Position numbers and translations under genes: made by a program. Below, piece after piece: positions 1 through 64,000 of a stretch of 64,000 nucleotides of DNA. The DNA lies in contig JAJFTL010000022.1 of NCBI GenBank assembly GCA_021373025.1, positions 1 to 64,000 on the forward strand, read 5' to 3'. Origin of the DNA: a bacterium (GTDB lineage Bacteria; Caldisericota; Caldisericia; Cryosericales; Cryosericaceae). The number at the start of each line of letters is the position of its first letter. Position 1 is the stretch's first letter. Below the pieces are notes generated by a model. That model did not search any database, was not told the origin of the DNA, and saw only the letters and a list, made by a program, of their open reading frames with translations.

Positions 1-1
1 C

Positions 2-460
2 ATCGGCGCGAGTGCTGCATCGACGGGTGGAGGCTTCAAGGGCCTGCGCGTGGGTATCATCGTCAAGGGCACTATCAATGATGTCCGGAAGCTCCTGTCC
101 CCGGAGCGTGCCGTCGTCACGGGACACTACCATCACCTTCACGACAACACGCTTGCTGACAATGTGGTCAAGAGCGCCGCAATCGTGGTTGTCCTCTATG
201 TGCTCATCTACGTTGTGGGCGCGGTCGTCGGCATGGCGTATGGATATCCCATGGCAGACGCGTTGTTCGAGTCCGTTTCAGCCGGCAGCAACACAGGGTT
301 GTCCTGTGGTATCACACAGGCAAGTATGCCCACGCTGCTCAAGATCGTTTACATCCTGGAGATGTGGATGGGACGCTTGGAGTTCCTGTCGGTGTTCACC
401 CTGTTCGGGTTCATCGCTACGAGCTTCCGGAGCATCAGGCGCAGAAAGGTGACCGTATGA
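2..460 (+). CDS. trkH: TrkH-family potassium uptake protein, C-terminal part
   Basis: The reading frame enters from outside the window, so only the last 152 residues are present. It carries a filter-like GASAASTGGGFK segment near the window edge, a second pore-like stretch (SAGSNTGLSCG) and hydrophobic helices, as in the C-terminal repeat of Trk/Ktr membrane subunits. The family conducts K+ across the inner membrane with a cytoplasmic TrkA/KtrA NAD-binding partner, which is not visible here and may lie upstream. Its stop overlaps the next start (ATGA), so the two genes are probably translationally coupled. Confidence 0.9.
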   Translation: MGASAASTGGGFKGLRVGIIVKGTINDVRKLLSPERAVVTGHYHHLHDNTLADNVVKSAAIVVVLYVLIYVVGAVVGMAYGYPMADALFESVSAGSNTGLSCGITQASMPTLLKIVYILEMWMGRLEFLSVFTLFGFIATSFRSIRRRKVTV

Positions 461-981
461 AGAGATTCTCGGTTGTGTTGATTGGTGTTTTGATACTGGT
501 GTTGTCGTTTGCCCCGGCCCTGGCTGCTGCGGAGGCGGAGCAGCCCCCCATTTTGTCAACCAACGACCTCGTCGAGAACTCCTACAAGTGGGACGGCAAG
601 ATAATATCGTTCAAGGGAGAGGTTCTAGAAGATGTCATGCAGCGCAAAGACGGAGTGTGGATGAACTTGTCGGATGGCAACAACACGGCCATGGGTGTAT
701 TTGTGCCGAAGGACGTAGCTATGCCGTCCATTGAATACACGGAGAGCTACCGCACTGTCGGCGACGTCGTGCTGATCACCGGCGTCTTCCATCGCACGTG
801 CATCCAGCACGAGGGCGAGACGGACATTCATGCGACCAGCGTCACTGTGGTGACACCTGGTTCCGTCAGGGCGAACCCGATCCACAGCGACAGAGTCGTG
901 CTGTTTGTTGTGCTTGTCATGCTCCTGGGCATCGTCCTGTGGCTCTATTATCGGAGGCCGGCAGACACGGCGCGACAGTGA
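457..981 (+). CDS. Secreted or membrane-anchored protein of unknown function
   Basis: A 174-residue protein with an N-terminal signal peptide (hydrophobic core about residues 6-22, AxA-like site near 27), a roughly 110-residue polar domain and one C-terminal transmembrane helix (about 147-166) followed by basic residues. The middle part (IISFKGEVLEDVM, then VGDVVLITGVFHR) resembles an OB-fold strand pattern as in small envelope nucleotide- or sugar-binding proteins, but I do not recognise a named family. The start at 457 overlaps the trkH stop, giving an alternative to a longer reading from 364, which would lose the signal peptide at its N terminus. It is probably an envelope protein cotranscribed with trkH. 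Confidence 0.75.
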   Translation: MKRFSVVLIGVLILVLSFAPALAAAEAEQPPILSTNDLVENSYKWDGKIISFKGEVLEDVMQRKDGVWMNLSDGNNTAMGVFVPKDVAMPSIEYTESYRTVGDVVLITGVFHRTCIQHEGETDIHATSVTVVTPGSVRANPIHSDRVVLFVVLVMLLGIVLWLYYRRPADTARQ

Positions 982-1008
982 GCAGTGCCTCAGACACAGG
1001 TGCGATTT

Positions 1009-1036
1009 AAAGGACCGTCGTGGGCGATGGTCCTTT
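1009..1036. terminator. Bidirectional hairpin between convergent genes
   Basis: AAAGGACC (1009-1016) pairs with GGTCCTTT (1029-1036) around a 12-base loop. It sits between the ends of the convergent genes at 981 and 1056. A/T ends flank the stem on both sides, so it could act on both strands. Confidence 0.6.
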
Positions 1037-1055
1037 GCGGTTCCTGGCCCCCTGC

Positions 1056-2651
1056 TCAGGCTTTGAAGGCGATGGAGCCTGCCACGATGGTCGCGAGGAC
1101 ACGTGTCGCTCGCACGGTTTCTGGATCCCTGTCATCGAGAATATCTCCGGACAAGACCACGAGGTCTCCATCCTGCCCCTCGGCGAGATTGCCCCGTTGA
1201 CCAAGCAACCCCAGCGATGTCTGGGGTGCCACCGTATACGCCGTCAGCGCGTCAGGCAGGCTGATACACTCGTCAACCTGGTAGGGTTCCTCGCCCGGTC
1301 TTGTACGGAATGCAGCAAACGCCATACCTTTCAGTGCGTCGGGGTCCTCGACTGGCGCGTCGGAACCAAAGACCAGGTCTGCTCCTGACCGCAGCAGGGA
1401 GTTGAACGCGTACGAGCCGGGGTGCAGTGGGTTGAATGTCGTCCTCAGCTTGCCGATATCGAGGTCGAGATGCGCAGGCTGAACGGACGCGGTGACGCCC
1501 AGGTCGGCAAATCGGGCAATATCCTGGTGGCGAAGAAACTGGGAGTGTTCCATTCTGTGATGGGCGTGTCCCTTGGACGTGGCAACGCCCGCTTGTTGAA
1601 ACGCATCGAGCGTCTCAGCGGTGGCCCTGTCTCCGATAGCATGGATCCATACCCAGAGGCTGTTCTCGTCAGCTTTGCGAAACCGGTCTGCCAGCCAGGC
1701 GACAGACTTATACGTGTGATAGCCGAAGTTGTCGCGGGTGCCCGGCCAGGCATCCTGCATGTAGGCTGTCCTGGAGCCCAGCGATCCATCTGCGAAGGCC
1801 TTGATCCCGCCAATCCGCAGGAAGTCCGAGCCAAATCCTGATCGGAGCCCAAGTGCAACGGCAGCATCTAGGTTCGTCAGACCTATGGCTTGCCAGATGC
1901 GCACGCGTGGCTCATCCTCCATTGCCGCGACAAGGGTCTGAAGCTCGGGAAAGATGTTGTAGTCCATGTTGCAGCAGGATGCGAACCCCATCGAAAGCAG
2001 TTTGCTGATGGCAGCATGCAGCGCGGAGAAGCGCTCTTCGAGCAGGGGAGCGGGTACATGTGCGAGAACCCAGTCCTGTGCCGCATCATGGACGATTCCC
2101 GTGGGTCCATCGGCGTCATGTGGCACCAGGTCAGTGCCGAACCGATCGGAGTTCCAGAGGCCCACTGCCTTCATCGCAGCGGTATTGAGCCAGAGCGAGT
2201 GGTAGTCCTTCCTGTTGAGAACAAGCGGCGAATTCTTATAGAGGTCGTCAAGCTGGTTTCGATGGGGTTTTGTGGACCACAGTTCATCGTCCCAGCAATC
2301 TCCATGGATCCATGCTCCGTTGTCGGGTTTGCCACTGTCGCGGATCCGTTGGAGTGCGGTGTCGAGGGACGTGGCGCCGTTCAGATTGATGTTGAGGAGA
2401 GAGAACCCGTAGAGGTCAAGGTGCAGATGCGAATCGGTAAAGGCGGGATAACACGCCGCTCCAGGTTTGTCAGAAAAGTCGAGCACGGTCGCGTCGGCAC
2501 GGGACGCCATTGGCTCAATGTCCGCGGTGGCGCCAATGCGTGCGATCATGCCATGGCTCAGGAAGATCGCATCGCCTGTCTGCTTCCATCGTCCGTCCAC
2601 GGACGACATTGCCTTGACGTGCAGCAGAGCAGTATCCTTGGGATTCATCAT
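1056..2651 (-). CDS. Amidohydrolase family protein (YtcJ-like, amidohydrolase 3)
   Basis: A 531-residue metal-dependent hydrolase. The metal-binding HLH pair lies near residues 75-77 (FTDSHLHLDLYG), followed by a large barrel insert, conserved IHAIGDRA and HRMEHSQF histidine motifs, and a late FGSDAPVEDPD aspartate. This order is that of the YtcJ/amidohydrolase-3 branch, enzymes that cleave C-N bonds of unknown or varied substrates in the cytoplasm. The start was chosen at 2651 because an AGGAGGG ribosome site lies 5-8 bases upstream of two adjacent ATG codons; a 22-residue longer reading has no such site. Substrate cannot be predicted. Confidence 0.9.
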   Translation of the reverse strand: MMNPKDTALLHVKAMSSVDGRWKQTGDAIFLSHGMIARIGATADIEPMASRADATVLDFSDKPGAACYPAFTDSHLHLDLYGFSLLNINLNGATSLDTALQRIRDSGKPDNGAWIHGDCWDDELWSTKPHRNQLDDLYKNSPLVLNRKDYHSLWLNTAAMKAVGLWNSDRFGTDLVPHDADGPTGIVHDAAQDWVLAHVPAPLLEERFSALHAAISKLLSMGFASCCNMDYNIFPELQTLVAAMEDEPRVRIWQAIGLTNLDAAVALGLRSGFGSDFLRIGGIKAFADGSLGSRTAYMQDAWPGTRDNFGYHTYKSVAWLADRFRKADENSLWVWIHAIGDRATAETLDAFQQAGVATSKGHAHHRMEHSQFLRHQDIARFADLGVTASVQPAHLDLDIGKLRTTFNPLHPGSYAFNSLLRSGADLVFGSDAPVEDPDALKGMAFAAFRTRPGEEPYQVDECISLPDALTAYTVAPQTSLGLLGQRGNLAEGQDGDLVVLSGDILDDRDPETVRATRVLATIVAGSIAFKA

Positions 2652-2756
2652 CTGTCCCTCCTGCTGTTCATCGGGTGTTGTTCTGGTGCAACGTGCAAGT
2701 TTCGGCAGGCACCCCAAGAACAGACGGTTTTTCTACCATGCGGGGGCGTGCTGCTG

Positions 2757-3410
2757 TCAGCTTTTTGGAGTGCCCAGCGTCAGCAGATCGGGCCACGTAT
2801 CGATGAGATATGTCGGGTTCAGTTCTACGAGAGCTGTTCGCCCGACGTACCCAAAGGTGCAGCCGCACGATGGGACGCCAGCGTTGTGTGCAACCAGGAT
2901 GTCATTGCGTGAGTCTCCCACCATGAGCGTGCCTTCCGAGCCGGCGCCGACATCGCGCATGAGCGACAGCAGATTCGATGGATTGGGCTTGCGCAGTTCG
3001 GCATCCGTCGGGCCGACGACATGGTCGAAGTGCTCAAAGATGCCAAGTCGTCGCAGGATCTCTATGGAGAGATCCTGGGGTTTGTTGGTGAGAACCGAGA
3101 GGTGCGGTCCTGATGCTCGAAGCGAGGCAAGCGTCTCTGAACAGCCATCGTAGAGACATGAGAAATCGGTGCAATGTTCAGCGTAGAACAAGCGGAATTC
3201 GTCAACCAGCTGCTCGATGAATTCGGGGTCGTCTGTTTTGAACGCTCGTGCCATCATGTCATCCAGGCCGTCGCCAACCCATGAAATGATTGTGGAGAGT
3301 TCGGCAGCCGGCCGGGCGTGCAAGTCTAGCACATGGTTGACAGCCGTCGCGATGTCCCGACGCGTATCGACCAACGTTCCATCAAGATCGAAGACATAGA
3401 GATCAAACAC
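2757..3410 (-). CDS. HAD-family hydrolase, phosphoglycolate phosphatase-like
   Basis: A 217-residue HAD phosphatase. The nucleophile motif FDLDGTLVD is at residues 7-15, the cap domain follows, motif II is SVLTNKP, motif III the lysine of RKPNP, and motif IV GDSRNDI, where the acidic pair binds Mg2+. Length and motif spacing fit Gph/PpaX-type enzymes that dephosphorylate small phosphate esters such as 2-phosphoglycolate. A GTG start at 3410 is preferred: AAGGGAG lies 7 bases upstream and it places the nucleophile at the usual distance. Longer ATG starts at 3446 or 3452 remain possible. Confidence 0.87.
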   Translation of the reverse strand: MFDLYVFDLDGTLVDTRRDIATAVNHVLDLHARPAAELSTIISWVGDGLDDMMARAFKTDDPEFIEQLVDEFRLFYAEHCTDFSCLYDGCSETLASLRASGPHLSVLTNKPQDLSIEILRRLGIFEHFDHVVGPTDAELRKPNPSNLLSLMRDVGAGSEGTLMVGDSRNDILVAHNAGVPSCGCTFGYVGRTALVELNPTYLIDTWPDLLTLGTPKS

Positions 3411-3571
3411 AGGTACGCTCCCTTGCAGTCTTATGGTATAGATCATTCTCATATATACTGTAGTACCAGCAGAGCACGAGTCCACCCTCGAAACTGTGAA
3501 CTCGCACTGCATGCGACGGAGAGGGATCTCCGTTTTGGGATAACACTCCTGGATTGAGAGGACGGACATCG

Positions 3572-4636
3572 GTGGAAATAGAGCTTATCGAGGACATGTC
3601 TGCGTTTGCCCAGCTTGAGCCATTCTGGAACCAGCTCGTTGGAGAAAGCAGCATCAATACGTGCCACTCGACATTTGAATGGTTGTTCACGTGGTGGCGT
3701 CATTTTGGAGCGGACAGGCGCCTGTTATTGCTAGTGGCATACGAGCATGGCGTGCCCGTAGGCCTTGCGCCTCTCTACATCGGCAATGGAACAACAGAGT
3801 CCAACAACCTTCACTTTCTGGGGCAAGGGCTGTCGGATTATGCCGACTTCATCGTCCCTCGGGATCGCCCGGAGGTGACCGAAGTTTTCATATCGGCTCT
3901 GCTGGAGCTCCATCAGTCATGGGATGGATTGGATCTGGAGGAAATACCTGCGGAGTCACCCAGCAGGAGATATCTTGATGCTGCAGTCAGCAGCGGAAGG
4001 CTTGAAGCAGCCTGGCAGACGACGGTGCGGTGCCCATATCTGCCGATCCAGACGGATTGGGAAACGTTTTATGCTACCATGGGCAAGGGATTTCAACATG
4101 AAGTACGAAACAAGCTGAATCGGTGGAACAATCGGAGCACGGGCAGAGTAGAAGGGATGGAACTGCGTTACGTCGATCGCAGAGAGGCCGACGACACCTT
4201 CGTGGATGAGGTTGTCGCACTTTCCGACAAGCGCCGACTGGTTGACAATCATCGGAGCCCTTTCCTCAACCATCCGGATCTCGAGTTCCTGCGGGAAGTG
4301 CTTCCACTGATGGGCCGTCGAAATCAGCTGCGCGTGGGTGAACTGCGCAGTGGAAAAGCTCTCTTGGCATTCATGCTCGCCTATTACTGGCAGGGAGTCG
4401 TCTACACGTGGAATACCCAGTACGACCCTGCGTATGGAGAGTACTCGCTCGGGCGGATAGTACTCGTACGATTCGCAGAGCAGTCATTTCGTGAAGGATG
4501 TCACGAACTAAACTTCATGCGAGGAGAAGAGGCATACAAGTTCCAATGGACATCGCTGGCCAGGACGAATCTGGCTTTGCGGTCAGTAAACGCCAGCCAA
4601 CTGCAGTCGGTTGTAGCGGCGACACCGGAACCTTAA
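3572..4636 (+). CDS. GNAT-type acyltransferase of the BioF2/CelD-like family
   Basis: A 354-residue protein with two GNAT-like halves. The N-terminal half (HSTFEWLFTWWRHFGADR, then VGLAPLY) and the C-terminal half (FMLAYYWQGVVYTWNTQYDPAYG, then LNFMRGEEAYKFQW) match the pattern of peptidoglycan-bridge or cellulose-associated acetyltransferases grouped as acetyltransferase 6/FemAB-like. These transfer an acyl or aminoacyl group; the acceptor is unknown here. A GTG at 3572 is taken as start because GAGAGGA lies 9 bases upstream; a TTG at 3554 is the alternative. The gene is divergent from the HAD phosphatase and stands alone. Confidence 0.8.
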   Translation: MEIELIEDMSAFAQLEPFWNQLVGESSINTCHSTFEWLFTWWRHFGADRRLLLLVAYEHGVPVGLAPLYIGNGTTESNNLHFLGQGLSDYADFIVPRDRPEVTEVFISALLELHQSWDGLDLEEIPAESPSRRYLDAAVSSGRLEAAWQTTVRCPYLPIQTDWETFYATMGKGFQHEVRNKLNRWNNRSTGRVEGMELRYVDRREADDTFVDEVVALSDKRRLVDNHRSPFLNHPDLEFLREVLPLMGRRNQLRVGELRSGKALLAFMLAYYWQGVVYTWNTQYDPAYGEYSLGRIVLVRFAEQSFREGCHELNFMRGEEAYKFQWTSLARTNLALRSVNASQLQSVVAATPEP

Positions 4637-4679
4637 CCTCAACCGTACAAGACCAACGCATGAAAAAGGATGTGACCAA

Positions 4680-6320
4680 ATGCGACCAAAAGTAATCGTC
4701 ACGGGGCACAAGAACCCAGACACAGATTCCGTCTGTTCAGCCCTCGGCTATGCATTTTACAAAAATCGCACTGACCCGTTGCGAGCCTACATTGCGGTCC
4801 GAGGGGGCGAACTCAATGATGAGACACGTTTTGTTCTCGGACGTTTTGGATTCCGTGTTCCTCCTCTGCTGAGATCTCTCATGCCACAGGTCCAGGACAT
4901 TCCCCGGAAACGGCTCGTGACAGTGTCTCCCTCGACGCGTGTTGGCAAGGCGGCGATTCTCATGAAAGAGAATCGCATTCATTCGCTGCCGGTGGTGGAT
5001 CATACATTGGAGGTGAGGGGGGTTGTTGACGCTGTTGACATTGCAACTGCTTACGCTGATCAGCTGGAGCATGGGGACATCCTTCCCTACGGGGTCGAAT
5101 GTGAGACCCTGGTACGACGGTTGACTGCAAGAGTGCTTGTTCAGAAGCATGGACACAATGAACTCAAAGGTCGACTGCTGGTGGTCACGAACTCGATCGT
5201 GCGCCTTTGTCCGGATGTCAGTGATGTCGCAATCATCATTTCTGACGGTATTCCCCCCGAAGAGGTCTTGGAAGCATGTACCTCGGCTTCGACGCTGATC
5301 GTGACGGGCGCGCCTATCTCAGGGGAACGTGTGGCAGCATGGCCGTCTCATCTCGATCTTGTGCTCGAGACAGATATGACAGTGACTCAGGCACTGCGCA
5401 TGCTCTGGTCGGCGATTCCGGTTTCTGCCTTCATGGAAGGCACTGTTCCGCTTCTGAGCATGACAGACACCCTGGAACGTGCGAAGAAAGCCGTACTGGA
5501 TTCTTCGTCCCGGTGCGCTGTCGTGCTCGACACACAGCATCATCCGGCGAACATCGTGACACGTTCTGATCTTATCCGTTTTGCCCGCAAGAAGGTCATC
5601 CTCGTAGATCACAATGAGACGCTGCAGGCTGTCGATGGTGTCGAGGAGGCAGATATTCTTGAAATCATCGATCATCACCGTGTGGGAGACATCTCGACGT
5701 TTCGGCCCATCTATTTTTACAATGAGCCGGTCGGCAGCACATGTACGATCGTTGCCGAATTGTGTGCGGAGAATGGAGTATTTCTGCCAAAATCTATGGC
5801 GGGCATCCTCCTTTCGGGCATCCTGTCAGACACCATGAACCTCAACCTGTCCACAACAACTCCGAAAGACGTTCGTGCCGTGCACCGTCTGGCGGCGACC
5901 ATTGGCATCGATGCAGAAGCCTTCGGCTTGGAGCTTCTCCAGAACGGGTCTGTGATGTTCAAAGGTCTTCCTGCGGCTGACGTTCTCATGAGGGACTTCA
6001 AGGAATTTGACTTGTTTGACACACGCATCGGTGTTTCGCAGGCTGTTGTCTTTTCATTTGATCAGATTCGAGAACGTGAACCAGAATTTAAGCGGGCAAT
6101 GCAGGACACACGCATGCGCATGGGGCTTGAAATGGTCGCATTCATGGCCACTGACCCGCTGAGCAAGAGATCGTACTTGATCGTTTCAGGTCCCCCAGAT
6201 GCGTTCGAAGAGGCATTCGCTGTCCATGTCCAGGATGGACATGCGATTCTTGACGGGGTGCTCTCTCGGAAGAAGGACTTCATTCCGCCAGTTGCGGAGG
6301 TTCTATCGAGGTATGCATGA
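4680..6320 (+). CDS. ppaC: Manganese-dependent inorganic pyrophosphatase with CBS-DRTGG regulatory insert
   Basis: A 546-residue family II pyrophosphatase. The N-terminal DHH domain starts with the metal motif GHKNPDTDS (residues 9-17). An insert of about 240 residues follows, with a CBS repeat (RIHSLPVVD near 100), a DRTGG-like segment and a second CBS repeat (SRCAVVLD). The catalytic DHH signature IIDHHRVGD is near residue 331, followed by the DHHA2 domain. It hydrolyses pyrophosphate to phosphate in the cytoplasm. In this family, adenine nucleotides binding to the CBS pair inhibit or activate the enzyme. The start is supported by AAAGGA nine bases upstream. Confidence 0.95.
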   Translation: MRPKVIVTGHKNPDTDSVCSALGYAFYKNRTDPLRAYIAVRGGELNDETRFVLGRFGFRVPPLLRSLMPQVQDIPRKRLVTVSPSTRVGKAAILMKENRIHSLPVVDHTLEVRGVVDAVDIATAYADQLEHGDILPYGVECETLVRRLTARVLVQKHGHNELKGRLLVVTNSIVRLCPDVSDVAIIISDGIPPEEVLEACTSASTLIVTGAPISGERVAAWPSHLDLVLETDMTVTQALRMLWSAIPVSAFMEGTVPLLSMTDTLERAKKAVLDSSSRCAVVLDTQHHPANIVTRSDLIRFARKKVILVDHNETLQAVDGVEEADILEIIDHHRVGDISTFRPIYFYNEPVGSTCTIVAELCAENGVFLPKSMAGILLSGILSDTMNLNLSTTTPKDVRAVHRLAATIGIDAEAFGLELLQNGSVMFKGLPAADVLMRDFKEFDLFDTRIGVSQAVVFSFDQIREREPEFKRAMQDTRMRMGLEMVAFMATDPLSKRSYLIVSGPPDAFEEAFAVHVQDGHAILDGVLSRKKDFIPPVAEVLSRYA

Positions 6321-6432
6321 TGCGAATGGGCGTGAGAATGAGCCCCGAGGTGCGTTGTGTCCCTGAGGCGTCTTCTTGGGGGCATGTCAGGGTCGTGGTG
6401 ACATGTCTACCAGAGTTGGCTGAGATGAGGGG

Positions 6433-7992
6433 ATGATGGAAAATCGCTATGTGCTGTCCATTGATTGTGGTACACAAAGTGTGCGGGGGTTGATCTTCGA
6501 CGACAACGGGAATCTTGTGGCCAAGCACAAGGTCGAATTCGAGCCTTACGAATCGCCAGTCCCCGGGTATGCCGAACATCGGGCTGAGGACTACTGGCGA
6601 GATGCCTGCTCGGCTCTGCAGGCGTTGAAACAGGAATCTCCTGAGGCGTGGGCGCACATTGCAGCAGTCGCGGTGACGACACAGCGGGATACAGTTGTTG
6701 CTCTCGATGCCAATGGAGTTCCAGTCCGGCCAGCCATTGTCTGGCTGGATCAGCGCATGGCTCGCTGTGAGAAGCCAATGCCTCCCGCCGACCGGTTGCA
6801 GTTCAAACTTGTTGGAATGACGACGGCCGTCGAAATCGCGAGACGCAAAGGAAAGGACAACTGGATGGCGGAGAACGAGCCTGAATTGTGGGCGCGGACC
6901 AGCAAGTGGCTCTTGCTATCGGGATACTTCTCTTTTCGGCTCACCGGACGGTATGTTGATTCAGTGGCGTCGCAGATTGGACACATTCCGCTGGACTACC
7001 ACACAAGAAACTGGCCTCGGAGCGACAGCAGCTGGCGGTGGCGTATGTCCTGTGCGCGGCGGGACCAGATGCCGGAACTTGTTGAGGCAGGCGAACAGAT
7101 GGGCACAGTGTCCGCTGTGGCGGCGCTCGAAACAGGTATTCCTGAGGGAATACCGGTCATTGCTGCAGGTTCGGACAAAGGCTGCGAAACTCTGGGAGTC
7201 GGCTGTATCGACGAAACGAGTGTGAGCTTGAGTTTCGGCACAACGGCGACCGCTCAAACCACATCACGGAGGTATTTCGAGCCCATACCATTCATGCCAC
7301 CGTATCCTGCCAGCATCAGGAATAGGTACAATCCAGAGGTTGAGATCTTTCGGGGATACTGGATGGTGAGCTGGTTCAAGAAGGAGTTCGCCGATCGAGA
7401 GGTCATGGAGGCTGAGCGGCGTGGTGTTCTCCCTGAGGTGGTGCTTGATGAACATCTTGACGATGTGCCTCCAGGCTCTCAAGGCTTGATGCTGCAGCCA
7501 TATTGGAGCCCTGGGCTGACCATGCCTGAAGCGAAAGGTGCGATGATTGGATTTGGCGATGTACACACGAGAGCACACATGTACCGGGCGATCATAGAGG
7601 GAATCGGCTATGACCTGCTCCAAGGAGTCGAGCGGATTGAACACAAGAGCGGGAAGAAGGCAACCAGGGTTATGGTCTCTGGAGGAGGTTCTCAAAGCGA
7701 TGCCGTTTGCCAGATTACGGCTGACATGTTCAATCGGCCCGTCGTCCGAAGCGAGACCTACGAGACTTCAGGCTTGGGTGCCGCCATTAATGGCTTCATT
7801 GGGATTGGAGTCTATGCGACGCATGAAGAGGCTGTACAGAAGATGGTTCACTGGGACAGCACGTTTCTTCCGCGACCTGAAGCTGCCCGTGTGTATCAAG
7901 AGCTCTATGAACGAGTGTATAAACATATCTACCCCGCGCTCCGCCCCTTGTACCGCGAGATTCAGAGGATAACAGGATATCCAGATATCTGA
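6433..7992 (+). CDS. FGGY-family carbohydrate kinase
   Basis: A 519-residue sugar kinase with the N-terminal phosphate loop SIDCGTQSVRGLIFD, the catalytic aspartate region PAIVWLDQRM, a second phosphate motif SLSFGTTATAQT, and a C-terminal adenosine motif VMVSGGGSQSD. FGGY enzymes phosphorylate xylulose, glycerol, ribulose, rhamnulose and related substrates using ATP. Residues alone do not fix the substrate, and no sugar isomerase or transporter is adjacent. GAGGGG lies just upstream of two consecutive ATG codons, and the second (6436) has better spacing. It is convergent with guaA and separated from it by 49 bases. Confidence 0.9.
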   Translation: MMENRYVLSIDCGTQSVRGLIFDDNGNLVAKHKVEFEPYESPVPGYAEHRAEDYWRDACSALQALKQESPEAWAHIAAVAVTTQRDTVVALDANGVPVRPAIVWLDQRMARCEKPMPPADRLQFKLVGMTTAVEIARRKGKDNWMAENEPELWARTSKWLLLSGYFSFRLTGRYVDSVASQIGHIPLDYHTRNWPRSDSSWRWRMSCARRDQMPELVEAGEQMGTVSAVAALETGIPEGIPVIAAGSDKGCETLGVGCIDETSVSLSFGTTATAQTTSRRYFEPIPFMPPYPASIRNRYNPEVEIFRGYWMVSWFKKEFADREVMEAERRGVLPEVVLDEHLDDVPPGSQGLMLQPYWSPGLTMPEAKGAMIGFGDVHTRAHMYRAIIEGIGYDLLQGVERIEHKSGKKATRVMVSGGGSQSDAVCQITADMFNRPVVRSETYETSGLGAAINGFIGIGVYATHEEAVQKMVHWDSTFLPRPEAARVYQELYERVYKHIYPALRPLYREIQRITGYPDI

Positions 7993-8041
7993 AGGGATAG
8001 GAAAGCAGCTGAGTCCCCAGTCTGAGAACAGCGTATCAATC

Positions 8042-9577
8042 TTACTCCCACTCAATGGTTGAGGGGGGTTTTGAAGTGATGTCATAGACAACTCGGTTCA
8101 CTTCAGGTATCTCACTGGTAATTGCGTGAGCTATCTCCTCGAGCACATCGGCAGGAAGCCGCACCCAGTCGGCGGTCATGCCGTCACTGCTCTCAACGAC
8201 CCGAAGCGCAATCGTGTGTGCGTATGTTCGCCCGTCACCCTGGACCCCGACCGTAAGGATGTTGGGAAGGATCGCAAAGGATTGCCAGACTGCCGTGTAC
8301 CATCCCCTAGCTCTCATTACTCGTTCGACAATGGCGTCCGCACGCTGCAGGATGCCGACATTCTCGGGTGTCACCTCGCCGAGGATACGGACACCCAGGC
8401 CAGGACCTGGAAACGGCTGTCTGTCCACCACTTCTTCTGGAAGTCCCAGGACTCGACCAAGGTCTCTCACCTCATCTTTGAACAACATCCTTAGCGGTTC
8501 GATGAGGGAGAATGAGAGATCAGCAGGCAACCCGCCGACATTGTGATGACTTTTGATAGTCCGGGCGACCGAACTCCCAGACTCAATGACATCGGGATAT
8601 AACGTTCCCTGGACAAGGAATGGGACACCGTGCATCGTACGCGCCTGTTCAGCAAAACTATCTATGAAAGCTGCGCCTATCGCTTTGCGTTTCTGTTCGG
8701 GGTCAGTGACGCCACTCAGCGATGCGAAAAATCGCGCGGAAGCATTGATGCGTACAAGCGGCATGTCGAAACGGCGATGGAACAGAGATTCCACGCGGTC
8801 GCCTTCTCCAGCCCTGAGCAGACCCGTATCGACAAAGACACACGTGAGATGGTCGCCGATGGCTCGGTATACCAGTGTTGCCGCAACTGAGCTATCCACT
8901 CCTCCCGAAAGGGCACAGAGTGCGCGCTCACTGCCTATCTGTGACCGAATGCTCTGGATGGCATTCTCCATGAAGCTCGTCATGGTCCAGTCGCCCGAGC
9001 AGTGTGCTGTCTCGAAAAGGAAGTGACGCAACATGTCACAACCCTCCGGTGTATGTGTCACTTCGAGGTGAAACTGTACTCCGTAGAGGTGCAGGTCAGC
9101 ATTTTCCATGGCTGCAATTGGACAGGCCGGAGTCGAGGCGGTAATACGGAAGCCTGGGGGAACCGTCCCGATGCGATCTGTGTGGCTCATCCAGCACGAT
9201 GTCTCGCTGGGAAGACCATGGAAGAGGGAGGCTGTCTCATCAAGATGAACAGGTGTCTTTCCGTATTCTCCCGAAGGCGCATGCTCGACAGAGCCTCCAA
9301 GGAGGCTGGCCATCAATTGCGCTCCATAGCAAATACCAAGGACAGGAATGCCCGCTTGGAGAACTGCTTTTTCGCAGACAGGAGCGAAAGGAGCATAAAC
9401 GCTTGCCGGTCCTCCGGAGAGGATGATTGCTTTCGGATTCTTGGCAGCGACTGTTTCAATAGGCGTGTTGAATGGAGCAATTTCACAGAATACGTGCAAT
9501 TCACGCACTCGGCGTGCGATCAGCTGGGTGTACTGTCCGCCGAAGTCCAGGATCAGTACAGACTCGTACTCTGCCAT
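8042..9577 (-). CDS. guaA: GMP synthase (glutamine-hydrolysing)
   Basis: A 511-residue enzyme that converts XMP to GMP with ATP and glutamine. The class I amidotransferase domain comes first ([11 protein letters not shown], nucleophile cysteine in GICYGAQL, catalytic histidine in [11 protein letters not shown]). The ATP-pyrophosphatase domain follows with its P-loop [12 protein letters not shown], and the C-terminal dimerisation domain ends in [13 protein letters not shown]. It lies directly behind guaB, so the pair makes GMP from IMP. The ATG at 9577 has AGGA nine bases upstream. An ATG at 9586 forms an ATGA overlap with the guaB stop but has no room for a ribosome site, though coupling could make it work. 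Confidence 0.97.
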
Positions 9578-9582
9578 AGGCG

Positions 9583-11034
9583 TCATTCCTGACGATAGTT
9601 GGGGCTTTCGCTTGTCATGTTCACGTCATGCGGATGCGATTCACGAAGTCCAGCTCCAGTGATTCGGACAAAACGGGACTCAGTTCGCAACAACTCGACC
9701 GTGGGCGTGCCACAGTAGCCCATGCCTGCGCGCAGACCACCAAGCAGCTGATACAACACATCATGAACCGATCCCGCAAGAGGAACCCGGGCCTCAATGC
9801 CTTCAGGCACTAGCTTCGATCGGGAATCCTGAAAGTATCGATCACTGCTTCCTTCCTGCATAGCACTCAAAGATCCCATGCCGCGGTACGTCTTATAGTG
9901 CCTTGTGCCCTCTGTGATGATTTCACCGGGACTCTCTATTGTAGCTGCGAGGAGGCTGCCCAGCATGACGGTGCTTGCTCCTGCCGCCAGGGCTTTTGTG
10001 ACATCTCCTGAGTACCGGATGCCTCCATCAGCAATGATCGGAATGTCGTTGCGCTGGGCTTCCTGGGCGCATTCATAAATGGCTGTTAGTTGTGGCATTC
10101 CAACTCCTGCAATGATACGCGTTGTGCAGATGGAGCCTGGGCCAATTCCTACTTTGACGGCGTCAGCTCCAGCAATGACTAGGTCCCGGACTGCTTCTGG
10201 TGTAACAATGTTGCCAGCCAGGATAGGCACGGTTGGGAACGTCTGTTTCAGCAATGCTACCGCTCGGACAACAGCAAGTGAGTGCCCGTGAGCACTGTCG
10301 AGTACTAGCAGATCGGCTCCGGCTTCGATGAGTACACGTGCCCGTGTAAGCAGGTCGGGCGCTACTCCTACTGCTGCCCCTGCGAGGAGCCGTCCACCTT
10401 CATCTAGCACTGCGTCGGGGTAACCTAGTGTTCGCGTAAGCTCGTCAACAGGAGCAAATCCGGCCGGTTGTTCTGCGGTATCGACAAGTGCGAGTTCCTG
10501 TATGCCCCACTTCAAGAAATATGCACGTAGTTCTACTGCACTTAAACCGTCGGGCATGGCAATTTTCGAGCTTGTACGGAGGAGCTGCGACAGTGGGGTT
10601 AATGGCTCCTCAAAGGCGAGGTCAGAGTGAGAGACAAGCCCAACCAGATGACGCTCGTCAATGAGGGGAAGCGCAACAGCGTTGAATCGCTCCAGCAAAT
10701 CATGCGCTTCGAGCACGGTTTGTCGCGGATCAAGATGCGCTATGGAAGAGAGTGGCGTGAGACGGACTCCTTTGACTGCAGCGACTTCTGCGGCCTGCCG
10801 TTCGGCGCTCATGTTCTTGTGGATAAATCCAAGACCACCCTCAAGTGCCATGGCTATTGCCATCTCAGATCCAGTAACAGTGTCCATTGCCGCACTGACA
10901 ACGGGGATGTTCAGGTGGATTGTCTGGGTAAGCTGTGTTCCAAGATCGACGCTACGGGGGAGAACATCTGACTTTCCTGGAATCAGCAGGACATCGTCAA
11001 ATGTGAAGCCCTCCTTTGCAAACTTGTCATCCAT
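9583..11034 (-). CDS. guaB: IMP dehydrogenase
   Basis: A 483-residue enzyme that oxidises IMP to XMP with NAD+, the first committed step to GMP. It starts with the typical [17 protein letters not shown] segment, has a CBS-pair insert (about residues 90-200) and the catalytic cysteine in the loop [13 protein letters not shown]-terminal substrate-binding parts ([25 protein letters not shown]) are intact. The start at 11034 follows GGGAGGAACC; an in-frame ATG 33 bases upstream is less likely. A strong promoter lies upstream and guaA follows directly, so guaBA forms an operon. Confidence 0.96.
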
Positions 11035-11104
11035 GGTTCCTCCCGGAGACACGAGCATGTGGAACATGACTGCCCGAGGTACGACACTACATTACACATG
11101 ATAT

Positions 11105-11133
11105 ATCCTACCGGATGCAAGACAGATTGTCAA
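11105..11133 (-). promoter_or_regulatory. Sigma70-type promoter of guaBA
   Basis: On the minus strand TTGACA (11128-11133) is followed after 17 bases by TAGGAT (11105-11110), with a further TATA-rich stretch just downstream. This predicts a transcript start near 11098 and a leader of about 65 bases before guaB, too short for a known purine riboswitch. Confidence 0.7.
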
Positions 11134-11166
11134 TCGGGAACTGCCAGGCAAGTCGCGGGTTTCTGA

Positions 11167-11610
11167 CTAGCGAATTCCAGGGAGCAAACTGCGGAACCAT
11201 CTTCCTAATGCGCCGACATCAAGCGGGGGCAGTCGCGCAAACAGAGGTTCCATCAGGGGATAGATGCGGCTCTTGCTCACAAGGGCTGTTGAGAGGGCAA
11301 CAGGTAGCACATGTGTGACAAGCCCCAGCAGGAGCGTAATAATGACAATCTTAACAAGGGATGAGAGAATAATTGCTGGGACTGCTATGAGAACGTACAA
11401 CAGCAGGTAGGTGACGATATAGTACAGAATGGTTGCAGCGCCCTGATTTGGGAGTTTGAGAAACGTGACATAGTAGGGGGTGAGCGAAGCCGTCAGCAGA
11501 GCTGAGAGACCTATTGCGACAAGAGATATGCCTATCTTGCCTTGTTTCGCAAACAGGTTTCGGGCAATGATCAAGGCCGACAAAATCGCGAGAAGTGTAT
11601 CGAAGAGCAC
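11167..11610 (-). CDS. Small multi-pass membrane protein, CvpA-like
   Basis: A 147-residue hydrophobic protein with about four predicted membrane helices (LLAILSALIIA, LVAIGLSALLTASL, ILYYIVTYLLLYVLIAVPAII, VIITLLLGLVTHVLPVAL) and a short polar C terminus. Size and an N-terminal stretch that begins within the first helix recall CvpA-type proteins, but the match is by pattern only. A GTG start at 11610 is chosen because GGAGG lies 6 bases upstream; the upstream TTG at 11649 has no comparable site. It is divergent from the gene starting at 11821. Confidence 0.7.
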   Translation of the reverse strand: MLFDTLLAILSALIIARNLFAKQGKIGISLVAIGLSALLTASLTPYYVTFLKLPNQGAATILYYIVTYLLLYVLIAVPAIILSSLVKIVIITLLLGLVTHVLPVALSTALVSKSRIYPLMEPLFARLPPLDVGALGRWFRSLLPGIR

Positions 11611-11707
11611 CCCATACCTCCAGCCGGTTCCAACAACTCCCTGATACAAGTATTACCATGTGCTGTGGAACGTCAACAACCTGTGATGCAATCTGTTGTC
11701 GGAATCG

Positions 11708-11735
11708 TTGGTGAGAACCGATTTGCCTGTATAAT
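11708..11735 (+). promoter_or_regulatory. Sigma70-type promoter upstream of the Yip1-like gene and helicase
   Basis: TTGGTG (11708-11713) is followed after 16 bases by a perfect TATAAT (11730-11735). A transcript starting near 11742 would have a leader of about 80 bases before the GTG at 11821 and would run on into the helicase gene. Confidence 0.65.
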
Positions 11736-11820
11736 AACTAAAAGTAGGGGTTTCCTGGCACGAGCAGGTATACAGCGGCAGGACACTTTGTCAGTCATGG
11801 AACGTGAAAAGGAGACGAGT

Positions 11821-12417
11821 GTGGCATATTTCATCGATCTACTGTTGTTATTTCTGACGCGCCCTGCAGAGGCCATGCGCCAGATCCGAAAGCATCCATC
11901 AAGTCTGGCAGCTCTGATTGCACTATTGCTGACAGGTGTTAGTGAAGCGGTGAGTTTTCGGTTGCTGGATGTCGTGGGGATTCTCACGTCAGCTGGTTTC
12001 ACGAGTCAGATGATCGAGAACATTAGCAAGGTGCAGCGAGCGCCTGGCACCTTCTGGACATTGGTAAGTGAGCCATTCTTTCTCGTGATGTTCTCCGTTG
12101 CGATCATAGATGGATTTGCGCGATTGTTCTGGAAACGCACTGCAGCTCGATCCCTCTACATATCCCTCAGCATGTCCGGGCTGGTGGGAGCAGTGCTGCG
12201 CATGTGCGGGTTACTCATGGCTGGAGTCGCGGGAGGCGTGATTCTTGATCTGTGTGCATATGGAGCCATGGTGTATATGCTCGTGCTGGGCGTTCTAGCA
12301 GTCAAGTCTTTCTATGAGAAGAGCACGGCAAGAGCAACTGCCCTGTATCTCCTGCCAACGGTTCTCGGGATGGCCGCCTTGGTCGCTCTCACTCTCGCTG
12401 TGGGTGGAGCAGCCTGA
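11821..12417 (+). CDS. Integral membrane protein, Yip1-domain-like
   Basis: A 198-residue membrane protein. A short N-terminal segment (FLTRPAEAMRQIRKHPS) resembles the start of bacterial Yip1-domain proteins, where a TxPxxxF/M-type helix lies along the membrane, and five hydrophobic helices follow. Bacterial members have no firmly assigned biochemical role. GTG at 11821 is taken as start because AAAAGGAG sits six bases upstream; the in-frame ATG at 11797 lacks such a site. Its stop shares a base with the helicase start (TGATG), so the two are cotranscribed and coupled. Confidence 0.7.
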   Translation: MAYFIDLLLLFLTRPAEAMRQIRKHPSSLAALIALLLTGVSEAVSFRLLDVVGILTSAGFTSQMIENISKVQRAPGTFWTLVSEPFFLVMFSVAIIDGFARLFWKRTAARSLYISLSMSGLVGAVLRMCGLLMAGVAGGVILDLCAYGAMVYMLVLGVLAVKSFYEKSTARATALYLLPTVLGMAALVALTLAVGGAA

Positions 12418-14549
12418 TGCTCCTCGATTTCGAACAGGATCTGAATCCAGAGCAGCTGAGAGCCGTTGAGACAACGACCGGGCCCTGCCTTGTGCTTGCT
12501 GGAGCCGGATCGGGCAAGACGAGGGTAATCACCTACAAGCTTGCCTATCTCATTGCCAAGCGCGGCATTGCTCCCTCACATATAATGGCAGTCACGTTCA
12601 CCAACAAGGCGGCGGGCGAGATGCGCTCGCGCGTTGATGCTTTGGTTGGTACAGATCTAGCCCGCAAGGGACTGTGGATTGGCACGTTTCACTCGCTGTG
12701 TGGTCGTATCCTCCGAGAGCAGATCGAAAAGCTCGAGCTGGGCTATACGAACAGGTTCATTATCATTGATGAGGATGATCGTATTCGTCTTGTAAGGCAG
12801 ATTCTCAAAGAACTCAACATGGACCCAAAGACCTATGAACCACAGAAGATTGTCTATCGGATGTCCGATGCGAAATCAAATCTGGTAGGTCCTGAGGAAC
12901 TCTCTGATTTTGGTTACAGCTATATTGAGAAGGCGACTGCAGCCGTTTACAAGCTCTATCAGAAGCGTCTCCAGCAAGGAAACTTGCTTGATTTTGACGA
13001 TCTCATCGCACTTGTCATCCAGTTGTTCAAGGCACAGCCCGATATTGAAGAGCACTACAGTTCAAAGTTTGAGCACATCTTGGTGGATGAGTACCAGGAC
13101 GTGAACAAGATGCAGTATGAGCTTATTAAGCGGTTGTCAAAAGTGCACGGGAACGTCACTGTTGTTGGTGATGACGACCAGAGTATCTATGCGTTTCGTG
13201 GTGCCAACAGCAAGCTCATCCTTGGATTTGAGAAGGACTACCCGGGAGCAACAGTTATTAAGCTGGAGCAGAACTATCGGTCAACACAGTCAATCCTGGA
13301 TGCGGCGAACTCGCTCGTGGCGCGCAATCGCACACGTTTTTCCAAAAGGTTGTGGACGGACAATGGAACAGGGGCTCCTGTACACCTGTTCGAAGCTTTG
13401 ACGCCAGAGGACGAAGCCAGTCTTGTCTCCTCTGCTATTGAGGCCTTGATACGGGGCGGTGCCGATGTCCGGGACATTGCTGTCATTTATCGCATGAACA
13501 GCCAATCGCGCGTACTCGAGGAGGCATTGATTTCTGCAGCGATTCCTTATCAGATCGTTGGTGGATTGAAGTTTTACGAGCGTCAGGAGGTCAGAGACGT
13601 GCTGGCGTATCTACGACTGGGCTTCAATCCTGGTGACAACCTTGCTTTTGAACGAGCAGTGAACCATCCCTCCCGGGGTTTTGGTGACAAGAGCCTGGCT
13701 GAGGTAAAGGACTTGGCCGCAGCGCGAGGGTTGTCATGGTTCCTTGCATTGCCAGAGTGGACTGCAACGTTGAAGCCTGGTAAGACGAAAGACAAGCTGG
13801 ATGCGTTTGTGGACTTGATTGCCCGCATCGGTGCCGTAAGTGACTCTGCTATCGATGCTGTCAATCTTGTGTTCACCTCATCGGGGCTACTCGAGCAGTA
13901 CAAGGACGAGAGCGACGGAGCCGACTTTGAGTTGCAATCAAAGCGTGAGAATCTTGAGGAGCTCATGCGCACCGTCGACGAGTTCAACGGTATGAGCGAG
14001 GATCGTTCTCTTGGGGCCTACCTCTCTCAGGTGGCCCTCATGCAGGATCAGGACAGCATGAAACCGGGTACTGGCAGAGGAGTTCTGTTGATCACGGCGC
14101 ACTCGGCCAAAGGGTTGGAGTTCAGCTACGTCTTTGTTGTTGGAGCCGAGGAAGGAGTTTTTCCCCATCGTCGAGCCTTGGACAGCAGTGCTGACATCGA
14201 AGAGGAGCGCCGACTGTTCTACGTAGCTTGCACGCGTGCACGCAAGGAGCTGTTTATAACGTATTGCACGCAACGTTCCAGCTATTACGGATCGGGATTC
14301 CAGGAACCGTCACGCTTCATCAAGGAAATGGAGCTGACCAGAGAGAGGTCTGCTGACGTGGTGTCTTCCCATGAGCGAGCTGAACTCATCGACGGCGATA
14401 CCGTGATGCATAACATCTTCGGCACAGGAAAAGTCCTTGAGGTGTTCTACGAGGGGAATGATCAGTATGTTGTTGTCGATTTCAAGAAGGTTGGCATCAA
14501 GAAACTGGCCGCGCAGTACGCTCAGTTAAAGAAGGTACAGCCACTATAA
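12417..14549 (+). CDS. pcrA: UvrD/PcrA-type ATP-dependent DNA helicase
   Basis: A 710-residue superfamily 1A helicase that unwinds DNA 3' to 5' in repair and replication restart. It has the Q-motif LNPEQLRAV, Walker A AGAGSGKT (28-35), AVTFTNKAAGEM (motif Ia), VDEYQDVN (Walker B), GDDDQSIYAFRGA (motif III), QNYRST (IV), TAHSAKGLEF (V) and FYVACTRA (VI). The C-terminal tail (HNIFGTGKVLEV to the end) is the Tudor-like domain that contacts RNA polymerase in PcrA/UvrD. The gene follows a membrane protein gene with a TGATG overlap, an odd partner for a repair helicase. Confidence 0.95.
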   Translation: MLLDFEQDLNPEQLRAVETTTGPCLVLAGAGSGKTRVITYKLAYLIAKRGIAPSHIMAVTFTNKAAGEMRSRVDALVGTDLARKGLWIGTFHSLCGRILREQIEKLELGYTNRFIIIDEDDRIRLVRQILKELNMDPKTYEPQKIVYRMSDAKSNLVGPEELSDFGYSYIEKATAAVYKLYQKRLQQGNLLDFDDLIALVIQLFKAQPDIEEHYSSKFEHILVDEYQDVNKMQYELIKRLSKVHGNVTVVGDDDQSIYAFRGANSKLILGFEKDYPGATVIKLEQNYRSTQSILDAANSLVARNRTRFSKRLWTDNGTGAPVHLFEALTPEDEASLVSSAIEALIRGGADVRDIAVIYRMNSQSRVLEEALISAAIPYQIVGGLKFYERQEVRDVLAYLRLGFNPGDNLAFERAVNHPSRGFGDKSLAEVKDLAAARGLSWFLALPEWTATLKPGKTKDKLDAFVDLIARIGAVSDSAIDAVNLVFTSSGLLEQYKDESDGADFELQSKRENLEELMRTVDEFNGMSEDRSLGAYLSQVALMQDQDSMKPGTGRGVLLITAHSAKGLEFSYVFVVGAEEGVFPHRRALDSSADIEEERRLFYVACTRARKELFITYCTQRSSYYGSGFQEPSRFIKEMELTRERSADVVSSHERAELIDGDTVMHNIFGTGKVLEVFYEGNDQYVVVDFKKVGIKKLAAQYAQLKKVQPL

Positions 14550-14582
14550 CTCATTCACTTGTCGACGTTGGCGATTGCACTA

Positions 14583-14610
14583 TTGAAGTGTGTGCGTATG
14601 GTACTAGAAT
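14583..14610 (+). promoter_or_regulatory. Putative promoter of the nfeD-SPFH pair
   Basis: TTGAAG (14583-14588) is spaced 16 bases from TAGAAT (14605-14610). It lies in the only sizeable gap between the helicase and nfeD. Confidence 0.5.
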
Positions 14611-14658
14611 TAGCATAACGCCGCGTGACAAGCAAGATCTCGGTGTGGGGAGGTGATC

Positions 14659-15087
14659 ATGGTCGGTTTCTGGATTATGATGGGGGTTGTCTGCCTCGTG
14701 GTAGATGCTTTTCTTCCCTATTACCTGCTGATCTGGTTTTCTGGCGGAGCGGCTGCCGCGCTGTTGTTTGACTGGGCTGGGTTTAATACGTCAGTACAGT
14801 TCTTCGTGTTTTTCCTAACATCGTTTGCGTTGATGGCGGTCGTGGGACGACATATCAACACGCGTTTGTTGAGAGGTGGTTCGGAGATGCGAACGAATAT
14901 TGAGGAAATGATGGGCAAGACGGCGACGGTCGTGATGGCGATCAACGCCGGAGAGGCAGGCCGTGTCGCGCTCAAGGGTACGACGTGGCGAGCGGTTCTG
15001 GACGATGAGACAGCTACGGCTGCCGTCGGTGAGAAAGTGGTTGTCATCTCGATCGAAGGTGTTACCTTCACCGTGAGAAAGGAATAG
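14659..15087 (+). CDS. NfeD family membrane protein
   Basis: A 142-residue protein with two to three N-terminal membrane helices and a C-terminal OB-fold-like domain (GKTATVVMAINAGEAGRVAL, then a strand-rich end in VTFTVRKE). This is the short NfeD form lacking the serine-protease domain. Such genes almost always precede a stomatin/SPFH gene, as here, and the pair is thought to organise membrane microdomains or their proteolysis. ATG 14659 follows GGGGAGG by five bases; a GTG at 14653 would overlap the ribosome site. Confidence 0.85.
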   Translation: MVGFWIMMGVVCLVVDAFLPYYLLIWFSGGAAAALLFDWAGFNTSVQFFVFFLTSFALMAVVGRHINTRLLRGGSEMRTNIEEMMGKTATVVMAINAGEAGRVALKGTTWRAVLDDETATAAVGEKVVVISIEGVTFTVRKE

Positions 15088-15096
15088 GAGGTACTC

Positions 15097-16056
15097 ATGT
15101 CACCTGTATTCAACTGGGCCATTGTCTGGTGGATCGTTGGTATCGTAGTTGTCCTCGTTTTTGCTCTGCGATATATTGTTATTGTCCGCCAGAGTACAGC
15201 AGTCATTGTTGAACGCCTTGGCAAGTTCAGCAGAGAGCTGAAGCCTGGTCTTCATTTCCTGATTCCCATTGTGGACAGCGTAAGAGCTACTGTTGATCTC
15301 CGCGAGCAGGCATGGGACTATCCGCCTCAGGCAGTTATCACGAAAGACAACGTTCCGACCAGTATCGACATTGTTCTATATTACTACATAACAGACCCTG
15401 TGAAGTCAGTCTATGAGGTGCGCAACCTTAACGAGGCTATCCTGAAGTTGACGATGACGTCTATTCGGAACATCTCGGGCAGCTTGAATCTTGATGAGTT
15501 ACTGGTTTCTCGCGAGAATGTCAACAATGAGCTGACGCAGATCGTTGATGTTGCGACTGATCCGTGGGGTGTCAAGGTCACGCGAGCAGAGATAAAGGCG
15601 GTGAATCCCCCGGCCGAGATTCTTGAAGCGATGACACGGCAGATGAAGGCCGAGCGCAGTAAGCGTGCCGTCATTCTCGAAGCCGAAGGATTCAAGGAAG
15701 CCGAAATCAACAAGGCAGAGGGCGAAAAGCAGGCGGCAATCCTTCGTGCCGAGGGCGACCGGCAGCAGAGAATCCTTACCGCAGAGGGAGAGGCACAAGC
15801 ACTTGTCACTGTTGCCAACGCTCGCAAGGAAGCGACGATTGTCTATTTCCAGGGTATCCACGAGGGTGGTGCGTCTCAGGACGTCTTGGCACTGAAGTAT
15901 ATGGAGACACTCGAAGCCATCAGTGCGAATCCTTCGAACAAGGTATTCCTGCCATATGAGAGCAGCGCCCTCATGGGCAGTCTAGGCACTATCAAGGAGC
16001 TCTTCAAGGATGTGCCTCCTGTTGCTGCTCCCGCGCCGGCGGCGAAGGGCAAGTAA
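15097..16056 (+). CDS. SPFH-domain protein (stomatin/paraslipin-like)
   Basis: A 319-residue protein with one N-terminal membrane helix (about 8-27), an SPFH domain (RLGKFSRELKPGLHFLIPIVD through VKVTRAEIKAVNPP) and a long alanine/glutamate-rich coiled coil (about 195-260, with repeated EAEG/AEGE units), then an Ala-Pro-rich tail. Family members form oligomeric scaffolds in the membrane and modulate membrane proteases. It lies nine bases after its usual partner nfeD, with AGGAGG before the start. Confidence 0.92.
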   Translation: MSPVFNWAIVWWIVGIVVVLVFALRYIVIVRQSTAVIVERLGKFSRELKPGLHFLIPIVDSVRATVDLREQAWDYPPQAVITKDNVPTSIDIVLYYYITDPVKSVYEVRNLNEAILKLTMTSIRNISGSLNLDELLVSRENVNNELTQIVDVATDPWGVKVTRAEIKAVNPPAEILEAMTRQMKAERSKRAVILEAEGFKEAEINKAEGEKQAAILRAEGDRQQRILTAEGEAQALVTVANARKEATIVYFQGIHEGGASQDVLALKYMETLEAISANPSNKVFLPYESSALMGSLGTIKELFKDVPPVAAPAPAAKGK

Positions 16057-16087
16057 CTGCTATCGAGAGAGTCGAAAAGCTCTGGCG

Positions 16088-16107
16088 AAGCCGGTCACGG
16101 CTTTCTT
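16088..16107 (+). terminator. Weak hairpin after the SPFH gene
   Basis: AAGCCG (16088-16093) pairs with CGGCTT (16098-16103) around GTCA, followed by TCTT. The stem is short and the U-tract poor, so termination may be partial. Confidence 0.4.
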
Positions 16108-16142
16108 GTGCAGGTCTCGTGATAGCAATAGTGGTTGAGTAA

Positions 16143-16169
16143 TTGTTTTTTTCTGGTAGGGGATACTAT
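16143..16169 (+). promoter_or_regulatory. Possible promoter of the opp operon
   Basis: TTGTTT (16143-16148) and TACTAT (16164-16169) are 15 bases apart in an AT-rich stretch just before oppA. Spacing is short, so this is tentative. Confidence 0.35.
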
Positions 16170-16222
16170 TAAGACAGGCCGCGCATGCGACAAATTGAGT
16201 TGGTAAAAGGGGAGGCTAGAGT

Positions 16223-17932
16223 ATGAGGCGGGTACTATCAGTTGTCTTGATGGTGGCGTTAGTTGCCGCCAGTCTTTTTGGGGCAGTTTCATGCAGTACT
16301 GCAAGCAAGGCCGTTGTCCAGGAGGTGACCTATAACCTGGGAACTGAGCCTGCGACTATCGATCCTGCTCTCTCGCAAGGTATTCCAGAAGCCAACGTTA
16401 TCCTTCAGGTCTTTGATGGGCTGACGCGTATTGACAAGGACAATATGCCTCAGCCAGCAATCGCCGAGAGCTGGGTCATTTCTGACGATCAGAAGACATA
16501 TACGTTTACGCTCCGGGACGCTGTGTGGACAAACGGTACTCCGGTTACGGCATATGACTTTGAGTATGCCTGGATCCGCGCGCTTGCTCCGGAGACAGCT
16601 TCCCAGTATGCCTATCAGCTCTATTACATCAAGGGCGGTGAGGCGTTCAACATGTCGGTCAAGGTGGAGGATAAATATTATGTCCAGGCTGTCGACGCCC
16701 AGGGAAACCCGGTAACGAAGAAACAAGGGGACAAGGATGTTCCTGTGCCCGACATGACGAAGGAGATTGTTCCCAGCAGAGATGTGGCGGTCAAGGCACT
16801 GGACGACAAGACACTCCAGGTAACGCTCGAGTCGCCTACCGTCTATTTCCTCAACCTGACGGCATTCCCAACACTGATGCCGGTCTGCAAGGCTGTTGTC
16901 AGCACCAATGACAAGTGGGCCGCCGATGTGACGAACTTCGTTACGAATGGTCCATTTACGCTTACGGAGTGGTCTCATAATGACAAGATGACCTTTGTCA
17001 AGAACTCGACGTATTGGGACAAGGACTCGGTCAAGCTTGACAAGATTACCTATCTCATGGTCACGGACGAGTCGACGGCCCTGTCCATGTTCCAGAACGG
17101 ACAGATGGACGTGGGTTCCACTGTGCCCCTTGCTGAGCTGCCCAAGCTGGTTGCCTCGGGTGATGCAAAGATCTTCCCGTACCTGGGAACCTACTATTAC
17201 ATGTTCAATGTCACCAAGAAGCCGTTTGACGATGTGCGCGTCCGCAAGGCATTGACGCTGGCAATCGACCGCAACGCCATCGTCACGTCTATTACGCAGG
17301 GAGGGCAGGTTGCCGCGCTGGCTTATGTCCCATATGGTATTGCTGACGCGACTCCAGGAAGCGATTTCCGCAGGGTTGGTGGCACCTTCTACAAGGACAA
17401 CGATATCGCGGCTGCGAAGGCACTGCTTGCAGAGGCTGGCTATCCTGACGGCAAGGGATTCCCGGCTTTTACGATTCTGTACAACACATCCAGCGCCCAC
17501 AAGTCCATTGCCGAGGCCATCCAGCAGATGTGGAGCAAGAACCTCGGTATCACCTGTACACTGAAGGTTGAGGAGTGGGGCGTGTATCTGGATGACAGGA
17601 ACAACCTCAACTATGAGGTTGCGCGTGCGGGCTGGATTGGTGACTACATGGACCCCAATACGTTCCTGGACATGTTTGTGACGAATGGCGGAAACAATGG
17701 AACTGGCTGGGGCAACAAGGCGTATGATGCTGACATCGCCAAGGCTAAGGCGACTAGTGACCCAGTGGCTCGCATGGCTACGCTGCACGATGCCGAGAAG
17801 ATCCTCATGACGGATATGCCCATCATGCCTGTTTATTTCTATACCAATCCTGTGTTGATTACCAAGCACGTCATGAACTTCTATCAGTCGACGCTCGGAT
17901 TTGTCGATTGGAAGAATGCCTACATGGAATAG
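16223..17932 (+). CDS. oppA: Oligopeptide ABC transporter substrate-binding lipoprotein
   Basis: A 569-residue extracytoplasmic solute-binding protein of family 5. The signal peptide ends in the lipobox GAVSC, so the mature protein is lipid-anchored. The start of the mature domain (TYNLGTEPATIDPA) and the later segments DGLTRIDKDNMPQPAIAESW and VRKALTLAIDRN are typical of OppA/DppA. It captures peptides for the permease encoded by the next four genes. It is separated from oppB by a 94-base gap with a hairpin, a common way to keep the binding protein in excess. Confidence 0.94.
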   Translation: MRRVLSVVLMVALVAASLFGAVSCSTASKAVVQEVTYNLGTEPATIDPALSQGIPEANVILQVFDGLTRIDKDNMPQPAIAESWVISDDQKTYTFTLRDAVWTNGTPVTAYDFEYAWIRALAPETASQYAYQLYYIKGGEAFNMSVKVEDKYYVQAVDAQGNPVTKKQGDKDVPVPDMTKEIVPSRDVAVKALDDKTLQVTLESPTVYFLNLTAFPTLMPVCKAVVSTNDKWAADVTNFVTNGPFTLTEWSHNDKMTFVKNSTYWDKDSVKLDKITYLMVTDESTALSMFQNGQMDVGSTVPLAELPKLVASGDAKIFPYLGTYYYMFNVTKKPFDDVRVRKALTLAIDRNAIVTSITQGGQVAALAYVPYGIADATPGSDFRRVGGTFYKDNDIAAAKALLAEAGYPDGKGFPAFTILYNTSSAHKSIAEAIQQMWSKNLGITCTLKVEEWGVYLDDRNNLNYEVARAGWIGDYMDPNTFLDMFVTNGGNNGTGWGNKAYDADIAKAKATSDPVARMATLHDAEKILMTDMPIMPVYFYTNPVLITKHVMNFYQSTLGFVDWKNAYME

Positions 17933-17986
17933 TCACCCGACAGATAGTAATGTCTGAAGGGGCAGGGTAGGACTAGAAGAGAAGCG

Positions 17987-18023
17987 GAGCGGCTCTCCAC
18001 TGAAAAGAGGGAGCCGCTCTTTA
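17987..18023 (+). terminator. Attenuating hairpin between oppA and oppB
   Basis: GAGCGGCTC (17987-17995) pairs perfectly with GAGCCGCTC (18011-18019) across a 15-base loop and is followed by TTTAG. The short U-run suggests partial termination or 3' end protection of the oppA message rather than a full stop. Confidence 0.6.
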
Positions 18024-18044
18024 GTTGTGCGAGATGGAGGTACT

Positions 18045-18977
18045 ATGCTCAAGTTTATTCTGCAGCGTGTGCTCTCGATGATTCTTGTTGTTCTTATCGT
18101 GGCGACCGCCACCTTCTTCATGATGCGTATGCTCCCTTCGGGGCCGTTCGCCCGTGAAAAGAAGCTGCCAGCTCAGATCATCCAGAACCTCGAGGCTCGC
18201 TACCATCTGGACGATCCGCTGTGGAAGCAGTACATAGACTATATGGGAAATCTTGTGCGGGGGGACTTGGGACCGAGTTTCAAGTACACTAACCGTACCG
18301 TCAACAGTATCATTAATGATGGATTCCCTGTGTCGGCCACCCTGGGAGTGGTGGCAGTTCTTCTGTCTGTAGCAATTGGCATTCCGCTAGGTATCTGGGG
18401 TGCGCTCAAGCAGAACGGCTGGCAGGACAATTTCGTGATGTTCATTGCGCTCTTGGGTGTGTCTGTTCCAAACTTCATTATGGCGGTCTTGCTCATGCTA
18501 GTCTTTGGCTTGTGGTTGCATGTCCTGCCTGTTGCAGGTTGGGGTTCTGTCACACAGGTCATTCTTCCGGCCTTTACGTTGGCGGGGTACCCCATTGCAT
18601 TCATAGCGCGGCTCGTGCGCTCGTCGATGATCGAAGTCCTGCGTCAGGAGTATATCACAACGGCTCGCGCCAAGGGTATCTCAGAGCGCCTCGTCATTTT
18701 GCGTCATGCTCTGCGCAATATCCTTATCCCAGTCGTTACGGTGCTGGGCCCGCTGATCGCATCGGTATTTACAGGGAGTTTCGTTGTGGAAAAGATCTTT
18801 GCGATCCCGGGTTTGGGACGGTATTATGTCACGAGCATCAACGACCGTGATTACACGACCATTTTGGGCGTAACCATCTTCTACAGCGCACTCCTGGTAT
18901 TCATGAACTTTCTGGTAGACCTGACGTATGCTTGGCTCGATCCCCGTATCCGTTACGTCGAAAGGAAGGTGTCCTGA
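18045..18977 (+). CDS. oppB: Oligopeptide ABC transporter permease
   Basis: A 310-residue permease with six hydrophobic segments. The first begins at LQRVLSMILVVLIVATATFF, and the ATPase-coupling EAA-type loop is EYITTARAKGISERLVILRHALRN. The C-terminal FVVEKIFAIPGLGRYYVTSI segment is diagnostic of OppB/DppB. ATG 18045 follows GGAGG by four bases. It forms the transmembrane channel with oppC, whose start overlaps its stop (TGATG). Confidence 0.95.
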   Translation: MLKFILQRVLSMILVVLIVATATFFMMRMLPSGPFAREKKLPAQIIQNLEARYHLDDPLWKQYIDYMGNLVRGDLGPSFKYTNRTVNSIINDGFPVSATLGVVAVLLSVAIGIPLGIWGALKQNGWQDNFVMFIALLGVSVPNFIMAVLLMLVFGLWLHVLPVAGWGSVTQVILPAFTLAGYPIAFIARLVRSSMIEVLRQEYITTARAKGISERLVILRHALRNILIPVVTVLGPLIASVFTGSFVVEKIFAIPGLGRYYVTSINDRDYTTILGVTIFYSALLVFMNFLVDLTYAWLDPRIRYVERKVS

Positions 18978-19939
18978 TGACGACCAAGGCTGGTTGGGAA
19001 TTCAAGGAAGGAACTCTTCCTGATGCGGGTGCATTTGCACCTGCCTCGAAGAATTCTGGGGACCTGCAGCAGATTGCTGGACGTCCAACAACCTATTGGA
19101 GTGACGCTATTCGTCGTGTTCGTCGCAACAAGCTGGCTGTCATCGGTTTCTGGGTCATCGTCGCCTTGTTCGTCATTGCCATTGTTGGGCCTATGCTATC
19201 GCCGTACACCTATGCGGAACAGGATCTCACGAACACGTATCAGTCCCCTACGCTGCGGCATCCATTCGGCACGGATCAGTTGGGACGAGATCAGATGACG
19301 CGTGTGCTGTACGGTTCACGCATTTCACTGGCAGTAGGTGTTGTATGCGCTGCCCTCAATTTTGCCATTGGCGTGACGTATGGCGGCATTGCTGCCTATT
19401 TTGGGGGGAGGGTCGACAACATCATGATGCGTATCGTCGATATCCTGTATGGGATACCGACATTGATCATTGTCATCCTTCTTACGGTTCTCTTCAAGGA
19501 TAGGGGGGTCAATCCTTTGGTGAACGTATTTATCGCCATTGGGCTCACCTATTGGCTGCCTATGGCACGTATCGTGCGAGGTGAAATTCTGTCGCTGAAG
19601 GAGCGCGAGTTTGCCTTGGCTGCCAAGACCATCGGTGCGCCAAACAATCGCATTCTGTTCAAGCACTTGATCCCCAATGCCATGGGACCAATCATTGTCA
19701 CTGTGACGCTGGAGGTCCCATCTGCGATCTTCACCGAGGCGTTCCTCAGCTACATTGGATTGGGTGTCAGTGCTCCAGTGGCCAGCTGGGGCGTGCTTGC
19801 CTCAGATGGTACTGAGGCTATTCGCTCATTTCCATATCTGGTCGTGTTTCCAGCGCTTGCTATCAGCTTGACGATGTTTGCGTTCAATTTCCTGGGTGAT
19901 GGACTGCGCGATGCATTGGATCCGCGCTTGAGGCAGTAG
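18977..19939 (+). CDS. oppC: Oligopeptide ABC transporter permease
   Basis: A 320-residue permease with an extended cytoplasmic N terminus, then the first helix (LAVIGFWVIVALFVIAIVG). HPFGTDQLGRDQMTRVLYGSR is the classic OppC/DppC motif, and the coupling loop is EREFALAAKTIGAPNNRILFKH. It pairs with OppB. AAAGGAAGG lies ahead of the ATG that overlaps the oppB stop. Confidence 0.95.
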   Translation: MTTKAGWEFKEGTLPDAGAFAPASKNSGDLQQIAGRPTTYWSDAIRRVRRNKLAVIGFWVIVALFVIAIVGPMLSPYTYAEQDLTNTYQSPTLRHPFGTDQLGRDQMTRVLYGSRISLAVGVVCAALNFAIGVTYGGIAAYFGGRVDNIMMRIVDILYGIPTLIIVILLTVLFKDRGVNPLVNVFIAIGLTYWLPMARIVRGEILSLKEREFALAAKTIGAPNNRILFKHLIPNAMGPIIVTVTLEVPSAIFTEAFLSYIGLGVSAPVASWGVLASDGTEAIRSFPYLVVFPALAISLTMFAFNFLGDGLRDALDPRLRQ

Positions 19940-19949
19940 GAGGCATCGA

Positions 19950-21020
19950 ATGGACGAGACGAATCTGCTGATGCGCATTGATGGAGTTACAACGAATTTT
20001 CATACGTATGCTGGCATCGTTCACGCTGTAGACGACATGACGATCACCGTTCCCAAAGACTCAGTCGTTGGCATTGTTGGTGAGTCAGGCTCCGGCAAGT
20101 CTGTGACGATGATGTCCGTCATGCGCCTGATTCCCAGCCCCCCGGGACGTATCGAATCAGGACATGTCTGGTTCGATGGTGCCACTCTGAACATGGCCGA
20201 TTACGTGCAGCAGGAGGGGCCGAATCGGGGAATGGTTGACTTATTGAGCCTTCCTCCCGAAGAAATGATGAAGGTGCGGGGCCGGCACGTGAGTATGATC
20301 TTCCAGGATCCGATGGTCTCCCTGAACCCGGTGCTGACCATAGGTTTGCAGATGACAGAGTCCATGGTGGCGCATGGCATCGCAGACAACGAAGAGGCTT
20401 GGAAAAGGGCGATCGAGATGCTTGCCCTGGTCAGTATCCCCAACCCCGAGGAGCGCATGCGGGACTATCCACATCAATACTCCGGCGGCATGCGGCAGCG
20501 GGTCATGATTGCGATGGCACTCTCATGCAGCCCAGAACTGGTGATCGCGGATGAACCCACGACTTCTCTGGACGTCACAGTTCAGGCGCAGATCTTGGAG
20601 CTCATGAAAGAATTGAAGACCAAGCTTAAATCCAGCGTCATTATTATCAGTCATGACCTGTCTATTGTGGCCGGCATGGCTGATAAAGTCGTCGTCATGT
20701 ATGCAGGGCGCGTACTTGAAGAAGCTGACGTCTATGATCTGTATGAGAAGCCGGGGCATCCGTATACGATGGGACTGATGAAGTCCGTTCCTCGTCTCGA
20801 TGCAGACGATCGGGAGCGCCTGGTTCCCATTGAGGGGAGCCCTCCGGATCTGCTCGCTCCTCCTGCGGGATGCAAATTCGCTCCCCGCTGCCAATATGCC
20901 ATGGAGATATGCTGTAAGCAGGAACCGCCACTCATTACGATTGGAGACGGGCACCGTGCCAGGTGCTTCCTCCATCATCCCGCAGCGCCAGCAGTTCCTG
21001 GATTTGTGAAAGTGGAGTAG
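19950..21020 (+). CDS. oppD: Oligopeptide ABC transporter ATP-binding protein
   Basis: A 356-residue ATPase with Walker A GESGSGKS, Q-loop FQDPMVSLNPV, signature YSGGMRQRVMIAMAL, Walker B LVIADEPTTSLD and H-loop SHD. The C-terminal extension with CKFAPRCQYAMEICCKQEPP is the cysteine motif of the OppD/DppD subfamily, which in some members binds a [4Fe-4S] cluster. Partner of OppF in powering peptide uptake. Confidence 0.95.
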   Translation: MDETNLLMRIDGVTTNFHTYAGIVHAVDDMTITVPKDSVVGIVGESGSGKSVTMMSVMRLIPSPPGRIESGHVWFDGATLNMADYVQQEGPNRGMVDLLSLPPEEMMKVRGRHVSMIFQDPMVSLNPVLTIGLQMTESMVAHGIADNEEAWKRAIEMLALVSIPNPEERMRDYPHQYSGGMRQRVMIAMALSCSPELVIADEPTTSLDVTVQAQILELMKELKTKLKSSVIIISHDLSIVAGMADKVVVMYAGRVLEEADVYDLYEKPGHPYTMGLMKSVPRLDADDRERLVPIEGSPPDLLAPPAGCKFAPRCQYAMEICCKQEPPLITIGDGHRARCFLHHPAAPAVPGFVKVE

Positions 21021-21022
21021 CA

Positions 21023-21997
21023 ATGGAAACGATATTGAAGGTCGAACATCTCAAGAAGTATTTTTCAGTCAACGTCGGGGGACCGTTTGCGCGGCATATG
21101 GCCAGTCTGAAGGCGGTCGATGATGTTTCATTTGAAGTCGGTCGGGGCGAGACCGTGGGGCTCGTGGGAGAGACGGGATGCGGCAAGACGACAGTTGGCA
21201 GGACCATCGTGGGACTGTATGCACCGACCGCAGGTACCATCACCTACTGTGATGAGAACTTGTGTGCCTTGAGCCGCGAAGCTATGCGTAACGTGCGCAC
21301 CAAACTACAGATGATCTTTCAAGATCCCTATGCATCACTTGATCCTCGTGAGACCGTAGGGAATATTATTGAAGAACCGATGGACATCTTCAGCATCGGG
21401 AGCATGGCGGAACGACGAGAAAGAGTCCAGGAGCTGTTACGGATCGTGGGACTCAATCCGGAGCATGCCAATCGCTTTCCACATGAATTCTCCGGGGGGC
21501 AGCGCCAGCGCATCGGCATTGCTCGCGCCCTGGCGATGAACCCAGAGTTCATTGTTGCCGATGAACCGATCTCTGCGCTCGACGTCAGTATCCAAGCCCA
21601 GATCGTGAATATGCTCGAGGACTTGCAACAGAGGTTGGGGCTTACCTATCTGTTCATCGCCCATGATCTGGCAATGGTCAAGCATATCAGCGATCGCGTA
21701 CTGGTTGCATATCTCGGCAAGATTGTCGAAATTGACGAAAGCCGGAATATCTACAAGCATCCACTGCATCCGTATACGAAGGCTCTGCTTTCCGCCGTGC
21801 CTATTCCAGATCCACGCATCGAAAGGCGACGGCAGCGGATTGTACTGAAAGGGGATCTTCCCAGCCCGATTAACCCACCGAGTGGCTGTCGCTTCCGAAC
21901 ACGCTGCCCCATCGCACAGCCTGTCTGTGCTGAGCAGGAGCCGGAGTTGCGCGACATGGGTTCTGGTCATATGGTCGCCTGCCATTTCGCTGGCTGA
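21023..21997 (+). CDS. oppF: Oligopeptide ABC transporter ATP-binding protein
   Basis: A 324-residue ATPase with Walker A GETGCGKTT, Q-loop FQDPYASLDPRETV, signature FSGGQRQRIGIARAL, Walker B FIVADEPISALD, and the OppF-type tail GCRFRTRCPIAQPVCAEQEPEL. The start at 21023 is two bases after the oppD stop and preceded by GGAG. A strong terminator follows, closing the oppABCDF operon. Confidence 0.95.
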   Translation: METILKVEHLKKYFSVNVGGPFARHMASLKAVDDVSFEVGRGETVGLVGETGCGKTTVGRTIVGLYAPTAGTITYCDENLCALSREAMRNVRTKLQMIFQDPYASLDPRETVGNIIEEPMDIFSIGSMAERRERVQELLRIVGLNPEHANRFPHEFSGGQRQRIGIARALAMNPEFIVADEPISALDVSIQAQIVNMLEDLQQRLGLTYLFIAHDLAMVKHISDRVLVAYLGKIVEIDESRNIYKHPLHPYTKALLSAVPIPDPRIERRRQRIVLKGDLPSPINPPSGCRFRTRCPIAQPVCAEQEPELRDMGSGHMVACHFAG

Positions 21998-22017
21998 GGA
22001 TTTGTAGAGCATGTCAG

Positions 22018-22050
22018 AGGACCGGCTGAGATGTCGGTCCTTTTCTTTTT
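22018..22050 (+). terminator. Intrinsic terminator of oppABCDF
   Basis: AGGACCG (22018-22024) pairs with CGGTCCT (22035-22041) around a 10-base loop and is followed by a T-rich run (TTTCTTTTT). Confidence 0.85.
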
Positions 22051-22067
22051 CGAAGGCGCACCAGGGA

Positions 22068-22095
22068 TTGGCAAGTGACCGATTTCGCCTATAAC
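22068..22095 (+). promoter_or_regulatory. Sigma70-type promoter of preTA
   Basis: TTGGCA (22068-22073) lies 16 bases before TATAAC (22090-22095), directly behind the opp terminator and about 105 bases ahead of preT. Confidence 0.65.
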
Positions 22096-22200
22096 ACTAC
22101 AACAGGATGACTACGGGCCTGCTCGTTCTGGAGGTCTGGCCTGACGAATGAGGAGACATTTTCCTGAGACTCAGCTGACGAGGAGAAAACGGGAGGAACA

Positions 22201-23466
22201 ATGCAAGACTTCGAGAAGACGATGGATATACAGCGGGCTACCATTGAAGCAGAACGCTGTCTGTATTGTTACGATGCTCCATGTATGGCTGCCTGCCCTG
22301 CTCATGTGCCTGTTCCCGAATTCATACAATCGATTCGAAGCGGCAACTTGCATGGGGCGCGAAGTATCTTGCAAGAGGCACATCCGTTCATTGAGACGTG
22401 CGGCCGCATTTGTCCAGAGGAAGCATTTTGTCAATCGGCTTGTGCGCGGGGTAAGATTGACACGCCAGTCCACATCAGGCAACTGCATCGGTTTGTGACC
22501 GACGCAACTGACGCCGCTGACCGCATTGAACTTCCGGGGGCGACCGCAGGCAAGATTGCCATCGTTGGTGCGGGGCCCGCCGGCTTGTCCTGCGCGCGTG
22601 AGCTACGGTCAATGAGTTTCGTGTGCGATGTTTTTGAGGACCGGCAGGCAGGTGGAGTGCCGAGTCAAGAGATATCGACACGTCGATATCCGCGCGAGGT
22701 CGAGCAGAGGGAATTGCTCTTTCTCATGTCCAGGTTTGTTTCCCATGTTCATGTGCAGCACGTAACAGACGTGACGCGCCTGAAGTCTGAGTATGATGCT
22801 GTCTTTATAGCCACAGGACTGCCCGCCGAAAGCGAACTCAAGATCGAAGGGGTGCAACTCGCTGGCGTACATCGGGCTCGCGAACTGTTGCGGAAGATGA
22901 GGTCCGGGACGGACAGCGGTGTGGGGGATCGTGTGGGCGTCATTGGTGGGGGGAACGTTGCAGTTGAAGTAGCTTCGATGCTTCGTGAGGAAGAGTCGGA
23001 GCGCGATGTAGTCATCATTTATCGTCGTGGTATGAAGGAGATGAAAGCGTTCAAGAAGGAGATCGAGGAAGCTACGGCACTCGGCGTGACATATCAGTTT
23101 CTGGCGATACCCGATAAAGTGATTGGCAGCCAGCATGTTGAGGGGTTACAAGTCACTCAGGCTCGCTTGAGCTGCGAAGACAGTTCTGGACGTCGCAGTT
23201 TCGATGCCCTGCCTGGTTCGAGTTTTGTCATTCCGCTCGACACTGTGGTTATTGCCGTAGGACAGCGCCCAGACGAAGGAGTGTTCCCCGGCATTGATCG
23301 CAGTCCTTCGGGATTGATCCTGGTCGGCGACAATATGCAGACCAATATTCCTGGAATCTACGCTGGTGGCGACATCGTTCGTGGAGCCCGGACAGTGGTT
23401 GAGGCAGTGTGCGACGGAAAGAAAGCGGCTGAATGCATTGCAGCGTATGTGACAGGAGGCAGGTAA
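22201..23466 (+). CDS. preT: NAD(P)H-dependent dihydropyrimidine dehydrogenase-type subunit PreT
   Basis: A 421-residue flavoprotein of the glutamate-synthase small-subunit/PreT family. N-terminal cysteines (C20, C23, C28, C32 and a second set in CGRICPEEAFCQSAC) bind two [4Fe-4S] clusters. An FAD dinucleotide fold follows (IAIVGAGPAGLSCA), then an NAD(P) fold (VGVIGGGNVAVEVA) and the closing FAD motif GIYAGGDIVRGARTV. It passes electrons from NAD(P)H to the PreA partner, whose start overlaps its stop. The pair could reduce uracil/thymine, or serve as a general NADPH-ferredoxin module; the sequence favours the first through PreA. Confidence 0.88.
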   Translation: MQDFEKTMDIQRATIEAERCLYCYDAPCMAACPAHVPVPEFIQSIRSGNLHGARSILQEAHPFIETCGRICPEEAFCQSACARGKIDTPVHIRQLHRFVTDATDAADRIELPGATAGKIAIVGAGPAGLSCARELRSMSFVCDVFEDRQAGGVPSQEISTRRYPREVEQRELLFLMSRFVSHVHVQHVTDVTRLKSEYDAVFIATGLPAESELKIEGVQLAGVHRARELLRKMRSGTDSGVGDRVGVIGGGNVAVEVASMLREEESERDVVIIYRRGMKEMKAFKKEIEEATALGVTYQFLAIPDKVIGSQHVEGLQVTQARLSCEDSSGRRSFDALPGSSFVIPLDTVVIAVGQRPDEGVFPGIDRSPSGLILVGDNMQTNIPGIYAGGDIVRGARTVVEAVCDGKKAAECIAAYVTGGR

Positions 23467-24707
23467 TGTATCGTGAACATGATCTTTCCTATGGTTTTCT
23501 TGGGATACATCTGGAGAATCCATTTATTCTCTCGGCAGCGCCACCGACGGACGAGTTGGAAATGGCTGTTGATGGACTGAAGGCCGGTTGGGCAGGTCTT
23601 GTCCTGAAGACAACGTCTGTTGAAGGTAACCCCGTCAATCTGAAATACCCCATGATGTCCTCGTTTGGCACAGCAGCCCACAAACTTTGGGGACTAGGCA
23701 ACATTGACCTCATCTCCCAGTATCACATCGACGAAATTTGCGAAAGAGTCGAGACGCTCAAACGGATGTTCCCCACGAAAATGATCGCTGCCTCTATCAT
23801 GGGTTCGCAGAAGGAAGACTGGCAGTCCCTGGTCTGGAAGTTGAAGAAAGCTGGTGTCGACCTGATCGAGTGTAGCTTCAGTTGTCCTCAGGGCAGTATG
23901 GGAGAGGCGCCTGGTCGTATGCTCGCGCAGAGTGTCGAAGCGACTGAGAAGGTTGCGCGGTGGGTGAAGGAAGCTGCCGAGAACACCCCAGTACTGATCA
24001 AGATTACGCCTCAGGTCACAGATATTGTCGAGATCGCCAGAGCATTGAAGCGTGCCGGTGTTGACGGCATTACGGCCAGTAACTCCGTTCCTGCTCTTAT
24101 AGGTATTGATGTTGAAACGCTTGAGCCCCGTCCATCCCTTTTTGGCGATGGAGCCTATTCTGGCATGACGGGTATGGCAATCAAGCCTCTTACCCTTCGG
24201 ACTATCGCGGAGATTGCCCGCAACGTCGACATCACGATCAGTGGTAACGGCGGTGCCTATTCCTGGAGTGATGCCGTGGAATTGATGGCCGTTGGAGCGT
24301 CGAATGTCCAATTCTGTACACTGCCCATGCATTATGGATTTGGAACGATACGCGATCTGAAGAGCGGGCTTGCCGACTATCTTGATCGGAAAGGGTTCGC
24401 GTCTCCGCTGGACATCGTCGGGAAGGCCCTTCACTCCATTAAGGGACAGGAGGAACTGTCTGCACCACGTACGCGTTCCGAAATCGATCTGGACAGGTGC
24501 ATTGGTTGCGGCAATTGTTTTCGGTCCTGTACCGATGGGGGGCACAGAGCTATCGAGTGGAATGCGGACAAGAGACAGCCCGTGGTTGATCTTGAGAAGT
24601 GCCCGGGGTGCGGCCAATGTATGCAAGTCTGCCCGGTTAATGCTATTCGCATGAAGGAGGAACTGGAGACTCAGACTCACTACTTTCAGTTCACTGGAAG
24701 TCGCTGA
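23466..24707 (+). CDS. preA: Dihydropyrimidine dehydrogenase-type catalytic subunit PreA
   Basis: A 413-residue protein with a dihydroorotate-dehydrogenase-like FMN barrel (FLGIHLENPFILSAAPPT at the start, IECSFSCPQG with the catalytic-loop cysteine, TISGNGGAYSW near the FMN phosphate) and a C-terminal two-cluster ferredoxin domain (CIGCGNCFRSC, CPGCGQCMQVCP). This is the architecture of NAD-dependent dihydropyrimidine dehydrogenase PreA, which with PreT interconverts uracil and dihydrouracil. ATG 23466 shares a base with the preT stop and has AGGAGG six bases upstream. Confidence 0.9.
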   Translation: MYREHDLSYGFLGIHLENPFILSAAPPTDELEMAVDGLKAGWAGLVLKTTSVEGNPVNLKYPMMSSFGTAAHKLWGLGNIDLISQYHIDEICERVETLKRMFPTKMIAASIMGSQKEDWQSLVWKLKKAGVDLIECSFSCPQGSMGEAPGRMLAQSVEATEKVARWVKEAAENTPVLIKITPQVTDIVEIARALKRAGVDGITASNSVPALIGIDVETLEPRPSLFGDGAYSGMTGMAIKPLTLRTIAEIARNVDITISGNGGAYSWSDAVELMAVGASNVQFCTLPMHYGFGTIRDLKSGLADYLDRKGFASPLDIVGKALHSIKGQEELSAPRTRSEIDLDRCIGCGNCFRSCTDGGHRAIEWNADKRQPVVDLEKCPGCGQCMQVCPVNAIRMKEELETQTHYFQFTGSR

Positions 24708-24773
24708 ATCTTGGTCGGTACCGACGCGGCCCCTGCGGTAGATGCTGCGGGGGACGCGTCCATACATCATCGG

Positions 24774-24801
24774 TTGAGTGCCACCGTGAACCCGATATAC
24801 T
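24774..24801 (+). promoter_or_regulatory. Sigma70-type promoter of the decarboxylase operon
   Basis: TTGAGT (24774-24779) is followed after 16 bases by TATACT (24796-24801), about 57 bases before the carboxyltransferase gene. Confidence 0.65.
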
Positions 24802-24858
24802 TACAAGAGGCGGGTTTGGTAAGTTCTTGTGCTGTACTGGAAATTGTGAGGAGGTAGT

Positions 24859-26406
24859 ATGGGCAATGACGAACAGTTCTTGGCATTGCGCTCAAGACGG
24901 GAACGGATTTTGGCAGGGGGAGGACCCAGCCGTGTGAAGAAACAGCACGATGCTGGGAAGCTGACTGCACGCGAGCGTATCGAGCTGCTGCTGGACAGCG
25001 GTTCGTTTCAAGAGGAGAACGTCTTTGTGAGCCACAGGAATGCTGGATTTGGACTGGACAAGCAGGAGCTTCCTGGGGATGGTGTAGTGACGGGTCACGG
25101 GCATGTCGACGGGCGGCTCGTATTTGTCTACTCGCAGGACTTCACTGTTGCCGGCGGCTCTCTTGGGGAGATGCACGCACTCAAAATTGCCCACGTGCAG
25201 GATCTTGCCTTGAAGTATGGAGCTCCAATTATCAGCATCAGCGATTCTGGAGGCGCTCGCATTCAGGAGGGTATCGATTCCCTGACAGGCTACGCGCGCA
25301 TTTTCTATCGCAATACGATCAGTTCGGGCGTCATTCCGCAAATATCTCTCATCGCTGGTCCATGCGCCGGCGGTGCAGTGTATTCGCCTGGTATCATGGA
25401 CTTTGTCGTTATGACGAATCAAGCGCGCATGTTCATTACTGGTCCCAAGGTGATTCAGAGCGTCACTGGCGAGGAAGTGACCGATGAGGAACTCGGAGGG
25501 CTCGCGGTACATGCGGAGAAGAGCGGCAATGTTCATCTGGCTGCAGTGGATGACAAGGAAGCAATCCGGCTTATTCGGGAACTACTGTCATACCTTCCAG
25601 CAAACAACAGTGAAGATGCTCCTGTGGCACACACCGATGATCCTGTCGACCGAAGCACGGCGGAAATCGCCGACATCATTCCTGCTGAAGCCAACAAGCC
25701 ATACGATGTACGCAAGGTCATTGGAAGCCTGGCAGATGAAGGCAAGTTCTTTGAACTGGCGCAGGATTTTGCGAAATCCATGTGTGTTGGCTTTACGCGC
25801 ATGGGAGGACAGGTTGTGGGTGTCGTTGCTAACCAATCACGGTCGATGGCGGGGGTACTGGACATTGACAGCTCAGACAAGGGCGCTCGCTTCGTGCGGT
25901 TTTGTGACGCATTCAATATCCCACTGCTCACGCTGGTCGATGTTGGCGGTTACCTTCCAGGCATTGACCAGGAACACGGGGGTATCATTCGTCATGGTGC
26001 CAAGCTTCTCTATGCCTTCTCGGAGTGTACTGTGCCAAAAGTCACCGTCATCCTGCGCAAGGCGTATGGAGGCGCCTATATCGCCATGTCCTGCCGCGAT
26101 CTGGGAGCAGATTTCGTGTTTGCCCTGCCATCTGCTGAAATCGCTGTCATGGGTGCTGATGCCGCGGCCCAGATCATTTTTGCCAAGGAAATCAGTGAGG
26201 CCGCGGATCCAGAGGAGACGCGCCGGACGCTCATTGCCGATTACAAGGAGAAACTCTACAACCCATACGTAGCTGCAGAACGGGGTCTGGTTGACGATGT
26301 TCTGGAGCCGGCACAGCTGCGAGGTCGGATCATTCGCTCGTTCAGAGCGGCTGTGAACAAGCGTGAGGAACGACCCGTACGCAAGCATGGGAACATTCCC
26401 CTCTAG
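24859..26406 (+). CDS. mmdA: Methylmalonyl-CoA decarboxylase/acyl-CoA carboxylase, carboxyltransferase subunit
   Basis: A 515-residue carboxyltransferase of the PccB/MmdA family with two crotonase-like halves. The oxyanion segments are ISISDSGGARIQEGIDSL with IAGPCAGGAVYSPG in the N half, and LVDVGGYLPGIDQEHGGIIRHGAKLLYA with RKAYGGAYIAM in the C half. It moves the carboxyl group between a CoA thioester and biotin. Because the genes after it encode a biotin carrier and a Na+-translocating beta subunit, and no biotin carboxylase is present, it probably decarboxylates (S)-methylmalonyl-CoA to propionyl-CoA to drive Na+ export. A glutaconyl-CoA or malonyl-CoA substrate is not excluded. Confidence 0.9.
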   Translation: MGNDEQFLALRSRRERILAGGGPSRVKKQHDAGKLTARERIELLLDSGSFQEENVFVSHRNAGFGLDKQELPGDGVVTGHGHVDGRLVFVYSQDFTVAGGSLGEMHALKIAHVQDLALKYGAPIISISDSGGARIQEGIDSLTGYARIFYRNTISSGVIPQISLIAGPCAGGAVYSPGIMDFVVMTNQARMFITGPKVIQSVTGEEVTDEELGGLAVHAEKSGNVHLAAVDDKEAIRLIRELLSYLPANNSEDAPVAHTDDPVDRSTAEIADIIPAEANKPYDVRKVIGSLADEGKFFELAQDFAKSMCVGFTRMGGQVVGVVANQSRSMAGVLDIDSSDKGARFVRFCDAFNIPLLTLVDVGGYLPGIDQEHGGIIRHGAKLLYAFSECTVPKVTVILRKAYGGAYIAMSCRDLGADFVFALPSAEIAVMGADAAAQIIFAKEISEAADPEETRRTLIADYKEKLYNPYVAAERGLVDDVLEPAQLRGRIIRSFRAAVNKREERPVRKHGNIPL

Positions 26407-26417
26407 GGAGAATCACG

Positions 26418-26687
26418 ATGATGAGAATGGATGTGAGCGGAAACGATGTGAGTGACGAAGAGTTGGCTGTGGTCATCGCGGCTGCACTGGCGGCATCTCG
26501 GAACAGTCCGGATTTCGCCACCGCGGTTGATCCATCCAGTCTTGACGATTCATCGATGGCTGCCGTGCTGGCCGCAATTGCAGCATCTGGCGTCTCACTC
26601 CGGCAGGAAGAAGCGCCACTGCCATGTGTCCATGAACTATGGAGAAGGCCAACATATGAACAATCAGTCAGGCCGCGTTGGCGCTGA
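26418..26687 (+). CDS. Small decarboxylase-operon protein resembling the OadG/MmdD C-terminal helix or MmdE
   Basis: An 89-residue soluble protein without a membrane helix. It holds two similar units, SDEELAVVIAAALAASRNS (residues 12-30) and DDSSMAAVLAAIAASGVS (about 43-60). The first looks like the acidic-then-alanine-rich helix that ends OadG/MmdD delta subunits and makes up the epsilon subunit MmdE of Veillonella. I infer it helps hold the biotin carrier and carboxyltransferase on the membrane beta subunit. The start at 26418 follows AGGGAG by seven bases. The last 25 residues are basic and not recognised. Confidence 0.6.
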   Translation: MMRMDVSGNDVSDEELAVVIAAALAASRNSPDFATAVDPSSLDDSSMAAVLAAIAASGVSLRQEEAPLPCVHELWRRPTYEQSVRPRWR

Positions 26688-26700
26688 CAGGAGGTCACCA

Positions 26701-27132
26701 GTGAAAAAGTACAGGATCACCGTAAATGGCAAGACATTCGATGTTGACGTAGAAGAGACGGGGCTACAGGAGTCTCCACCTCTACCGCTATCGGCGCCGC
26801 TGGCAGCTGCTACCCCCACGGTAGCCAGTCCGGCTGCGTCCACGCCGGCCGTCAAGCCAGCGACTGCTCCGGCGAATACAGCACCTCCCACGGTGCCAAA
26901 GCCGGGCGTTTCCAGTGGCGCAATGGTTATGAAGTCGCCATTGCCGGGCAAGATTCTGAAGGTGCTGGCAACACCGGGAAGTTCTTGGAAGAAAGGGGAC
27001 ACACTGCTAATCATCGAGGCCATGAAAATGGAAAATGAGATCCTTGCACCACGCGACTGCACGGTGGAAGAGGTGGCGGTTGAGGCCAACCAGACTGTCA
27101 AGACAGGAGATGTTCTGCTAAAACTCATCTAG
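26701..27132 (+). CDS. mmdC: Biotin carboxyl carrier subunit of the decarboxylase
   Basis: A 143-residue protein with a short N-terminal beta segment (KKYRITVNGKTFDVDVEE), a long Ala/Pro/Thr-rich flexible linker (about 25-78) and a C-terminal biotinyl domain whose AMKM motif places the biotinylated lysine at about residue 109. It shuttles the carboxyl group from MmdA to the membrane subunit MmdB. A GTG start at 26701 has AGGAGG six bases upstream; the longer reading would be an out-of-frame copy of the previous gene. Confidence 0.92.
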   Translation: MKKYRITVNGKTFDVDVEETGLQESPPLPLSAPLAAATPTVASPAASTPAVKPATAPANTAPPTVPKPGVSSGAMVMKSPLPGKILKVLATPGSSWKKGDTLLIIEAMKMENEILAPRDCTVEEVAVEANQTVKTGDVLLKLI

Positions 27133-27267
27133 ACCGCCCACACCTTTATCGGCAAAGCACCCTGGGGGAGGGTTGGTTTGCTGAGCGGTCCGTCGGACTC
27201 GGACAACGAATAGCGTTTTCTACAATGACCGTGAGTGAAACATACTGGGCAAAAGCGGGGGTACTGC

Positions 27268-28392
27268 ATGGCGGAGTTGCTGCGTGGTATTGTGGGAATG
27301 TCAGACTGGCGCGTCTGGGTAATGTTTTGTGTTGGTCTGGGGCTCATCTGGCTCGCAGTGAAGAAGGGATATGAGCCAAATCTCCTCCTTCCCATGGGGT
27401 TCGGGTGTCTGCTTGCTAATATCCCGTTTTCCTCGGCGGTCGGTGGCGGTTTCCTGGACGTTCTGTACAAGGGTGGCATCGCAAACGAGCTCTTCCCTAT
27501 CCTGATCTTCATCGGTGTGGGAGCCATGATCGATTTTGGTCCGCTTCTTCAGGACCCAGAGATGCTTTTTTTCGGCGCCGCAGCGCAATTCGGCATCTTC
27601 TTCACCATGATGCTGGCTCTGACCGTTGGACGGATTCCGGGGATTACAGGCATTCCAGGGTTGAGGGAGGCAGCAGCTATTGGGATCATCGGAGCTGCCG
27701 ATGGGCCAACGTCCATTTATGTCGCTGCCAGGTTTGCCCCCGCTTTGCTTGCACCGATCACTGTGGCTGCCTACTCGTACATGTCACTGGTACCGATTAT
27801 CCAGCCACCAGTCATTCGAGCTCTCACGACTCGTGAGGAGCGCATGATCCGAATGGAGAATCCTGAGCGTGAGGTCTCGAAGACGGTGAAGGTCATTTTT
27901 CCCATAGCGGTTACGCTTATCGCGGGTATTATCGCTCCCATGTCTGTGGCACTCATTGGCAGCCTCATGTTTGGCAATCTGCTGCGTGAGTCCGGGGTAA
28001 CGGATCGTCTCTCCAAGGCTGCGCAAAATGAGCTTACCAGTCTGGTGACTATTCTCTTGGGCATCACGATAGGCTCTTCCATGACAGGAGAACAGTTTCT
28101 CAACCCTACGACGCTCCTTATCATTGCGATGGGTCTCATTGCCTTTGTGTTTGACACAGCGGGAGGCGTATTGTTCGCGAAGCTGATCAACCTGTTCCGG
28201 AAACGAAAGATCAACCCGATGATTGGTGCGTGTGGCATATCCGCATTTCCGATGTCCGCTCGGGTTATTCAGAAGATGGCACAGCAGGAAGATGGCGACA
28301 ATTTCATTATCATGCATGCAGTGGGCGCCAATGTGGCAGGGCAGATAGCTTCCATCATTGCCGGAGGCTTGATTCTCGCGCTCGTGCCCTAG
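27268..28392 (+). CDS. mmdB: Sodium-translocating decarboxylase beta subunit
   Basis: A 374-residue integral membrane protein of the OadB/MmdB/GcdB family. It shows the conserved segments LIFIGVGAMIDFGPLL, GIIGAADGPTSIYVA (containing the Na+-site aspartate region), LVPIIQPP, GSLMFGNLLRESGV and the late FPMSARVIQ. It decarboxylates carboxybiotin and exports Na+, so it makes the sodium motive force of the complex. ATG 27268 follows a G-rich site; a start 33 bases earlier is possible. It is preceded by a 135-base gap with no clear terminator or promoter. Confidence 0.94.
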   Translation: MAELLRGIVGMSDWRVWVMFCVGLGLIWLAVKKGYEPNLLLPMGFGCLLANIPFSSAVGGGFLDVLYKGGIANELFPILIFIGVGAMIDFGPLLQDPEMLFFGAAAQFGIFFTMMLALTVGRIPGITGIPGLREAAAIGIIGAADGPTSIYVAARFAPALLAPITVAAYSYMSLVPIIQPPVIRALTTREERMIRMENPEREVSKTVKVIFPIAVTLIAGIIAPMSVALIGSLMFGNLLRESGVTDRLSKAAQNELTSLVTILLGITIGSSMTGEQFLNPTTLLIIAMGLIAFVFDTAGGVLFAKLINLFRKRKINPMIGACGISAFPMSARVIQKMAQQEDGDNFIIMHAVGANVAGQIASIIAGGLILALVP

Positions 28393-28401
28393 GAGGTTTC
28401 C

Positions 28402-28536
28402 ATGGATTCGGTCATGATTACTGGTTTGCGTATCAGTGCGTTGAGTTATGTACTCATTTTTGTCGTTCTGGGAACCTTCTATGGTCTTATAAAGCTTTTA
28501 TTGCGAACGTTCCCCTCAAGCAAAGAACCGAGGTAG
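28402..28536 (+). CDS. 44-residue single-helix subunit, OadG/MmdD-like membrane anchor
   Basis: A very short gene nine bases after mmdB, with AGGAGG ahead of its ATG. The protein has one membrane helix (about residues 10-36, including SYVLIFVVLGTFYGLIKLLL) and a short basic, polar tail ending SSKEPR. Position, size and the ..GTFYGLIKLL pattern match the N-terminal membrane anchor of OadG/MmdD delta subunits, but the acidic linker and C-terminal helix are absent. The missing part appears to be encoded separately at 26418. Function as an anchor and assembly subunit is inferred. Confidence 0.7.
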   Translation: MDSVMITGLRISALSYVLIFVVLGTFYGLIKLLLRTFPSSKEPR

Positions 28537-28584
28537 ATGACGATGTGAGCCCTCGGTCCCCGCGGACTCGCCAAGGAGGCTGGA

Positions 28585-29409
28585 GTGAAGAGACTTCGGA
28601 TGATTCTTGCGCTGACTGTGGGCCTCATGATAGCTCTTGCCGGTTGCAGCCCTCCCGTTGCGGTGCGGCCGGCAGTTGTCTGTGCAACCATCAAGCCAAT
28701 AGCTCTCATTGTTCAGGCCATTGCGGGCAGTGCGGTGCAGGTTAGCGTGCTGGCAAATGATGGCGGAGTACCTCTCCAGAATGCACATGACCTGGCAGCT
28801 GCAAGCACTGTTGTTTTTGAGTCAGGAACGTCCTTCGATGCATGGGCTAGCAACATTGTGCCTGAGAATGTTCGCCTGGTGAACCTCTCTGTCGCCTCTG
28901 ACAAGAGCATGTCAGGCAGTCCGTGGCTGTCACTCCACTACGCCGCTGACATGGCGCGCACAGTGAGGGACACATTGGACATAGCATATCCTCGTATGAA
29001 AGATCAGTTCGACTCTCGATATGCCGCATTTCTGAGCCAAAGCAGCCAGGCAGATGGTCAATTGAAAAAGCTGATCTGGAATGCTCATACGAGAGCGTGT
29101 CTTGCCGAGGATGCGACATGGTCACGAGGGGCTGCAGACTTCGGCCTGCGAGTGGTGGTTCAGCCGGGCTTGAAGGGACTTGATCTTTCGGGGACTCAGG
29201 CTGCTGCGCAGGTAAAGGAATGGGGATCTGTGGACAAGACCATGGTTGTCATCGTCAACGTTAATGCCGCCGAGGACACAGGAGTCGATCGTCTGGCAAA
29301 TGGCATTGTCGTCTGCCGGTTGGATGCTTTTGGGGTGACAGCCAGGGGTGACTTCGTGCTCTGGCTTGAGCACCAGCTCGAGACGCTCGGGTTGGCAATG
29401 GAAAGCTAG
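28585..29409 (+). CDS. ZnuA/cluster-9-like lipoprotein lacking metal ligands
   Basis: A 274-residue lipoprotein (lipobox LAGC) with the fold signature of metal-binding ABC proteins: an N-terminal VCATIKPIALIVQAIAG segment, VVFESGTSFDAWASNIV (usually NGAGLEPWL) and a final VVCRLDAFG. The three histidines that normally bind Zn/Mn are replaced: DPHxxE is read as GGVPLQNAHDL, DPHxWL as SGSPWLSLHYA, and the third histidine region as AEDATWSRGAADFG. No ATPase or permease lies nearby. The GTG start has AAGGAGG five bases before it. It probably binds something other than a transition metal, or has a structural role. Confidence 0.75.
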   Translation: MKRLRMILALTVGLMIALAGCSPPVAVRPAVVCATIKPIALIVQAIAGSAVQVSVLANDGGVPLQNAHDLAAASTVVFESGTSFDAWASNIVPENVRLVNLSVASDKSMSGSPWLSLHYAADMARTVRDTLDIAYPRMKDQFDSRYAAFLSQSSQADGQLKKLIWNAHTRACLAEDATWSRGAADFGLRVVVQPGLKGLDLSGTQAAAQVKEWGSVDKTMVVIVNVNAAEDTGVDRLANGIVVCRLDAFGVTARGDFVLWLEHQLETLGLAMES

Positions 29410-29457
29410 AAGCTTTGGTGCAGCGACACTGGAACTAAGTGTGGGGGAGAAGTGCAG

Positions 29458-29532
29458 ATGAGGGACACGTACATCGCGTGGTTTCTTAATAATATTGTGT
29501 TGCTTTTTGCTGCCACGGCTCCTATAATATAA
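29458..29532 (+). CDS. Possible 24-residue hydrophobic microprotein
   Basis: An ATG preceded by GGGGGAG (8 bases) opens a 24-codon frame coding a polar head (MRDTYIAWF) and a hydrophobic stretch (NNIVLLFAATAPII). It overlaps the promoter of the por operon, so conservation of sequence could reflect either role. No homologue is recognised. Confidence 0.2.
   Translation: MRDTYIAWFLNNIVLLFAATAPII
29500..29528 (+). promoter_or_regulatory. Strong sigma70-type promoter of porGDAB
   Basis: TTGCTT (29500-29505), a 17-base spacer and a perfect TATAAT (29523-29528). Predicted start near 29535 gives a leader of about 110 bases before porG. Confidence 0.75.
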
Positions 29533-29645
29533 CTGGTGTAAGGGCTCCAGGGTCTGTTTGAAGCAACTGGTCCTGGGTCTAGGGTAAATCTCTTGATGAC
29601 ATGGTTCGGCGAGTCTCTACGCGACGTCTGGAACTAGGAGGAAAT

Positions 29646-30212
29646 ATGAAGGACATCTACGAAGTTAGAATGCATGGCAGGGCAGGCCAGGGAGCTAAGT
29701 CAGGCTCACAGCTGCTTGCTGAAGCAGCATTCAAAGAAGGCAAGTACATTCAGTCTTTCCCTGAGTACGGATCCGAGCGCAGAGGAGCTCCGACGGTTTC
29801 CTACACAAAGATCGCAGACAAGGTTCTGAAGAGCCATGAGCCAATTGTCAATCCTGATGCCGTCTTGGTGCTCGATTTTGGTATCATGCGTTCTATTATG
29901 GTTGCAGCCGGATTGTCCGAGACCGGTGTCCTCATCGTCAATACCAGGGTCTGCTCCGAGGAGATCAAGAAGCTGGCACAATTCAGCGGTACCTTGTATG
30001 GTGTTGACGCGACGGGCATTTCGATGGATTTGTTGGGAATGGACACACCAAACGTGCCCATGCTCGGCGCATTTGCGAAATTGACCAACATTGTGAAGAT
30101 GGAGTCGCTCGAGGAGGTTATACGAGCACACTTCCTGCCGAAGATAGGTGAGGACAAGGTACAGAAGAACATCGGGATGCTTCGTAGGGGCTATGAGGAG
30201 GTTTTCAAATGA
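29646..30212 (+). CDS. porG: Pyruvate:ferredoxin oxidoreductase gamma subunit
   Basis: A 188-residue subunit of the four-subunit 2-oxoacid:ferredoxin oxidoreductase. It has the family motifs RMHGRAGQGAKSGSQLLAEA and FPEYGSERRGAPTVSYTKI, and a central VLVLDFGIM strand. It forms part of the CoA-binding side of the complex. AGGAGG precedes ATG 29646. The stop overlaps the porD start (ATGA). Confidence 0.94.
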   Translation: MKDIYEVRMHGRAGQGAKSGSQLLAEAAFKEGKYIQSFPEYGSERRGAPTVSYTKIADKVLKSHEPIVNPDAVLVLDFGIMRSIMVAAGLSETGVLIVNTRVCSEEIKKLAQFSGTLYGVDATGISMDLLGMDTPNVPMLGAFAKLTNIVKMESLEEVIRAHFLPKIGEDKVQKNIGMLRRGYEEVFK

Positions 30213-30559
30213 GCGAGAGGAAAAATTGGCAGGAGGTCGAACTCGGCGCACAATTACCGGCGGCGACGTCTCTTGGATACAAGACTGGTGGCTGGCGCGT
30301 TCTTCGTCCGATTTTTGATCCATCTGCATGTACCCATTGTATGATCTGTGTGACCTACTGCCCAGACATGGCGATTCCCGTGGCCAAGAGTGAGCAGGGG
30401 GTTGCTGGCAAGGGCGGAAGAGTATACAAGGGCGTGGTGAGGCTAGCAACCAACCTCGACTACTGCAAGGGATGCGGTATCTGCGCTCATGAGTGTCCGT
30501 CCAAGGCTATCACCATGATGCGCGAAGAAGAGGCTGAACAGGCCTCTTGCAAGTTGTAG
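30209..30559 (+). CDS. porD: Pyruvate:ferredoxin oxidoreductase delta (ferredoxin-like) subunit
   Basis: A 116-residue protein with two [4Fe-4S] motifs, CTHCMICVTYCPD and CKGCGICAHECPS, that carries electrons from the thiamine-diphosphate site to external ferredoxin. The start overlaps the porG stop. The internal spacer between clusters (about 35 residues) is typical of PorD. Confidence 0.94.
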   Translation: MSERKNWQEVELGAQLPAATSLGYKTGGWRVLRPIFDPSACTHCMICVTYCPDMAIPVAKSEQGVAGKGGRVYKGVVRLATNLDYCKGCGICAHECPSKAITMMREEEAEQASCKL

Positions 30560-30572
30560 GGGAGGGACCGCT

Positions 30573-31742
30573 ATGGGAGTCAGGAAAGCAATCACTGGTG
30601 CTCAGGCATCTGCTGAGGCGATGCGACAGATCAATCCGGACGTCGTGGCAGCGTACCCGATTACGCCTCAGACACCGATTGTTGAAGAGTTCGCAAAGTA
30701 CGTTGCAGATGGAGTTGTTGATACAGAAATGGTAGCCGTTGAGTCAGAGCATTCAGCCATGTCTGCGGTGGTGGGAGCTGAGACGGCCGGTGCCCGTGCC
30801 ATGTCGGCGACCTCGTCGCAGGGACTTGCACTCATGTGGGAAGTTGTGGCCGCTACGCCAGGGCTGCGGTTGCCCATCGTTATGTCGCTTGTCAACCGCA
30901 CAATTTCCGCGCCCATTAATATTCATTGTGATCATTCCGATGTCATGGGTCTTACGACCCTTGGTTGGATCCAGATCTTCAGTGAGAACGCTCAGGAAGT
31001 GTACGAGAATACCCTGCTTGCGATTCGTGTGGCAGAGGACAATCGTGTGCAGCTGCCTGCCATGGTGAATCAGGATGGATTCATCACGAGCCACGCGGTT
31101 GAGCCCGTCGAGATTTTTGATGATGCCAGTGTGCAGAGGTTTGTCGGGGCACGATCGCTCGACCGTGCTCTGCTTGATGTCAAGCAGGTAAGAAGCGTCG
31201 GCCCACTGGTTCTTCCGGACTACCTATTTGAGTTCAAACGTGCTCAGGAAGAGGCCATGAGCAAGGTATTCGAAGTGTATCGTGAGGTTGGAGCAGAGCT
31301 TGGTGCAATTACGGGCAGGCAGTACCCGTTCTTCGAAACCTATCAGACAGAGGATGCTGAAGCTGTCATCGTTGTGCTCAATTCAGCAGCAGGAACCACA
31401 AAGGCTGCTATAGATATAATGCGTGCACATGGTAAGAAGGTAGGATTGCTCAAGCCAATTCTATTTCGTCCGTTCCCATACGCCGAGGTCCGCGAGGCAC
31501 TGAAGAATGTTCCTGTCATTGGCGTGCTTGATCGATCAATGGCTTTCGGCGCCTGTGCTCCTTTGTACGCTGAATTGCGCAATGCACTCTGGGCACTGGA
31601 CAAGCGACCGGCGATGCAGAGCTACATCTACGGGCTGGGCGGGCGAGATATTATGACCACTGAAATTGAAGGTGTTTTTGAAGAGCTGCTGTCTGGCAAG
31701 CTGGACTCCGAACATCAGCGCTATATTGGATTGAGGGGGTAG
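30573..31742 (+). CDS. porA: Pyruvate:ferredoxin oxidoreductase alpha subunit
   Basis: A 389-residue subunit with the pyrimidine-binding domain of the thiamine enzyme: AYPITPQTPIVEEF, the glutamate of MVAVESEHSAMSAVVGAE and TSSQGLALMWE, followed by the transketolase C-terminal-like domain (VGLLKPILFRPFP). Together with PorB it builds the active site that oxidatively decarboxylates pyruvate to acetyl-CoA, reducing ferredoxin, or runs in reverse for CO2 fixation. Confidence 0.95.
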   Translation: MGVRKAITGAQASAEAMRQINPDVVAAYPITPQTPIVEEFAKYVADGVVDTEMVAVESEHSAMSAVVGAETAGARAMSATSSQGLALMWEVVAATPGLRLPIVMSLVNRTISAPINIHCDHSDVMGLTTLGWIQIFSENAQEVYENTLLAIRVAEDNRVQLPAMVNQDGFITSHAVEPVEIFDDASVQRFVGARSLDRALLDVKQVRSVGPLVLPDYLFEFKRAQEEAMSKVFEVYREVGAELGAITGRQYPFFETYQTEDAEAVIVVLNSAAGTTKAAIDIMRAHGKKVGLLKPILFRPFPYAEVREALKNVPVIGVLDRSMAFGACAPLYAELRNALWALDKRPAMQSYIYGLGGRDIMTTEIEGVFEELLSGKLDSEHQRYIGLRG

Positions 31743-31747
31743 CAAAG

Positions 31748-32692
31748 ATGCCCACACTACAGGAAATTGCTTGGAAGACCGATGGGCCTGATATTCGCTT
31801 CGTATCCGGTCATCGTATGTGTTCTGGTTGTGGTATTGGTGCCATTGTTAAGACCGTTCTCGCGGCGTCTGACAAGCCGGTCGTTGTGGTGAATGCGACC
31901 GGATGCCTTGAGGTTGTAACGACGACCTACCCATTTACGTCCTGGAACACGCCGTGGATGCATCTGACGTTTGAGAATGCTGCCTCGGTTGCTTCTGGTA
32001 TAGAAGCTGCATACAAGGCTTTGAAGCGCAGTGGTAAAATCACCGACGATGTGAACATTTTGGCCATCGGAGGTGACGGTGGCACGTACGACATTGGGTT
32101 CCAGGCGCTGTCTGGCGCGCTCGAGCGCCGGCACAAGTTCATGTATCTTGTCTACGACAATGAGGCCTACATGAACACCGGCGACCAGCGCAGCGGTGCG
32201 ACTCCATTTGGGGCCAATACGACGACTGTCCCGGTTGGCAAGGTCAGCTTTGGAAAGCCACAATGGCGGAAGAACCTTGTCGAAATTGCAGCAGCACATC
32301 GCATCCCCTATGTTGCACAGACTGCTGCGCACAGTATTATGGACTTGTACAAGAAAGCGCAGAAAGGGTTTAATGCTGATGGTCCTGCTGTACTTGCTGT
32401 CCTGCAACCTTGCACAACCAACTGGGCTTTTGACCCGTCGCTCACCATGCAGTATTCCAAGCTGGCTGTGGAAACGAACTTCTGGCCACTCTATGAAGTG
32501 GAAAATGGCGTCGTGCACATTAATGTGAAGCCTTCCAACCGCAAGCCGATTGAGGAATTCCTTAAAGGTCAGACAAGGTTCAGACATCTTTTCAAGCCTG
32601 AAAATGCTCACGTTATCGTTGAAATGCAAAAAATGATCGACGACGAGTGGGCTCGGCTGCTGAAGATTGAGGAGTCCGGGATCCAGTTCTAG
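31748..32692 (+). CDS. porB: Pyruvate:ferredoxin oxidoreductase beta subunit
   Basis: A 314-residue thiamine-diphosphate-binding subunit. Cysteines in HRMCSGCGIGAI, ATGCLEV and the late LQPCTTNW hold the proximal [4Fe-4S] cluster. GDGGTYDIG is the Mg2+/diphosphate motif, and YDNEAYMNTGDQRSGATPFG matches the pyruvate-type enzymes better than 2-ketoisovalerate or 2-oxoglutarate types. It closes the porGDAB operon. Confidence 0.95.
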   Translation: MPTLQEIAWKTDGPDIRFVSGHRMCSGCGIGAIVKTVLAASDKPVVVVNATGCLEVVTTTYPFTSWNTPWMHLTFENAASVASGIEAAYKALKRSGKITDDVNILAIGGDGGTYDIGFQALSGALERRHKFMYLVYDNEAYMNTGDQRSGATPFGANTTTVPVGKVSFGKPQWRKNLVEIAAAHRIPYVAQTAAHSIMDLYKKAQKGFNADGPAVLAVLQPCTTNWAFDPSLTMQYSKLAVETNFWPLYEVENGVVHINVKPSNRKPIEEFLKGQTRFRHLFKPENAHVIVEMQKMIDDEWARLLKIEESGIQF

Positions 32693-32714
32693 ACTACCCA
32701 AGTATTGTCTTCGT

Positions 32715-32744
32715 CAGCCCATCGCGTACCATGGCGGTGGGCTG
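32715..32744 (+). terminator. Hairpin after porB
   Basis: CAGCCCATCGC (32715-32725) pairs with GCGGTGGGCTG (32734-32744) with one wobble, loop of 8 bases. The following ATTGATT is only weakly T-rich. Confidence 0.6.
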
Positions 32745-32917
32745 ATTGATTCCAAGCGTACCAGCGGACGACATGCGGTACTCAGCTGGCACCTACCGGC
32801 CCCTGTGGGTTCGTTCACTTGTTTAGATCTGTTGACTTTGCCCTGTTTGTGATAGTCTGAGAGTGTCAGTCCTGTAGTCAAGGCTGTTCTTTCATTACAG
32901 GAAAAAGGGGGTAGATC

Positions 32918-34099
32918 ATGATCTATCTTGACAATTTTCGCAGTACCATGGTTGCGCCAGAGGTCTGGGAAGCTATGCGTACTGTTGCCATCGAGAAGTA
33001 TGCAGTACCGGCGGCGTTTACGCAGTGTGGTACGGAGGCCGCTGAGCTCATCGAGGGGGCACAAAGCCGGCTTGCTGCTGCTATTGGGGCATCCCAGAGC
33101 GAGATTGTGTTTACGGGAAGTGGTACTGACGCCATTAATGTCGGCCTGCTGGGTGCGACGCGAGCGGCGGTCATAGATAAGCCTGAGATTGTGACCAGCG
33201 AGATCGAGCACCCGGCCACGCTTGCAGTGTACAAGGAACTAGAGAAAGAAGGGTACAAGGCTCATTACGTCAAGGTGAATAGCGAGGGATGCTATGATCT
33301 TGATGAGTTGGCTTCCACGTTAAATGAGCACACAGCGATGGTAAGCCTGATGGGCGTCAATCATATGATCGGTACCATTGAACCCATATCCAGAGCGGGA
33401 GATCTGATTGCTGAAGCCTCAAAGCGAGTTGGCCACAAGATTCTCTATCACGTGGATTTTGCGAGCGCGCTGCAGACACAGCGTCTGGATGTTAACGCGG
33501 TGAAGGCGGACTTGGTGAGTTTCTCAAGTAACAAGATCCACGGACCAAAAGGTGTAGGCGCTCTCTACGTACGGAAGGGGACGAAGGTGATGCCCATCAC
33601 CTTTGGGGCAGAATCGTACTCCCCTCTGGTTCCGGGAACGCCGAACACGATGGGTATTGCTGGGTTCGACAAGGCCGTTGAACTGCTCTATGCCACCTTT
33701 GACAAAGATGTTGAACGCATGCGGAGTCTCGTGAATCGGCTCGAGTCGGGCATCAAGGAACGCATTCCCTATATCCTGATCAATGGACCTGAGGGTGAGG
33801 AAAGGGCTGCATCTCATTTGTGCTGCAGCTTCCTTTACATCGAGGGCGAGGCCATCATGATGTTCCTCAATATGGACGGTATTGTCGTGGATACGGGGTC
33901 TGCATGTGCAGCTGCAACGTTGAAGCCAAACTACATCCTCATGGCGATCGGGCGCAATCATGAAGAGGCTCATGGCTCTATTCGGTTTACGCTGTCGCGC
34001 TATAACACCGAGGCAGATGTTGACACTACTCTCACCAAGCTAATCCCAATCGTGGAACGCTTGCGCGCACAGAGTACTATTAAACCACCCGTACAGTAA
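32918..34099 (+). CDS. iscS: Cysteine desulfurase (NifS/IscS type)
   Basis: A 393-residue PLP enzyme that takes sulfur from cysteine for Fe-S cluster assembly. Visible motifs are FTGSGTDAIN (cofactor phosphate), EIEHPAT, the Schiff-base lysine in SFSSNKIHGPKG, and the persulfide cysteine loop VVDTGSACAAATLKPNYIL. The cofactor aspartate is in HVDFASALQ, slightly different from the usual HVDAVQA. It is directly followed by an IscU-type scaffold, so the two form an Isc-like pair. Confidence 0.93.
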   Translation: MIYLDNFRSTMVAPEVWEAMRTVAIEKYAVPAAFTQCGTEAAELIEGAQSRLAAAIGASQSEIVFTGSGTDAINVGLLGATRAAVIDKPEIVTSEIEHPATLAVYKELEKEGYKAHYVKVNSEGCYDLDELASTLNEHTAMVSLMGVNHMIGTIEPISRAGDLIAEASKRVGHKILYHVDFASALQTQRLDVNAVKADLVSFSSNKIHGPKGVGALYVRKGTKVMPITFGAESYSPLVPGTPNTMGIAGFDKAVELLYATFDKDVERMRSLVNRLESGIKERIPYILINGPEGEERAASHLCCSFLYIEGEAIMMFLNMDGIVVDTGSACAAATLKPNYILMAIGRNHEEAHGSIRFTLSRYNTEADVDTTLTKLIPIVERLRAQSTIKPPVQ

Positions 34100-34109
34100 G
34101 GAGGCCAAG

Positions 34110-34742
34110 ATGGCAATTAAGTATACGGCAAAAGTCATCGAGCATTTCAAGAATCCACACAACATTGGTGTCATCGAGGACGCCGATGCCATTGCAACGG
34201 AAGGGTCGCCAGCATGTGGCGACGAGATAACCGTTTACCTGAAGATCGACAAGGCAACCGACCGCATCGAGGACGTGAAATTCCAGTCGTACGGATGTGC
34301 TTCGAATATTGCGACTGGCTCCATTATCACCGATCTTGCCAAAGGTAAGACCCTTGACGAAGCCGAGGCGATCACATGGAAGCAGGCTGCCGATGAACTT
34401 GGTGGACTGCCACCGGTCAAGATGCACTGTTCCGTACTTGCGGTAGATGGATTACGGTCCGCTATCCGTAAGTACAAGAAGGACGTGAAGGGAGTCGATT
34501 ACGATTCTACGCTGGACGTCAAGACGGTGACTGATGAGTTGAGACATGTTCTGTGGCCTCCTGTCGGAGTGGACATCATCACTCTCCAAATGGTTAAGTA
34601 CATCGGTATCGACCAGGGAGCTGTGACAGTCGAAATCAGCGTCAACCCCGATGACAAGTTTGTGGATCCTACGATCAACGAGATCATTGAACATGTGAGC
34701 AAGATCCGCGGTGTGAAATCCGTGCACGTTGAGAACGTTTGA
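34110..34742 (+). CDS. iscU: IscU-type Fe-S scaffold fused to a DUF59/MIP18-like domain
   Basis: A 210-residue protein. Residues 1-125 are an IscU/NifU-N scaffold with its three cluster cysteines in [19 protein letters not shown] and [12 protein letters not shown]. Residues about 135-210 ([21 protein letters not shown], then [11 protein letters not shown] and [15 protein letters not shown]-like strands) resemble a DUF59/MIP18 domain, as found in SufT and at the N terminus of Mrp/ApbC proteins. A NifU C-terminal domain would have CxxC, which is absent. Separate genes for these parts are the rule; a fusion suggests assembly and delivery on one chain. Confidence 0.82.
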
Positions 34743-34783
34743 ATCTCTTGAACGCGAGAACTGAACAGGTTCTGGAGGGAACA

Positions 34784-35806
34784 ATGATTGATCTTCGTTC
34801 TGATACGGTCACCAAGCCAACACAGGCGATGCGTGATGCCATGGCGGTCGCCGAGGTGGGTGACGATGTCTACGGTGAGGATCCTACGGTTATCAGACTG
34901 CAGGAACTCGCGGCAAAAATGTTGGGTAAGGAAGCTGGTTTGTTTGTGGTGTCGGGGACTATGGGCAACCAGGTCGCTATCATGACGCACACCCAGCGGG
35001 GAGACGAGTTGATTACGGAGGCGGAGAGCCACATTTTCTACTATGAGGTGGGCGACATCGCTGCGTTGTCCGGGGTACAGGCCCGGCAGGTTCCCGGAAA
35101 GAGGGGTATCATGGATCCGGATGACGTTAACCATGCCATTCGTGATTCCAGCAACATTCACTTTCCAAGAACCTCGCTTATTGCCCTTGAGAACACGCAC
35201 AACCGTGGCGGAGGCAAGGTGTGGCCCATTGAGTATGTACGTGAGATTGCAGGAATAGCTCATGAGCGCGGCATTGCCGTGCATATGGATGGGGCTCGGA
35301 TATTCAACGCCTCAGTAGCCTCTGGCATAGCGCCCGACGTCTGGGCATCATATGCAGATTCTGTCATGTTCTGTCTTTCAAAGGGACTGTGTGCGCCTGT
35401 CGGATCAATGCTTGTCGGATCGAGAGACTTTATTGATCGGGCGCGCAAGAATCGCAAGCGTCTGGGGGGAGGACTTCGTCAGGCTGGCATTCTTGCAGCT
35501 GCAGGAATCGTGGCACTTGAGACGATGGTGGACAGACTTGCCGAGGACCATGCGAATGCCAAGTTGCTTGCCGACGAGCTAGCGAGGTTGGGGTACGGCA
35601 GCGATCCAGCCGAAGCAGAAACAAACATGGCCATGGTAGACGTCAGTGTGAGTGGTAAGGATGCGCTCTCATTTGTACAATTAGTCAAAGAGAAGGGTGT
35701 TCTGTGCAATGCCGTTACGCCGACGACCGTTCGTCTGGTTACGCACCACGACGTCACCACGCAACAGTGTCGTGAAGCTGTTCAGGCGTTCAAGTCGCTG
35801 TTGTAA
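34784..35806 (+). CDS. ltaE: Low-specificity L-threonine aldolase
   Basis: A 340-residue PLP enzyme of fold type I that splits L-threonine or allo-threonine into glycine and acetaldehyde. It begins [19 protein letters not shown] and has [32 protein letters not shown] and the Schiff-base lysine in [12 protein letters not shown], all standard for LtaE. ATG 34784 follows TGGAGGGAACA. It lies 41 bases after the Fe-S scaffold gene in the same direction, so it may be cotranscribed. Confidence 0.93.
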
Positions 35807-35837
35807 GCTGTACAAATCGTGCTACGAGGAGGAATGA

Positions 35838-36125
35838 ATGCTGGAGCCGAAACATGTTGAAGGGATACACAACGAGCACAAGGTTTTTCTCTATGCGTTG
35901 TCGACGTGTGGCTGGTGTCGCAAGACCAAGGCGCTCTTGCAGGAACTAGGGATAGCGTACGACTACATAGACGTTGATGAGCAGCAGGGTCCTGACAGGG
36001 AGCTAGCCAAGCAGGAGGTCTTGAAATGGAATCCCTCACTGTCCTTTCCCACTATGGTGCTGGACGACAAGGAGTCGGTAATTGGCTTTTCTGAGGCAAG
36101 GATCCGGAGGATTGTGTCCGAATGA
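35838..36125 (+). CDS. Glutaredoxin-like thiol oxidoreductase
   Basis: A 95-residue thioredoxin-fold protein with the redox motif CGWC in LYALSTCGWCRKTKALL, the cis-proline segment LSFPTMVLDD and a C-terminal GFSEARIRRIV helix. The gene overlaps the next one by four bases (ATGA), which encodes ferredoxin:thioredoxin reductase; this glutaredoxin is therefore a likely substrate of that reductase, taking electrons from ferredoxin rather than glutathione. That link is inferred from gene order. Confidence 0.88.
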   Translation: MLEPKHVEGIHNEHKVFLYALSTCGWCRKTKALLQELGIAYDYIDVDEQQGPDRELAKQEVLKWNPSLSFPTMVLDDKESVIGFSEARIRRIVSE

Positions 36126-36622
36126 ACACCGTTGCGGACGAGAGAGTCACTGAGGTGTGGGAACGGCTTGTTCGGGAGGCGCAGCAGTCAGGATATATTG
36201 TTAATACCGATGATGCCTTCGCCAAGGACCTGGTACGCGGGTTGCTCGAGAACGAGGCGCGGTACGGGTATCGTGCATGCCCCTGCCGTCTGGCATCTGG
36301 CGTCGCCAGTGAAGACCAGGACATCGTTTGTCCCTGTGATTACCGTGACGCGGATCTTGACGAGTATGGGACGTGCTATTGCGGGCTGTATGTTTCGCCT
36401 GAGGTGAGTCGCGGTGAAAGAACCGGAGGGTCTATCCCCGACCGGCGTCCAGTTGGCGGGGTGTCTGCTCGGGGAGAGGAAATGGAGCAGGTATCCATGA
36501 AAGGACTTGCATTTCCTGTCTGGCGCTGCAGAGTATGCGGATACCTGTGTGCAAGGCCACAGCCTCCGCTGGTGTGTCCAGTTTGCAAGGCGGGAAAGGA
36601 ACGGTTCGAACGCTTCATGTAG
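36122..36622 (+). CDS. Ferredoxin:thioredoxin reductase catalytic chain fused to a rubredoxin-like domain
   Basis: A 166-residue protein. The N-terminal FTR domain (1-97) has the three CxC units CPCR, CPCDYRD and CYCGLY that hold the [4Fe-4S] cluster and redox disulfide. After a linker of about 35 residues, the C terminus has WRCRVCGY and CPVCKAGKERFERF, a rubredoxin/rubrerythrin-type iron knuckle. The FTR variable chain of plants is absent, as in other non-photosynthetic forms. The added iron site could deliver electrons from a rubredoxin-reducing partner or to an oxygen-defence acceptor; both are inference. Confidence 0.88.
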   Translation: MNTVADERVTEVWERLVREAQQSGYIVNTDDAFAKDLVRGLLENEARYGYRACPCRLASGVASEDQDIVCPCDYRDADLDEYGTCYCGLYVSPEVSRGERTGGSIPDRRPVGGVSARGEEMEQVSMKGLAFPVWRCRVCGYLCARPQPPLVCPVCKAGKERFERFM

Positions 36623-36643
36623 TTTGACGGTGCCATAGTACTG

Positions 36644-36685
36644 GTAGTTGCTGCCCTGTTCGCAAAGGAACAGGGCAGCAACTAC
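36644..36685. repeat. Perfect 18-bp inverted repeat without a U-tract
   Basis: The arms 36644-36661 and 36668-36685 are exact reverse complements (GTAGTTGCTGCCCTGTTC and its partner) around the loop GCAAAG. No T-run follows on either strand, so a simple intrinsic terminator is unlikely, although it could act as a strong 3'-end stabiliser between two convergent genes. The rest of the gap (36686-36875) shows no gene. Confidence 0.8.
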
Positions 36686-36875
36686 ATTCATCCTTGCTCG
36701 TTTTGTTTGTGCTTGGTGCAATGCTTGTAGCCCTGGCGAGTCGTCAAGCTCAGCGTAAGGGTTATATCGATGTGACTACGGCATTTTGAGATTGTTGCTG
36801 GAGGAGAAGTTGCCGCTGGACTCTCCCGCGAGAGGGTAAGAGGCCGGCGGCTGTTAGCAGGGAGGTCCCGCTCCA

Positions 36876-37712
36876 TCAGGTCAGCGGGTCTCCTGGGCGG
36901 AAGCCAGGCACGCCGCCAAACCATTTTGCATAAATGGTGTCATATGTGCCATCTTTCACGAGGTCGCGTAGAGCGTTATCGATGGCCGCTTTCAGCTGTG
37001 TGTCCTCGAGCCGTACGGCGATGCCATAGTATTGAGTGAGGTCAGTGTCGCTTATTTTGAAGACTCGGATAACCGTGAGTGCAGGAGAGTCCTTCGCATA
37101 GAAGGCGTTCACGGGAAAATCATTGACGACCGCATCAATGCGTCCGACCTTCAAGTCGGCCATGGCAAGCTGTATGTCAGGATAGGAACGGATATCTGTT
37201 ACTCCTGCGATTGCCTGCGCGGCACTTTCTCCCGTCGTTCCTATCTGAACGCCTACTCTCAGCCCGGCGAGATCCGAAGCTTGTGTTATTGTACGGAGAG
37301 TCTTGTCGAACACGATGCCCATGTCTGATCGATAGTAGGGAATGGAAAAGCTGACCTCTTCCTCCCGGTCTGGCGTGATTGTCATGGCTGAAATCACCGC
37401 CTCGAACTTCCCTGCCTGAAGAGCTGGAATGATTCCATCCCACGCGGTGGTAACAACCTCTGATTTCAGTCCCAGCTTGTCTGCGACCGCAGCAATGAGA
37501 TCAATGTCAAAGCCGATAGGTTCGTTGGCGCTGTCAGTGTACTCAAATGGCGCAAAGGTTGTGTCATTGCCGATGGTCAGAACGCCGTCTTGCTTTACAG
37601 TGAGCAGATCCGAGGAAGTTGCCGAAGATCCACAGCCGGTAAGGATAAGAAGCGATGATACAAGCACAATAGTGAAGACTGCACCCCACCGAGATGTACG
37701 AGTTCTGTTCAT
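36876..37712 (-). CDS. Amino-acid ABC transporter substrate-binding lipoprotein (orphan paralogue)
   Basis: A 278-residue family-3 solute-binding protein with the lipobox LTGC at about residue 27. It shows FAPFEYTDSANEPIGFDIDLI, SAMTITPDREEEVSFSIPYY and VGVQIGTTGE, the classic polar amino-acid binding pattern. It has the same blocks as the protein at 38784 on the other strand, so the two are paralogues, but this copy has no permease or ATPase. It may feed the same transporter with a different amino acid. AAGGAG lies a few bases before the start. Confidence 0.93.
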   Translation of the reverse strand: MNRTRTSRWGAVFTIVLVSSLLILTGCGSSATSSDLLTVKQDGVLTIGNDTTFAPFEYTDSANEPIGFDIDLIAAVADKLGLKSEVVTTAWDGIIPALQAGKFEAVISAMTITPDREEEVSFSIPYYRSDMGIVFDKTLRTITQASDLAGLRVGVQIGTTGESAAQAIAGVTDIRSYPDIQLAMADLKVGRIDAVVNDFPVNAFYAKDSPALTVIRVFKISDTDLTQYYGIAVRLEDTQLKAAIDNALRDLVKDGTYDTIYAKWFGGVPGFRPGDPLT

Positions 37713-37815
37713 GTTTGACTCTCCTTGTTGTCAGGGTATACAAATACGGCGCGGCACTTGCCGAGTCGTCGCCAGGGGCTCTCTGGCTGAACCGCCAGAA
37801 GAGTTGGTTGTGTGA

Positions 37816-37843
37816 AGTATAGGGGAGGGTCAGAAAATGCAAG
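37816..37843 (-). promoter_or_regulatory. Putative promoter of the orphan binding-protein gene
   Basis: On the minus strand CTTGCA (37838-37843) and TATACT (37816-37821) are 16 bases apart. The predicted leader is about 100 bases. Confidence 0.45.
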
Positions 37844-37907
37844 TCACAATGTAAGGCGAAGATGAAGATACTGTGGATATGTGTTCATCTGAAATCTGAA
37901 TCCGAGA

Positions 37908-38435
37908 TCAGGTGCTCTGGTTGACCAGCTTGAACGACCTGCCCAGGTTCACATAGTCATCCGTCTGACGACGGAGTGCCTCCACTTCCGCACTCGTCAG
38001 TGGCCGCACTGTGCGGGCCGGGACTCCCATTGAGAGCGAACGGGACGGGAGAACTTTGTGCTCAGGAACCAGAGCTCCAGCCCCTACCATTGCCTCGTCT
38101 CCGACCACCGATCCCGTAAGCACTGTTGCATGCATGCCTATCAGGGCATGATGGCCAATCTCACATCCATGGAGTACGGCACTGTGGCCGATAATGGCTC
38201 CTTCGCCGATAATGAGAGGCGAACCGATTTCCACGTGACCAACCGCGTTGTCCTGGACATTGGCGTTGCGGTGGACGACAATAGGTGCAATATCCCCGCG
38301 GAGAACGGTTCCATACCAGATGCTGGCCCCCTCCTCAATAGTCACGTCTCCGATCAGGACGGCCGTCTCGGCAATAAACGCTGTTGAAGCGACAGTAGGG
38401 GTCTTTCCATTGAAAGCACGAAGAATCCCGGACAT
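37908..38435 (-). CDS. Gamma carbonic anhydrase family protein
   Basis: A 175-residue left-handed beta-helix protein with hexapeptide repeats running through most of the chain (for example TVLRGDIAPIVV and IIGEGAIIGHSAVLHG). Histidines in GHVEIG, IGHSAVLHG and the following turn correspond to the zinc ligands of the gamma class (Cam/YrdA/PaaY). It could hydrate CO2, useful next to CO2-producing pathways, though many YrdA-type proteins show no measurable activity. It sits two bases behind a small membrane gene on the same strand. Confidence 0.88.
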   Translation of the reverse strand: MSGILRAFNGKTPTVASTAFIAETAVLIGDVTIEEGASIWYGTVLRGDIAPIVVHRNANVQDNAVGHVEIGSPLIIGEGAIIGHSAVLHGCEIGHHALIGMHATVLTGSVVGDEAMVGAGALVPEHKVLPSRSLSMGVPARTVRPLTSAEVEALRRQTDDYVNLGRSFKLVNQST

Positions 38436-38437
38436 TG

Positions 38438-38689
38438 CTATTCCTCCTTGTGCTGCGGATGCCTTGCATATCTGTCAGCAAGACTTGCGATGAGTGTCAG
38501 CCCTGCAAGACCAAGGGCGCACAGGCCGCCGATTACAGCAAGAACTGACCAGCCTACGGGCTTGTGCGAAATGTGCATAGCAATAGCAGCTGCAAACGCC
38601 CCGCATGCTATCAGAATCAGAGCAATCCCTGATGCACGTGTCAGCCTGGCCGCGGTCGTATCATGCTTTACTTTCTTGAGAAATTGCAC
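38438..38689 (-). CDS. Small two-helix membrane protein of unknown function
   Basis: An 83-residue protein with two hydrophobic segments (GIALILIACGAFAAAIAM and VLAVIGGLCALGLAGLTLIASL) and a charged C terminus. GTG 38689 is the only plausible start in this frame; no ribosome site is visible before it, so the start is uncertain. Longer readings would run antisense through the binding-protein gene opposite. It lies two bases ahead of the carbonic anhydrase gene and is likely cotranscribed. Confidence 0.5.
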   Translation of the reverse strand: MQFLKKVKHDTTAARLTRASGIALILIACGAFAAAIAMHISHKPVGWSVLAVIGGLCALGLAGLTLIASLADRYARHPQHKEE

Positions 38690-38783
38690 AGAGTATAGGA
38701 TAGCACTTTTTGCTGAGTGCTGTATTGACTTGGCTTGCTGACTGAAAGTGGCCAGAAATCTGAATCCTGCAGGAGGAGAAAGG

Positions 38784-39575
38784 ATGAAGAAGAAAGCGTT
38801 TGTCCGGAGTATCGTTCTGGTAGTCGTGGTGGCACTGATGATAGTGGCTCTGACCGGGTGCAAGGCACAAAGTGGAACGCTGAACTGGGGGACTGACCCC
38901 ACGTATGCTCCATTTGAATACACCGATGAGAACAATAAGCCGACAGGATTTGACGTGGAATTGATGGAAGCCATTGCAGCGAAGATGGGCAAGACGAGCA
39001 ATCTCACGAGCGGGGCTTTCGATGGGCTTCTCCTTGCCTTGAAGGGAAAGAAGTTCGACGCTGTATGCGCCGCCATGACAATCACGCCTGATCGCCAGGA
39101 GGAAGTGCTTTTCTCTATGCCATACTACAGGGCAGATATGGGGATCATGTACAATCCAGCCAAGAATGACATCACGAGGCCTGAAGATCTTGAGGGGAAG
39201 ACGGTCGGTGTTCAGACAGGCACCACAGGTGAGATTGATGCCAAGCTTATCACGGGAGTACGAGTCCAGTCATATCCCGACATTCAACTAGCTACTCAGG
39301 ATCTTGAAAACGGCAAAGTCGATGCCGTCGTGAATGACTTTCCTGTCTGCGCTGCCTATGCTAGCACCCATCCAACCCTGAAGGTCATTGATACCACGTC
39401 CATTGCGGGCCAGGATCTGAGGCAGCTCTATGGCATTGCGGTGCGAAAGGATGACACACAGCTCAAGAACGACATCGACGCGGCACTCTTGAAGGTGGTT
39501 GCAGATGGGACATATGCAGCTTTGTACAAGAAGTACTTCCTCGTCGACCCACCGTATCTCCCCCCATACAACTAG
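38784..39575 (+). CDS. Amino-acid ABC transporter substrate-binding lipoprotein
   Basis: A 263-residue family-3 binding protein with lipobox LTGC. FEYTDENNKPTGFDVELMEAI, AAMTITPDRQEEVLFSMPYY and VGVQTGTTGEID are typical of polar amino-acid receptors. It is the first gene of a compact importer with the permease and ATPase that follow. AGGAGGAGAAAGG lies before ATG 38784. The ligand cannot be read from sequence; glutamine, arginine or a related amino acid are candidates. Confidence 0.94.
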   Translation: MKKKAFVRSIVLVVVVALMIVALTGCKAQSGTLNWGTDPTYAPFEYTDENNKPTGFDVELMEAIAAKMGKTSNLTSGAFDGLLLALKGKKFDAVCAAMTITPDRQEEVLFSMPYYRADMGIMYNPAKNDITRPEDLEGKTVGVQTGTTGEIDAKLITGVRVQSYPDIQLATQDLENGKVDAVVNDFPVCAAYASTHPTLKVIDTTSIAGQDLRQLYGIAVRKDDTQLKNDIDAALLKVVADGTYAALYKKYFLVDPPYLPPYN

Positions 39576-39598
39576 TTCCGGCGTTCAGGTGATCGAAA

Positions 39599-40243
39599 GT
39601 GTTTAAGTGGTCGATCATTCTCGACAACCTGCCGTTTCTGCTATCGGGCGCGTGGACAACATTCTCGCTGACGGTAGTCTCGATGTTTTTTGCAACTGTC
39701 GCTGGATTGCTGGTCGGCCTCCTGAACATGTTCGGCGGGAAGATTGTCGGCGCAATTACGCGCCTGTATATCGAGGCAGTGCGTGGGACCCCTGCCTTGC
39801 TGTTGATTCTGATCGTGTACTATGCTTTGCCGATCATCGGGGTGAATCTGCCCCAATTTCCTGCGGCTGCCGTCTCTCTCGCTGTCTGTTATGCCGCCTA
39901 CATAGCGGAGGTGTTCCGTTCGGCAGTTGAGTCGATTCCAAAGGGACAGTCAGAAGCTGCTTTGTCACTCGGCATGAGTCAAACGCAGGCACTGCGCTAT
40001 GTCATTCTTCCCCAGACGTTTCGGCGAGTCTTGCCGCCGCTTGCCAATGAGTTTGCTGCGTTGATCAAGGATACTTCACTGGTTGCATTCATCTCAATGC
40101 AGGACCTTCTTTTCAACGCAAAGATCATTGGCGCCCGTACCTACAATATCATGTCGCCATATATCGGTGCAGCAATCATTTACCTGATCATGACCACTCC
40201 GGTCATGCAGTGGTCGCGAAGTCTTGAGAAGAAGGTGGACTGA
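39599..40243 (+). CDS. Polar amino-acid ABC transporter permease
   Basis: A 214-residue permease of the HisMQ/GlnP type with the leading segment [16 protein letters not shown], the [17 protein letters not shown] motif and the coupling loop [22 protein letters not shown] single permease gene implies a homodimeric channel. GTG 39599 is preceded by AGGTGAT. The next gene begins one base after its stop. Confidence 0.93.
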
Positions 40244-40244
40244 G

Positions 40245-41003
40245 ATGGCCGGAGACGTGGTTCCTGAGGGGAAGCTGCTTGTCGTTGATCAGCTGCACAA
40301 GTCATTCGGCGCTCTCGAAGTCATCAAAGGAGTCAGCTTTGACATGGATTGCAGAGAGCGCCTTGTATTGATGGGCCCCTCTGGTTCAGGGAAGAGCACA
40401 CTGGTGCGCTGTATCAACTGGATCGAGCCTCCATCAGCTGGCAGCATCACATTTGATGGCAGAGTTGTCGAGACAGGCAAGTCCGACATTCGGAGATTGA
40501 GGGAAGAAATCGGCATGGTGTTCCAGCAGTTCAACGTGTTTCCTCATCTCACCGCCCTTCAGAACGTTGCCTTGGGACCTGTCGTTGTCAAGAAGACACC
40601 ACGCAAGGAGGCAGAGATTGAGGCTATGGAACTCCTGGCAAAGGTCGGCTTGTCTCATCGTGCCGACCACAAGCCTGCTCAGATGAGTGGTGGCGAGCAG
40701 CAGCGCGTTGCCATAGCACGGGCTCTTGCCATGCACCCCAAACTCATGCTGTTTGATGAGCCGACCTCGTCTATTGATGTTGAGTTGATTCACGAGGTTC
40801 TGGATGTCATGGTCAAGTTAGCTGATGAAGGGATGACGATGATCGTCGTGACCCATGAAATGGGGTTTGCCAAGGAAGTAGCAGATCGCGTCGTTTTTAT
40901 GGATCAGGGTCTTATTATCGAGACAGGGACCCCTTCGGAGGTATTCGAGCATCCGCAGTGCGAACGCACACAGAGTTTTCTGAGCAAGGTGCATCTGGCC
41001 TGA
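40245..41003 (+). CDS. Polar amino-acid ABC transporter ATP-binding protein
   Basis: A 252-residue ATPase with Walker [11 protein letters not shown]-loop [16 protein letters not shown], signature [15 protein letters not shown], Walker [13 protein letters not shown] and H-loop THE. The D-loop reads SSIDVEL where most relatives have SALDPEL, a mild departure. It energises the importer and its operon ends in the strong terminator that follows. Confidence 0.94.
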
Positions 41004-41020
41004 GCTCACAGATGCCCGGC

Positions 41021-41055
41021 GGAGGGGCGCTGGAAAGCGCCCCTCCTTTCTTTTC
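41021..41055 (+). terminator. Intrinsic terminator of the amino-acid ABC operon
   Basis: GGAGGGGCGCT (41021-41031) pairs perfectly with AGCGCCCCTCC (41036-41046) around GGAA, followed by TTTCTTTTC. Confidence 0.92.
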
Positions 41056-41100
41056 ATGAGCGTTCTTTTGACTACACTGAATGATGAGGTCTATGGACAT

Positions 41101-41601
41101 ATGAAGACAATCGTCTATCCGGGGACATTTGACCCGGTCAGCAAGGGTCATCTCGATGTGATCGAACGTGGAGCCCACTTATGTGAGCGGCTCGTGGTCG
41201 GTGTGGCCGCGCATGCCTATAAGAACTCAGTGTGGACAGTGGAAGAGCGGACCGACATGGTTCGCATGGCAACCGCGGAAATCCCGAACGTTGTCGTAGA
41301 AGGTTTTGACGGTCTTGTCGTAGACTTCATGAAGCATCTGGGAGCGAACATCATGTTGCGAGGACTGCGACCAGTTTCCGACTTCGAGTATGAAGTGCAG
41401 CTTGCGTGGGCCAACAAGCATCTGGACCCTACTATTGATATTATATATCTCATGAGTTCACCAGAACACTCGTTTGTTTCTTCCACGCTCATAAAGCAAA
41501 TGTACGAGGGCGGCGGAGACATTCGCGACTTGGTGCCAGAGGTCATCGCGGACAGGATTATGCTTCGCCTTTCGCGTGCCAGAGGAGGAACACATGATTG
41601 A
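41101..41601 (+). CDS. coaD: Phosphopantetheine adenylyltransferase
   Basis: A 166-residue nucleotidyltransferase that makes dephospho-CoA from phosphopantetheine and ATP. The T/HxGH motif appears as PGTFDPVSKGHLDVIERG, followed by GLRPVSDFEYEVQLAWANKHL and the SSTLIKQMYEGGGDI C-terminal helix. It is the standard bacterial form. The start at 41101 has only a weak upstream GAGG; an in-frame ATG 45 bases earlier lies inside the terminator tail and is less likely. It overlaps the next gene by eight bases. Confidence 0.95.
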   Translation: MKTIVYPGTFDPVSKGHLDVIERGAHLCERLVVGVAAHAYKNSVWTVEERTDMVRMATAEIPNVVVEGFDGLVVDFMKHLGANIMLRGLRPVSDFEYEVQLAWANKHLDPTIDIIYLMSSPEHSFVSSTLIKQMYEGGGDIRDLVPEVIADRIMLRLSRARGGTHD

Positions 41602-42082
41602 GAAGCTGACACTGCAGGATATCATTGACCGTATCGATCAAGTGAGAGAGCGAAGCCCCAAATTGTTTGGATATCGCATCGTCAAGGACGAGGAGTTGGC
41701 AGACGCGGTGGCGCATCTTCGCACAGCTTTCCCTGAACAGGTCCGTAATGCTTCTGCTCTTCTGGAACAGAGAGACGCACTTCTCAGCGACGCGCGTCGG
41801 CAGAGCAGTCGCATGATTGAAGAAGGGCAGCGCGCCCACGACGATCTTGTCGCAGACAGTGAGATCGTTCGGGCAGCAGTTGCAGAGCGAGACCGATTGA
41901 TGGCTGAGGTCGAGCTGGCCAGGAGGACTGCGGAGCAACAGGCAGATGACTACTCTCTGAAGATGTTGGAGCAGCTTCAGGAGATCCTGAAGAAGCTAGC
42001 TGAGACGGTGAAAGCTTCGGAGATGCAGTTCCACACGGAGAAGAACGAAGATGAGACTCGAACTACTGAAGCTGAACATTGA
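41594..42082 (+). CDS. Coiled-coil protein encoded between coaD and yceD
   Basis: A 162-residue protein of mostly charged helices. It begins with LTLQDIIDRIDQVRERSPKLFGYRIVKDEEL and continues with a long coiled coil (about residues 45-150, rich in A, E, Q and R). A similar short helical protein often sits next to coaD and yceD in Gram-positive-like lineages and is annotated as an ATPase or DivIVA-like; no ATP motif is visible here. AGGAGG precedes the start, which lies inside the coaD end. Confidence 0.75.
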   Translation: MIEKLTLQDIIDRIDQVRERSPKLFGYRIVKDEELADAVAHLRTAFPEQVRNASALLEQRDALLSDARRQSSRMIEEGQRAHDDLVADSEIVRAAVAERDRLMAEVELARRTAEQQADDYSLKMLEQLQEILKKLAETVKASEMQFHTEKNEDETRTTEAEH

Positions 42083-42512
42083 AGAAGGCAGCAGCCAGTC
42101 ATTCCAGTTTGAGGAGACATCAGTTGGTGACCTCTCTGGGATAACACTGCTGGAACCGGTGACAGGACATTTTGTCCTCAGCAATCTTGGGATTGGATAT
42201 CAATTATCCGGGACATTTGCAACAAAAGTGAGTCAACCATGTGTTCGGTGTTTGGAGCCGGTCATCCAGAACATCGAATTCGACGTTAATGAAACGTATC
42301 TGCTGGACACGGGGGACGAACCTGATCAAGAGGATGTGTTTTCGCTTGCATCAGACATATTGGATGTGTCGGACATCGTCAGGCAGAATCTTCTTGTCGA
42401 GGTAGACGAATTCCCCTTGTGCCGCGAAGATTGCAAGGGGCTATGTCCCGTCTGCGGTGTAGACCTGAACAAGACGACATGCTCACACCAGAAATCACTG
42501 GAGGAGAAGTAA
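42051..42512 (+). CDS. yceD: YceD/DUF177 family protein
   Basis: A 153-residue protein with the family's metal-binding-like cysteines in VSQPCVRCLEPV and CREDCKGLCPVCGVDLN. YceD is linked to 23S rRNA accumulation and is normally followed at once by rpmF (ribosomal protein L32). Here the next gene is asnS and no L32 reading frame is present. It overlaps the preceding coiled-coil gene by 32 bases. Confidence 0.88.
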   Translation: MRLELLKLNIEEGSSQSFQFEETSVGDLSGITLLEPVTGHFVLSNLGIGYQLSGTFATKVSQPCVRCLEPVIQNIEFDVNETYLLDTGDEPDQEDVFSLASDILDVSDIVRQNLLVEVDEFPLCREDCKGLCPVCGVDLNKTTCSHQKSLEEK

Positions 42513-43796
42513 ATGTATATCGATAGAGCAGCAGAGTGCGTTGGGCAGGTCGAGACCATTGATGGATGGGTGTACAACAGTCGCAGCAGCGGAAAAGTGG
42601 CATTTGTCCTGGTGCGAGATGGCAGTGGCATCATGCAGTGTGTGGTTGCCAAAAATGATGTCGACGAATCGATATTTGAGCTGGTTCGACATCTGACTCA
42701 GGAGAGCAGCATTAGTGTCTCAGGTACCATTCATGCAGAGGAACGGGCGCCTGCCGGATATGAGATGCACGTCACGAGCGTTCGGGTTCATCAAGTCGCT
42801 GTGGACTATCCTATTACGCCAAAGGAGCATGGTGTCGACTTCTTGATGAACAACCGCCATCTGTGGCTTCGGTCGAAGCGCCAGTGGGCAATCATGCGTA
42901 TACGTGCAACCATTGTCAAGAGCATTCGGGATTATCTTGACAGCAGCGGGTTCCTACTCATGGATGCCCCTATCTTGTCGGCGAATGCCTGTGAAGGTTC
43001 CTCGACACTCTTCTCAACTGACTATTTTGGAGTGCCAGCGTACCTGTCACAAAGTGGCCAGCTCTACAATGAGGCCACGGCCATGGCCTTTGGCAAAGTA
43101 TACTGCTTTGGTCCCACATTCCGTGCGGAGAAGTCCAAGACACGTCGCCACCTCACAGAGTTCTGGATGGTCGAGCCCGAAATGGCATATTGTGATTGGT
43201 CGCAGAACTGTGATGTGCAGGAGCAGTTTGTTGCGTATATTGTCCGACGGGTTCTAGAGGAACGCAAGGAAGAGCTCGCCATCATCGAGCGAGATACTGC
43301 CCCACTCGAGAAGATTGTGCCTCCATTTCCTCGCATTTCCTATGATGAGGCCGTGAACCTTCTTCAGAAGGCTGGATCGCCTATCCAGTGGGGTGAAGAC
43401 TTTGGTGGGGATGAGGAGACAACCATTTCAGGCCAGTTTGAGCGGCCCGTCTTTGTACACAGCTATCCAAAATCCTTCAAGGCCTTCTACATGAAGACCA
43501 ATCCAGAGAATCCACAGACAGTTCTTTGTGCTGACCTGCTGGCGCCAGAGGGATACGGCGAGATCATTGGGGGAGGTCAGCGCGAGGACGACTACCAATT
43601 GCTTCTCGAGCGCCTTCATGCTGAGGGTCTGTCCGAGAAGGATTACGCATGGTATCTGGACCTCCGAAAATACGGGTCTGTCCCGCACAGTGGATTTGGC
43701 CTTGGTGTGGAGCGCACGGTTGCATGGATCTGCAAGCTACCTCATGTGCGGGAGACAATCCCGTTTCCACGTTTGCTCGAGAAGATCTATCCGTAG
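42513..43796 (+). CDS. asnS: Asparaginyl-tRNA synthetase
   Basis: A 427-residue class IIb synthetase. An N-terminal OB-fold anticodon-binding domain (about 1-105, DGWVYNSRSSGKVAFVLVRD) precedes the catalytic core with FGPTFRAEKSKTRRHLTEFW (motif 2) and GFGLGVERTVAW (motif 3). The residues LSQSGQLYNEA and the LTEFWMVEPEM segment fit AsnRS rather than AspRS, because the AspRS-specific large insert is missing. The start follows the yceD stop directly with GGAGGAG upstream. Confidence 0.92.
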   Translation: MYIDRAAECVGQVETIDGWVYNSRSSGKVAFVLVRDGSGIMQCVVAKNDVDESIFELVRHLTQESSISVSGTIHAEERAPAGYEMHVTSVRVHQVAVDYPITPKEHGVDFLMNNRHLWLRSKRQWAIMRIRATIVKSIRDYLDSSGFLLMDAPILSANACEGSSTLFSTDYFGVPAYLSQSGQLYNEATAMAFGKVYCFGPTFRAEKSKTRRHLTEFWMVEPEMAYCDWSQNCDVQEQFVAYIVRRVLEERKEELAIIERDTAPLEKIVPPFPRISYDEAVNLLQKAGSPIQWGEDFGGDEETTISGQFERPVFVHSYPKSFKAFYMKTNPENPQTVLCADLLAPEGYGEIIGGGQREDDYQLLLERLHAEGLSEKDYAWYLDLRKYGSVPHSGFGLGVERTVAWICKLPHVRETIPFPRLLEKIYP

Positions 43797-43853
43797 ACGG
43801 GGAAGATGCCTGCACCACGAGGGACGGCAACAGAGGGGAAAGAGCTCTCCATA

Positions 43854-44837
43854 ATGGAAGCTCTCGCCAGCATCAGGAGCAAGAGACCTGCATCACTCTA
43901 CGTGTTCGCACCTGGCGATGAATACTTTATCCCTCAGGTGAAGGATGCAGCCCGCAGTCTTGTTGCAGAGACCTTCAGAGCTTTTGATTATGCCGAGTTT
44001 GACGGCGGTGAGGAAAGCATCGACGGGATTCGTGAATTTCTGGGCAGCGCGAGTTTTGGATCTGAGAGAAAAGTCCTCATTGTTAACGCGGTGGAAGAGA
44101 AGACAGCTAAGCACCTGAGCGACATAGCTCCCTTGTTTCTGAGTGGCAATGCCGTATCCATCCTCTTTTCGGATCCTGGGAAAATTGCGTCAGAACTGCT
44201 GACAAAGGCCTATGTCATATCGAGTTATGCTGTCCCCTCGACTGCCGTGCGTGCTTGGATAAGAAAGAGAGTTGAGGGGCGTACCATTGATGACCAGGCA
44301 GCATATGAGTTGATACAGCGGACTGGAGGAAACTTCTTTCTCATGCGCAATGAGATCGACAGACTACTTGCCTACACGGGATCAGCCATCACTGTTGCAG
44401 ACGTCCGCGAGGTTGTGCCGCGATGCCACGTTGCCGCCGCCGCCGCTCTGGTCGAGGCTGTCTCTCTCAGGAAGTTCGACCGCGTGGCGACAGCTCTGTC
44501 AGACCTTTCTGAATCTGGCGCTCCTGATACGACCATTCTCTATGACGTCGAAGTCGGCTTGATTCGATTGCTGAATGCAAAGCTCGTGTCAGGATCGAAC
44601 CGCCCAAAGGCCGATCTGCGTGCGTGGTGTCTGCGCAGTCAGCATCAGTATCTGGATGACTATACGCTGACTGCTCTGCTGAAGGCGGCAGAGCACATCA
44701 GGTTGCATGAACTGGAACTCATGCTGGAACGTCTCGAGGATATTGAGTACAGAACCAAAAAAGGGCTGACCAGCAACGCGCTGGCAGCCCTCGAACTGCT
44801 GCTCTCAGAAACAGTGCTTACGACGCAGGAGCCGTAG
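43854..44837 (+). CDS. holA: DNA polymerase III delta subunit
   Basis: A 327-residue clamp-loader subunit. It begins IRSKRPASLYVFAPGDEYFI, matching HolA's N-terminal YxLYGEEE-type segment, and continues with VLIVNAVEEK (Walker-B-like remnant) and a helical C-terminal domain with EDIEYRTKKGLTSN, close to the usual K..G ending. It opens the beta clamp together with delta prime and gamma. ATG 43854 gives the usual distance to the first strand; an upstream ATG at 43806 with GGGGAAG is possible. Its end overlaps rpsT on the other strand by 20 bases. Confidence 0.88.
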   Translation: MEALASIRSKRPASLYVFAPGDEYFIPQVKDAARSLVAETFRAFDYAEFDGGEESIDGIREFLGSASFGSERKVLIVNAVEEKTAKHLSDIAPLFLSGNAVSILFSDPGKIASELLTKAYVISSYAVPSTAVRAWIRKRVEGRTIDDQAAYELIQRTGGNFFLMRNEIDRLLAYTGSAITVADVREVVPRCHVAAAAALVEAVSLRKFDRVATALSDLSESGAPDTTILYDVEVGLIRLLNAKLVSGSNRPKADLRAWCLRSQHQYLDDYTLTALLKAAEHIRLHELELMLERLEDIEYRTKKGLTSNALAALELLLSETVLTTQEP

Positions 44838-45087
44838 TACCGAGCTTTGCTGCATTTGCCTTTTTCATGAGGCGTGACTTCTTGCGAGCACTGTTTTTTT
44901 TGTGGACAATGCCCTTCTGAGCGAGTTTGTCGAGCTGCTTTACGGCGTCTACGACTTTTTCGGGAGCATAGTCAGACTTGCGAGCCATATCAAGAGCAAG
45001 TTTGGCCTTGGCCGTATATTTCGTGTTGTATGCTGTCCGTGTCTTAGTCTTGCGGACGTCTTTGACGGAAGATCGCTTGATTGGCAT
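44818..45087 (-). CDS. rpsT: 30S ribosomal protein S20
   Basis: An 89-residue, lysine-rich helical protein (MPIKRSSVKDVRKTKTR at the start, KKNSARKKSRLMKKAN near the end) that binds 16S rRNA early in 30S assembly. AAAGGAG lies seven bases before ATG 45087. The 3' end overlaps holA by 20 bases tail to tail. The adjacency of holA and rpsT is common in bacteria. Confidence 0.95.
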   Translation of the reverse strand: MPIKRSSVKDVRKTKTRTAYNTKYTAKAKLALDMARKSDYAPEKVVDAVKQLDKLAQKGIVHKKNSARKKSRLMKKANAAKLGTTAPAS

Positions 45088-45124
45088 AAAACTCTCCTTT
45101 ATCTCTTCATGACCTGTCAGGTTT

Positions 45125-45152
45125 ACTTTACCCCTTTTCTCTGTGATGTCAA
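45125..45152 (-). promoter_or_regulatory. Sigma70-type promoter of rpsT
   Basis: On the minus strand a perfect TTGACA (45147-45152) is 16 bases from TAAAGT (45125-45130), giving a predicted start near 45118 and a leader of about 30 bases. Confidence 0.65.
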
Positions 45153-45269
45153 TGATAAAGGACGTCCGAAAAATCATTCGAAAACGGCTGTTGTGGCTAG
45201 ACGTAACGACTTGGGCAGATTGTTCGTGCAAACAGCAGACTGTTTCAACGGATCTACGGAAGCAGTGGA

Positions 45270-45297
45270 TTGACTTTTGAGAGGGATGTTATAGTAT
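45270..45297 (+). promoter_or_regulatory. Putative promoter toward mobA-focA
   Basis: TTGACT (45270-45275) is followed by the overlapping boxes TATAGT (45290-45295, 14 bases) and TAGTAT (45292-45297, 16 bases). The leader before mobA would be about 130 bases. Confidence 0.5.
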
Positions 45298-45433
45298 CTA
45301 CGTATTCCACATGCTGCAACTAGCATAGAAGCCGGTGTTGAGGATATTGAGCAGTTGATGGGTGGTAGCCAGGCATGAGGTTTGTGATGATAATGTACGA
45401 TAAGTTGAGCTCGAACGCGATGGCGAATAGCAC

Positions 45434-46078
45434 ATGTCTCGCATGAATCTTGTCATTTTAGCAGGGGGAACCAGTCGAAGAATGGGACTTCCAAAGTACT
45501 ACCTCAGCGTCGGGGATTCCCGTCTCTATGAATATCCATTGCGTCGTCTGGGTCCACTCTATGACCGTCAGATCATCGTTGAGAACAAGGGACTCATAGA
45601 GGCAGGCGATGAACAGGGGCGATTGGTCGTTCGGGACATTATTGCCAATATGGGTCCTCTTGGAGGCATTTACAGCGGGCTCAAGTCGTCAGATGCATTG
45701 CTGAATATGGTTGTCGGAGCAGACATGCCTTTTGTCTCAGCAGCTTTGGCTCAGGCAATGGGAGAACGAGCGCTGATGCAGGATTTAGACATTCTTGTTC
45801 CCGACATCGATGGCCTGTTGGAGCCGTTGTTCTCTGTGTACTCATCCCGTGTTGCAGTTGTGGCTGGCAGGCTGTTGACATCTGGGATTTGCGGGGTTCG
45901 GGCGCTCTTTCAGAATGAGTCCTTGCGCGTGGGCTTTGTGGACAGGACCTATTGCGAGCATTACGACGAGTGCTTGCTGTCCTTCTTCAATGTGAATACT
46001 CCCGACGATCTTGTGCTGGCACAACAGATCATGCAGGCGCGGGATAAGAGCGCACAGGAGGAACGTGTATGTGGATGA
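45434..46078 (+). CDS. mobA: Molybdenum cofactor guanylyltransferase
   Basis: A 214-residue nucleotidyltransferase with the signature LAGGTSRRMGLPKYYL and the Mg2+ aspartate in VVGADMPFVS, and LLEPLFSVY near the middle. MobA adds GMP to molybdopterin to make the guanine dinucleotide cofactor; the related MocA makes the cytosine form used by xanthine-dehydrogenase-type enzymes such as the one 2 kb downstream. The sequence does not decide between them. The ribosome site is weak, and an ATG at 45443 is an alternative start. Confidence 0.82.
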   Translation: MSRMNLVILAGGTSRRMGLPKYYLSVGDSRLYEYPLRRLGPLYDRQIIVENKGLIEAGDEQGRLVVRDIIANMGPLGGIYSGLKSSDALLNMVVGADMPFVSAALAQAMGERALMQDLDILVPDIDGLLEPLFSVYSSRVAVVAGRLLTSGICGVRALFQNESLRVGFVDRTYCEHYDECLLSFFNVNTPDDLVLAQQIMQARDKSAQEERVCG

Positions 46079-46332
46079 ACCTGGAAGAACGATTGAAGGA
46101 AGACCCTGTACTGAAGAAGCAGTTCGACGTGCCTGATTCTTTCAGATCAGAGGACAACTTCGCAGTACGGAATCTGCCTGAGCTCGTCACTGGCATGACG
46201 GAAGTCATGGGGATGGAGGTCTTGTGGACAAGCAATCCATGTCCCCGAGGCAAGTGGAAACCTCCTGACAAGTGTAGCGTTGGATCTGGTGTCAAAGATA
46301 CCGGCGTTCAAGGTTGCAGTATGCAGGATTGA
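46069..46332 (+). CDS. Small protein of unknown function between mobA and focA
   Basis: An 87-residue protein with an excellent ribosome site (AGGAGG five bases before ATG), overlapping the mobA end by ten bases. The N-terminal part is charged (NLEERLKEDPVLKKQF). The C-terminal part has three cysteines (NPCPRGKW, DKCSVG, QGCSMQD), which could bind a metal or form a thiol site. I do not recognise the family. Position between a molybdenum-cofactor gene and a formate-channel gene suggests a link to a molybdenum enzyme or formate metabolism. Confidence 0.65.
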   Translation: MWMNLEERLKEDPVLKKQFDVPDSFRSEDNFAVRNLPELVTGMTEVMGMEVLWTSNPCPRGKWKPPDKCSVGSGVKDTGVQGCSMQD

Positions 46333-46358
46333 CAACGTCTGAACAGGGAGGAACGCGA

Positions 46359-47207
46359 ATGGATCTACTGATGTTTACGCCGCCTCAAATTGCCGAGAAA
46401 CTGGGAGAAGTTTGTCAGGGCAAATGCAGAACACCCATGAAGAAGCTCTTTGTCCTCGCGATTCTTGCAGGAGCCTTTATTGCGTTTGGCGCGCAGTTGT
46501 CGATCATCGTTGGTTCGGACGCAACCCTTGGCTTCGGCTTCACCAAGTTCATTACCGGAGCCGTGTTCAGTGTGGGGCTTATGCTTGTCGTGGTTGCAGG
46601 AGCGGAACTATTCACCGGTGACAGTCTAATCGTCATTGCGGCCTTGGAGAAAAAAGTTTGGTGGGGAGAACTCCTGAAGACGTGGGCAGCCGTCTACCTT
46701 GGCAATCTCGTGGGGTCTCTGCTCATCGCATGTCTACTCTACTGGTCGGGCCTTTGGAGCATGAATGACAACCTCATCGGAGCGGCAGCACTCAAGATCG
46801 CAGGAACGAAGGTCGGTCTAACGTTCATTGAGGGACTTGTGCGGGGTATTCTCTGCAACTGGCTCGTTTGTCTTGCCGTATGGATGGCAACATCTGCCAA
46901 GGATGTCATAGGCAAGCTGTTTGCGGTCTTCTTCCCAGTCATGGCGTTTGTTGCCTCGGGGTTTGAGCACTCTGTCGCAAACATGTTTTTTATCCCTTAT
47001 GGCATCCTTCTCAAGTCCGTTCCCAGCGTTGTCGAAGCAACGGGAAAGACTCTTGCAGACTATGCGGGATTGAACTGGGTGACTCTCTGGACCAGGAACC
47101 TAATTCCCGTGACCGTTGGCAATGTTATCGGTGGTGCCTTCTTTGTTGGCTTCATCTATTGGCTCGTGTATCTGAAGGACGACTCAGAAGCGGAACAATC
47201 GAAATAG
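46359..47207 (+). CDS. focA: Formate/nitrite transporter family channel
   Basis: A 282-residue FNT-family protein with six membrane helices. It shows GAFIAFGAQLS, GAELFTGDSLIV (first half-repeat signature) and GILCNWLVCLAVWMA, and VASGFEHSVANMFFIP carrying the central pore histidine. FNT proteins form pentameric channels for formate, nitrite, hydrosulfide or lactate. In a fermenter, formate export or import is most likely. GGGAGG precedes ATG 46359. Confidence 0.92.
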   Translation: MDLLMFTPPQIAEKLGEVCQGKCRTPMKKLFVLAILAGAFIAFGAQLSIIVGSDATLGFGFTKFITGAVFSVGLMLVVVAGAELFTGDSLIVIAALEKKVWWGELLKTWAAVYLGNLVGSLLIACLLYWSGLWSMNDNLIGAAALKIAGTKVGLTFIEGLVRGILCNWLVCLAVWMATSAKDVIGKLFAVFFPVMAFVASGFEHSVANMFFIPYGILLKSVPSVVEATGKTLADYAGLNWVTLWTRNLIPVTVGNVIGGAFFVGFIYWLVYLKDDSEAEQSK

Positions 47208-47246
47208 GATCAGCCTCGCTCGTCGGCGTGAAAGGTTCGACACAAC

Positions 47247-47560
47247 ATGGTCAGCGAGGAACGCATGGAGTCGGGGAAGAGGGTGCAGTCACCGGACAAG
47301 GCAACACTCCTGTCCATTAGCGAGGTTATGGAGATTACCCAGGTGTGCCGTGTTGCAGGACATCACCTGGAGGACGTGGAGGTGTCTCATGCCTTTGCTT
47401 CGGACCTCATGAGCGATGTGCTGGCTACGGTGGTGCGACCGCACCAGTCTGGGCAAGGTCATCAGAGCTTGCGATGTGCGCTGCGACTCTTCCGTTCATA
47501 GAGAGTGTTAGAGGACGCCCTTCTGATACCTTATCTTCACAGCTTATTGGAGCCCCACCG
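47247..47560 (+). pseudogene. Decayed DRTGG-domain protein gene
   Basis: Recognisable parts of a DRTGG-domain protein lie in three different frames. The first frame (47247 on) gives LLSISEVMEITQVCRVAG and VSHAFASDLMSDVLATV, typical of the N-terminal half, and ends in a stop at 47501. A second frame (from 47431) gives RTSLGKVIRACDV, the usual continuation. A third (from 47507) gives VRGRPSDTL, like the FVRGKxPDEE stretch that should follow. Several small deletions explain this. The end is poorly defined and may reach about 47700. The family often accompanies sensor kinases and hydrogenase-like genes in anaerobes. Confidence 0.55.
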
Positions 47561-47722
47561 CAATGGTACCCGAGCATTGCGGTTTTTTATGGATTGTACC
47601 TCTACTATGCACTTGGGAGCCGGTATTGTGCCATTGCTCGCCAGTCATCGGCACGTGGTTGCATTTGGACCTCACAAGGGTATTATACGTGAGATCAACA
47701 GTAACGTTTGCGAGGAGGCCTT

Positions 47723-48556
47723 ATGGGCAGGATTCACGAATATTACCATGCAACATGCTTGGAGGATGCCTTCGCGAAAGCGAGAGAGCTGGGTTCCGCC
47801 GCTGCATATGTAGGGGGCGGTATCGAATTGGTTCTTCGGCGGAATGCAGAGGTGACAACGCTGATCGACTTGTCGCAGTGTGGGCTCGACTATGTGAAGG
47901 CAACGCCCACGGGGATTGAAATCGGTTCACAGACAACACTTACGAACCTTAGCCGCAGCAGTGATCTTCAGCAATTTGCGGGAGGATCACTGGCATATTG
48001 GGCAGGTCGCATCGCGCATAACAACGTGCGCGATATGATCACCATCGGCGGAGTCATTGGACGCAATCAGCCGTGGAATGACGTGGTGCCGCATCTCGTT
48101 GCCCTTGGTGCCCAGGTGCTGCTCTATGATGGTGCCGAGCGAAGCATGCTTCTCGCCGACTACATCGAGGCAAAGCAAGCTGGAGCTATCATTAAGAGCG
48201 TTCTGCTTCCTAGCGAAAACGCGGGCGCATCTGGATTCATGTGGCGATTCACACGTACCGAACAGGACATTTCCACGCTGCACTTCTCATCACTCATCCA
48301 CACTGATGGCGAGACAGTTTCATCTGCGAACCTTGTGTTTGCCGGACGCCCCGGTCATGCTGCGTTATACCCTCAGCTTTCCCAGGAACTTGTGGGTAAG
48401 GCGTTGTCTCACACAACATTCGCGAAGCTTGCAGAGCGCGCTCCTGCCGTCGTCGAGGTGGGGTCGGACCTTCGTGCGACGGAGGAATACCGCCGTGAGC
48501 TGGTCCATGCAGCCATTGTCTATCTGGAAGAGCACATGACGGGGGTGACACAGTGA
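47723..48556 (+). CDS. xdhB: Xanthine dehydrogenase-type FAD-binding subunit
   Basis: A 277-residue subunit of the molybdenum hydroxylase family. The FAD-binding half has YVGGGIELVLRRN (FAD pyrophosphate loop) and NNVRDMITIGGVIGRNQPWND (in place of the usual TIGGNLxxxxPxxD), followed by the CO-dehydrogenase flavoprotein C-terminal domain. It accepts electrons from the Fe-S subunit and passes them to NAD+ or another carrier. GAGGAGG lies four bases before ATG 47723. It is the first of three overlapping genes. Confidence 0.88.
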   Translation: MGRIHEYYHATCLEDAFAKARELGSAAAYVGGGIELVLRRNAEVTTLIDLSQCGLDYVKATPTGIEIGSQTTLTNLSRSSDLQQFAGGSLAYWAGRIAHNNVRDMITIGGVIGRNQPWNDVVPHLVALGAQVLLYDGAERSMLLADYIEAKQAGAIIKSVLLPSENAGASGFMWRFTRTEQDISTLHFSSLIHTDGETVSSANLVFAGRPGHAALYPQLSQELVGKALSHTTFAKLAERAPAVVEVGSDLRATEEYRRELVHAAIVYLEEHMTGVTQ

Positions 48557-49041
48557 CGATCAAGATCGTGATAAACAGTGTTCAACGCACCTTCGATGTT
48601 CAACCTGACGAGGTTCTGTTGGACGTTCTCAGGCGTGAGGGATATCTTGAGGTGAAGGGCAGTTGCCACGCGGGAGACTGTGGGGCATGTACGATCCTGC
48701 TGGATGGGCGGCCTGTTGCCTCGTGTCTGACACTGGCTGCCAAGGCGGATGGACATTCTCTGACCACGGTGCGCGGCATTGGAGATCAAGCTCACCCGAA
48801 CGTCATTCAGGATGCATTTGTCAAGAACGGTGCTGTTCAGTGCGGATATTGTATCCCTGGCGCTATTGTCTCTGCAAAGGCGCTTCTGGATGAGAACATC
48901 AATCCTACTGAAGACGAAATTCGTCTGGCAATGGACAGCAATTATTGTCGGTGTACCGGATATGAACAGCAGCTGGAGGCAGTCCTCAGTGCTGCTGAGC
49001 AGTTGCGTGAGGATGGGACGGGGAAGGTGTCAAAGAAATGA
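48553..49041 (+). CDS. xdhC: Xanthine dehydrogenase-type [2Fe-2S] subunit
   Basis: A 162-residue protein with the two cluster domains of molybdenum hydroxylases: a plant-ferredoxin-like part with KGSCHAGDCGACTILLDG and C59-type VASCLTL, and a helical part with VQCGYCIPGAIVSAKALL and NYCRCTGYE. It links the molybdenum site to FAD. A GTG start overlaps the previous stop (GTGA), and its own stop overlaps the next start (ATGA). Confidence 0.93.
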   Translation: MTIKIVINSVQRTFDVQPDEVLLDVLRREGYLEVKGSCHAGDCGACTILLDGRPVASCLTLAAKADGHSLTTVRGIGDQAHPNVIQDAFVKNGAVQCGYCIPGAIVSAKALLDENINPTEDEIRLAMDSNYCRCTGYEQQLEAVLSAAEQLREDGTGKVSKK

Positions 49042-51467
49042 GTATCGAGAAGAAGGGTTTCCGGCATCTGAGAGAAGGGTCTTACCCATTGACACGCGTT
49101 GTAGGAACGTCTGTCAGCAAGGTAGACGGCTATGCTCTGGTCACTGGCGCTCCAATGTATGCCGATGACATTGCTGCACGCGATTTCCCCCAGCGTTTGC
49201 ACGGGAAGATTCTGACCAGCCCCATAGCACATGGCATTATTACTGCAATTGACACGAGTGCCGCTGAAGCTCTGCCAGGCGTTCATCTTGTATTGACTTG
49301 GAAGAATACACCTCGCACGTTTTTTACGACGGCTGGACAAGGTTGGCCCGAACCGTCGCCGTATGACAACCAGATGTTTACAGAACGCGTGCGTTTTGTC
49401 GGTGACAGGGTCGCCGCTGTATTTGCCGACTCCAGCGAAGTGGCAGATGAGGCTGTGAAGTTGATCAAGGTAACATTCAAGGAAGAACCTGCTGTGCTCA
49501 GCGCAGAGGACGCCATAAGGGCAGGAGCGCCCGTGGTACATCCCGAAAGCTCAAAGGGCGCCTATGATGCTGCGCATAATATCGCGGCGCACGTTGATGT
49601 CAACATTGGCGATGTTGACAAGGCACTGGCAGAGTCCGAGGTGAGCGTCTCTGAGACGTTTGAGACGCACTATGTTCAGCATACCCCTATGGAGACGCAT
49701 ACAGCTTTTGCATACATGGACGACATGGGGAAGCTCGTTATTGTTTCTAGCACGCAGGTTCCCTGGCATTCGCGGCGCATAGTCTCGCGTGTCCTGGGCA
49801 TCCCTATGAGCAGGCTACGCGTTATCAAGCCTCGGATTGGAGGAGGCTATGGCTGCAAGCAGGAGATTCTCATCGACGATCTTGTGGCATACGGGGTCAT
49901 CAAGACGGGTCTCCCCTGCGAGGTTGAATTGACGCGCAGAGAGGAGTTTGTGTCCTCCCGGACTCGTCACCCGATGAAGGTCGACATGAGTATCGGGTCG
50001 GATGCTCAGGGGAACTTCAAGGCTCTCAAGATGCATGTTCTCAGTAATACGGGCGCTTATGGCAGCCACAGCCTCACCGTCATGTCCAACACTGGCAGCA
50101 AGACACTGCCGCTGTACAACAAGGCGAGAGATGTCCGATTCTTTGGTGACGCGGTCTATACCAACCTTCCAGTGGCAGGAGCGTACCGCGGGTACGGCGC
50201 GACTCAGGGGTATGCTGCTCTTGAAACAACCATTGATGACCTTGCAGCCAAATTGAACATGGACCCCATCGAATTGCGCAAGAAGAACATGATCAGGGTT
50301 GGCGAAGGCTCACCGATTTTTGAAGCTCTTGGAGAAGGTCGCGAGGGTGTTGCACAGACAATCAAGAGCAGTTCATTGCCTGAGCTTCTTGACCTCGGGG
50401 CAGAGGCCATTGGGTGGAAGGAGAAGAGAGGAAAGCGCGTGCGTGTTGGTCACAAGGTTCGCGGTGTTGGCATGTCGATGCACATGCAGGGGTCAGGTAT
50501 CCCTCTGATCGACATGGCTTCTGCCTCCATTAAGCTCAATGAGGATGGAACCTATTTCTTGACAATGGGAGCCACAGACATCGGTACTGGTTCCGATACA
50601 ATTCTATCACAGATGGCAGCTGAAGTTCTGGGTGTCACTGCCGACAAGATCAGTGCGCTTTCTAGCGACACTGACCTGACGCCGTTTGATGTCGGCGCCT
50701 ATGCTTCCTCCACAACGTTTGTTTCGGGAGGAGCTGTCATCAAGGCAGCCAAGGCAGTGCGTAATCAGATTTTTGCTGTTGCCGCAGAAATCTTTGGGGA
50801 AGAACTGGATGCTAGTCTTGTCAGCGCTGAGCCAAAGGTCGAGCACGACGACAGCGAGCGGGACCCCATCCTTTCCTTTTATTACATGGAGGATGGAAAT
50901 GTCGTGTCGGTAAGGAGCGGCAAAAAAGTGTCTGTTTCAGAGGTTGCCTACCGCGCTTTCTACGAAGTGAATCAACATCAGATTGCGGCGACACAGTCGT
51001 TTGTTTCGCCTCACTCGCCTCCGCCGTTTGCAGCGCACTTCGTTGAGATAGAGCTGGATGAGCTTACAGGCAAGATCAAGATATTGAAGTACGTTGCAGC
51101 CGTTGACTGCGGAGTTTCCGTCAATCCAGACCTGGTGCGTGGGCAGATCCTGGGCGCGTTGGCAAACGGTATAGGATTTGCGCTGACCGAGGAGTACCAC
51201 TTTGGCTCGCATGGGAACATGACAAATTCTTCGCTGTTTGACTATAAGATCCTATCACGACGAGATATGCCGCCGACTGAGGTAATTGTCGTCGACAGTT
51301 ACGAGCCAACTGGTCCATTGGGTGTAAAATCGGTGGCGGAAATTAACATCAATGGGCCCGTTCCTGCGATCGGCAATGCAATCTTCGACGCCACCGGCAT
51401 TCGTCTGCACAAGAGTCCCTATACGCCGGAGAAGGTTCTTGCGGCACTCCACGGCAAGAGTATCTGA
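49038..51467 (+). CDS. xdhA: Xanthine dehydrogenase-type molybdopterin-binding subunit
   Basis: An 809-residue catalytic subunit. The N-terminal aldehyde-oxidase/xanthine-dehydrogenase a/b hammerhead (about 20-130) is followed by the cofactor-binding domain with IGGGYGCKQE (usual GGGFGxK), AGAYRGYGATQGYAALE, a GATDIGTGSDTI segment and the late catalytic-glutamate region VKSVAEININGPVPAIGNAI. The enzyme hydroxylates a heterocycle or aldehyde; purine oxidation fits the neighbouring nucleobase genes, but the substrate is not certain. The maturation factor XdhC/CoxI was not seen in the window. Confidence 0.92.
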   Translation: MSIEKKGFRHLREGSYPLTRVVGTSVSKVDGYALVTGAPMYADDIAARDFPQRLHGKILTSPIAHGIITAIDTSAAEALPGVHLVLTWKNTPRTFFTTAGQGWPEPSPYDNQMFTERVRFVGDRVAAVFADSSEVADEAVKLIKVTFKEEPAVLSAEDAIRAGAPVVHPESSKGAYDAAHNIAAHVDVNIGDVDKALAESEVSVSETFETHYVQHTPMETHTAFAYMDDMGKLVIVSSTQVPWHSRRIVSRVLGIPMSRLRVIKPRIGGGYGCKQEILIDDLVAYGVIKTGLPCEVELTRREEFVSSRTRHPMKVDMSIGSDAQGNFKALKMHVLSNTGAYGSHSLTVMSNTGSKTLPLYNKARDVRFFGDAVYTNLPVAGAYRGYGATQGYAALETTIDDLAAKLNMDPIELRKKNMIRVGEGSPIFEALGEGREGVAQTIKSSSLPELLDLGAEAIGWKEKRGKRVRVGHKVRGVGMSMHMQGSGIPLIDMASASIKLNEDGTYFLTMGATDIGTGSDTILSQMAAEVLGVTADKISALSSDTDLTPFDVGAYASSTTFVSGGAVIKAAKAVRNQIFAVAAEIFGEELDASLVSAEPKVEHDDSERDPILSFYYMEDGNVVSVRSGKKVSVSEVAYRAFYEVNQHQIAATQSFVSPHSPPPFAAHFVEIELDELTGKIKILKYVAAVDCGVSVNPDLVRGQILGALANGIGFALTEEYHFGSHGNMTNSSLFDYKILSRRDMPPTEVIVVDSYEPTGPLGVKSVAEININGPVPAIGNAIFDATGIRLHKSPYTPEKVLAALHGKSI

Positions 51468-51490
51468 TAGCAGTCTAATGGGAGCGAAAC

Positions 51491-51520
51491 GAGAGGGGCG
51501 CCTGGCATGGCGCCCCTCTC
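51491..51520. terminator. GC-rich hairpin between xdhA and pepT
   Basis: GAGAGGGGCGCC (51491-51502) pairs perfectly with GGCGCCCCTCTC (51509-51520) around TGGCAT. No T-run follows on either strand. The stem core GAGGGGCGC is the same as in the terminator at 41021. Confidence 0.65.
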
Positions 51521-51567
51521 TAGCCTTCAGTCAGTCAAAAGCAGTCGCGTTGTTGCTGAGTGGCGGT

Positions 51568-52800
51568 CTAGCGGGCTGCAAACGCCTCTGCGATTCCGAC
51601 AATGACTTGAACAGCCTTCTCCATGGACTGGACGACGACGTACTCGAAGGGACCATGGTAGTTGCGCCCTCCAGTAAACAGATTGGGACAGGGAAGCCCC
51701 ATGTAGCTGAGACGCGCTCCATCGGTTCCACCCCGGACAGGTTTTACGATGGGCGCGACACCTAGTCGCTCCATTACGTCTCGGGCGACGTTGATGAGCA
51801 CCATGTTCTGCTCAATTACCTCACGCATGTTGTAGTAGGAGTCGCGTACGGCTACGACAACGGTATCTTCCCCGTATTTCGCGTTCAGGAAATCGCAGAT
51901 AGCGTGAGCGAGACTCTTCCGTTGCTCGAAATGGAGTTTGTCATGATCACGAATGATGTACTTCACTTGCGCTTTTTCGCATGTTCCAGAGATCTCGGTC
52001 AGATGGAAGAAGCCTTCGTACTTCTCGGTGGAGCGAGGTGTTTCATCCGCAGGAAAGAGGCTTGTCAGCTCCGAGGCTATGAGTGCAGCATTCTTCATAA
52101 TACCTTTCGCTGAGCCCGGGTGAATGCTTTTTCCATCAATCTGGAATTCGGCCGATGCAGCGTTGAAGTTCTCGTATTCAAGACTGCCTAGCTCATCACC
52201 ATCCAGCGTGTATGCGTATCTGGCACCAAACTTGGTCACGTCGAATCGATCAACGCCCTGCCCAACTTCCTCATCCGGTGTGAAGGCGATTTTGATGGTG
52301 CCATGTTTTACCCCGGGGTGCGCCAGCAGGAATTCTACTGCTGTCACGATCTCTGCAATGCCTGCTTTGTCATCAGCTCCCAAGAGTGTGGTGCCATCTG
52401 TGACGATGAAGTCCTCGCCTTTGTGCAGCAACATATCGGGGAATTCGGCCGGGCTGAGGACGATGTTCTTTTCTGTATTGAGCACGATGTCACTGCCATC
52501 ATAGGAGGTGATGAGGCGAGCTTTCACTCCCGCACCCGATGCGTCGGGAGACGTGTCCATATGGGCCAGGAAGCCGATAACTGGTACTGCGTACGGATCG
52601 TCGCAGGTTGCCGGAACAGTTGCCGTTACATAGCCATTATCATCAACAGATGAATCGGTCAGCCCCAGTGATTTGAGTTCTCTGTCCAGCTCAAGGGCAA
52701 GAGCAAGTTGTTTCTCAGTACTGGGAAACGTGACGGAGTTCTCGTCCGACTGAGTATCGAAGGAAACATAGTGCAGAAAGCGATCTACCAAATTGCTCAT
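51568..52800 (-). CDS. pepT: Peptidase T (tripeptidase)
   Basis: A 410-residue zinc aminotripeptidase of the M20B family. Metal and catalytic residues are visible in IGFLAHMDTSPDASG (first zinc histidine and catalytic aspartate), TTLLGADDKAGIAEI (bridging aspartate), TPDEEVGQG (catalytic glutamate pair) and the late VRGGTDGARLSYMG. It removes N-terminal residues from tripeptides in the cytoplasm, matching the Opp peptide importer elsewhere in the window. Its start overlaps the preceding gene by four bases. Confidence 0.95.
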   Translation of the reverse strand: MSNLVDRFLHYVSFDTQSDENSVTFPSTEKQLALALELDRELKSLGLTDSSVDDNGYVTATVPATCDDPYAVPVIGFLAHMDTSPDASGAGVKARLITSYDGSDIVLNTEKNIVLSPAEFPDMLLHKGEDFIVTDGTTLLGADDKAGIAEIVTAVEFLLAHPGVKHGTIKIAFTPDEEVGQGVDRFDVTKFGARYAYTLDGDELGSLEYENFNAASAEFQIDGKSIHPGSAKGIMKNAALIASELTSLFPADETPRSTEKYEGFFHLTEISGTCEKAQVKYIIRDHDKLHFEQRKSLAHAICDFLNAKYGEDTVVVAVRDSYYNMREVIEQNMVLINVARDVMERLGVAPIVKPVRGGTDGARLSYMGLPCPNLFTGGRNYHGPFEYVVVQSMEKAVQVIVGIAEAFAAR

Positions 52801-53264
52801 GTACTCCCCTTTCCGGAAATGTTGGTATTCTCAGCATTTATCATTTGTTGATTCAGTCTAGTTAGTATTTGCAGTGCAAGCAGAGGTTCAGTGACTCCAG
52901 TTATCGCCGCTTCCATCGGACATGGACCTGTACCGGTTCTGTTACGTATTTCCGGAGTAGCTTCGTCAAACATGAAAGCAATGCCAGCTTTGTGCAGGAC
53001 ATCCTGGGCCCCAGTACTCATCGTCATGGCAAAGACAGACCGCGGATGCACGAGTGTGAACAACAATGCAGCCGCGCGTCCGACCAGCTTGTCTCCCCAA
53101 TCCAGGTCACTACAGTCAGCATATGACTGCATCCCAGCCACGTTCAGGAGGTCGGTTATTCCTTGTCCGCTGAAACAGTACACGAGTATACCGTCTTTCG
53201 CTGCACAGAGGGTCCCCTCTCCTTTTCTAATTGCTGAGTGAACAAGTTGTTCGTTTTCCGTCAC
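52797..53264 (-). CDS. DUF1893 family protein coupled to pepT
   Basis: A 155-residue protein with the DUF1893 pattern: GEGTLCAAKDGILVYCFSGQGI, GDKLVGRAAALLFTLV and the C-terminal NRTGTGPCPMEAAI. The family has a deaminase-like fold but no proven function. The stop overlaps the pepT start (ATGA), which suggests a shared role in peptide or amino-acid turnover. The start is directly after an AGGAGG-type site. Confidence 0.85.
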   Translation of the reverse strand: MTENEQLVHSAIRKGEGTLCAAKDGILVYCFSGQGITDLLNVAGMQSYADCSDLDWGDKLVGRAAALLFTLVHPRSVFAMTMSTGAQDVLHKAGIAFMFDEATPEIRNRTGTGPCPMEAAITGVTEPLLALQILTRLNQQMINAENTNISGKGST

Positions 53265-53367
53265 TCATACTCCTCCTGACAAGTATAGGAATTGCACTAT
53301 TCATTCTATGCAGAACCTTTCGCTTGCCCAGACCTGCGTGCGAATTATCGTTATCATGCTTGTGAGG

Positions 53368-53396
53368 TTGACTCCGTGGCGCCACTAGTATACTAT
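53368..53396 (+). promoter_or_regulatory. Promoter of the metal exporter-fur operon
   Basis: TTGACT (53368-53373) is followed after 17 bases by TACTAT (53391-53396); TATACT (53389-53394) overlaps it at 15 bases. Predicted start near 53403. Confidence 0.7.
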
Positions 53397-53408
53397 TATT
53401 GAACTTGT

Positions 53409-53423
53409 TGCAAATCATTTGCA
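53409..53423 (+). promoter_or_regulatory. 7-1-7 palindromic operator, likely Fur-family binding site
   Basis: TGCAAAT (53409-53415), one base, then ATTTGCA (53417-53423): an exact 7-1-7 inverted repeat. This is the layout of Fur, Zur and PerR boxes, though the base sequence differs from the classical ones. It lies a few bases after the predicted transcript start and 20 bases ahead of the gene, so a bound repressor would block transcription. The operon's second gene encodes a Fur-family protein. Confidence 0.7.
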
Positions 53424-53442
53424 TGTATGGAGAAACCGGTCA

Positions 53443-54363
53443 ATGGTGGCTACAATAGTGGAGTCGCTGAAGGATACGCTGAAGATGGTGCCGATTCTGT
53501 TCGTTGTCTATCTGGTACTGGAGTATGTCGAAGCCAGATGGCAACAACGAATGGTGGATGCTGTGGAGCGGGCGGGGAAGCTTGGACCTGTCGTTGCCTC
53601 CGTGGGGGGTGCCATTCCCCAGTGTGGTTTTTCCGTCATGGCAAGCGCTCTCTATACAGAGCGTTTGCTGACCATAGGGACTATTGTTGCCGTGTATCTT
53701 GCGACGTCTGATGAGGCGCTTCCCATTCTTCTTTCAAAGCCTGGCCAGGCGCACATCGTGCTGCCCCTCATCGGGATCAAGGTCGTCCTGGCTGTGGCAG
53801 GAGGTTACCTTGTGGACGCGGTGATGCGCACCGAAAACCGAAGGTGGACAGAGTCTGGCCGCGATCGGCAGGAAGCAGAACGGGAAGCGATCAGAATTGG
53901 TGAACAGAACTGCACATGCGACGGGACTCGTGCCTCTTGTGTATGCGAGCAGACTGGCGTTATTGACTGGAAGGAGATCTTGTGGTCGGCTGCCAAGCGC
54001 ACCATTCAGATCTTCCTGTATCTTCTCGCGACATCTATTATCCTTGGTCTGCTGATGAGCTGGATAGGACAGGCGAATCTGTCCCGGCTCCTCCTGAGCC
54101 ATACGGTTTTCCAGCCTGTTCTGGCTGCCGTTATCGGACTGATACCAAATTGCGCTGCCAGTGTTGCGATCACCGAGTTGTATGTGACCGGAACGCTCAG
54201 TTTTGGCTCTGCCATCGCTGGCCTGGGTGCGGCGGGCGGCTTGGGTCTTATCGTCCTTTTTCGGGAGAATCACGATCCAAAGAATACTGCGAAGGTAATT
54301 GTCTGGCTGCTTGGCATCAGCATTACAGCCGGCATTCTCGTGCAGTTGCTGGAAAGGGGGTAA
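53443..54363 (+). CDS. Putative heavy-metal exporter (ArsP_2/DUF2899 family)
   Basis: A 306-residue membrane protein with two similar halves of hydrophobic helices. The conserved blocks are GGAIPQCGFSVMASALYTERL and GLIPNCAASVAITELYVTGTLSFG, one in each half, each with a Pro-(Gln/Asn)-Cys motif and polar residues within helices. The family is called 10TM putative heavy-metal or manganese exporter. The central cytoplasmic loop has a Cys-rich patch (CTCDGTRASCVC) that may sense or bind metal. ATG 53443 has TATGGAG ten bases upstream. A Fur-family regulator follows after four bases. Confidence 0.82.
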   Translation: MVATIVESLKDTLKMVPILFVVYLVLEYVEARWQQRMVDAVERAGKLGPVVASVGGAIPQCGFSVMASALYTERLLTIGTIVAVYLATSDEALPILLSKPGQAHIVLPLIGIKVVLAVAGGYLVDAVMRTENRRWTESGRDRQEAEREAIRIGEQNCTCDGTRASCVCEQTGVIDWKEILWSAAKRTIQIFLYLLATSIILGLLMSWIGQANLSRLLLSHTVFQPVLAAVIGLIPNCAASVAITELYVTGTLSFGSAIAGLGAAGGLGLIVLFRENHDPKNTAKVIVWLLGISITAGILVQLLERG

Positions 54364-54367
54364 GGAG

Positions 54368-54823
54368 ATGGATACATTGAGTGGAAAGGAACTGCTGCAG
54401 TTTCGGACGGCCCCGCAGCTGAAGGGATTTCGTCTTACACGAGAGCGCAGGGTCATTCTCAATGTGCTTCTTGAGGCAGAGAAGCCCCTCACTGCAGAAG
54501 AGATCCTTGAACGACTCCAAGCAGACATAGCCCTATCCACCGTGTACCGAACGCTCGACAAACTCGTTCGTCGGGGTTATGTTCAGCAGACGCTTCTCAG
54601 CACGGACGGCCATGCGGTCTTTGAACTGACAGGAAAAGCCCACAGGCATTACATGGTGTGTCTTGACTGTCATCGCATGTTCCCCCTGGCGAGTTGTCCG
54701 ATCAAGGGTTTCCATGACCGTTCGGCTGAGGAGGTGGACTTCGAGGTCGTGGACCACAGCCTTGTGCTATATGGGTATTGCCACGATTGCCGCGCTAGAC
54801 GAAAATCGCTGGGTTCGCAGTGA
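54368..54823 (+). CDS. Fur-family metal-dependent transcription regulator
   Basis: A 151-residue regulator with the winged-helix DNA-binding domain (FRLTRERRVILNVLLEAEKPLTAEEIL..., ALSTVYRTLDKLVRRGYV recognition helix) and a dimerisation domain with HRHYMVCLDC and CHDC, the structural zinc site. The sensory HxHxxC region AHRHYMVC is present. It is expressed with the exporter and would bind the 7-1-7 site upstream. Metal specificity cannot be assigned; an extra cysteine in ASCPIKG is notable. Confidence 0.9.
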   Translation: MDTLSGKELLQFRTAPQLKGFRLTRERRVILNVLLEAEKPLTAEEILERLQADIALSTVYRTLDKLVRRGYVQQTLLSTDGHAVFELTGKAHRHYMVCLDCHRMFPLASCPIKGFHDRSAEEVDFEVVDHSLVLYGYCHDCRARRKSLGSQ

Positions 54824-54827
54824 TCAA

Positions 54828-55961
54828 TCAGCCGAGCTGGTCAACGACACTTGTCAATTCATCCCGAATCGAGATGTGCTGTGGACACTTGTCTTCACAC
54901 AGACCACAACGGATGCAGCTTTCAGCGGATGAACCCTGCTCTTTCATCTGGACGTATCTGTTGCGTTGTGCGTCCCAGCTTCCGAACATGGACCGCTCAT
55001 TCAGCAACTGGAACATACCCGGGATATTGACACCGTTGGGACAGGGCATGCAATAGCTGCATGCCGTACAGGGCACTCGGATCAGCTCCTCATAGGCGTC
55101 GCGCACGCGTGAAACCAGTTGCAGATCGCTGGAAGAGAGCATACCTTGTGACGATCGACCTGCGGCCGCCAGATTCTGCCGAACCTGCTCCATGGTGCTC
55201 ATGCCACTCAGCAGCAGCGAAACCTCAAGATGATTCCACACCCAATCCAATGCCCATTCAGCAGCTGAACGTGGTGTTGAAGCTGTATTCCAGAGTGCCG
55301 AGATCTCCGGATTTGGTAGAGCCAGTTTTCCCCCACGAAGAGGTTCCATGACCACGATGCCAAGCCCCTTGGATGCAGCGTACAGCAAGCCATCAGTTCC
55401 TGCTTGCATCTGTTCGTCAAGGAAGTTGTACTGGATTTGGCAGAATGTCCAATCTTGATAGGCGTCAATGATTTCGTGGAAAACAGTACCAGTATCATGG
55501 AATGAGAATCCAAGATACGCAATACGTCCCTCCTTGATTCGTTCATGCGCCCATTCGATGACTCCGGCATCGCGGAGGTTATGCCAGCGTTCAGCGTTGA
55601 GTGCATGCAACAGATAGAATTCGACGTGGTCCGTCTGCATGCGCTGGAGCTGCTCTTCGAAGTAGCGGGTCATGTCCGCCGACGACTCGATGAGCCAGGA
55701 CGGCATTTTGGTAGCCAGATGAACGTGGGCGCGGTAGCCTTCCTGGAGAGCCTTGCCGACTAGAAGTTCACTCTTGCCTCCGTGGTACGAGTATGCCGTA
55801 TCGACGTAGTTCACTCCGCCGTCGATTGCAGTTCTCAGCATGTCGATGGCTAACTGTTCATCGATTGCAGAAGGATCTCCATCCACAACAGGCAATCTCA
55901 TGGTGCCAAATCCAAGTGCAGATGGCTTCTAGTCAAGTTTTCCGAATCTTCTGTAATTCAT
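54828..55961 (-). pseudogene. Aldo/keto reductase with C-terminal ferredoxin domain, interrupted by an amber codon at codon 11
   Basis: The intact part (from 55901) is a 357-residue aldo/keto reductase: GGVNYVDTAYSYHGGKSE with the catalytic tyrosine, HLATKMPSW with the lysine and FYLLHAL with the histidine. The C terminus has CTACSYCMPCP and CIRCGLCEDKCP, two [4Fe-4S] motifs. The natural N terminus is missing from that reading, but a perfect match, NYRRFGKLD-stop-KPSALGFGTM, begins at ATG 55961. The stop is TAG (55929-55931), where relatives have tryptophan (TGG). A promoter lies immediately upstream of 55961. The gene may be newly inactivated, or may restart at 55901 without its first strand. 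Confidence 0.75.
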
Positions 55962-55998
55962 CCGACACATCCCTTTTACTGGTAATGATTCGTATTTC

Positions 55999-56026
55999 AA
56001 GATAGTTCGCTTGCCATCAAAGTCAA
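55999..56026 (-). promoter_or_regulatory. Promoter of the aldo/keto reductase gene
   Basis: On the minus strand TTGACT (56021-56026) is 16 bases from TATCTT (55999-56004). Predicted start near 55992, about 30 bases before ATG 55961, which supports that codon as the original start. Confidence 0.55.
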
Positions 56027-56086
56027 AGCATGCAGCTTGAATGTAGCCGCAGAGAGTATCAGCGAGCGTGGGCGCGGCATCGTCCG

Positions 56087-56114
56087 TTGCAAACCGCTCC
56101 AAAGGCAATAAAAT
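56087..56114 (+). promoter_or_regulatory. Promoter of the ddl operon
   Basis: TTGCAA (56087-56092) is 16 bases from TAAAAT (56109-56114) in an A-rich stretch, about 75 bases ahead of ddl. Confidence 0.55.
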
Positions 56115-56189
56115 AAAAAAATAAGGAGTGGGAAGGCGAGAGGCACTTGGGGTAAACGTGTCCTGAAGGGGCGGCGCAAGGAGTTATCA

Positions 56190-57395
56190 ATGAAGAAGAG
56201 AATTGGTGTTGTCTTCGGATCACGCTCAGTAGAGCATGAAGTATCGATTATTACGGCTGTGCAAGCGATGAATTCCATGGACTCTGAGCTGTTTGAGGTG
56301 GTGCCCTTCTATATATCCAAGGAGGGAAACTGGTTCACCGGGGAGGCCCTGAAGACGATGGACGTATTCCGCGACCTTGCCAGTCTTCCGGGCAAGGCGC
56401 AGCGAGTCTATCTGCAGCCATTTGCGGGCAGATTTGCTCTCATGGTTCAGCGGGAGCGCAGGAGTCTCGTTGGCCACAGTTTTGACTTGGAGCCTCTTTC
56501 AGTGGACGCGGTACTGCTATGCAGCCATGGCACCAATGGGGAGGATGGCACGCTGCAGGGGCTGTTTGAGCTGCTGGGAATCCCTTATACCTGTAGCGGC
56601 GTTACTGGGTCGGCTCTTGGGATGGATAAGGTATTCCAGAAGGAGTTGTTTGCGGCAGCGGGGATTCCTGTCGTTCCTCACGTGACCTTCAGTAGACGCT
56701 TATGGCGTGACACGCCAGACGCTTGCCTTGCAAGCGCTGAGGAGCGCTTGCAGTTTCCTATGTTTGTGAAGCCAGCAAATCTAGGATCGAGTGTTGGCAT
56801 TACCCGTGCAACTGACCATGAAACGCTTCGATACGCAGTGGAAGTGGCGAGCCATTTTGACCGAAAGCTGCTGGTAGAACAGGCCGTCGTCAACGCCCGC
56901 GAGGTGAACTGCGCTGTGCTGGGCAACGAAGACCCCAAGCCGTCGGCATGCGAGGAAGTTTTCAGCTCGCATGCGTTTCTTGATTATGAAGCGAAGTACA
57001 AGGTGGGCTACAAGACAACTGTTGGTTCGAGCAGCAGCGCACAGAAAGCAGAGGCACGCAAAGTCCCGGCGAATCTGGGCGACGTGCTCACACAAAGGGT
57101 GCAGGATCTGGCAGTACGCGCGTTTACTGCACTTGATTGCCGGGGCGTAGCTCGGGTCGATTTCTTGATCGATGCGTCCGGCACGATCTATGTTAACGAG
57201 ATCAATACGATTCCAGGAGCACTCTCGTTCTACCTTTGGGAAGCTGTGGGTATGCAATATCGCGACCTGCTGACGAAATTGATTGATCTGGCTTTTGAGG
57301 CCTTTGAAGACCGTAGATCAAACGTCGTGAGCTATGATGTTTCGGACCTGTTGAGGCTTGGTTCGGCAGGTAAGTCCGGCAGGAAGACTGCGTGA
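56190..57395 (+). CDS. ddl: D-alanine--D-alanine ligase
   Basis: A 401-residue ATP-grasp ligase that makes D-Ala-D-Ala for peptidoglycan. Visible are GSRSVEHEVSIITA at the N terminus, GTNGEDGTLQGLFELLGIPY, the ATP-binding VKPANLGSSVGI, and NEINTIPGALSFYLWE near the end. It is somewhat longer than the common 310-360 residues, with an insert in the second domain (PFAGRFALMVQRERRSL) as in DdlB-like long forms. AAGGAG lies six bases before ATG. First gene of an apparent three-gene operon. Confidence 0.93.
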   Translation: MKKRIGVVFGSRSVEHEVSIITAVQAMNSMDSELFEVVPFYISKEGNWFTGEALKTMDVFRDLASLPGKAQRVYLQPFAGRFALMVQRERRSLVGHSFDLEPLSVDAVLLCSHGTNGEDGTLQGLFELLGIPYTCSGVTGSALGMDKVFQKELFAAAGIPVVPHVTFSRRLWRDTPDACLASAEERLQFPMFVKPANLGSSVGITRATDHETLRYAVEVASHFDRKLLVEQAVVNAREVNCAVLGNEDPKPSACEEVFSSHAFLDYEAKYKVGYKTTVGSSSSAQKAEARKVPANLGDVLTQRVQDLAVRAFTALDCRGVARVDFLIDASGTIYVNEINTIPGALSFYLWEAVGMQYRDLLTKLIDLAFEAFEDRRSNVVSYDVSDLLRLGSAGKSGRKTA

Positions 57396-57404
57396 CGGAG
57401 TCGC

Positions 57405-58187
57405 GTGAGTCGCACAATCATCGACGGCATCACGCTTGCATATGTTGACGAAGGAAGCGGAGACCCGATCGTACTACTGCATGGCTGGGGCGGACAGGCG
57501 GCTAGCATGATGCCCCTTATCATTGGATTACGGGACAAGTACCGGATCGTGGCGCTGGACCTCCCTGGCTTTGGCGGAAGCAGCCCTCCTCCAGTCCCGT
57601 GGGGAACGGCCGAGTATGCTTCCTTCGTGGAGAAAGCAGTAGCATCTCTGGGCATCCAGCGAGCCACATATGTTGGACATTCCTTTGGCGGTCGCATTGC
57701 TATATGGCTGGGGGCTCACGCACCTCGTGCGGTACAGTCTCTCGTTCTCATTGACGCTGCTGGCATCAGGCCGCCCATCACACTCAGGCGCCGTATACGT
57801 CAGAGCTTCTACAAGGCTGTCAAGGCAGTTCTGCGTCTTCGGATCCTCGGACCACGGGGACCTGCATTGCAGGAACGACTTGCGATGCGATTGGGCAGTG
57901 CCGATTATCGGGCAGTGAGCGGAGTAATGAGGGCCTCCATGGTAAAGACGATAAATCTTGACCTTACGAGTCTTCTGGGAGCGATTCAAGCTCCGACGCT
58001 TCTCCTATGGGGGGAAAAGGACGCAGAGACTCCTGTTGCTGATGGACGGAAGATGGAGCGCTTGATCCGTGGATCACGGCTCATCGTTGTGTCTGGTGCC
58101 GGCCACTTCAGCTATCTGGACAGTCCAGATTTTGTGAATTCCGTCGTGCTGGCGTTCCTTCAGGGAACACGGGACCAGGTACTGTGA
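57405..58187 (+). CDS. Alpha/beta hydrolase
   Basis: A 260-residue hydrolase with the nucleophile elbow GHSFGGRI (serine), the oxyanion segment LLHGWGGQA, the acid in LLLWGEKDAETP and the histidine in VVSGAGHFSYLD, so the triad is complete. Substrate is unknown. GTG 57405 lies nine bases after the ddl stop. Position between ddl and a Mur ligase suggests a role in cell-wall precursor handling, but this is guilt by association. Confidence 0.88.
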   Translation: MSRTIIDGITLAYVDEGSGDPIVLLHGWGGQAASMMPLIIGLRDKYRIVALDLPGFGGSSPPPVPWGTAEYASFVEKAVASLGIQRATYVGHSFGGRIAIWLGAHAPRAVQSLVLIDAAGIRPPITLRRRIRQSFYKAVKAVLRLRILGPRGPALQERLAMRLGSADYRAVSGVMRASMVKTINLDLTSLLGAIQAPTLLLWGEKDAETPVADGRKMERLIRGSRLIVVSGAGHFSYLDSPDFVNSVVLAFLQGTRDQVL

Positions 58188-59800
58188 TGATCAGGCTCAC
58201 GACGGCGCTTTCGTTCGTAGCGGCGGGCACTGCCGTCATTCTCATGGTGGCAAGAGTTGTCTTCCTTTTGCACATGCTCCAGCTCGAAGAATATGATACG
58301 AAGCGTTTCCTTAGCTGGCTCTCGACTCATCTCGGCCGATTGACTGATGATCCAGCACTTGACGTTGTTGGATTGCTGGGGCTGACCGGACTAGTCTTGC
58401 GCACGAATTCGCCACATTCAATGACCGTCATAAGTCTGTTGTCGATCGTGAGTAGCGTCACAGGGATTGCGTGGGAGCGACACCTTGGGGCGCTCGGTCC
58501 GGTGAAGAAACCTTTGGTCATGACGCCTCGGGCATGGCGTCTGCTGGTGTGTACTGCAGTCCTCGCCACGGGAGGGTGTTTCGTCTTGTTTGCTTTCTTG
58601 AGAGAAAGAGAAGCCCTTACAATAACACTGCTCTTTCCAGTGGCAGCACCACTTGTGTTGCTTGCCGGCCGGGCGATCATGGAGCCTGTGGAGGCTCTTA
58701 TTCGTGGATGGTACGTGCGGGACGCACGGTTGGTACTGGACCGGCTGCGTCCGATCGTAGTAGGTATCACCGGAAGCTATGGCAAGACCAGCACAAAATT
58801 TTTCACCGAACACCTGCTCAAATCGCGGTATCGCGTCCTTATGACACCCGAAAGCTATAATACGGCCATGGGCATCTGCCGTGTCATCCGGGGGCAGCTT
58901 GGTCCAGAACATGAGATATTCGTCGTGGAGCTTGCAGAGAACGAACCGGGGGGGTTCGAGCATCTTCTCGGTCTGGTGCCATGCACCTTGTCTGTCGTGA
59001 CATCGGTCGGTGTGCAACACCTCGAGGAATTTGGTTCACGGGATGCTATTGAACGCGTCATGAAGGGATTCGTCAGCATGGCTGCAAGTGGATCGACCAT
59101 TGTCCTGAATAGCGATGATCATGTCCTGGGGCAAATCAGGACCGTCTCAGGAAAGAGAATTGTGACGACGAGCGCGGATGGATCCCCGTTGAGTGATTTT
59201 CATGCGGAACATGTAACCATGAACCCCGAAGGCCTGTCGTTCGAAATTGTGACGGCCCGGGGAATGCGATTTCCATGCCATACGGCGTTGCTGGGGGTGC
59301 GCAATGTCGAGAACATCTTGCTTGCAGTAGCAGTCGCACGCGAGCTGGATGTGCCATGGGAGTCTATTCAGAGCAATATTGCCACATTGCAGGCGCCCCC
59401 TCATCGACTCCAGGCAATGGTATCATCAGGCGGTGTGCGTATTATTGATGATGCATTCAACTCGAATCCTACCGGATTCGCAATGGCGGTGGAAGTGCTT
59501 GCTACTTTTCCTCGGCGGCGAATTCTTGTCACTCCGGGCCTTGTCTCCCTGGGAAAGGAAGAGCATGCCGAAAATGTCGAGGCAGGAAGACGTGCAGCGA
59601 AGGCGGCAGACATTGTCATCCTCGTTGGCCCAAAAAAGACAATGCCGGTCCGTGAGGGACTGCTCTCAGCAGGTTTTCCTGAGGCAAGTATCATCACGGT
59701 GCGTTCACTGCAGGAAGTCACAGAGCTCATGCAAAGGATGGTGCGCGCTGGCGATACCGTCTTGTTCGAGAATGATCTTCCAGATACCTTCAATGAGTAG
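58187..59800 (+). CDS. Membrane-anchored Mur ligase (MurF-like)
   Basis: A 537-residue protein. Residues 1-180 contain four to five hydrophobic segments (first LTTALSFVAAGTAVILMVARV, later LLVCTAVLATGGCFVLFAFL). A Mur ligase core follows: ATP loop GITGSYGKTSTK (about 197-208), a carbamylated-lysine/Mg2+ region ELAENEPGGFEHL, and the C-terminal ligase domain with DDAFNSNPTGFAMAVEVL and ILVTPGLVSLG, the arrangement found in MurF. The usual UDP-substrate-binding N-terminal domain of MurF is replaced by the membrane part. With ddl upstream, addition of D-Ala-D-Ala to the stem peptide is the likely reaction. Start is ATG 58187 sharing a base with the hydrolase stop; GTG 58184 is possible. Confidence 0.8.
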   Translation: MIRLTTALSFVAAGTAVILMVARVVFLLHMLQLEEYDTKRFLSWLSTHLGRLTDDPALDVVGLLGLTGLVLRTNSPHSMTVISLLSIVSSVTGIAWERHLGALGPVKKPLVMTPRAWRLLVCTAVLATGGCFVLFAFLREREALTITLLFPVAAPLVLLAGRAIMEPVEALIRGWYVRDARLVLDRLRPIVVGITGSYGKTSTKFFTEHLLKSRYRVLMTPESYNTAMGICRVIRGQLGPEHEIFVVELAENEPGGFEHLLGLVPCTLSVVTSVGVQHLEEFGSRDAIERVMKGFVSMAASGSTIVLNSDDHVLGQIRTVSGKRIVTTSADGSPLSDFHAEHVTMNPEGLSFEIVTARGMRFPCHTALLGVRNVENILLAVAVARELDVPWESIQSNIATLQAPPHRLQAMVSSGGVRIIDDAFNSNPTGFAMAVEVLATFPRRRILVTPGLVSLGKEEHAENVEAGRRAAKAADIVILVGPKKTMPVREGLLSAGFPEASIITVRSLQEVTELMQRMVRAGDTVLFENDLPDTFNE

Positions 59801-59815
59801 GCAGACGTTCACTTG

Positions 59816-59865
59816 AAGCCCGGGGGGTGATCAGCTGAGATCTTGTTGACCTGATGGGGCTTTTT
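59816..59865 (+). terminator. Possible terminator after the Mur ligase gene
   Basis: AAGCCC (59816-59821) can pair with GGGCTT (59857-59862), closing a long structured loop, and a run of five T residues ends at 59865. The stem is short for its loop, so confidence is modest. A TTGACC box (59846-59851) inside it could belong to a dcd promoter. Confidence 0.4.
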
Positions 59866-59912
59866 GAGCAGAATAGTACCGTTTGCAGGAAAAAGGATTG
59901 TGGAGGCTGGAG

Positions 59913-60464
59913 ATGGGAATCAAGCCCGATAGCTGGATAACCGAACATGCGCTGGCCGGAATGATCGAACCGTTTGCCGGGGACTGTCCCAAGGGGGTGG
60001 TTTCGTACGGTGTGTCATCATATGGATATGACATGCGTGTAGCGGATGAATTCAAGGTTTTCACCAATGTATGGGGTGCTGTTATTGACCCTAGGGCGTT
60101 CACGGAGCAAAGCTTTGTCGATATGAAAGCTGATTTCTGCATCATTCCGCCAAACTCCTTTGCGCTAGCACGCAGTCTGGAGTATTTTCGTATTCCCCGC
60201 GAGATTCTGTGTCTGGTTATTGGGAAAAGCACGTATGCCCGGGCAGGCATCATTGTTAATGTGACGCCACTTGAGCCAGAATGGGAAGGCTTCGTGACTA
60301 TCGAGATCAGCAACACGACGCCACTTCCGGTGAAGATCTATGCCAACGAGGGCATCGCCCAGGTTCTCTTCATGAGCGCGGACGATCCCTGTATGGTTTC
60401 GTACCGGGATAAGCAGGGCAAGTATCAGAACCAGACAGGCATCTGGCTGCCTCGAATCGAGTAG
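59913..60464 (+). CDS. dcd: dCTP deaminase
   Basis: A 183-residue trimeric dUTPase-fold enzyme. It shows [48 protein letters not shown] (catalytic glutamate and serine/arginine region) and [22 protein letters not shown], all standard for Dcd. It converts dCTP to dUTP, the main route to dTMP precursors in many bacteria. Start 59913 follows GGAGG by six bases. Confidence 0.94.
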
Positions 60465-60466
60465 CC

Positions 60467-60706
60467 GTGGACAACACTACTCCCAGACTCCGTATTTACA
60501 TGAGCTCTGTGTCTCGAGCATTTGTGAAACCGGAGATGCATTGTAGGCCGGGCAGTGTCTTGGGTTCGCAGGCCAGTATGCGTAGCGACGGCCGAAGCAA
60601 AGTTATCATCGACTATCTGCCTGAGCTGGTCATGCGCGAGCCGATGGCTGTTCCGGACGTACGTATTTACAGAGTAATCTTGAAGATGTGGTGGCTCCAA
60701 TGGTGA
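60467..60706 (+). CDS. Possible small protein between dcd and ribokinase
   Basis: A GTG-started frame of 79 residues fills the 235-base gap between dcd and rbsK. The sequence (RLRIYMSSVSRAFVKPEMH, then SKVIIDYLPELVMREPMAVPDVRIY) has no recognised domain and no clear ribosome site. It might be a real small gene, a remnant, or a random open frame. Confidence 0.25.
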   Translation: MDNTTPRLRIYMSSVSRAFVKPEMHCRPGSVLGSQASMRSDGRSKVIIDYLPELVMREPMAVPDVRIYRVILKMWWLQW

Positions 60707-61611
60707 TTTCTCTCGGCAGTATCAACATGGATCTGGTGGTTCGCTGTGAACGTATGCCCGCACAGGGAGAGACCATCACGTCGAATGGCTGGTTCAGCAA
60801 TCCGGGAGGGAAAGGAGCTAATCAGGCTGTGCAGGCGGCCCGGATGGGAAGCCGATCCATGTTGGTAGGACGCATTGGATCTGATGCTTTTGGGCGAGAG
60901 GTTATGTCCAGTCTTTCTGCTAGTGGTGTGGATATCAGCGGTGTCGTGGCCGACCCGGCGTTGCCGACAGGAATTGCCTGCGTCCTGGTGGAACACAGTG
61001 GTGAGAATCGCATCATTGTTGCTCCAGGTGCAAATGGGGCTGTTGGTGCCACCGAACTGCGGATTCTTCGCAACGTGCTCCAGCCCGGCGCTGTTCTCCT
61101 GCTGCAATGTGAGATTCCATTCGGAGTTGTTCTTGAGGCTGCTCGTATGGGGCACGTTGCAGGGGCTACCGTCATCCTTGATCCGTCGCCCTGGGAGTCG
61201 GTCACAATAGGCCCAGGGGTCTTTGCCGATGTTGATTACCTCGTGCCGAACGAAAGCGAGGCGCGCGCTCTCAGCGGAACGGACGATATGAGGGAAGCAG
61301 CGGCAGTCCTTCTCGGGCTAGGTGCAAGGACGATTATCGTGAAGATGGGAGGCAAGGGAGCCTTTGCTGTAGGAGTATTCGGGATTGGTGAGGTTCCCGC
61401 CTTTTCGGTGGTTCCGGTCGATACAACGGCTGCAGGCGATGCTTTCCAAGGAGCGTTTGCGTCATCACTTGAACGGGGCGTCAGCCCGGACAACGCACTG
61501 AACATTGCGATGGCCGCAGGCGCATTGACGGTGACGCGGCCGGGCGCGCAGCAGTCTATGCCGGATGGTGCTGAGGTTGCGGCGTTTATTGAAGCAAGGA
61601 AGCGGTTCTGA
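60700..61611 (+). CDS. rbsK: Ribokinase (PfkB family)
   Basis: A 303-residue sugar kinase that phosphorylates D-ribose with ATP. Family signatures are SINMDLVVRCERMPAQGETI at the start, NPGGKGANQAVQAARMG, IVAPGANGAV and the C-terminal DTTAAGDAFQGAFAS with the catalytic aspartate. The following genes encode a BMP-type nucleoside importer, so it probably recycles ribose released from nucleosides. The start is taken as ATG 60700; GTG 60688 is possible. Ribosome signals are weak. Confidence 0.9.
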   Translation: MVISLGSINMDLVVRCERMPAQGETITSNGWFSNPGGKGANQAVQAARMGSRSMLVGRIGSDAFGREVMSSLSASGVDISGVVADPALPTGIACVLVEHSGENRIIVAPGANGAVGATELRILRNVLQPGAVLLLQCEIPFGVVLEAARMGHVAGATVILDPSPWESVTIGPGVFADVDYLVPNESEARALSGTDDMREAAAVLLGLGARTIIVKMGGKGAFAVGVFGIGEVPAFSVVPVDTTAAGDAFQGAFASSLERGVSPDNALNIAMAAGALTVTRPGAQQSMPDGAEVAAFIEARKRF

Positions 61612-61660
61612 GTTCATCAACACAGATATCCAATCTGAGAGACAAGGGAGAAAAACTGAC

Positions 61661-62677
61661 ATGAAGGGAAGAGTATCGGTAGTGCTCGTGCTCATGCTTG
61701 CGCTTGTTTCGCTGACGGGTTGCAAGTCAGCAGCGACTGGTCCGAAGACGGACAGGGTCGTTTACCTTATTAATGGGGCTCTGGGTGACAATGCGTTCTA
61801 TGATTCTGGACAGAAGGGGATCGACAATATCAAGAGCCAGTATGGGGTTGAGACAAGAACGATCGAATGCAACTTCGATGCAGGGAAGTACGAACCAGGC
61901 CTTGAAGCCGCGGTGCAGTACAGCGATGTTGTATTTGTCATTTCCTATGCGTTCGAGGACAATCTCAAGGCAATGGCAGACAAGTATCCTGAGAAAATCT
62001 TTGTGAACATAGACACGATTGTACAAAACAGCAAGAATACGATTACGTCCATCAAGTATATCGAGGAAGAGAGCGCATTTCTAGCGGGTGTGTGCGCAGG
62101 TCTCACCACAACAGACTTGAGCATCAGGAATATTAACGCTGACAAGGTGGTTGGCGTTGTGGCTGCAGCAGATGACCCAGTGGTAATGGCGTTCGTGAAA
62201 GCCTACGAAGATGGTGTTCACTACATCGATGAGAGCATCAAGGTAGAGCGCGTCGTACTTGCAGGCATCTGGGACGACCCGGCCAAGGGAAAGCAGGCAG
62301 CTCTAAGTCTCTATGACAAGAAGTGCGATGTCGTTTTTCAGGTTGCTGCGGCAACCGGTCTGGGTGTACTCCAGGCAGCCAAGGAACGCGGACTGTACGC
62401 AATTGGCGTCGACACGAATCAGAACGACATTGAGCCGGGATACGTGATCGCGTCGGACATCAAGGATGTCGGCAAGACCATTGAGGATGTCTACAAGACG
62501 ATCAAGGATGGTACGTACAAGCCTGGACAGGTTATTAAGTACGGCCTGAAGACTGGTACCGTTGATCTGGTAACGACTGCCACAGTACAGGTTCTTCCGC
62601 AGAGGATCATCGACCGCATCGACAGCGTCCGTCAGCAAATCATCGACGGGACGCTTGTGGTACCAAAATACCAGTAG
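61661..62677 (+). CDS. BMP-family ABC transporter substrate-binding lipoprotein
   Basis: A 338-residue lipoprotein (lipobox LTGC) of the basic-membrane-protein/PnrA family, which binds purine nucleosides. It has VVYLINGALGDNAFYDSGQKGI and VVFVISYAFEDNLKAMADKYP, then EEESAFLAGVCAGL and a BMP-type C-terminal DTNQND motif. AAGGGAG lies ten bases before ATG 61661. It supplies the ATPase that follows. Confidence 0.92.
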   Translation: MKGRVSVVLVLMLALVSLTGCKSAATGPKTDRVVYLINGALGDNAFYDSGQKGIDNIKSQYGVETRTIECNFDAGKYEPGLEAAVQYSDVVFVISYAFEDNLKAMADKYPEKIFVNIDTIVQNSKNTITSIKYIEEESAFLAGVCAGLTTTDLSIRNINADKVVGVVAAADDPVVMAFVKAYEDGVHYIDESIKVERVVLAGIWDDPAKGKQAALSLYDKKCDVVFQVAAATGLGVLQAAKERGLYAIGVDTNQNDIEPGYVIASDIKDVGKTIEDVYKTIKDGTYKPGQVIKYGLKTGTVDLVTTATVQVLPQRIIDRIDSVRQQIIDGTLVVPKYQ

Positions 62678-62692
62678 AACGGGCTGTTATTC

Positions 62693-64000
62693 GTGAGTGA
62701 CGTCCTGATTGACCTGCAGCACATCAGCAAGGTGTTCCCCCCGGACACCGTGGCGCTTGCAGATGTGTCGGTATCGTTCAAGGCTGGCGAGATTCATGCG
62801 TTGGTCGGGGAAAACGGAGCAGGAAAGAGTACGCTCATGAATGTGCTGTATGGTTTGGAGCACCGGGACGCGGGCGACATTGTCTTCAAAGGGGCCAAGG
62901 TCGATTTCAGGACGCCACGCGAGGCCATTGCAGCCGGCATAGGCATGGTGCACCAGGAGATGCTGCTTATCCCTGAATATACAGTCTGGCAGAACGTTGT
63001 CCTGGGTACTGAGCCGGTAGGTATGTTTGGAACGGTAGATGTGCACAGGGCACGTGAAGGTGTGCGCCGGAAGATCGAGGAATTTCAGTTCAACTTGGAG
63101 GCCGATGCACTGGTTGGAGACATTTCGGTCGCTGCACGCCAGAAGGTCGAGATTCTGAAGCTACTGTATCGGAATGTCTCAGTACTTGTTCTTGATGAGC
63201 CGACGTCGGTTCTGACTCCTCAGGAGATTCCTCAGCTGTTTGGAGAGTTGCAGCGTCTCCGAGACAAAGGTCACACAATCATCTTCATATCGCATCGGCT
63301 GGATGAGGTATTAAGTTTGAGTGACCGGGTAACTGTCATGCGGCGAGGTAAGGTTGTCAGTACGTCTGCATCTTCGTCTTTGACCAAACAGGACCTTGCC
63401 CGCCAAATGGTGGGGCGTGAGGTGCTGTTTACCTCGAGACGCTCGCCACAGGAACCGGGGGACGTCGTCCTCTCAGCGCACGGGCTCAGCTCAAGTACTG
63501 TTGAGCATCACTCGGCCCTGCATGATGTGACTGTCGAAGTTCATTCTGGTGAGATCATCGGGGTGGCGGGTGTCGAAGGGAACGGCCAGTTTGAACTCGT
63601 GAACGCAATCATTGGCCTGATCCCTCTGACATCAGGCAGATTGACTGTAGGCGGAAGAGACATAACACATGCTGACATTCTTGCCAGGCGTTCTCTCATC
63701 GCCTTTGTACCACAGGATAGAGGAAAGATGGGCGCAAGTGGCGCCGCCTCAATTCTGGAGAATGCCATCATGACACACCATATCCTTGATCCAAGCTTTA
63801 GCATCGCCGGAGGGTTGGGCCTCAGCCATCGCCGTGCCACGGCATTCACAGAGCAGGTACGGAAGCAGTTCGCGGTGAGCATGGGCAGGGTGGGGGACAG
63901 CTTCCATTCGTTGTCCGGCGGCAACCAGCAGAAGGTGATTCTTGGGCGCGAGCTACTGCTCGAAACTCCATTTGTCCTGATGGACCAGCCGACACGAGGG
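62693..64000 (+). CDS. Nucleoside ABC transporter ATP-binding protein, partial
   Basis: The first 436 codons of a two-domain ABC ATPase that runs out of the window. The first domain has Walker [11 protein letters not shown]-loop [19 protein letters not shown], a degenerate signature ([13 protein letters not shown]) and Walker [14 protein letters not shown]. The second half shows [14 protein letters not shown] (altered Walker A), [15 protein letters not shown] and MDQPTRG. This double-domain layout with an imperfect second P-loop is that of sugar and nucleoside importers (RbsA/YufO). GTG 62693 starts 15 bases after the lipoprotein stop. Confidence 0.93.

Follow-up and report, generated by a model that had tools for sequence, protein, structure and literature searches.

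Which metal does a Fur-family regulator sense when it shares an operon with a putative metal exporter, does it repress or activate that operon, and in which direction does the transporter move its substrate? These questions are raised by a two-gene operon in the window analysed here, a stretch of 64,000 nucleotides from a genome (G000; 1.6 Mb, 97.9% complete) of the genus Candidatus Cryosericum, on whose metal biology no paper was found in the open-access literature. The preliminary description of this DNA presented the operon as a metal exporter and its own regulator behind an unusual operator, and left the metal and the sign of control undecided, which we judge to have been right. Here, we propose that the operon is of the Zur type and is repressed by zinc, and that its transporter imports zinc; to this account as a whole we give a probability of about 0.6.

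The operon and its setting

The open reading frames are found as they were first described, with the transporter gene followed, after a gap of 4 nt, by the gene of its Fur-family regulator (Table 1). The start codon of the transporter was picked by homology, and a TTG at 53419 is a further possible start. The operon is flanked by a divergent gene at 52797-53264 (minus strand), which encodes a DUF1893/TM1506 domain protein of unknown function, and by a convergent downstream gene at 54828-55901 (minus strand), which encodes an aldo/keto reductase with a 4Fe-4S dicluster domain.

Table 1. Features of the operon, in window positions.
Feature	Positions	Strand	Basis
-35-like box TTGACT	53368-53373	+	TTGA at -41 from the operator in 10/13 genus promoters
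-10-like box TATACT	53389-53394	+	TATA(A/C/T)T at -20 from the operator start in 11/13 genus promoters
Operator TGCAAAT-C-ATTTGCA, proposed Zur box	53409-53423	.	Genus conservation; copies before other transporters and znuABC
ArsP_2/NF037962 membrane protein, proposed zinc importer, predicted elevator-type fold	53443-54363	+	Profile matches, AlphaFold2 model, VIA-align
P59-Q60-C61-G62, first predicted hairpin tip	53617-53628	+	Invariant in 61 aligned rows; helix break at 58-60 in the model
P235-N236-C237, second predicted hairpin tip	54145-54153	+	Invariant in 61 aligned rows; helix break at 233-236 in the model
Gene of likely Zur-type, Fur-family regulator	54368-54823	+	PF01475; fold match to Fur-family structures
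His92 and His94, at the positions of SynZur Asp77 and His79	54641-54649	+	Alignment
Cys110, at the position of SynZur Cys95	54695-54697	+	Alignment
His130, at the position of SynZur His115	54755-54757	+	Alignment

An operator just downstream of the -10 box

The exact palindrome TGCAAAT-N-ATTTGCA (TGCAAATCATTTGCA) lies just past the -10-like box, and its Fur-type 7-1-7 geometry is upheld. If the transcript starts 7 nt past that box, the operator would span about +9 to +23. The spacer between the -35-like and -10-like boxes reads 15 bp, which is short for sigma-70. The operator is the sole match to its 15-mer in the window at up to three mismatches; since 3.2 such matches are expected by chance, their number is uninformative by itself. 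Likewise, the window holds five perfect 7-1-7 palindromes, against a mean of 5.1 in ten first-order Markov sequences. The palindrome by itself is not above chance; its location and its conservation raise it above chance.

Conservation was followed through 15 genomes of the genus, 13 of which carry the transporter. The best operator match at these 13 promoters is exact in seven, has one mismatch in four, two in one (G011) and three in one (G014), so that the operator is kept at 0-2 mismatches in 12 of the 13. The motif is therefore present at orthologous promoters, on which the preliminary description had made its operator depend. In G014, where the copy has decayed, no Fur was detected (the genome is 87% complete) and a different gene follows the transporter. 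The -10-like box stands at -17 from the operator in G003; in G006 none is found upstream, and the operator precedes a TATACA. Across all 15 genomes, 13 sites were found at up to one mismatch and none with a reversed-pattern control, and 11 of these sites lie at promoters of the transporter. A one-mismatch site in the window's own genome (L002) and an extra site in G009 (L024) lie inside open reading frames and were set aside. A search of the window's own genome at up to two mismatches gave four sites, as many as the control, hence no excess, and the sole promoter found at the motif there is that of the transporter-fur operon itself.

Fur was found in 11 of the 15 genomes (in G006 below the cut-off), and all 11 also carry the transporter. 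It was not found in G005, where the contig stops about 100 nt past the transporter. Absences in the genus are soft, because completeness reaches 90% in only four of the 15 genomes.

The motif before related transporters and before znuABC

Outside the genus, we examined 69 loci among the best 80 of 555 relatives of the transporter. In seven of these 69 loci, the 300 bp ahead of the transporter contain the motif at up to one mismatch, compared with none in any of 40 shuffle sets that preserve dinucleotides; at up to two mismatches it is found in nine, against a shuffle mean of 0.33 and a maximum of 2. Some of these loci are kin (L045, L047 and L049 are 83-86% alike in DNA, L054 and L085 90%), so the seven stand for about five independent lineages and the nine for about six. 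At up to one mismatch, the motif is absent from the other 62 of these 69 homologues.

A whole-genome search of the nine genomes with the motif before the transporter at up to two mismatches found 23 sites at up to one mismatch, compared with none for a reversed control. Seven are transporter promoters, three lie at two znuABC clusters and 13 elsewhere; for 12 of these 13 (all save G069:C25), a check by eye found no zinc gene. In Clostridium sp. N3C, two exact copies precede znuA-znuC-znuB, and in a Bacillota genome a one-mismatch and a two-mismatch copy lie between znuA and znuC-znuB-fur; the ZnuA, ABC and ABC-3 proteins of the clusters were confirmed with Pfam. Ten genomes yielded six ZnuA loci, and at four of these the motif is absent. 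The transporter aside, the genes of known function at the operator are thus zinc importers.

These copies also bear on the half-site, which had been called unusual. Exact or near copies precede znuABC in two genomes, and the identical 15-mer lies within an engineered feoAB1 operator, modified at three bases, which was co-crystallised with Magnetospirillum Fur and bound by it with Mn, as described in the accessible portion of PMC4506495. The half-site hence falls inside the range of sequences known to be recognised by Fur-family proteins, and the description of it as unusual is not supported.

A second sample of 398 genomes yielded 22 near-full-length transporter matches, 21 of them with loci. 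Three repeats were removed (L204, L205 and L209, which equal L045, L079 and L059, respectively), leaving 18 new transporters, of which one (L212) has the motif upstream. In L217 the motif precedes an adjoining upstream fur gene, and a Fur-like gene lies within the examined stretch in nine of the 18.

Other palindromes were seen at related loci. The consensus of Streptomyces coelicolor Zur is TGAAAATGATTTTCA, according to the part of PMC2823685 consulted, and the fur-transporter operons of L107 and L108 carry TGAAAATGATTTTCA 8 nt downstream of a TTGACA-17-TATACT promoter. Their layout, with the box downstream of the -10, is the same as in the window's operon, the box being the S. coelicolor consensus. 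In one Bacillota lineage, a different conserved palindrome resembling AAATCAGAANNATTCTGATTT (AAATAAGAATGATTCTGATTG in L207) is found upstream of the fur-transporter operons of L079/L205, L206, L207 and L208. Two kindred deltaproteobacterial genomes have TGCAANTGAGTTGCA palindromes at -103 (L054) and -168 (L085) from the transporter match, and sites of the TGCAAATGATTTTCA type precede homologous 460-aa open reading frames in two deltaproteobacterial genomes (L161 and L162).

In the genomes of L054 and L085, a Fur-family protein was not found, though the motif precedes the transporter; another regulator or incomplete genomes may be the explanation. Together with the chance-level number of perfect 7-1-7 palindromes in the window, these two genomes are what speaks for another reading of the motif, either as a site bound by some protein other than Fur or as a chance palindrome that has been retained on different grounds. 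This we consider barely credible, given that none of the 40 shuffle sets reproduced the occurrences among the 69 promoters, that fur adjoins the transporter, and that the motif decays where Fur is not found.

The sign of control

A protein bound downstream of the -10 box blocks transcription, and the place of the operator in the window is accordingly that of a repressor site. For comparison, the boxes through which SynZur, the Zur of Synechococcus WH8102, represses znu overlap the -10, in the part of PMC9337993 that deals with them. The reverse arrangement, in which the regulator would activate a zinc exporter at high zinc, has precedents in the accessible sections of two reports: S. coelicolor Zur activates the exporter gene zitB (PMC5472717), and SynZur activates a metallothionein (PMC9337993). 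However, the box that serves activation at zitB is placed upstream of the -35, at a distance of 8 nt (PMC5472717), whereas the present operator lies downstream of the -10, at a fixed spacing in 11 of the 13 genus promoters. Furthermore, znuABC, which is preceded by the same motif, would then be switched the wrong way. We regard activation of an exporter as very improbable, and repression as the sign of control is what we infer.

The regulator

The regulator matches PF01475 (E 5.9e-22) and no NCBIfam model above its cut-off; no second PF01475 protein was found in the window's own genome. Its AlphaFold2 model (pLDDT 80, pTM 0.67) matches many Fur-family structures in Foldseek, including that of SynZur (7ne9; E 1.5e-10).

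Fur-family sensors normally bind their regulatory metal between their two domains. The classical inter-domain His pair of Fur, PerR and Mur (H-x-H-x2-C) is replaced here by Arg93 and Tyr95 in 10 of 10 aligned genus sequences, at positions that two His ligands occupy in E. coli Fur. As judged by sequence, the regulator has instead a sensory site of the SynZur type (a Cys with two or more His), formed by H92, H94, C110 and H130. These residues are kept in 18, 19, 17 and 19 of 19 aligned relatives, respectively, and in all 10 aligned genus sequences. The Cys4 structural zinc site is likewise present, C98, C101, C138 and C141 being invariant in both alignments. SynZur also lacks the inter-domain site and senses zinc through D77, H79, C95 and H115, with a His at the D77 position in 11% of cyanobacterial Zurs, as reported in the portion of PMC9337993 available.

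The regulator thus resembles SynZur in its predicted Fur fold, its Cys4 site, the four aligned sensory positions and the missing His pair. The two differ in that the regulator has a His for the Asp at the first ligand, at about 30% identity overall, and in that it shares an operon with a transporter, whereas SynZur controls znuABC and a metallothionein. The Fur of the Bacillota znu cluster shares the H-x-H / C-P / H signature. Of 10 genomes searched for Fur, eight have any, and each of the eight has one with the signature, the Cys being one residue nearer in four of them. The full signature is found in the Fur of four of the 12 non-genus loci that have a Fur within 4 kb (L059, L063, L079 and L098). 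Taken together, these residues make the regulator likely to be of the Zur type, with a His-His-Cys-His sensor of the cyanobacterial kind, and the system would then be a Zur-type one of less common sensor chemistry.

An alternative is that the regulator senses manganese or iron, under Mur-, Fur- or PerR-like control, and that the transporter handles that metal. The product name 'putative manganese transporter' would fit, as would the binding of DNA containing the 15-mer by Magnetospirillum Fur with Mn noted above. The loss of the canonical His pair to Arg93 and Tyr95 argues against it, however, and both the Cys ligand and the link to znuABC point to zinc; we find this alternative improbable. 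We consider with good confidence that the operon senses zinc and is repressed.

The transporter

The transporter is a clear sequence member of Pfam ArsP_2, a "10TM heavy-metal exporter" family (E 3e-27; 96.1 bits against a cut-off of 32.5), and of NCBIfam NF037962, 'arsenic efflux protein' (E 9.7e-85; 284.4 bits against a cut-off of 100). Export of arsenic or heavy metals by this family is a label only: no experiment on the function of ArsP_2 was found in the open-access literature, and nothing on point there links the family to Zur. The exporter of the preliminary description has its support in these Pfam and NCBI labels, whereas three features speak for uptake under repression by zinc, and not for arsenic: the ligand set of the regulator, the operator held in common with znuABC, and the placing of that operator where a repressor would bind.

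The transporter was aligned in 61 rows, comprising six genus sequences and 55 from outside the genus; six of the 69 non-genus loci were barred from the structural alignments by a stop in the matched range, and 55 of the other 63 were used. Few residues are invariant, among them P59-Q60-C61-G62, S89-D90-E91, K113, D125 and P235-N236-C237. The AlphaFold2 model (pLDDT 88.5, pTM 0.87) contains helix-turn-helix hairpins with a Cys at both tips. In VIA-align it matches structures of AbgT, ArsB, DASS, CNT and TRAP carriers with Z of 11-15.5 over 255-286 of its 306 residues, values to be read against the Z of about 14 that helical models can reach without kinship. The top 45 rows listed are all of elevator-carrier kinds, after which Z falls to 5.6. 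Foldseek matches to the PDB are weak, with best E-values of 0.02 and above. A PDB sequence search returned designed proteins only (E 8e-4), which were taken as chance.

We therefore predict an elevator-type fold from the model. Compared with the known elevator carriers (AbgT YdaH, ArsB, VcINDY, TRAP, CNT), the transporter is shorter, has 5-12% identity among the rows listed, and bears a Cys at both hairpin tips. The fold does not decide the direction of transport, because exporters (ArsB) and importers share it. A search of plasmids gave two matches to the transporter. One of them, annotated 'putative manganese transporter', lies within a few genes of a P-type ATPase and an ArsR-family gene, and its upstream region showed no conspicuous 7-1-7 Fur-like site.

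Neighbours and metal transport in the genus

Among the neighbours of the non-genus transporter loci, 112 of 132 open reading frames were tallied, 20 having been left out by hand. Fur is the commonest family (10/112), DUF6155 is the second commonest (5/112), and Nramp accounts for 2/112. ZnuA and ZnuB were not found beside the transporter by phmmer in the open reading frames of 80 loci (the best 80 of 555). Within the genus, ZIP was found in none of the 15 genomes, four of which are at least 90% complete, and the ABC-3 matches in 10 of the 15 are all FecCD permeases. The window's own genome has two cation-efflux (CDF) proteins, encoded on contigs that lack the motif.

When the window and 45 homologue loci were scanned with Rfam, no metal-ion riboswitch was found. 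Besides tRNAs, the scans returned only two cobalamin riboswitches, both at L054 (4240-4408 and 6184-6369) and downstream of the transporter. An open reading frame near them (in L163) is one that we take to be CbiM-like. A link to cobalt in that lineage is possible on these grounds. Manganese, too, is possible as the metal, in view of the two Nramp neighbours and the NCBI name 'putative manganese transporter'.

These observations bear on the chief remaining rival, in which the transporter would export a competing metal (such as Mn, Fe, Cd or Co) and be repressed by zinc-loaded Zur, so that it would be made in zinc starvation only and would keep wrong metals from zinc sites. Consistent with it are the presence of an exporter, ArsB, among the closest folds, the NCBI labels of arsenic efflux and putative manganese transporter, the Nramp neighbours, and the cobalamin riboswitches beside one homologue. 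On the other hand, the remaining genes of known function found at the operator encode importers, and the genus would then have no known high-affinity zinc importer of the ZIP or ABC-3 kind, as none was found and its ABC-3 matches are FecCD. We consider export of a competing metal unlikely. Export of zinc itself would work backwards under repression by zinc, which favours import, and import is the direction that we infer. The transporter is most likely a zinc importer, and the label of exporter is probably wrong.

A proposed zinc-starvation switch

In the proposed account, the dimerisation domain of Zur would hold a His-His-Cys-His site for the sensing of zinc, like that of cyanobacterial Zur. 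With zinc bound, the protein would occupy the operator just past the -10 box and block transcription of the transporter gene and of its own gene. When zinc is scarce, the repressor would release the operator and the transporter would be made. The transporter would be a zinc importer of elevator-type fold, with a Cys in each hairpin tip, and would probably serve as the main high-affinity zinc uptake system of the genus. As in known bacterial Zur-znuABC regulons, a 7-1-7 operator is in the position for repression, and the same operator precedes znuABC in two genomes. The controlled gene differs from those regulons, being neither an ABC nor a ZIP transporter.

In the phylum of Clostridium sp. N3C, near-full-length members of the transporter family occur in 21 of 398 sampled genomes; counting weak and partial matches raises this to 47. 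We put at about even odds a broader reading, in which this family, distributed among Clostridia, Cryosericum and other anaerobes and labelled as arsenic or heavy-metal exporters, constitutes a novel class of zinc importers under Zur control. These would have an elevator fold with two cysteines at the substrate site, and in Cryosericum they would take the place of ZnuABC and ZIP. If the account is true, the presumed direction and substrate of this transporter family would be corrected, and the cyanobacterial-type sensing site of Zur would extend beyond cyanobacteria. It would also provide a route of zinc entry for anaerobes in which no known importer has been found.
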